From Cytophagaceae bacterium (lineage in GTDB: Bacteria; Bacteroidota; Bacteroidia; Cytophagales; Spirosomataceae): 23,243 nt of DNA. The stretch is from the NCBI GenBank assembly GCA_027485075.1, contig JAIXRT010000032.1, forward strand, positions 1 through 23,243, read 5' to 3'. How positions within the stretch are numbered: position 1 is the first letter of the stretch; each line of letters starts with the position of its first letter. The notes beneath the pieces were generated by a model. That model saw only the letters and a program-made list of their open reading frames with translations, had not been told where the DNA came from and did no database searches. Shown here one piece after another: positions 1 to 23,243 of the stretch. A program made the translations under genes and the position numbers.

Positions 1-583
1 AAATACCTGGATATTCACTGGGCAATCCTTCCCGATATAGCAAGATGATAAATGATACGAAAACGAGAGCAGATCCCGTTTCGTTGGAACCAACAATTAA
101 AATAATCGGCAAGGCAATAATCAGGGCTGCACGCCATTGATCTTTAAATCTTCCCAAATTTATTTGCGGATCATTTAGATATTTAGCTAACAACAATGCT
201 GTAGCTGTTTTGGCAAATTCGGCCGGTTGAATCGTAGCCGAACCAAACTTAAACCAGGAATGTGACCCATTAATCGTTACCCCTAAAAAGGGCACAGCGA
301 TCAGCAGCAGGATAAATATCCCATATATAAAGACCGCAAATGACTCGAAAAATCGAAAATCCAGTGCGAAAATAAACATGATCAAGACCAAACTTGTCCC
401 GATCCAGATCAATTGTTTTCCTGCATTAGACGTATAAAAGGCAGCATCAGTCAACCCTAAAGGCGATTCTGGATTGTATATCGCTGAATAAATACTCATA
501 TAGCCAAGCAGCACAAAAAGGGCATAAAGCCCTACGCTTATCCAATCAATCCGACTCTTTAATTGTCCTGACGATCCGCTCAT
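1..583 (-). CDS. rodA: Rod-shape-determining glycosyltransferase RodA, N-terminal part (cut by window edge)
   Basis: A SEDS-family membrane glycosyltransferase that polymerises lipid II during cell elongation, working with PBP2. The reading frame opens with an ATG at 583-581 and stays open to the left edge, giving about 194 residues. It is made of hydrophobic membrane segments. Recognisable family motifs are SWFKFG followed by IQPAEFAK (the conserved FtsW/RodA loop) and a later NETGSALVF segment where many RodA proteins have a DLGTA-type motif. The start codon overlaps the stop of the upstream mrdA gene by 4 bp (ATGA), so the two are probably translationally coupled, which fits the known RodA-PBP2 complex. 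The C-terminal half is outside the window. RodA rather than FtsW or SpoVE is inferred from the mrdA partner. Confidence 0.93.
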   Translation of the reverse strand, partial: MSGSSGQLKSRIDWISVGLYALFVLLGYMSIYSAIYNPESPLGLTDAAFYTSNAGKQLIWIGTSLVLIMFIFALDFRFFESFAVFIYGIFILLLIAVPFLGVTINGSHSWFKFGSATIQPAEFAKTATALLLAKYLNDPQINLGRFKDQWRAALIIALPIILIVGSNETGSALVFVSFIILLYREGLPSEYPGI

Positions 584-2445
584 TTTTTTAAGGTATCCGT
601 TTTAACGCGATTGGCCGGGCGATTATACACCACATTGGCCAAATAACTCATATTCATAAACTTCGTCTCAACCGCCTTGCGATCGACACGGCCTTTCAAA
701 TATTTCTCAATAATCAACGAAGCAATAGGCGCGGCAGCAAAACCACCAAAACCCGCATTCTCCACAAACACCGCAATGGCTATCTTCGGATTATCCTTCG
801 GAGCAAAGGCAATAAACACCGAGTGATCTTTTCCTTTTTGATTCTGCGAGGTACCCGTTTTGCCGCACATGGTGATATCCGGAATACGACCATCCGAGCC
901 CACAGTACCATGTAAAACCGCATCTTGCATCCCTTGAATAACGACAGGAAAGTATTTGGCGTCTACGCCTACTGACACTGGATTTTTGTAAAATGGATCC
1001 AATGTCCGGCGAGGACCAACGCCCTTCACTAAATGAGGGGGAATGTACCAACCGCGATTCGCGATGATCGCAGCAAAATTGGCCATCTTCAATGGACTTA
1101 CAACGAGCTCTCCCTCCCCAATACTTAACGAATAAATATTCGAGAATTTCCACGTATTCTCCCCTTTGTACACTTTATTGTAATACTCCACCGTAGGCAA
1201 ATTACCCCGTTTTTCATTACTCACATCCACCCCCAGCTTGCGTCCAAAACCAAAATTTGCCACTAACTCCGACCAGCGTTTCAGACCCTGAGCCGATCGC
1301 TCGTAGGTATCACCCGTTGTCCCATCATACAAGATCTTACGAAAAGCATGGTAAAAATAGGGGTTACAGGACCACTGAATGGCATTATGTAAATCATTAT
1401 GCGCCGTCGTATGCACGTGACATTTCACGGGTGCCCCCGCATGCCCAAATACAGATCCCGCCGATATAATGCCGAGCTGCTGGCCCACTAGAGCTTGCAC
1501 CAACTTAAACGTAGACCCCGGCCGGTAGTACGCAGATGGCGGCCGATTGATCAAAGGCTTCAACGGATCTAACGCTAGTTTTTGGTAATATTTTGAAAAG
1601 TTTCTACCTGCTAACATACTGGGATCATACGAGGGAGCTGAAACCATGGTTAAAATCTCCCCAGTAGCCGGCTCAATGGCCACGACACTTCCCACCTTGT
1701 GCATCATTAAGCTATCCGCATATTCTTGCAAGCGGATATCAATACTTGTATATAAATTTTGACCAGCTACTGGATACACATCCAATTTCCCATTTTTATA
1801 GTCGCCTTTCTCTACCCCATTACTATTCACCATCCGGTATTTAACCCCACGCTGACCACGCAAAACATCCTCATAATACGACTCAATTCCAGAAACCCCC
1901 ACAAAGTCGCCTTGCCGGTAATAATCATCCGGCTGTTCCTTTAACGAATTAGGATTGATTTCAGCAACATAACCGAGCGCATTGGAAAAAGCGATTGATT
2001 GATAGGTGCGAAACGCGGTAGTCGTGATCGAAAAACCAGGATAATCGACCATTGCGTCTTGAATTCGAGCAAAATCCTGTTTGGATAAATGCTTCAGGAA
2101 AATAGATGGCTTGACACGGGAATATGACCTAGCCTGCCGGGTAACAGTATCAAAATACCCCCGTGTAATACCAAATAAGGCACAAAAACGATTCGTATCT
2201 GCCACATAAGCTTTGCGCGGCGTCATATATACATCGTAAACTGGCGTATTATATACAATTAATTTACCGTGGCGATCATACACTTCTCCGCGAAATGGAA
2301 CCTGAATGATCTTCCGAATGGCATTATTATCCGCCGCCTTCTCATAGGTGTCATCGATCAATTGCAGGTAAAACAACTTGCCTAAAAAGACTGCAGCCAC
2401 CGTCAAAAAAACAAGAAATAAGATTAGTCGGCGACCCTCAAACAC
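580..2445 (-). CDS. mrdA: Penicillin-binding protein 2 (class B transpeptidase of elongation)
   Basis: A 621-residue monofunctional DD-transpeptidase that cross-links peptidoglycan in the periplasm during elongation. One N-terminal membrane anchor lies at about residues 7-27. A PBP dimerisation/pedestal region with the RGEVYDRHG motif near 52-60 follows, then the penicillin-binding domain from about 250. The three active-site motifs are present: STFK (nucleophile Ser311), SCN at 359-361 and KTGT from 529. Length is normal for PBP2. The start is a GTG at 2445; no in-frame ATG lies between it and the upstream in-frame stop at about 2464, and there is no clear Shine-Dalgarno. It is 51 bp downstream of the AtpZ-like gene and overlaps rodA by 4 bp. 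The mreBCD genes that often precede this pair in Bacteroidota are not here. Confidence 0.95.
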   Translation of the reverse strand: MFEGRRLILFLVFLTVAAVFLGKLFYLQLIDDTYEKAADNNAIRKIIQVPFRGEVYDRHGKLIVYNTPVYDVYMTPRKAYVADTNRFCALFGITRGYFDTVTRQARSYSRVKPSIFLKHLSKQDFARIQDAMVDYPGFSITTTAFRTYQSIAFSNALGYVAEINPNSLKEQPDDYYRQGDFVGVSGIESYYEDVLRGQRGVKYRMVNSNGVEKGDYKNGKLDVYPVAGQNLYTSIDIRLQEYADSLMMHKVGSVVAIEPATGEILTMVSAPSYDPSMLAGRNFSKYYQKLALDPLKPLINRPPSAYYRPGSTFKLVQALVGQQLGIISAGSVFGHAGAPVKCHVHTTAHNDLHNAIQWSCNPYFYHAFRKILYDGTTGDTYERSAQGLKRWSELVANFGFGRKLGVDVSNEKRGNLPTVEYYNKVYKGENTWKFSNIYSLSIGEGELVVSPLKMANFAAIIANRGWYIPPHLVKGVGPRRTLDPFYKNPVSVGVDAKYFPVVIQGMQDAVLHGTVGSDGRIPDITMCGKTGTSQNQKGKDHSVFIAFAPKDNPKIAIAVFVENAGFGGFAAAPIASLIIEKYLKGRVDRKAVETKFMNMSYLANVVYNRPANRVKTDTLKK

Positions 2446-2496
2446 GATTAAATTACATTTATGTCAATAACATGGCAATTTAAGCATATTTCCGAA

Positions 2497-2682
2497 TTAT
2501 TTGGGAAGACTTTTGATCAATGCAATCATCGCAAAAGCGATGGATCCTAAGGATAAGCCCAGTGTAAACCAGGGTGTTGCCAAATGAAAATAACCATCTA
2601 AATAGCGACCCAGATAGACACCACCTAAAATGGTGACCAGCATTTGAAATGCCGCCCCAATAAATCGCTGATAATTGTTCAT
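2497..2682 (-). CDS. AtpZ/AtpI-like two-helix membrane protein
   Basis: A small hydrophobic protein of 61 residues from ATG 2682. The frame also extends to a GTG at 2712, giving 71 residues; ATG 2682 is preferred because the extra ten residues look unlike a conserved N-terminus, but this is not certain. It has two predicted membrane helices. The stretch GGVYLGRYLD followed by TPWFTLG and a Gly-rich second helix ending in Lys matches the pattern of the AtpZ/AtpI family (ATPase_gene1), which is linked to F-type ATP synthase assembly or Mg2+/Ca2+ handling. In many Bacteroidota such a gene sits just before atpB, but here it lies upstream of mrdA/rodA and divergent from the SprE/PorW-like gene. 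The assignment rests on a short motif, so the function is moderately supported. Confidence 0.7.
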   Translation of the reverse strand: MNNYQRFIGAAFQMLVTILGGVYLGRYLDGYFHLATPWFTLGLSLGSIAFAMIALIKSLPK

Positions 2683-2746
2683 AAAAAAATTAAAATAATC
2701 GGCTAACCACACACTAAAATTATCCCTTTTTCATTTATATATATTG

Positions 2747-2754
2747 TAAATTTG
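2747..2754 (+). promoter_or_regulatory. Candidate Bacteroidota -7 promoter element for the sprE-PBP1A operon
   Basis: TAAATTTG fits the Bacteroidota sigma-A -7 consensus TAnnTTTG at every defined base. It lies 23 bp before the ATG at 2778 in the only gap between the divergent operons, implying a leader of roughly 15-20 nt. No good -33 TTG/TTTG is found at the expected 19-21 bp spacing; only a T-run near 2727-2731 is present. The call is therefore moderate. Confidence 0.45.
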
Positions 2755-2777
2755 AAAATTATACGCATTCCACCCCT

Positions 2778-4871
2778 ATGAATAAACTGTTGGCAGCTTT
2801 AATCCTCGTGATGCTCAACTGGGCCTGTTCCCAGCAAAGCACTCGACCTGCTGCCGTAGCTTTTCATAATGTGAATGCCAAGTACAACGCCATCTTTCAG
2901 GCAGACCGACTTCTAATCTCACTAACAAACAAAGTACGGGAAGAGAAAAAAGAAAATTTCTCCAATGCGCTACCCATTCTAGCCCCCATCGATACAAGCT
3001 TTTCGCAAAGCTATGCCAAAGAGATCGCGAATCAGGTTCGAAAAGCAACCTTGGTCATTGATCGGCATCAAAACTCCCGATTCGTAGACGACGCTTATTT
3101 GATTATTGGACGAGGCCGACTTCTCCAGCATGATCTAACAAACGCACTAGAGACTTTTAAATATATTAATTCGATCGAACATGACCCGAAAACCCAGCAG
3201 TCGGCACTCATCGAATTAGCGACTATCTACCTGCACCAGGCCGACTACCCTTCTGCGCAGAAAGTATTTAATTTCATCGCTGAAAATCCGATGAATGCCA
3301 GCCAAGAGCAACACCTATTATTGGTTCAAGCCTTCGCCTACCAAAAACAAAATGCCATTGCTAAATCGATTCCGCTCCTTGAAAAAGCTGCACCTCGCGT
3401 AAAAAATCGAGCAGAACGTGGCCGACTATTCTACATACTTGGCCAAATGCATCAAGAACTTGGGCAAACCGCTGCCGCCCGTAAAGCATTCGAGCAATGC
3501 CTCAAACAAAAGTCGAGCTATAGCCTAACCTTACACGCGCAAATAGCGATTTTGTCATTAACTGAAAATATTCCTGGTTTAGAAAAACTTGTCAAAGACC
3601 CGAAAAATCAAGACTTACAATCTGATATTTTTCTAGCCATTGGTCAAATCCATTTTCAGCACAAAGACTATGATTTAGCCCGAAAAAACTGGGAAAATGG
3701 AGGAACCAATAATCCAAATAAAGGCGAATTATATTTCCAATTAGGCCAGCTGTTCTCTAACCAGTTGAAAGACTACCGCAATGCAGCCAACTATTTTGAC
3801 TCCGCAGCGACGTTTTTACCTAGCCAGCACAGTCAATATCAATTAGCCCAAAAATTGCGAACACAATGGGGCGAATTTGCGCGCCTAGATGGTTCAATTC
3901 AACTACAAGACTCCTTATTAAAATTAGGTCAACGATCCGAAAGTGACTTAAAGGCCATGTATGAAAAAATCCAAAAGTCAAAAAAAGCGAAAAAAGATTC
4001 GGTTCAATTAACCATTGCCGCTACGTCGAATGCGAGTTTGGCCACATTTACGCGTCGGCCGTCAACGCCCGAACAGCAGAGTTTTTATTTTTATAATGAT
4101 CAGGCTCGGGTACAGGGCCAACAAGAATTTAGCACAAAATGGGGTATCCGAACACTAGAAGACTTCTGGAATCGCAAAAACAAACAGGCGGCAGTGCTGA
4201 CAGATGCACCGGTTATACCAAGTGCTGTGGCTCAAACCAATAATTTAAGCGAATCGGCACCTACGCAAGATTCACTTCAAATTTGGCTTAACGCCATTCC
4301 TCGTACTGAAAAACAACAAGCTGACATTCAGAAAAAACGAGAAAAAGCATTGTTCGATGTAGGCAAATATGCCAAACTAGAATTGGCGAAAAATGACCTA
4401 GCAGCCAAATCATTAACGCATCTGTTGACTGATTATCCGCTGACTTCCTTTGAGGCTGAAGCATTTTATTTGCTCTATTTGAGTTCAGATAAACCGAAAA
4501 CATATCGCCAACTACTTTTTGACAAATACCCAAATTCGTATTTTAAGCAAGCTATTTTGACCTTGGAATTTGGTGGTTTAACTGAGGGAAAAGAATTAGA
4601 AGCACAGAAAAATTACGAAAAAGCTTTTGCTCAGTTTAAATCTGGAGACTTTACCGCATGTATCGCGCAAGCTGATTTACTGCTTCAATCTTTTCCAGGT
4701 AGCAAATGGGAAGATAAAATTGTATTTTTAAAGGCCCAAAGTTATGGCGGCTTGAAGGATTTTGACCGATATAAAAAAGAACTCAAACAATTTGAACAGG
4801 CCTATCCGAAAAGTCCGCTCATACCCGAAGTGAAAGCCTTGTTGGAAAAATTTACCCAAAACAACCGTTAA
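2778..4871 (+). CDS. sprE: SprE/PorW-like TPR lipoprotein (gliding motility / type IX secretion)
   Basis: A 697-residue predicted outer-membrane lipoprotein. Its signal peptide runs to Cys17, though the residues before the Cys (N-W-A) make an atypical lipobox. After it comes the block FHNVNAKYNAIFQADRLL (residues 29-46), which strongly resembles the start of the mature SprE/PorW family. Repeated TPR-like helix pairs then fill about 85-370 and again 530-690, separated by a basic, Ser/Gln-rich low-complexity stretch. In Flavobacterium and Porphyromonas, SprE/PorW is required for type IX secretion and gliding and is thought to link the PorKN ring to other parts of the machine; that role is taken from the family. 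It is first in a plus-strand operon and its TAA is 1 bp before the PBP1A start codon. Divergence is high, so a more generic TPR lipoprotein is possible. Confidence 0.78.
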   Translation: MNKLLAALILVMLNWACSQQSTRPAAVAFHNVNAKYNAIFQADRLLISLTNKVREEKKENFSNALPILAPIDTSFSQSYAKEIANQVRKATLVIDRHQNSRFVDDAYLIIGRGRLLQHDLTNALETFKYINSIEHDPKTQQSALIELATIYLHQADYPSAQKVFNFIAENPMNASQEQHLLLVQAFAYQKQNAIAKSIPLLEKAAPRVKNRAERGRLFYILGQMHQELGQTAAARKAFEQCLKQKSSYSLTLHAQIAILSLTENIPGLEKLVKDPKNQDLQSDIFLAIGQIHFQHKDYDLARKNWENGGTNNPNKGELYFQLGQLFSNQLKDYRNAANYFDSAATFLPSQHSQYQLAQKLRTQWGEFARLDGSIQLQDSLLKLGQRSESDLKAMYEKIQKSKKAKKDSVQLTIAATSNASLATFTRRPSTPEQQSFYFYNDQARVQGQQEFSTKWGIRTLEDFWNRKNKQAAVLTDAPVIPSAVAQTNNLSESAPTQDSLQIWLNAIPRTEKQQADIQKKREKALFDVGKYAKLELAKNDLAAKSLTHLLTDYPLTSFEAEAFYLLYLSSDKPKTYRQLLFDKYPNSYFKQAILTLEFGGLTEGKELEAQKNYEKAFAQFKSGDFTACIAQADLLLQSFPGSKWEDKIVFLKAQSYGGLKDFDRYKKELKQFEQAYPKSPLIPEVKALLEKFTQNNR

Positions 4872-4872
4872 C

Positions 4873-7185
4873 ATGTTTGCATTCGAAACAGGAAAATATG
4901 CCAAATTTATCCGATTCATGTACCGATTTTTTCTCGGTACAACCGCCGCATCTATCCTGTTTATCGTGGCTGTGAATTACAATTTTTTATGGTTGTTTGG
5001 GGGTATGCCTAGTTTATATGAATTAGAGAATCCCAAAAGCCAAATGGCTTCTTTGGTGATTTCCGAAGATGGACAGGAGATCGGCAAATACTTCCGCGAG
5101 AATCGCAATCCCCTTGAATTTGAACAGCTCCCTGACAATATCGTTAATACGCTTGTGTCCACGGAAGACGCCCGGTTTACCTCACATTCGGGTATTGATA
5201 TCCGCTCCATGTTTCGCGTCGTATTTTCATTAGGTACTGCCGGCGGAGGAAGTACCATTTCACAGCAATTAGCCAAGAATTTATTTCACACGCGGTCTAT
5301 GGAGTTTGGGGAAGACGACCCCGTTTACTTGGGCTTATTAATGAAAATCGATGGCGTAAGAACTGTGATTGCCAAAGTCAAAGAATGGATTTTAGCTATC
5401 CGTTTGGAACGTCGCTATACCAAACAAGAGATTATGGCGATGTACCTGAATGAGGTGAGCTTTGGTAATAATGCCTATGGCATCCAAGTGGCCTGCCGGA
5501 CCTATTTCCAAAAAGACCTGCCAGATGTAACTCTTCCGGAAGCCGCCACGCTAATCGGTCTACTCCAAAATCCGTCGTTATATGACCCACGCGTTCGCCC
5601 AGAAAGGACGTTGGAACGGAGGAATGTGGTGTTAGGCCAACTAGCCAAATATGAATTCATCACGGAAAAGGAACTCCCCAAATTACAAGATGAGCCACTC
5701 AACTTGCATTACCGGGTGGAAAATCAGAATACGGGAGCAGCGCCCTATTTTAGGGAGGCTATTCGTCTACAGGTATTAGCCGCTATTAAAGAATTAAATC
5801 AAGAGCGTCCAGAAGACCAGCAGTTAAACCTGTATACCAGTGGGTTACGCATTTATACCAGTATTGATTCACGCATGCAGAAATATGCGGAGGAATCTGT
5901 TCGAGAGCACATGCGTGCGGAACAAAAGTTATTTTATGATCATTGGCGTGGACGAAATCCGTGGGTGAACGAGGAAATGAAAGAGATCAAGGGCTTCTTG
6001 CGCGATGCTATGAAGCGCACGCAACGTTACCGAGACCTCATGTCGGCCTACAACAACGACGAATTCAAAGTGTGGGAAGAATTACGTAAGCCAATCAAAA
6101 TGACCGTCTTTACGTACGATGGCGACAAGGACACCACCTTAAGTCCGATGGACTCATTAAACTATTATAAACGCATATTAAACTGCGGCATGATGGCGAT
6201 GGATCCGATGAACGGACACGTCAAAGCCTGGATCGGCGGAATCAATTACAAGTATTTTAAATTCGACCACATTTCACAAAGTAAGCGTCAGCCGGGTTCG
6301 ACCTTTAAACCGTTTGTTTATGGAGCGGCGATTGAAAACGAAATTGTCACTCCCTGTGATGAACTGGTGGATGAACCAGTGACTTTCGGCGAAGAAGATG
6401 GTCTTAGTGGTGGCACGTGGACACCGCAAAATTCAGATGGCAAATACAGCTACCAAAATATGAAAATGCGGCGAGCGATGGGATTATCCATTAACTCCAT
6501 TTCTGCTAAATTAATGAAACAATTAGGGCCGGATAAGATTGCAGAATTTGCCCATAAATGCGGAATCAATAGCCCATTAAACGAAGTTCCTTCCTTGTGT
6601 TTAGGCGCCTCTGAAGTATCGCTTTTGGAACAAGTCTCGGGCTACGCCACGCTCGCCAATGGTGGTGAAAAAATTGAACCTATTTTAGTTTTAAAAATAA
6701 CGGATAAAGTGGGTAATGTACTCCGAGAATATTCTCCTCCTGTCAAAGCGGTCATCAAACCAGAAACAGCCTATTTAATGACGTATATGTTACAAGGTGC
6801 GGTCCACGAACCCGGTGGTACAGCCGAGGGTTTGAAGCGTACATCGATTGTTGCTGGAAATGAAATAGGTGCTAAAACAGGTACGACCTCAAATTATTCA
6901 GATGGCTGGTTTATGGGAATCACCCAAAAATTGGTTACTGGCGTATGGGTCGGCGGTGACGATCGCAGTATCCACTTTCGTAGTTTGGCGCTTGGACAAG
7001 GAGCCAAAATGGCGATGCCAGCTTATGCGAAATTCATGGAGAAGGTATATGCCGACCAGTCCTTAGCGATCGAGGGGTATCGAAAGATGCCGTTCATCAA
7101 ACCCGAAAATTTTGTTTTTGATTTTAGTTGTAATGGTCGCGTGGCGGTTGACTCAACATCCACCGAAGCACCTCTCACTCAATAA
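4873..7185 (+). CDS. mrcA: Penicillin-binding protein 1A (bifunctional class A PBP)
   Basis: A 770-residue glycosyltransferase/transpeptidase that polymerises and cross-links peptidoglycan. An N-terminal membrane anchor lies at about 15-42. The GT51 domain shows STEDARFTSHSG with catalytic Glu98, then GGGSTISQQLAKN, then RRYTKQEIMAMYLNEV. The transpeptidase domain has STFK (Ser476), SIN at 539-541 and KTGTT from 668. Between them lies a long linker (about 335-440) of charged helices. All key residues are intact and the length is usual for a Bacteroidota PBP1A. The ATG follows the sprE-like stop by 1 bp and the next gene starts 2 bp after this stop, so the three are almost certainly co-transcribed. 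Start choice is well supported by the tight spacing. Confidence 0.95.
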   Translation: MFAFETGKYAKFIRFMYRFFLGTTAASILFIVAVNYNFLWLFGGMPSLYELENPKSQMASLVISEDGQEIGKYFRENRNPLEFEQLPDNIVNTLVSTEDARFTSHSGIDIRSMFRVVFSLGTAGGGSTISQQLAKNLFHTRSMEFGEDDPVYLGLLMKIDGVRTVIAKVKEWILAIRLERRYTKQEIMAMYLNEVSFGNNAYGIQVACRTYFQKDLPDVTLPEAATLIGLLQNPSLYDPRVRPERTLERRNVVLGQLAKYEFITEKELPKLQDEPLNLHYRVENQNTGAAPYFREAIRLQVLAAIKELNQERPEDQQLNLYTSGLRIYTSIDSRMQKYAEESVREHMRAEQKLFYDHWRGRNPWVNEEMKEIKGFLRDAMKRTQRYRDLMSAYNNDEFKVWEELRKPIKMTVFTYDGDKDTTLSPMDSLNYYKRILNCGMMAMDPMNGHVKAWIGGINYKYFKFDHISQSKRQPGSTFKPFVYGAAIENEIVTPCDELVDEPVTFGEEDGLSGGTWTPQNSDGKYSYQNMKMRRAMGLSINSISAKLMKQLGPDKIAEFAHKCGINSPLNEVPSLCLGASEVSLLEQVSGYATLANGGEKIEPILVLKITDKVGNVLREYSPPVKAVIKPETAYLMTYMLQGAVHEPGGTAEGLKRTSIVAGNEIGAKTGTTSNYSDGWFMGITQKLVTGVWVGGDDRSIHFRSLALGQGAKMAMPAYAKFMEKVYADQSLAIEGYRKMPFIKPENFVFDFSCNGRVAVDSTSTEAPLTQ

Positions 7186-7187
7186 AT

Positions 7188-8660
7188 ATGCGTTTTTTAG
7201 CCCTTATAGTAGTTGTTTTTTGTTTTTCATGCCAGCAAACACCTGAAGAAAAAGGGGAAGCGCTTGCCAAGCAAAACTGTGGTTCTTGCCATAAATTCCC
7301 AGATCCAAGTTTGTTGGACAAGAAAACATGGAACGAGGGGGTATTGCCTGAAATGGCTTATCGCTTAGGTATCGGCAATCGCTTTGAATTGCTTACCAAA
7401 ATTCCAGATGAGCAATATCAAAGTGCCATGCGATTGGATATCTATCCAGAAACACCTAAAATTAGCCAGGAGGATTGGGATTTAATTGTGGCTTACTATA
7501 CCGCAAAAGCACCCGAAAAACCATTGCCCCAACCGAAACGTAGCCCGATCAGTTCGGACCTGTTACATTTCAAACGGGAATCCTTCATCTCCCCAGCTGA
7601 TCCCATGGGAAGTGTTACTTCCATCCGTATACACCCACAAAAATCCGAGGTTTGGGTAGGTACTCGGATGCAAAAACTATGGGTTTTAGATGAAAAACTG
7701 AAAATTAAGCAAACCATTCAGACACCCACGCCCATTGTTCACACGCAATTCGTAGGGAAAAATGCATATGCTGTTGGCATTGGAAAACTATATCCGAATG
7801 ATCAACATATTGGCCAGCTCGTTTCGATTGACGAAAACAGAAAGCTAGTCACATTGGCTGATTCATTGACTCGGCCTGTTGATGTTCAAATAGCTGATTT
7901 CAATCAAGATGGAATTGCGGATTACCTCCTATGTGAATTTGGATTTGAAGCAGGTAAACTGAGCTGGATTGATGGTAAAACGAAGAAAAAAAACAGTTTA
8001 AAGGTGCAGCCAGGTGCACGAAATGCGGTCGTCAAAGATTTTACAGGGGACGGGAAACCTGATCTACTCGTGTTAATGGCACAAGCGCGTGAGGGAGTTT
8101 CGTTATATATAAACACCACCAACGGTGTTTTTGTAGAAAAGCCAATCCTACAATTTGAAAGTGTTTCCGGTAGTAATTACATGGAAGTAGCGGATTTCAA
8201 TAAAGATGGTTTTGATGATATTATGATCACGAATGGGGATAATGCAGATTACTCCTATGCGAAAAAAGCATATCATGGGGTGCGTATTTACCTAAATGAC
8301 CGGCGTAACAATTTCAAAGAAGCCTATTTTTACCCGGTTTATGGTGCCTACAAAACGCTGGCACGCGACTTTGATCAAGATGGAGATTTAGATTTAGCGA
8401 TGATTGCATTCTTTGCCGAGAATGACCAAGGAAAAATTGAGTCTTTTTTATATTTCCAAAACCAGGGAAACTTGAAGTTTAAGGTAAGCAATTTGCAAAT
8501 ACCTGGCGATGGACATTACATTGCGATGGATGCGGGCGATGTCGATCACGATGGAGATATTGATATCTTGCTGGGTAACTATCAGTTTGGAAATAGAAAA
8601 CCAGGTGCGAATAACACACCTGGCCTCCAGTTAACTTACTATAAAAATCTACTTCGCTAA
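7188..8660 (+). CDS. Lipoprotein with c-type heme domain and FG-GAP/VCBS propeller
   Basis: A 490-residue predicted lipoprotein (signal to Cys15, preceded by F-C-F-S). A small cytochrome-c-like domain follows, with one CxxCH heme motif (CGSCH, residues 31-35) and a possible Met axial ligand (Met56 or Met81). From about 140 the chain becomes a beta-propeller. Five Ca2+-binding-loop motifs of the type DxNxDGxxD are seen near residues 237, 284, 336, 394 and 451. Two earlier segments (about 142-170 and 185-220) look like degenerate blades, so a seven-bladed fold is plausible (inference). It is third in the sprE-PBP1A operon. No substrate or enzyme activity can be read from the sequence; electron transfer or extracytoplasmic binding is a guess. 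Its 3' end overlaps the convergent ASPIC/UnbV gene by 12 bp. Confidence 0.85.
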   Translation: MRFLALIVVVFCFSCQQTPEEKGEALAKQNCGSCHKFPDPSLLDKKTWNEGVLPEMAYRLGIGNRFELLTKIPDEQYQSAMRLDIYPETPKISQEDWDLIVAYYTAKAPEKPLPQPKRSPISSDLLHFKRESFISPADPMGSVTSIRIHPQKSEVWVGTRMQKLWVLDEKLKIKQTIQTPTPIVHTQFVGKNAYAVGIGKLYPNDQHIGQLVSIDENRKLVTLADSLTRPVDVQIADFNQDGIADYLLCEFGFEAGKLSWIDGKTKKKNSLKVQPGARNAVVKDFTGDGKPDLLVLMAQAREGVSLYINTTNGVFVEKPILQFESVSGSNYMEVADFNKDGFDDIMITNGDNADYSYAKKAYHGVRIYLNDRRNNFKEAYFYPVYGAYKTLARDFDQDGDLDLAMIAFFAENDQGKIESFLYFQNQGNLKFKVSNLQIPGDGHYIAMDAGDVDHDGDIDILLGNYQFGNRKPGANNTPGLQLTYYKNLLR

Positions 8661-11600
8661 TTTTGCACCATGCGGAACGAAACCTTGAGCTAATTGACTT
8701 TGGCTCAAGTATGAAGCGCCATGAGTCCAAGCGACTTTTTGCGTTTTTCCTTTAAATTGATAGCTATAATCTTGATTGACAGGCAGATAATCAAATGCCA
8801 TACGCGGTTTAAATGCGTACATCTTGCCTCTGTTTTGCATCGCCACAAAGGCTAATTGATCTTTCCCCAAACGAATACGAACGAATGATTTGGCATCTCC
8901 TGGCACAACTAATCCTGAACCTGTTTGGAACTTGAAACCTCCACGGCCATTTCCTAGAAGAACACCTCCATTGGACGCATCATAACGACCCATCGCTACT
9001 TCGTTTCCGAAATTATTTCCCACATAAAGGATATCTAGATTCCCGTCTTGGTTGATATCTAAGATTTGCATGCCATTCAATGCGGATACTTGAGCTAAGC
9101 GTGGCAATTCATGCGATTTGAATTTACCATCACCTAAATTTTCAATGTATACAGAAGCGTTTTCGGTCATCGAAAGTAATTTCGCTTTCGCTTTTTCAGA
9201 ATCCAAGAAGAACTTATCCTGCGAAACAACTCCAAATTCCTTGTAATAAACAAAGCGTGCGCGTGTCGCATTCAACTGTTTATGCGTATCATCTTTGCCG
9301 AACAACGGTGCTGATATAGCCGTTCCTGCTTGCGTTTGGAAATAAACAAATGGGAAAATATCATACACGCCATTACCATCAACATCACCATGCCATACAT
9401 CCACAGGTTGCTTAGCTGATGCACGGAGTAGGGTATTTTTACCCATGTTACCAGCAATAAAATCCATGTCGCCATCTTGGTCAAAATCGGCCGTTGCGAT
9501 TGAACCCCACAAACCAGTAAATCCATCTACGCCTGTTTCGGTCAACTTTTTCAATTGACCTTTTTGATTCGCAAAGAATTGAATCGGTGCAAATTCACCC
9601 GCAACAACAATATCAACCCAGCCATCTTGATTGAAATCTGTACAAACGGCATCACAAGCGAGACTTTCCTGCAATAATTCTGGAGCCCATTGCTTGGTCA
9701 TATCGGTGTACTTAATTTGACCTGGCTTCGAATCGTTACGTAGTAATCGGGATACCGTTCCCATTGGGTACTGAAATGCCACATTTCTACCGCTGACATA
9801 TAAATCCAAATCACCATCGCGATCAAAATCTAAGGCACGCACCGCTGCATTACTTTCCGTAAATATAGGCAAGGCGCTTGGCGATAAGGTAAAGTTGCCT
9901 TTGCCATCATTGGTATAAATAACATCTTGAAAACTTGCGGCACCTGGTTTACCTTCGGTTCCACCGCGGGCAATGTATAAGTCAAGGTCTCCGTCCCGGT
10001 CCATGTCAACTAACAAGGATCCTAAGTCTTCTCCCAACTTCAATTTATCCTCAGCAAAACCTTCCAAAAATTTAGACTTGAATGTTCCGTTGGCCTGTTG
10101 GAGATAGAAAATCCCCGAATAAAACTTGGCACCACCCACAAACATATCTTCCAATCCGTCACCATTCACATCACCCACAGATGCACCAGGACCTAATTGG
10201 GACATTTTAAAAGGCACTAAACTTTGGTAATTAAAATCAATAAAATCGTATTCCTTGGGGGTATCGGTCAAGACCGTTTGAACCGAAATATCTTCGACCA
10301 AAGGTTCAGGCGTAGTCATTAATGAACTAGCAGGCGTACGTGCATCTGAAATATTAACTTGTAAAATCTGATCAGACTTAGGCGCCTTGATGACTTGCAT
10401 AGAATCATTTGGCCAGATTATACGCAATTCCTTGATCTTTTGCTTTGCACCTAATCCAATATGCGCAACAGGTTCTACACTGGATAAATAGCCCCGATAC
10501 GGCGAATTTTCATAGTAAAATAAACTACCATCTGCAAAAACCCCTTCGACGTGCGCGCCTAATCCCTGTTTATTTTGACCTTTACCGGTAAACTTCACGC
10601 GTAAAAAGTGACTTTTATCTGGGTTTTGCTCCATGGAATTATTGCGGTACACAAAGGCTTTATCGTTGATATTGTTGACCACATAATCTAAGTCTCCATC
10701 ATTATCTAAATCACCGTAACTGGCACCATTCGAAAAAGAAGGCACTTGGATTCCCCAAGCAGCACTAACATCTTCAAATTGAAGGCCTCCCTTGTTCTTA
10801 AATGCATAGTTATTGACCTTGATTACCGGCAATTGCTCAAGTAATACGGCATCCGAAGCGAGCTGCTGTGCATTTGCTCGATAAGACATAAAGTCTCGAT
10901 CGGTTACATCGCGCGGAAATCCGTTGGTAACTAATAAATCCCGGTAGCCGTCGTTATCAAAATCAGCTAATGAAGGACACCAGCTCCACTCGGTTTCTGA
11001 AACTCCCGCCATCAAACTTACTTCTTGGAAAGGTATAGGTGAACCATCCGCTTTCTTCCCAGCGTTTAATTGAAGGGTATTGCGCATGTATTGATAGGTA
11101 TATCCGTGAATATCACTATTCTGATAGGCCTGATAGCTGTTTGGTGGGGCCAACTGCTTTTTGCGCTCGTTATCTTTGGGCAACATATCTAACGCAACAA
11201 TATCCGCCAAACCGTCATTATTAACATCAGCCACATCATTTCCCATCGCACTTAAACTTGTATGCTTGAAATAGGTTTTTGCTTGATCCGTGAACGTACC
11301 ATCGTGGTTATTGATGTATAGAATATCATCAGATACGTAGTCATTGGTCACATAGATATCTGGCCAATTATCTTGATTGATATCGCAAATATTAATACCT
11401 AATCCATATCCTTCAATCGTAATGCCAGCTTCTTTGGATACGTTTTTAAATACTGGATGGACAGCTCCAGCAACATAATCGTTTCGGTAGAGACGATCAG
11501 TATTTGGATAGGAACCGTCCGTTACTTTAGGACGGTAAAGTGAAGGAAATTGGTCAATGACATCAGTCAAAACATACAAGTCCAAATCGCCATCACGATC

Positions 11601-12137
11601 GTAGTCAAAAAAGGCAGCATGTTCACTATGACCGGCATCGTTGATGCCATATTCCGAAGCCATCTCCTTAAAGCTAGGTTTTCCATCTTTAATTCCTTGA
11701 TTCACAAAGAGCATGTTTTCGCGATCTTTAGCGGAAAGTTTCATGGTTGCCGACAAATAAATATCTAGTAAACCATCGCCATTGATGTCGACAATAGAAA
11801 CACCTGAACACCAGCGGCCAGCCGTTTCAATACCTGCTGACTTCGTAATATCCTCAAATTTGAATTCCCCTTGATTTAAATACAGGGTACTCGGTGCTTG
11901 ATTCCCTGCAAAAAAAAGATCCAGTTTCCCATCTTGGTTAAAATCCCCCATGCCCACACCACTACCATTGTAGAGGTATTCATACTTCAAAATATTCAAT
12001 GTGTCATTCTCGACAATTTGATTTGAAAAATGAATACCGGTATCCTCATCGGATAGTAGTTCAAAAGTAGTTTTTGTTTTACAAGAAAATAAACTGATGG
12101 CGAACAAGAATATGAACGCAGATGCTTTCGTATACAT
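8649..12137 (-). CDS. Large ASPIC/UnbV and FG-GAP repeat lipoprotein (CRTAC1-like), sus-associated
   Basis: A 1162-residue predicted surface lipoprotein. The signal peptide ends in a good lipobox, LFSC (Cys19). Fourteen D-rich FG-GAP/VCBS calcium-loop motifs are visible. Seven come before the central domain (near residues 64, 116, 177, 251, 303, 391, 475) and seven after it (near 655, 710, 769, 833, 883, 917, 1026). Between them, at about 520-595, lies an ASPIC/UnbV domain, recognised by NKQGLGAHVEG, RGYLSS and HIGLG followed by LRIIWP. Proteins of this type commonly accompany SusC/SusD pairs in Bacteroidota and are presumed surface binding or adhesion proteins; the ligand is unknown. The gene is in line with susC-susD but lies beyond a strong terminator. 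A TAATTTTG element at 12155-12162 (coding strand) could be its own -7 box, but no -33 at normal spacing supports it. Confidence 0.9.
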   Translation of the reverse strand: MYTKASAFIFLFAISLFSCKTKTTFELLSDEDTGIHFSNQIVENDTLNILKYEYLYNGSGVGMGDFNQDGKLDLFFAGNQAPSTLYLNQGEFKFEDITKSAGIETAGRWCSGVSIVDINGDGLLDIYLSATMKLSAKDRENMLFVNQGIKDGKPSFKEMASEYGINDAGHSEHAAFFDYDRDGDLDLYVLTDVIDQFPSLYRPKVTDGSYPNTDRLYRNDYVAGAVHPVFKNVSKEAGITIEGYGLGINICDINQDNWPDIYVTNDYVSDDILYINNHDGTFTDQAKTYFKHTSLSAMGNDVADVNNDGLADIVALDMLPKDNERKKQLAPPNSYQAYQNSDIHGYTYQYMRNTLQLNAGKKADGSPIPFQEVSLMAGVSETEWSWCPSLADFDNDGYRDLLVTNGFPRDVTDRDFMSYRANAQQLASDAVLLEQLPVIKVNNYAFKNKGGLQFEDVSAAWGIQVPSFSNGASYGDLDNDGDLDYVVNNINDKAFVYRNNSMEQNPDKSHFLRVKFTGKGQNKQGLGAHVEGVFADGSLFYYENSPYRGYLSSVEPVAHIGLGAKQKIKELRIIWPNDSMQVIKAPKSDQILQVNISDARTPASSLMTTPEPLVEDISVQTVLTDTPKEYDFIDFNYQSLVPFKMSQLGPGASVGDVNGDGLEDMFVGGAKFYSGIFYLQQANGTFKSKFLEGFAEDKLKLGEDLGSLLVDMDRDGDLDLYIARGGTEGKPGAASFQDVIYTNDGKGNFTLSPSALPIFTESNAAVRALDFDRDGDLDLYVSGRNVAFQYPMGTVSRLLRNDSKPGQIKYTDMTKQWAPELLQESLACDAVCTDFNQDGWVDIVVAGEFAPIQFFANQKGQLKKLTETGVDGFTGLWGSIATADFDQDGDMDFIAGNMGKNTLLRASAKQPVDVWHGDVDGNGVYDIFPFVYFQTQAGTAISAPLFGKDDTHKQLNATRARFVYYKEFGVVSQDKFFLDSEKAKAKLLSMTENASVYIENLGDGKFKSHELPRLAQVSALNGMQILDINQDGNLDILYVGNNFGNEVAMGRYDASNGGVLLGNGRGGFKFQTGSGLVVPGDAKSFVRIRLGKDQLAFVAMQNRGKMYAFKPRMAFDYLPVNQDYSYQFKGKTQKVAWTHGASYLSQSQLAQGFVPHGAKLAK

Positions 12138-12161
12138 AGGTAAATTTGAAAAACCAAAATT

Positions 12162-12193
12162 AAAAAAGGTGAGAACAAGTTCTCACCTTTTTT
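12162..12193 (-). terminator. Strong intrinsic terminator between susD and the ASPIC/UnbV gene
   Basis: A perfect inverted repeat with arms 12162-12176 and 12179-12193. The GC-containing core is GGTGAGAAC paired with GTTCTCACC, flanked by six A on one side and six T on the other. It therefore reads as an intrinsic terminator on either strand. It lies 23 bp after the susD stop and 25 bp before the start of the ASPIC/UnbV gene, so it should end or attenuate susCD transcription and limit read-through into the downstream gene. Confidence 0.88.
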
Positions 12194-12215
12194 AAAAATA
12201 AACTTAATTGATAAT

Positions 12216-13970
12216 TTATTTGATCGGATTTTGTGTTAACACATCCGCTCCTTGAATATCAATTTGTACTTGTGGAATAGGCAAGAACTTGTCTTCCTCG
12301 TTGTAAGCAGCACCACCGAATTTAGTTACTAACCAACGAGCCTCATACTTCAAGTATGCGTTCAAAGTTCTGCTAGCAACATTCCAACGAACTAAATCGA
12401 AGAAACGGTGACCTTCTGTTGCTAATTCCAACAAACGCTCCATACGTACGATACGACGTGCATTTGCTTGATCTCCTAACGTAGTATACGTAGAGATAGA
12501 ATAATTAGCTTCTGCTTTTCCACCTTTAGTTACGAAACCAGCAGGGTTAGCTGCACGGCTACGAACTTGGTTGATATAACCCAAAGCAGTCGCTAAGCTT
12601 CCTCCTTCGATTTCAGCTTCTGCAGCCATCAACAATACGTCCGCAAAACGGATAATGTTGAAGTTCATTGTCGCATATCCACGTGTCCAAGAAGAACCAT
12701 CTGTCAATGTATTTTCTTGACGCTTGTAGTAGATGTACTTCTTAGGAGAATATGGACCAGCATAAGGCTGAGCACGGATCCAGTTAGCACCTGGATGCTC
12801 GATCCAGTCTAAGTATTGGATACCACGACGACCAATTGTATGGTCAATACGTGGATCTAATGGATCTGCATCTTCTGTAAATGCAGCAGAAGAGTTGATA
12901 CCGAAGTCATTCTTAACTGCATTAGCAGCTAAGTTATAATCTGGAGTACCATCAGCTTGCTCGCCTAACAATGGTAGACCATTGCTTGTACGATATGCAT
13001 TTGCCATAGAGAAAGATGGCTGGAAGAATCCACAGCAGTTACCTGGACCGTCAGCACCTGTATTGTATGGGTAGTTCAAATCATCGAATCCATTCGCGTT
13101 ATTCACGTTACCAGTATTCATTGATGACTGAATAGCAAATACAGCTTCTTCGTTGTTGTCATTCTCCGCATTGAAGATTTCAGCAAACTTAGATACTAAG
13201 CCATATTTTTTACCATTCGTAGTCTTTCCGTTCGCAATAACGTTAGTAAACATAGCACGAGCATCAGCCATTTTGGTTCCTTGGTATAAATATACCTTAC
13301 CTAAATATGCACCAGCAGCCCACTTGTTAGCACGACCTGCTGCAGAAGAAGTCTCTGGCAAGTTGTCAAATGCGAATTTGAAGTCAGCTTCGATCTTACC
13401 CCAGAAATCTGGAGAGTTCTTCACTTTCTCAATTCCCTTACCGTAATCGATAGTCTCGTCTACATAAGGTACAGAGTTAAATAAACGCTTCAATTCGAAG
13501 TAGTAGTGACCACGTAAGAATCTAGCTTCTGCAATTACACGAGTTTTATCTGAAGCAGATAATTGCTTAGAAGCATTAGCTAAATTAATCGTTGCATTTG
13601 CACGCGCAATACCTTCGTATTTCGCTGCCCACGTAGAGTTTAAGTCTCCATCTGTAGGATCAGTCTCATAACGTTGCATTGCATTGATGTTCGAGTAGTC
13701 ACCTGGGTCAGTTCCCTTGTTACTCTCACCACCACGAATAGAACCCCAAACCCAGTTGTTTGCAGCTGCTAAACGAGAGAAGCCTTTTCCAGCTAATTGT
13801 GCGTATGCACCAATTAGCGCTCCCTCTACACCAGCTTTTGAAGTTAATTGCGCCTGAGCCAAAGAGCCAGTTGGCAATACTTCCAAAAACTGATCCTTAC
13901 AAGCGAATGTCAGCATAAATGCTGACGCACTTACTAAACTAATACGCTTTAAAATCTGATAATTTTTCAT
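12216..13970 (-). CDS. susD: SusD/RagB family nutrient-binding outer-membrane lipoprotein
   Basis: A 584-residue surface lipoprotein that caps the SusC channel and captures oligomeric substrate. The signal peptide ends at Cys24 (L-T-F-A-C). The mature start (CKDQFLEVLPTGS) is typical of the family. TPR-like helices of the SusD fold include LRGHYYFELKRLF, FADVLLMAAEAE and, near residue 520, GHRFFDLVRW. The C-terminus has the usual LPIPQVQID motif. Full length and intact. It starts 30 bp after the susC stop, so the pair is one operon. There are no glycoside hydrolase, protease, ECF sigma/anti-sigma or hybrid two-component genes nearby, so the substrate cannot be inferred from context. Codon choice appears biased like a highly expressed gene (arginine mostly CGT). 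Confidence 0.95.
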   Translation of the reverse strand: MKNYQILKRISLVSASAFMLTFACKDQFLEVLPTGSLAQAQLTSKAGVEGALIGAYAQLAGKGFSRLAAANNWVWGSIRGGESNKGTDPGDYSNINAMQRYETDPTDGDLNSTWAAKYEGIARANATINLANASKQLSASDKTRVIAEARFLRGHYYFELKRLFNSVPYVDETIDYGKGIEKVKNSPDFWGKIEADFKFAFDNLPETSSAAGRANKWAAGAYLGKVYLYQGTKMADARAMFTNVIANGKTTNGKKYGLVSKFAEIFNAENDNNEEAVFAIQSSMNTGNVNNANGFDDLNYPYNTGADGPGNCCGFFQPSFSMANAYRTSNGLPLLGEQADGTPDYNLAANAVKNDFGINSSAAFTEDADPLDPRIDHTIGRRGIQYLDWIEHPGANWIRAQPYAGPYSPKKYIYYKRQENTLTDGSSWTRGYATMNFNIIRFADVLLMAAEAEIEGGSLATALGYINQVRSRAANPAGFVTKGGKAEANYSISTYTTLGDQANARRIVRMERLLELATEGHRFFDLVRWNVASRTLNAYLKYEARWLVTKFGGAAYNEEDKFLPIPQVQIDIQGADVLTQNPIK

Positions 13971-14000
13971 ATTTATAATTATTTAATTGGCTTTCCTTAA

Positions 14001-17000
14001 TTAGAAATTCAAGTTAACTGACGCAGTGAATGAACGCGTAACTGGGTAGTTACCAACGTCAATACCAAAGCTTGTATCAGCAGCTCCACCAACACCTGGA
14101 TCTAAACCTTGGTACTTAGTAAAGGTCAACAAGTTGTTCGCAGATAAAATTACTTTCGCTCCTTTAACACCAATCTTAGAGATAATGTTTTTAGGAACTT
14201 TGTAACCTAACGAGATATTTTGAAGACGGATATAATCGCCATCCTCTACGTACCAAGAGTTCTCAGCAGCTGAAGTAGAAATGTTAGATGCTGATTCCCA
14301 AATTGGAGCCTCTGCAGCATTTCCTAACGCTGGTGTCCAAGATTGCTTTGCACGAACACCTTTTCCTGATCCTTCAAATGTTCCGTAGAAATCAGTAAAC
14401 CACTTAGATTGGTTCCAGATTTTGTTACCTGCAGATGCATATAAATACATGTTCAAGTCAAAATCTTTGTATGTCAATCCTACGTTAACACCACCTGTGT
14501 ATGTTGGCACTGGTGAACCCAAATACGTACGGTCAGCTGGTGTAATTTTACCATCACCGTTCGTATCTTGATAACGGAAACGACCTACACCTGCACCTGC
14601 TTGCGCTGGAGCTGAAGCAACTTCTTCCTTAGATCCAAAGTATCCAATTACTTGGTAACCGTAGAAAGAAGACAATGAACGTCCTACTTCCATACGAATT
14701 GGCGTAATTCCACGGAATGAACCACCAACTAAGTTCGTGATACCCGGAGCGAATGCTACAATCTCATTCTTCAAGAATGAATTGTTGAATGTTAATTCGT
14801 ATTTCAAGTCAGCAGTGATGTTACCACGGTTGATAATTTGCATATCAATACCTTGGTTACGCATCTTAGCTACGTTAACTGAAGGAGCAGAAGCAGATGG
14901 TCCTACAACCGCTGGAAGAGGTACGTTGAATAACAAATCCTCTGTATCTTTTCTCCAGATATCAAATACAACTTCCCACTTACCGTTTAATAACGTTGCA
15001 TCGATACCGATGTTAGACGTTACAGCAGTCTCCCACTTCGCAGCTGGGTTACCGATACGTGAACGGAAATATCCTTCATCCGCACCTGAAGATTGACCTC
15101 CGATTGGGTAGAATGAGTTACCGCGATCAGCAGCATATAATGAGTACTGGTTCGCTGGGTTCACGTTGTTTGAGTTACCCATTGTACCCCAACCACCACG
15201 TACTTTTAAGTCTGTGATTGCTGGAATATCACGCATAAACTCTTCTGAAGTTACACGCCATGCTGCAGAGAATGCAGGGAACACACCATAACGATTCAAT
15301 GAACCGAAACGAGAAGATCCGTCACGACGAACAACTCCTGTGAAGTAATACTTCTCATTAAAGTTGTAATCTAACTTAGAGAATAATGAGTAGAAGTTTA
15401 CACCATTAAACAAGCTAGAGTTAACCACTGGTGATTGAACCGCGTTCAATGTTACGAAATCTAAGTCCATTGAGAATGGATTGATACCTGAACCACTGAT
15501 CGAACGACCACGGCCTGTATTCAATGATTCTAAACCTCCCAATACCTTAATTCCGTGCTTTCTCCACTGGTATTTGTAGTTAACTGTGTTTGTTAACACC
15601 CAAGCATAAACGAATGAAGAACCTTCAGAGAATGAGTTCGAAGCCTCTGGCTCTGAATCACCTAAGTAACGGTAGTTGTAGTTCTTAAATGCTGAGTTGT
15701 TGTATTGACCACCTAAGCTTGTACGGATTGTCAAATCTTTGATTGGCTCATAATCAACATAAATATTTCCAACTGCATTCGCGTTGAAGTTATTGTCATT
15801 TGAGTTGTTTAAAACAATTTGACGAACTGGGTTACGTGGGTTATTAAAACCACCTGCCTTTGTAGATGCGTATGATCCAAACTCATCAAATACTGGAATA
15901 ACTGTAGGCATACGGTATGCAGACAAGATTACTGACTCATCACCTGCAACACCTAAACCATTGTTACCACCTGCTTGACCACGTACTGAACGGTAAGTGA
16001 ACTGAAGGTTCTCACCAACTTTCACTTTTTTACCTAAGTTAAATTCAGAGTTAAAACGAACAGAATAACGCTTGAAATCATTTTGAATCAAGATACCATC
16101 TTGTTGCTGACCTGATAAACCTAAATAGAAACGTCCTGACTCAGTACCACCTGAGAAACCTAACGAGTGACGCTGTGTAGCACCTAAACGTGTAATTTCA
16201 TCATACCAGTTTGTTCCTGCCTTGTTTGCTTTAATTAAGAATACGTTCTCAGGGTTTAAAGCACGTGCAGCAGCAATAGCAGATACGTCAGCATTGTTCA
16301 CACCATTCGCTCCATTTGCATGCAAATAAGTAGGAAGAGTGGCTTGTGCTGAGGTACCATATTGTGGGTGATTGTACTGTGGTGCAGTACCGTTAGCAGC
16401 CGCATTGTTACGGTAAGCTACGTGTGTCCAATCTGCTTGCTCTTGTGGAGTTAACATTTTAGGCGCACCTTCAACGTTTGGATCTGTTGCACCATACATA
16501 CCATTGTATGTAATTTGAAGTGGTTTCTTACCTCTTGAACCCTGCTTTGTTGTGTAAACGATTACACCGTTCGCTGCACGAGCACCATAGATAGAAGCCG
16601 CCGCCGCATCTTTCAATACAGTTGTTGACTCAATATCATCTGGAGACAAGAAATCAGTTGATCCTACTGGAACCCCATCCACAATGTAAAGAGGCTCGTT
16701 ACCACCGAAGGCACCGAAACCACGAACACGAATGATTGAGTTTGTTCCTGGCTGACCGTTTGTGATCAAGGTAACACCTGCCACACGACCTTGCAACATC
16801 TGCTCAACGTTACCCGTTGGTGCAATTTGCAAATCGGCCGCCTTAACGATCGAAGCAGCTGCAGTAGACTCTTTCTTGTTAGTTACTGAGTAACCTGTTA
16901 CGATTACTTCGCTCAATTGACTAACATCTTCATCTAATACGACTGAGATAGAAGATTGAGAACCTACGTTAACTGTTTTTGTTTTGTAACCTACTGCAGA

Positions 17001-17237
17001 AATGCTTAACACAGCATTTCCAGATTTAACCGTCACACTAAATGCACCATTTGCATCTGTAGTTGCACCAGTTGTTGTTCCTTTTACAGCAACACTTACT
17101 CCAGGGATTCCCTGAGCATCTGTATCCGTCACTTTACCTGATACCTTGCGATCTTGCGCAAATGACGAAAAACTCCCTAGCATCACTATCGCGAGCATTA
17201 AGAAGCTTCGAAGACTTTGGTAAAAATTGTTTTTCAT
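14001..17237 (-). CDS. susC: SusC/RagA family TonB-dependent outer-membrane transporter
   Basis: A 1078-residue TonB-linked transporter that imports oligomers delivered by SusD across the outer membrane. A Sec signal peptide is probably cleaved after Ala27 (SSFAQD). A carboxypeptidase-regulatory-like beta-sandwich follows (about 30-103), then a TonB-box-like SEVIVTGYS at 109-117. The plug domain carries the SusC signature VLKDAAAASIYGARAANG at about 207-224. The rest is the 22-strand barrel, ending in the aromatic C-terminal strand FTASVNLNF. No N-terminal STN domain is seen, so it is unlikely to signal to a FecR-type anti-sigma factor. It is the first gene of the susC-susD unit, with a long upstream region (17238-17724) that probably carries its control sites. 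Codon use resembles that of a highly expressed gene. Confidence 0.95.
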   Translation of the reverse strand: MKNNFYQSLRSFLMLAIVMLGSFSSFAQDRKVSGKVTDTDAQGIPGVSVAVKGTTTGATTDANGAFSVTVKSGNAVLSISAVGYKTKTVNVGSQSSISVVLDEDVSQLSEVIVTGYSVTNKKESTAAASIVKAADLQIAPTGNVEQMLQGRVAGVTLITNGQPGTNSIIRVRGFGAFGGNEPLYIVDGVPVGSTDFLSPDDIESTTVLKDAAAASIYGARAANGVIVYTTKQGSRGKKPLQITYNGMYGATDPNVEGAPKMLTPQEQADWTHVAYRNNAAANGTAPQYNHPQYGTSAQATLPTYLHANGANGVNNADVSAIAAARALNPENVFLIKANKAGTNWYDEITRLGATQRHSLGFSGGTESGRFYLGLSGQQQDGILIQNDFKRYSVRFNSEFNLGKKVKVGENLQFTYRSVRGQAGGNNGLGVAGDESVILSAYRMPTVIPVFDEFGSYASTKAGGFNNPRNPVRQIVLNNSNDNNFNANAVGNIYVDYEPIKDLTIRTSLGGQYNNSAFKNYNYRYLGDSEPEASNSFSEGSSFVYAWVLTNTVNYKYQWRKHGIKVLGGLESLNTGRGRSISGSGINPFSMDLDFVTLNAVQSPVVNSSLFNGVNFYSLFSKLDYNFNEKYYFTGVVRRDGSSRFGSLNRYGVFPAFSAAWRVTSEEFMRDIPAITDLKVRGGWGTMGNSNNVNPANQYSLYAADRGNSFYPIGGQSSGADEGYFRSRIGNPAAKWETAVTSNIGIDATLLNGKWEVVFDIWRKDTEDLLFNVPLPAVVGPSASAPSVNVAKMRNQGIDMQIINRGNITADLKYELTFNNSFLKNEIVAFAPGITNLVGGSFRGITPIRMEVGRSLSSFYGYQVIGYFGSKEEVASAPAQAGAGVGRFRYQDTNGDGKITPADRTYLGSPVPTYTGGVNVGLTYKDFDLNMYLYASAGNKIWNQSKWFTDFYGTFEGSGKGVRAKQSWTPALGNAAEAPIWESASNISTSAAENSWYVEDGDYIRLQNISLGYKVPKNIISKIGVKGAKVILSANNLLTFTKYQGLDPGVGGAADTSFGIDVGNYPVTRSFTASVNLNF

Positions 17238-17333
17238 AATACGTTTTAATTAGTTTTCTAAATTAAGATTAAATTGGGTTTACTGCGATTTTTAGCTCAA
17301 TATACGGTCTCCTTTCTTTTTTAGTTTTACATG

Positions 17334-17379
17334 AATAGGTTTATAAATTTATCTTTTAAAAATACAATAAATAGGTTTA
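17334..17379. repeat. 10-bp direct repeat upstream of susC
   Basis: AATAGGTTTA occurs at 17334-17343 and again at 17370-17379, 36 bp apart start to start, or about 3.5 helical turns. The second copy overlaps the loop and one arm of the inverted repeat at 17361-17393. It may be a protein-binding site or chance in AT-rich DNA. Confidence 0.4.
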
Positions 17380-17393
17380 GAGGTTATTGTATT
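17361..17393. repeat. Perfect 10-bp inverted repeat upstream of susC
   Basis: AATACAATAA (17361-17370) is matched exactly by TTATTGTATT (17384-17393) across a 13-nt spacer. It lies about 125-155 bp upstream of the susC start. It could be an operator or a weak leader hairpin. There is no poly-T run making it a terminator. Confidence 0.5.
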
Positions 17394-17454
17394 CAATTAT
17401 CGGAATGATACAATTAGCTCACTGTGCTATGCTATTCCAATGAACCAAAGATGT

Positions 17455-17523
17455 AAAATGCCAATTAATCCTGCAAACTTTTTATTGATATTTTTTCACT
17501 TTTGGCATTTAAAATGGCATTTA
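17455..17523. repeat. Three-copy TGGCATTT-type repeat (two direct, one inverted)
   Basis: TGGCATTTA occurs at 17503-17511 and 17515-17523, a 12-bp direct spacing. An inverted near-copy (AAAATGCCA) lies at 17455-17463. The longer pair AAATGCCAA (17456-17464) and TTGGCATTT (17502-17510) is a perfect 9-bp inverted repeat across 37 bp. Such clustered copies resemble a regulator-binding array for susC or uvrC, but no regulator is identified. Confidence 0.4.
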
Positions 17524-17569
17524 TCTACTACAAGACTCCGAAAACGCCTATAATTTAGTCGATTAGTAC

Positions 17570-17590
17570 CCTATTTTTTTTGAAAATAGG
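17570..17590. repeat. AT-rich hairpin
   Basis: CCTATTTT (17570-17577) pairs with AAAATAGG (17583-17590) over a 5-nt loop. It is not followed by a convincing T-run on either strand and no gene ends nearby, so it is not called a terminator. Confidence 0.35.
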
Positions 17591-17646
17591 AAAATATGGA
17601 CAGAATACACGGATCAAAAATGTCGGAACAATCCTAAAATAGTACA

Positions 17647-17660
17647 TGTAAACGTTTGCA
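17647..17660. promoter_or_regulatory. Candidate LacI/GalR-family operator
   Basis: TGTAAACGTTTGCA is a 14-bp palindrome around a central CG, with mismatches only at the third base from each end. This is the form of LacI/GalR-type operators (compare the catabolite-response-element pattern TGnAAnCGnTnnCA). It lies 65 bp before uvrC and about 410 bp upstream of susC. A sugar-responsive repressor acting on the sus operon is the more sensible reading, but no lacI-type gene is in the window. Confidence 0.42.
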
Positions 17661-17724
17661 AAAGAAATTAGGCCAACAACCAAAAATCCAAAATCACAAT
17701 TTCATGATTAATGTCTAATTTTGG

Positions 17725-19545
17725 ATGATGACTCCATTCGAACCTAAAGAGATACTGCCAAGTCTACCGGAAGAACCCGGGGTGTACCGCTATTTCGATG
17801 CATCCGATACCATTATATATATAGGTAAAGCTAAAAATCTGAAAAATCGGGTTAGCAGCTACTTCACCAATATCCAAGGACACAATACAAAGACTCGAAA
17901 ATTAGTCCAGCAAATTTGTCGGCTTGAATTCACCATCGTGCATTCTGAATTTGATGCGTTGCTATTAGAGAATACGCTCATCAAGCAGTTTCAACCGAAA
18001 TACAACATCCTTCTTCGGGACGATAAAACATATCCATTTATCTGTTTGACTAAAGAATCATTCCCGCGTTTAATCACCTCACGCCGCATTGATCATAGTA
18101 TCGGTACATTTTTTGGTCCTTTTGCCAATCCCAAAGCGATGAACGGGTTGCTAGAAATGATTCATCAATTATACCCTTTACGCACGTGTGCTCTCGCCTT
18201 AAAACTAGGAAATATTGAGCAGGGCAAATTTAAAGTCTGTTTAGAATACCACATTGGCAATTGCAAGGGGCCATGTGAAGGATTGCAAGCGGAAAGTGAC
18301 TATTTAGTTTACATCGATCAGGTGACACACATTTTAAAGGGAAATTACCAAAAGCCGAAAGCTCACTTTCAGGAACGGATGCTTGAGGCGAGTGGCCGGT
18401 TGGCATTTGAGGAAGCGCAAGAATGGAAAGAAAAATGGGAGCTACTCGAAAACTTCCAAGCGAAATCCACCGTCGTTAATCCGTCCATTCATGACGTGGA
18501 TGTATTCTCGATGGTATCAGATGAACAAATGGCTTATATCAATTTCATGAAAGTCATCAATGGAACCATCTTACAATCACAAACCTATGAGGTCAAAAAG
18601 AAATTGGACGAAGATGAATCTGATCTATTAACCATGTTGATTTGGGAGAAGCGAGATCAATTCCATAGTGAGGCAAAAGAAATTTTGACCAATATCCCGA
18701 TGTCCCTTGAATTCAGAGGTGTCAAGAATATCATCCCGGTCATGGGTGACAAGAAAAAGCTGTTAGACATGTCGCTCAAAAATGTGCTCTATTTCCGGAA
18801 GGAGAAAGCAGACCGAAAAGCTGCCGAGGAATCAGGTGGGGATCGAAAAATGCGCATTTTACTGACTTTGAAGAATGACTTGCATTTAAAACACCTGCCC
18901 AAACGCATTGAATGTTTTGATAACTCAAATCTCCAAGGAACAAATCCCGTTTCCGCTATGGTTTGTTTCATTCAAGCACAAGCAGCTAAAAAAGAATACC
19001 GACTTTTCACCCCAAGAACCGTTGTGGGACCCGATGACTTTGCAACGATGCACGAAGTGATCACAAGACGCTACACCCGACTACTTGAAGAAGAGGCTGA
19101 ATTGCCAGATTTAATTATTGTCGACGGTGGAAAGGGTCAATTAAGTGCCGCATGTGATGCGCTGAAGGCGATTGGTTTATATGGCCAAATACCAATCATC
19201 GGAATTGCGAAGCGACTGGAAGAAATTTACTTCCCAGAAGATAGCTTACCTTTATATATAGACAAAAAATCAGAGTCGTTGAAGTTAATTCAACAATTAC
19301 GTGATGAAGCGCATCGATTTGGCATAACGGCACACCGAAATAAGCGCAGCAAAAACTTCTTAGTTAGCCAGTTGGAAGAATTAGAGGGTATCGGCAAACT
19401 TACTGCGCAAAAATTAATGAAGCATTTTGGTACCATCCGGAACATGTATGATGCCCCTGTAGATGAGCTCGAAAAAGTATTGGGAAAAGCAAAAACACCA
19501 AATTTCCGAAAACAACTGAAGATTTGGCTAGATGAAAAGTCTTAG
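17725..19545 (+). CDS. uvrC: UvrABC system protein C (excinuclease subunit)
   Basis: A 606-residue nucleotide-excision-repair nuclease that makes the 3' and 5' cuts around lesions bound by UvrB. The N-terminal GIY-YIG domain shows GVYRYFD (19-25), IYIGKAKNLKNR with Arg42, and a candidate catalytic Glu82. Four cysteines (155, 172, 180, 184) match the known Fe-S-binding cluster of UvrC. A UVR motif, which contacts UvrB, lies near 215-248. The RNase-H-like nuclease has FDNS (Asp399), VDGGKGQ (Asp467) and the DEAHRF motif (His530). A C-terminal helix-hairpin-helix lies near 552-600. Full length. ATG 17725 or the adjacent ATG 17728 could be the start. It is a single-gene unit; its stop overlaps the end of convergent nuoK by 4 bp. 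Confidence 0.96.
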   Translation: MMTPFEPKEILPSLPEEPGVYRYFDASDTIIYIGKAKNLKNRVSSYFTNIQGHNTKTRKLVQQICRLEFTIVHSEFDALLLENTLIKQFQPKYNILLRDDKTYPFICLTKESFPRLITSRRIDHSIGTFFGPFANPKAMNGLLEMIHQLYPLRTCALALKLGNIEQGKFKVCLEYHIGNCKGPCEGLQAESDYLVYIDQVTHILKGNYQKPKAHFQERMLEASGRLAFEEAQEWKEKWELLENFQAKSTVVNPSIHDVDVFSMVSDEQMAYINFMKVINGTILQSQTYEVKKKLDEDESDLLTMLIWEKRDQFHSEAKEILTNIPMSLEFRGVKNIIPVMGDKKKLLDMSLKNVLYFRKEKADRKAAEESGGDRKMRILLTLKNDLHLKHLPKRIECFDNSNLQGTNPVSAMVCFIQAQAAKKEYRLFTPRTVVGPDDFATMHEVITRRYTRLLEEEAELPDLIIVDGGKGQLSAACDALKAIGLYGQIPIIGIAKRLEEIYFPEDSLPLYIDKKSESLKLIQQLRDEAHRFGITAHRNKRSKNFLVSQLEELEGIGKLTAQKLMKHFGTIRNMYDAPVDELEKVLGKAKTPNFRKQLKIWLDEKS

Positions 19546-19847
19546 CTGCGGGATTCGAATTTGCCAACTTCAATGTGTTGGAACTGTCGGTATACCTGAA
19601 GAATGATCGAAAGGGCAATCGCCATTTCGCAAACGCCTACCACTAAAACAAATATTCCCATCATCAGGCCTTGTTGGCCATCATCCTGCCGCGAAAAAGC
19701 AATCAAGTTCAAATTAGCCGCATTTAAGATCAGCTCGATACCCATCAACATAAATATGGCATTGCGCTTCAAGATCATGATCGTGAAACCCGTCGCAAAC
19801 AACGCTGCACTTGCCCATAAAAAATAGATTACCGGTATCTCAGTCAT
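19542..19847 (-). CDS. nuoK: NADH-quinone oxidoreductase subunit K
   Basis: A 101-residue antiporter-like membrane subunit of complex I with three helices. The two conserved membrane glutamates of the NuoK family are visible: Glu38 in MGIELILNAANLN and Glu74 in GVCEMAIALS, followed by the conserved end of helix 3 (ILQVYRQ). The start chosen is the ATG at 19847, which gives a normal NuoK N-terminus and an 8-bp overlap with nuoJ. The frame extends to 19871, adding eight residues that would overlap nuoJ by 32 bp and look unlikely. It is the last gene of the minus-strand run; nuoL/M/N do not follow, because convergent uvrC begins here with a 4-bp overlap. Confidence 0.93.
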   Translation of the reverse strand: MTEIPVIYFLWASAALFATGFTIMILKRNAIFMLMGIELILNAANLNLIAFSRQDDGQQGLMMGIFVLVVGVCEMAIALSIILQVYRQFQHIEVGKFESRS

Positions 19848-20349
19848 TTCGTTTGGCAATATACGTGGCACCCACTAGGGCAATCAAGAGGTAAATTCCA
19901 ACTAATTCAAATGGAAAGGCATATTTAGTCAAAAGCGCAACACCTACGTCACGTAGTTTTGATTGGTCGTTACCTACCAGGTGCAATTCCCATTGCGTAC
20001 GTGTGAAGACATACATGAGCGCAAAAAAAATAGATAATCCAATGACTGCCGACCAGAAAAAACTTCGTTGTTCGACCCATAAATGATTCTGACCATGATT
20101 CTCACGGGACTGCTGGGTTGTCAACATGATTCCAAAAAGTATCAAAATAAGTACGCCGCCCACATAAATCATCAGATGTGAGACAGCCATGACATCTGCG
20201 TATGCGACCACATATAGTCCCGCCAGACCAAGCATACACATGAACATCGCCAAAGCTGCATGCAAAATATTGCGCGTAAACAACATCGCTAACCCACTAC
20301 CGCAAGTTAAAATCACTAAGGCCAAAAATGCGATTAATATCGGGGTCAT
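19840..20349 (-). CDS. nuoJ: NADH-quinone oxidoreductase subunit J
   Basis: A 169-residue membrane subunit of complex I, with about five predicted helices. The third helix carries IYVGGVLILILFGIML, the conserved NuoJ segment with a pi-bulge that is thought to rotate during coupling (Tyr62, Gly64, Gly65). Length matches the family. The start ATG overlaps the nuoI stop by 4 bp (ATGA) and its own stop overlaps nuoK, so the three genes are translationally coupled. No abnormal features. Confidence 0.94.
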   Translation of the reverse strand: MTPILIAFLALVILTCGSGLAMLFTRNILHAALAMFMCMLGLAGLYVVAYADVMAVSHLMIYVGGVLILILFGIMLTTQQSRENHGQNHLWVEQRSFFWSAVIGLSIFFALMYVFTRTQWELHLVGNDQSKLRDVGVALLTKYAFPFELVGIYLLIALVGATYIAKRND

Positions 20350-21626
20350 TCTGGATCAGGATTATCATTATTAGACGTTGGACGCTGGACGTCAGACGTT
20401 GGACTTGAATTAGACGCTGGACGTTGGACGTCAGACGTTGGACTAGGATTTTTAGGTTTTGATTTAAAACTCGGCTTAAAAGCAGGTTTAGGCACTGGGC
20501 GCTGGACGTCAGACGCTGGACCTTCAGCCTCCGAACTTTTCACATCGGACTCTTGACTAGCGACTGCCGACTCCGGACTAGCGACTGGTGACTGACCACT
20601 ATCCACTGCTTTCGCTTTAAAACTTGGCTTAAAAGCAGGTTTAGACACTGGGCGCTGAACGTCAGACACTGAACCTTCGGCCTCCGGACTTTTCACTTCG
20701 GACTCTTGACTAGCGACTGGTGACTGACTACTGATTACTGACGACTGACCACTATCCACTGTTTTCGCTTTAAAACTTGGCTTAAACGCGGGTTTAGACA
20801 CTGGACGCTGGACGTCAGACGCTGGACCTTCAGCCTCCGAACTTTTCACTTCGGACTCTTGACTAGCGACTGGTGACTGACTACTGACTACTGACGACTG
20901 ACCACTATCCACTGCTTTCGCTTTAAAACTTGGCTTAAACGCAGGTTTAGACACTGGACGCTGGACGTTAGACTCCGGACTAGTGACTGTCGACTCGGGA
21001 CTAGTGACAGCCGACTCGGGACTAGCGACTGGAGACTGACCACTGCCTTCAGCCTTTTTAAGCGCTTCCTTCTCCGCGACAAACTGCTCATACAACTTCT
21101 TTTTCTCAGCGGCCTCTTCCTCCGTCAAATTGGCGAATGAAAAATTATGCTCCTTCACCTCGAATACAGAAAAATCATATTCAGAAGTCATCGTTAAACA
21201 TTCGGTAGGACAAACAGTCGTGCACAAGCCACAGAAACAACATTTTGACATATCAATGTCAAATTTGGCTGCATACAAACGGATTGGGGATCCGTCGGAA
21301 GCATGGCCAACAAGCCCTGTCGCCTTAATGGGATCAATTTCAATGCAATCAACAGGACAGACTTTGACGCATTTGTCACAAACAATGCAATCATCCATCT
21401 CATTATGCAACTGATAACGACCATTATCAGGGATAGGAATGTCAACATGCGGATACTGCAAAGTCGTAATTCCCGCCGACTGCGAAAAATACGCTTCATC
21501 TTGAATGTTATGCTGGGTCCGCTGCTTACGGGCATCCCAGGCATGCTTCCATGTCAGCGACATCCCCTTCCGGGTGCTTTGAATCACATCTAAGATCTCT
21601 TTGAAATAGCGCTTCATCACTGACAT
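20346..21626 (-). CDS. nuoI: NADH-quinone oxidoreductase subunit I with a long tandem-repeat C-terminal extension
   Basis: The complex I subunit holding the two [4Fe-4S] clusters (N6a, N6b) that pass electrons toward the quinone site. The first cluster ligands are Cys80, 83, 86 and 90 (CIVCDKCVKVCP); the second are Cys129, 132, 135 and 139. An amphipathic N-terminus and a charged helix (about 167-192) complete a normal subunit of about 190 residues. It then continues to 426 residues, while usual NuoI is about 160-220. The tail is low-complexity, rich in Ser, Pro, Gln, Val and Lys. It repeats a 51-residue unit anchored by KPAFKPSFK at 227, 278, 329 and 380, with SPVASPE/SAVTSPE-type 7-residue repeats. 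No stop or frameshift interrupts it. The start shares one base with the upstream E1 stop (TAATG). The tail is presumably disordered; its function is unknown. Confidence 0.93.
   Translation of the reverse strand: MSVMKRYFKEILDVIQSTRKGMSLTWKHAWDARKQRTQHNIQDEAYFSQSAGITTLQYPHVDIPIPDNGRYQLHNEMDDCIVCDKCVKVCPVDCIEIDPIKATGLVGHASDGSPIRLYAAKFDIDMSKCCFCGLCTTVCPTECLTMTSEYDFSVFEVKEHNFSFANLTEEEAAEKKKLYEQFVAEKEALKKAEGSGQSPVASPESAVTSPESTVTSPESNVQRPVSKPAFKPSFKAKAVDSGQSSVVSSQSPVASQESEVKSSEAEGPASDVQRPVSKPAFKPSFKAKTVDSGQSSVISSQSPVASQESEVKSPEAEGSVSDVQRPVSKPAFKPSFKAKAVDSGQSPVASPESAVASQESDVKSSEAEGPASDVQRPVPKPAFKPSFKSKPKNPSPTSDVQRPASNSSPTSDVQRPTSNNDNPDPE
20371..20449 (-). repeat. 39-bp repeat with heptamers at the 3' end of nuoI
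   Basis: Two heptamer blocks, 20374-20404 and 20413-20447, are offset by 39 bp (13 codons). Each is made of GACGTTG, GACGCTG and GACGTCA units on the plus strand in perfect 7-bp phase. They encode the two TSDVQRP repeats in the last 30 residues of NuoI. Confidence 0.85.
20463..20968 (-). repeat. 153-bp tandem repeat (three full copies and a partial fourth) inside nuoI
   Basis: The anchor TTTAAAAC begins at 20463, 20616, 20769 and 20922, exactly 153 bp (51 codons) apart each time. By eye, copies 2 and 3 differ at about 10 of 153 positions. Copies 1 and 3 keep the same length although their internal heptamers differ in order. The fourth copy matches for about 47 bp and then passes into a long heptamer run. 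The unit encodes the PVSKPAFKPSFKAKAVDSGQ-type tail of NuoI. Confidence 0.95.
20548..20610 (-). repeat. Heptanucleotide array GACTNNN, block in 153-bp copy 1
   Basis: Nine consecutive 7-bp units, seven beginning GACT and the last two CACT on the plus strand (for example GACTAGC, GACTGCC, GACTGGT, CACTATC), in unbroken phase. Equivalent nine-unit blocks occur at 20701-20763 and 20854-20916 in the next two copies. Confidence 0.9.
20957..21047 (-). repeat. Longest heptanucleotide run, 13 units in phase
   Basis: Thirteen consecutive 7-bp units: GACG twice, then GACT-type units (one GACA), ending with CACTGCC. Because 7 is not a multiple of 3, three heptamers make one 7-codon cycle. The coding strand reads this as the SPVASPE, SAVTSPE and STVTSPE repeats at NuoI residues about 198-218. 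Confidence 0.92.
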
Positions 21627-23243
21627 TAAAAATATATGGCTGGATAAGATGAAGGATCCACTTCACGCATCATTTCGTAGACAGTATCCACCACATTCTC
21701 TACATTTGGTTTAGAGAAATAATCTCCATCTGAACTATAGGCCGGCCGATGCGGCATAGCCGCCATACAACGTGCCGGACTATCTAGCCATGAAAATGCC
21801 CCCTGCTTATCCAATACTTCTTGCATCATATAAGCCGACGTCCCCCCTGGCATATCTTCATCTGCAAAAAGCACCCGATGGGTCTTTTGAATCGAAGTCA
21901 AAATATGATGATACCGATCAAAAGGCAACAAAGTTTGCACATCGATCACCTCAACCGAAATCCCCATATCTGCTAAACTCGATGCAGCTTCCATAACTAT
22001 ACGGCACATAGAACCATACGTCACAATCGTCAAATCATTCCCCTCACGTAAAATTTCAGGCACCCCTAATTCAACTTGAATCTCTAACAGGTTAGTTGGC
22101 ATCGGCTCTTTTAATCGATATCCATTCAAACATTCAACCACAACGCCAGGATCATCCCCGGCCAACAATGTTCGGTACATACCCGCAGCCTGTGTCATAT
22201 CGCGTGGTACACAGAAATGAACTCCACGCAATCCATTAATTAACACGGCCATGGGACTTCCTGAATGCCAAATACCCTCCAAACGATGCCCACGCGTACG
22301 CAAGATCATGGGAGCTTTTTGTCCACCCGCCGTCCGGTAATGTAAACATGCCCAATCATCCGATAAAATCGGAAACGGGTAAAATATATAATCTAGATAC
22401 TGAATCTCTACAATGGGTCGCAAGCCGCGCATCGAAGCACCAATACCCTGTCCAACTATACTTACTTCACGAATCCCGGTATCCGTCACTTTTAATGGTC
22501 CAAAAACGTCTTGTAAACCCGCTAGAGTTTGATTGACATCGCCAATTTTACCAACGTCCTCTCCGAGTATAAATACACGTGGATCCGTCAAAAATTGGGC
22601 AAAACTCTTATTTAAAATTTCTCGTCCATCGACTAAAACAGGATCTTTGTCATACTCCGCCCGAATACCTTTGATGTGCATCGGACTTTGAGCTGACTCA
22701 CTCATTTGATGTGAACTAAACCGACGGTGATTTTTTGCTTCCAGTTCATGTAGCCAGTGGCGCAACAACTTAACTGCCGGTCCTTGGAAAAACCGAAATG
22801 CTCGTAGGGTTTTACGTCCTGCACGGACTAAATCACTAAAAATGGGATATGGCAACTGATTTAATTCCTCCAAAATAGGTTCAATCAAACCTGGCTCATT
22901 GGTGGAATCATATAGGTTTTTGGCAATCCGTAGAAATCCTTTTTTATCAATCTCAATCGAGGCCATGTAGGCCGCAAAAGCTTCTTTCTGAAATCTACGA
23001 GCTTCTTTAATTGCCTCCGCGTCGATCGCAGCTAAGGTTGGCTCATCTGAAATACCAGATTCAAGAATCCATTCCCGAAAGCGCAAATTGCAATCAGCGT
23101 CCTGCTCAAATTGCAAGCGTTCGGCTGATTTATAGCGCTCATGAGAACCAGAGGCTGAATGACCTTGTGGCTGGGTGCATTCGATCACATGCACTAAACA
23201 TGGGACATATTCATCGCGGGCTAATTGGGCGGCCTGCTGATAG
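21626..23243 (-). CDS. Fused 2-oxoacid dehydrogenase E1 alpha/beta subunit, C-terminal part (cut by window edge)
   Basis: A thiamine-diphosphate-dependent E1 component that decarboxylates a 2-oxoacid (branched-chain or pyruvate type) and passes the acyl group to the lipoyl E2. The frame is open through the right edge, so the GTG at 23194 is not the true start; about 538 residues are visible. The first ~170 are the end of the alpha-type domain, including the GHSASGSHERYKS loop corresponding to the E1-alpha phosphorylation/TPP loop. After a short linker the complete beta-type domain follows (VLVDGREILNKSF, FILGEDVGKIGD, DTGIREVSIVGQGIG, then a transketolase C-terminal fold with VEVIDVQTLLPFD). 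Such alpha-beta fusions are known in Bacteroidota. Substrate specificity cannot be read here. It lies directly upstream of nuoI, sharing one base (TAATG). Confidence 0.92.
   Translation of the reverse strand, partial: YQQAAQLARDEYVPCLVHVIECTQPQGHSASGSHERYKSAERLQFEQDADCNLRFREWILESGISDEPTLAAIDAEAIKEARRFQKEAFAAYMASIEIDKKGFLRIAKNLYDSTNEPGLIEPILEELNQLPYPIFSDLVRAGRKTLRAFRFFQGPAVKLLRHWLHELEAKNHRRFSSHQMSESAQSPMHIKGIRAEYDKDPVLVDGREILNKSFAQFLTDPRVFILGEDVGKIGDVNQTLAGLQDVFGPLKVTDTGIREVSIVGQGIGASMRGLRPIVEIQYLDYIFYPFPILSDDWACLHYRTAGGQKAPMILRTRGHRLEGIWHSGSPMAVLINGLRGVHFCVPRDMTQAAGMYRTLLAGDDPGVVVECLNGYRLKEPMPTNLLEIQVELGVPEILREGNDLTIVTYGSMCRIVMEAASSLADMGISVEVIDVQTLLPFDRYHHILTSIQKTHRVLFADEDMPGGTSAYMMQEVLDKQGAFSWLDSPARCMAAMPHRPAYSSDGDYFSKPNVENVVDTVYEMMREVDPSSYPAIYF

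Follow-up and report, generated by a model that had tools for sequence, protein, structure and literature searches.

The nuoI locus

The stretch of DNA analyzed here, called the window, is 23,243 nucleotides long and constitutes contig C135 of the draft genome of a freshwater bacterium (2.31 Mb, 286 contigs, 87% complete). The bacterium belongs to the genus Aquirufa; any other Aquirufa genome is called a congener, and the labels G, L, and P followed by numbers designate genomes, loci, and proteins, respectively. The features of interest are listed in Table 1. According to the list of ORFs nuoI starts with an ATG codon. Its product has the two [4Fe-4S] motifs of a NuoI protein (CxxCxxCxxxCP clusters at residues 80-94 and 129-143), with Fer4 matches within residues 74-145, and the gene is found in a neighborhood of nuo genes, nuoJ and nuoK following directly. 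The match to TIGR01971 (E value 1.7e-22, 79.2 bits) falls below the curated NCBIfam cut-off of 113.05, and the protein is likewise below the cut-offs of the remaining NuoI models shown in NCBIfam. Since JGI annotates close homologs as subunit I, and the window protein has matches among solved subunits I of complex I, these scores were read as a divergence of the clade.

Table 1. Features of the nuoI region, in window coordinates.
Feature	Coordinates	Strand	Basis or remark
2-oxoacid dehydrogenase E1 (beta part recognized), directly upstream of nuoI	21626..23194	-	Transket_pyr, Transketolase_C
nuoI, complex I subunit I, 426 aa	20346..21626	-	ORF, Fer4 domains, then nuoJ and nuoK
NuoI conserved core, residues 1-192, two [4Fe-4S] motifs	21051..21626	-	core pN/pS 0.02-0.07
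Repeat tail, residues 193-426 and stop	20346..21050	-	ORF, Tandem Repeats Finder, autocorrelation
Proximal 7-bp repeat segment (SPVASPESAVTSPES)	20949..21037	-	21-bp-period array 20970-21037
Module 1, KPAFKPSFK, residues 227-235	20922..20948	-	motif position
Linker 1, 7-bp repeat type	20796..20921	-	79% identity over 112 bp to intergenic C240:23446-23557
Module 2, KPAFKPSFK, residues 278-286	20769..20795	-	motif position
Linker 2, 7-bp repeat type	20643..20768	-	genome matches at tail-query 266-364
Module 3, KPAFKPSFK, residues 329-337	20616..20642	-	motif position
Linker 3, 7-bp repeat type	20490..20615	-	genome matches at tail-query 413-510
Module 4, KPAFKPSFK, residues 380-388	20463..20489	-	motif position
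Distal 7-bp repeat segment, TSDVQRP type, past module 4	20370..20462	-	many genome matches at tail-query 595-668
nuoJ	19840..20349	-	Oxidored_q3, E value 1.6e-32; 4-bp overlap with the nuoI end
nuoK	19542..19871	-	Oxidored_q2, E value 7.3e-22

The gene for a 2-oxoacid dehydrogenase E1 sits inside the nuo cluster; its frame is open to the end of the window, and its match to NF006667 (E value 6e-44) is below the cut-off. On the other side, in the region 17725-19871, nuoK is convergent with uvrC, the ends of both genes overlapping by 4 bp, and hence nuoL-nuoN do not come next at this location. The order uvrC-nuoK-nuoJ-nuoI-E1 is kept in six of seven congener loci, the seventh (L117) ending with its contig at nuoK.

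The repeat tail of NuoI

A first-pass annotation had described a NuoI core that ends near residue 192 and a tail that continues to residue 426 with a period of 51 residues, and both the ORF and the motif positions bore this out. At the DNA level the period is 153 bp: Tandem Repeats Finder reported 3.4 copies with 90% matches (score 833) between positions 20463 and 20980. The tail consists of a conserved basic-aromatic module, KPAFKPSFK, which in its wider form is [KR]PxF[KR]Px[FM]K, and of mostly acidic low-complexity linkers that separate the copies. A 27-base pattern for KPxFKPxFK has four matches in the 2.31-Mb genome, all of them in the nuoI tail, and the reversed control has none, which is far above chance. 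Considering that the genome is a draft, the exact number of four modules in the window is not secure. The linker DNA has a second period, of 7 bp, with autocorrelation values of 0.48, 0.47, 0.44, and 0.34 at lags 7, 14, 21, and 28 against 0.16-0.28 for all remaining lags between 3 and 29.

Modules in Aquirufa and in the order Cytophagales

Out of 38 genomes of the genus searched, 33 had a nuoI match at 1e-30 and five had none. Modules, from one to nine each, were found in 30 of the 31 NuoI sequences read, and the remaining one runs off its contig (G042 is cut by a contig end; G003 and G016 are cut likewise but their modules are visible). The strict KPxFKPxFK DNA pattern is present at nuoI in 32 of the 38 genomes, and its control gave no match; no nuoI locus was obtained from G043 and G047, yet the module was seen in them by this pattern. 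Four further matches that open a second contig of G016 were taken as the continuation of its nuoI array. A further protein search returned only more Aquirufa-like proteins (P0157 and P0191 were read). The linkers of the genus define a heptad clade, an EEVKP clade with three to nine modules, a type with two to three modules that includes one genome with a single module, and single-module types.

The module number changes fast. Eleven cores that are identical to that of the window at 157-160 of 160 positions are followed by one to three modules, compared to four in the window; with the core nearly identical and the count variable, the exact count cannot matter much. The existence of single-module congeners also supports the earlier proposal that an ancestral short KPAFKPSFK tail was amplified.

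The first-pass annotation considered a long NuoI tail unexpected, which does not hold for this group of bacteria. In a sample of the order, nuoI was present in 99 of 148 genomes, and 53 of these 99 had stop-to-stop NuoI frames of at least 300 amino acids, while 10 had frames shorter than 230; elsewhere in the phylum frames of at least 300 amino acids were found in 4 of 89. Since single-module and short NuoI proteins exist, many copies are not essential. Comparison of the tail with NuoI homologs of related Cytophagales, which had been suggested as a check, showed that repeat tails are widespread in the order. Among the titled loci of the best 80 of 265 relatives, 64 had at least two modules. 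The first 30 of these 80 represent the Aquirufa clade (18 with at least two modules); outside the Aquirufa rows, 46 of the 50 nearest titled relatives, including Dyadobacter, Runella, Emticicia, and Larkinella, had at least two [KR]PxF[KR]Px[FM]K-like modules with differing linkers. The counted motif copies per tail ranged from 1 to 15, and in the best 80 of 265 the length after the second Fe-S motif had a median of 248 residues and a maximum of 638, the latter in a record of Emticicia that bears the title complete chromosome. Order tails were read for 33 loci, mostly the best-scoring ones, and near relatives are therefore over-represented; L144 and L221 contain masked stretches, and the array of G175 extends beyond its locus sequence. 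With a looser family pattern, 46 of the 61 genomes of the family gave modules and 15 were missed; this pattern gives stray single matches elsewhere, and its control had one or two matches in some genomes. The module scan gave zero in several members of the order (G057, G095, G021, G023, and G019).

Linkers were more alike within a protein than in comparison with other genomes in 25 of 26 cases, a contrast that is weak in irregular arrays (0.24 within versus 0.24 between for G096, 0.23 versus 0.15 for G066). A tree required no fewer than eight switches between one module and several; the number is rough because the tree was a quick one, with long branches, and modules of G048, G057, G177, G138, G084, G095, and G021, which are divergent, were counted by eye. 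The likeness of linkers within proteins together with these changes indicates that amplification probably occurred many times. Gains and losses of copies, apparently through tandem duplication, have recurred in different lineages of the Cytophagales.

Selection on the modules

We compared modules, linkers, and core in five groups that include 21 of the 31 genomes of the genus, the second last group being a pair inside the last. The pN/pS ratios of the modules, which were picked with a motif expression that fixes some residues and so lowers pN, were 0.015, 0.066, 0.021, 0.0, and 0.111. In the same groups those of the linkers were 0.35, 0.34, 0.40, 0.39, and 0.53, and those of the NuoI core 0.052, 0.039, 0.020, 0.028, and 0.073. 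Copies within one array behave similarly: pS was 0.70 and pN 0.009 among the eight copies of G018, 0.55 and 0.015 among the nine of G031, and 0.34 and 0.019 among the four of the window genome (11 codons). Gene conversion should have erased the synonymous differences too, and these survive. Purifying selection maintains the module copies in the Aquirufa arrays examined, and this constraint, together with the mostly synonymous differences between copies, indicates that the tail is translated and its copies kept.

Two checks limit the bias introduced by the motif expression but do not remove it. No decayed copy was found among the 40 commonest of 148 partial matches, which on reading were shifted overlaps of full modules. 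With the loose seed P-x-[FI]-x-P, 500 seeds in 80 titled proteins were preceded by K or R in 99% of the cases and had K or R at the fourth seed position in 89%. Outside the genus the module ratio varies (0.085 in G175, 0.10 in G136, 0.15 in G110, and 0.29 in G150), and some arrays, e.g. those of G150 and G110, are less constrained. The expression found no module in G068, modules in G116 and G006 were identical in DNA and gave no ratio, and the linkers of G136 all differ in length.

Linkers and the dispersed 7-bp repeats

A comparison of the tail DNA with its own genome gave 80 non-self matches at E values up to 10. Only 24 of the 3,560 aligned bases lie within modules, where about 576 would be expected if they were uniformly distributed; the dispersed matches fall on the linkers. 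The intergenic element C240:23446-23557 aligns along most of Linker 1 with the same order of words. None of 42 matches checked, in 20 regions, was more than 80% inside an ORF of at least 150 amino acids, and one intergenic 7-bp array is covered by a 102-amino-acid frame. In their best frame, 41 intergenic arrays had 67 stops in 1,526 codons, i.e. about 10 stops per 234 codons, versus none in the tail; a stop-free frame is present in nine of the 41. The linkers in the lineage of the window are the dispersed 7-bp intergenic repeat of its genome, read in an orientation and frame without stops.

By reading, the nuoI array is composed of AGTNNTC, CCGGAGN, and CAACGTC-like words and not of exact TAACTGA direct repeats, and the word TCAGTTA is present in arrays of congeners. 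The six genomes with heptad tails had 5-92 matches to the AGTNNTC pattern, their own tail included (control, 0-6). There were no matches in six genomes of the EEVKP type and eight of the IPPK type, and 0-31 in the other eleven read; BLAST found one to three matches in some of the genomes without the pattern (G009, G016, G018, and G031). The association between heptad linkers and the repeat load of the genome thus goes one way only. On the tree the heptad linkers form one clade that requires one change, and therefore they were taken up once.

Intergenic arrays such as L061, L063, L064, and L065 in G000 are composites of AGTNNTC, CCGGAGN, and CAACGTC-type words, and in several places two arrays lie as a pair on opposite strands, with the potential to fold into long, imperfect hairpins. 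Such composite arrays are abundant in some Aquirufa genomes, and there is no pattern match in others.

Composition and predicted disorder of the tail

In 80 proteins the mean charge was +3.2 for modules and -3.3 for linkers, 277 of 285 linkers were net negative, and 546 of 625 aromatic residues were inside module spans. In the 31 tails of the genus Trp, Tyr, and Cys are absent outside the counted modules, and Phe occurs there no more than once. In the charge-hydropathy plot the tail of the window falls narrowly within the disordered range, and disorder-promoting residues make up 79% of it versus 55% of the core; this composition agrees with the earlier suggestion that the tail is probably disordered. 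Two AlphaFold2 models (mean pLDDT 48 and 55) have no assigned secondary structure in the tail after residue 194; they are poor even for the Fe-S core, which is unmodelled, and prove nothing about disorder. None of the 41 matched solved sequences had its best stretch beyond residue 187.

Possible function of the tail

The best explanation that we can offer, and we offer it tentatively, is that a disordered tail clusters or tethers complex I through multivalent contacts. Located on the cytoplasmic arm of complex I, the tail would act as a sticker-and-spacer polymer, in which the modules (about +3, with two aromatic residues) would be the stickers and the linkers (about -3) oppositely charged spacers. 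Modules of one tail could meet acidic linkers of other tails or an acidic neighbor in a reversible multivalent association that would cluster complex I or keep it beside its partners, and the number of modules would tune the avidity. The tail has the repeated aromatic and charged stickers, with spacers between them, that such a polymer needs, and the alternation of basic-aromatic motif and acidic linker in differing sequences suggests this behavior. As support for the predicted association, the charge alternation is suggestive only; the disorder of the tail, its binding target, and the encounter of modules with acidic linkers or acidic partners are inferred. Multivalency is argued for by the constraint on the copies of long arrays, since a single groove needs a single module.

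A somewhat unlikely alternative is that the array of modules works like a multi-site docking tail, each module being a binding site for one specific cytoplasmic partner, for example a dehydrogenase, another respiratory complex, or a chaperone. In its favor are the conservation of the motif at the level of single residues and the finding that its strict pattern is confined to nuoI in Aquirufa; a specific partner, however, leaves unexplained linkers that differ from each other and are nearly all acidic. One candidate partner would be the adjacent E1, named in the first-pass annotation as an example of an enzyme to which complex I might be tethered. E1 adjoins nuoI in all seven congener loci checked, including two with a single module, but it is not a general neighbor: within about 1.5 kb upstream it was present in four of nine loci from elsewhere in the family, and it was absent from 19 additional loci of the order (flanks of up to 1.5 kb) and from five loci of other families with longer flanks. 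Since many long, multi-module tails have no E1 beside them, tethering to E1, proposed from adjacency, was rejected as a general explanation. Less probable still is that the module staples complex I itself, lining the peripheral arm as does the ordered extension of E. coli NuoI, with extra copies adding avidity or being a tolerated surplus; a single module, as found in some relatives, would suffice for it. To our knowledge E. coli NuoI has no such module. Its extension (residues 139-180) passes along NuoG, B, F, D, and E and is reported to stabilize the arm (PMC8357420). A single groove does not predict that four Aquirufa arrays of seven to nine copies are constrained despite their synonymous divergence. 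Slightly lower again we place an anchor to the membrane surface, in which basic-aromatic modules, through binding to anionic lipid, would keep the peripheral arm pressed against the bilayer. The charge and aromatic residues of the module fit this role, as does the occurrence on NuoI tails of some other Bacteroidota of a different Lys-rich, Met/Leu-rich module (KKLSPMMAAKLAAKK-like); acidic linkers, on the other hand, would be repelled, and a motif rich in Pro would not be expected to adopt an amphipathic helix of the usual kind.

We consider it very improbable that the tail is merely a tolerated product of 7-bp repeats, selfish or neutral, that invaded nuoI at its 3' end, although the linker DNA is the dispersed intergenic repeat of the genome, the copy number changes fast, and TAACTGA repeats within ORFs elsewhere are said, in the portion of the source consulted, to be mainly at the protein periphery (PMC4679880). 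The constraint on the modules already disfavors this reading for them, and multi-module tails lacking 7-bp repeats exist in clades with no AGTNNTC matches, which gave zero to three BLAST matches in the genomes covered by that search. The notion of a tail that is merely tolerated, also part of the first-pass annotation, consequently fails for the modules and stays possible for the length of the linkers. A simple invasion of nuoI by selfish repeats was rejected, because there are multi-module tails in clades lacking any match to the AGTNNTC pattern and single-module tails in genomes with many such matches. An assembly artefact, which would bear only on the exact count in the window, is extremely unlikely: the draft is in 286 contigs and G016 appears broken inside its array, but arrays are present in genomes of titled strains and in one record titled complete chromosome, and a tail of the 7-bp type (P0064) is found in a two-member cluster with a longest contig of 2.71 Mb.

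Core subunits of complex I are regarded as compact and conserved. Taking up again the multivalent tail, one may extend it, with more doubt, to a proposal in which NuoI across much of the Cytophagales would carry a multivalent, fast-evolving disordered polymer that organizes complex I into clusters or metabolons, changes in motif number would retune it, and Aquirufa would have recruited junk-like intergenic repeats as spacers. If this is true, the different module amplified on NuoI of other Bacteroidota would be a parallel case. A motif array that is selected and repeatedly rebuilt in a single bacterial order makes testable the spatial organization of respiratory enzymes in bacteria, which have no extra subunits of the mitochondrial type, and the nuoI tail shows a route from intergenic repeat DNA to a protein spacer between functional motifs.

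Relation to known systems and additional NuoI tails

The architecture of a motif-repeat tail is known; its place on complex I and its recurrence across an order are not described in the literature searched, and no repeated NuoI tail was found among the matches listed from the open-access literature. One close case is E. coli NuoI, the same subunit, in which residues 139-180 form an ordered C-terminal extension that is also lineage-specific, extended, and almost without secondary structure; unlike the tails described here, which reach hundreds of residues with 1-15 motif copies, it has about 42 residues ordered on the arm, and the available part of the report mentions no repeats (PMC8357420). 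Coding tandem repeats of Borgs are, according to extracts of their description, in-frame, commonly disordered in the proteins, and said to be under strong selection, but they belong to extrachromosomal archaeal elements (PMC9879509); the NuoI repeats occur in ordinary bacteria, on a core subunit of a respiratory complex, and keep their module while the linkers change. Another study describes an over-representation of heptameric repeats in many genomes of bacteria (PMC4692102). From what could be consulted of PMC4679880, the TAACTGA heptamers of Beggiatoaceae, Cyanobacteria, and Bacteroidetes are likewise 7-bp direct repeats, mainly intergenic and sometimes at ORF ends, and the degenerate AGTNNTC set in the window lineage includes TCAGTTA, which is complementary to TAACTGA; the arrays described here differ in being degenerate composites whose coding copy is a linker between nuoI motifs. 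The Rho insert of Bacteroides is another lineage-specific disordered region in a conserved protein of Bacteroidota, with tandem repeats in some lineages; the protein is a different one, and phase separation is reported for one lineage (PMC10284900), while the NuoI tail is known here from sequence. The tail of CagA, in the partial account available, also has repeatable short docking motifs in a disordered C-terminal region; CagA is a translocated virulence protein and the likeness is one of architecture only.

Bacteroidota of other classes (L151, L152, L154, L157, and L158) have NuoI tails with a different basic, KKLSPMMAAKLAAKK-like module. The expression found three such modules in L154, two in L157, and one each in L151 and L152, and about two were counted by eye in L158; they possibly represent a parallel amplification on NuoI. 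In L251 (Emticicia sp. 21SJ11W-3, a record titled complete genome), where NuoI continues for 638 residues after the second Fe-S motif, its C-terminal end has the segments SQSLFDIDGP and QQSLFDFSSP, which set it apart from the other tails. These segments look somewhat like clamp-binding peptides.
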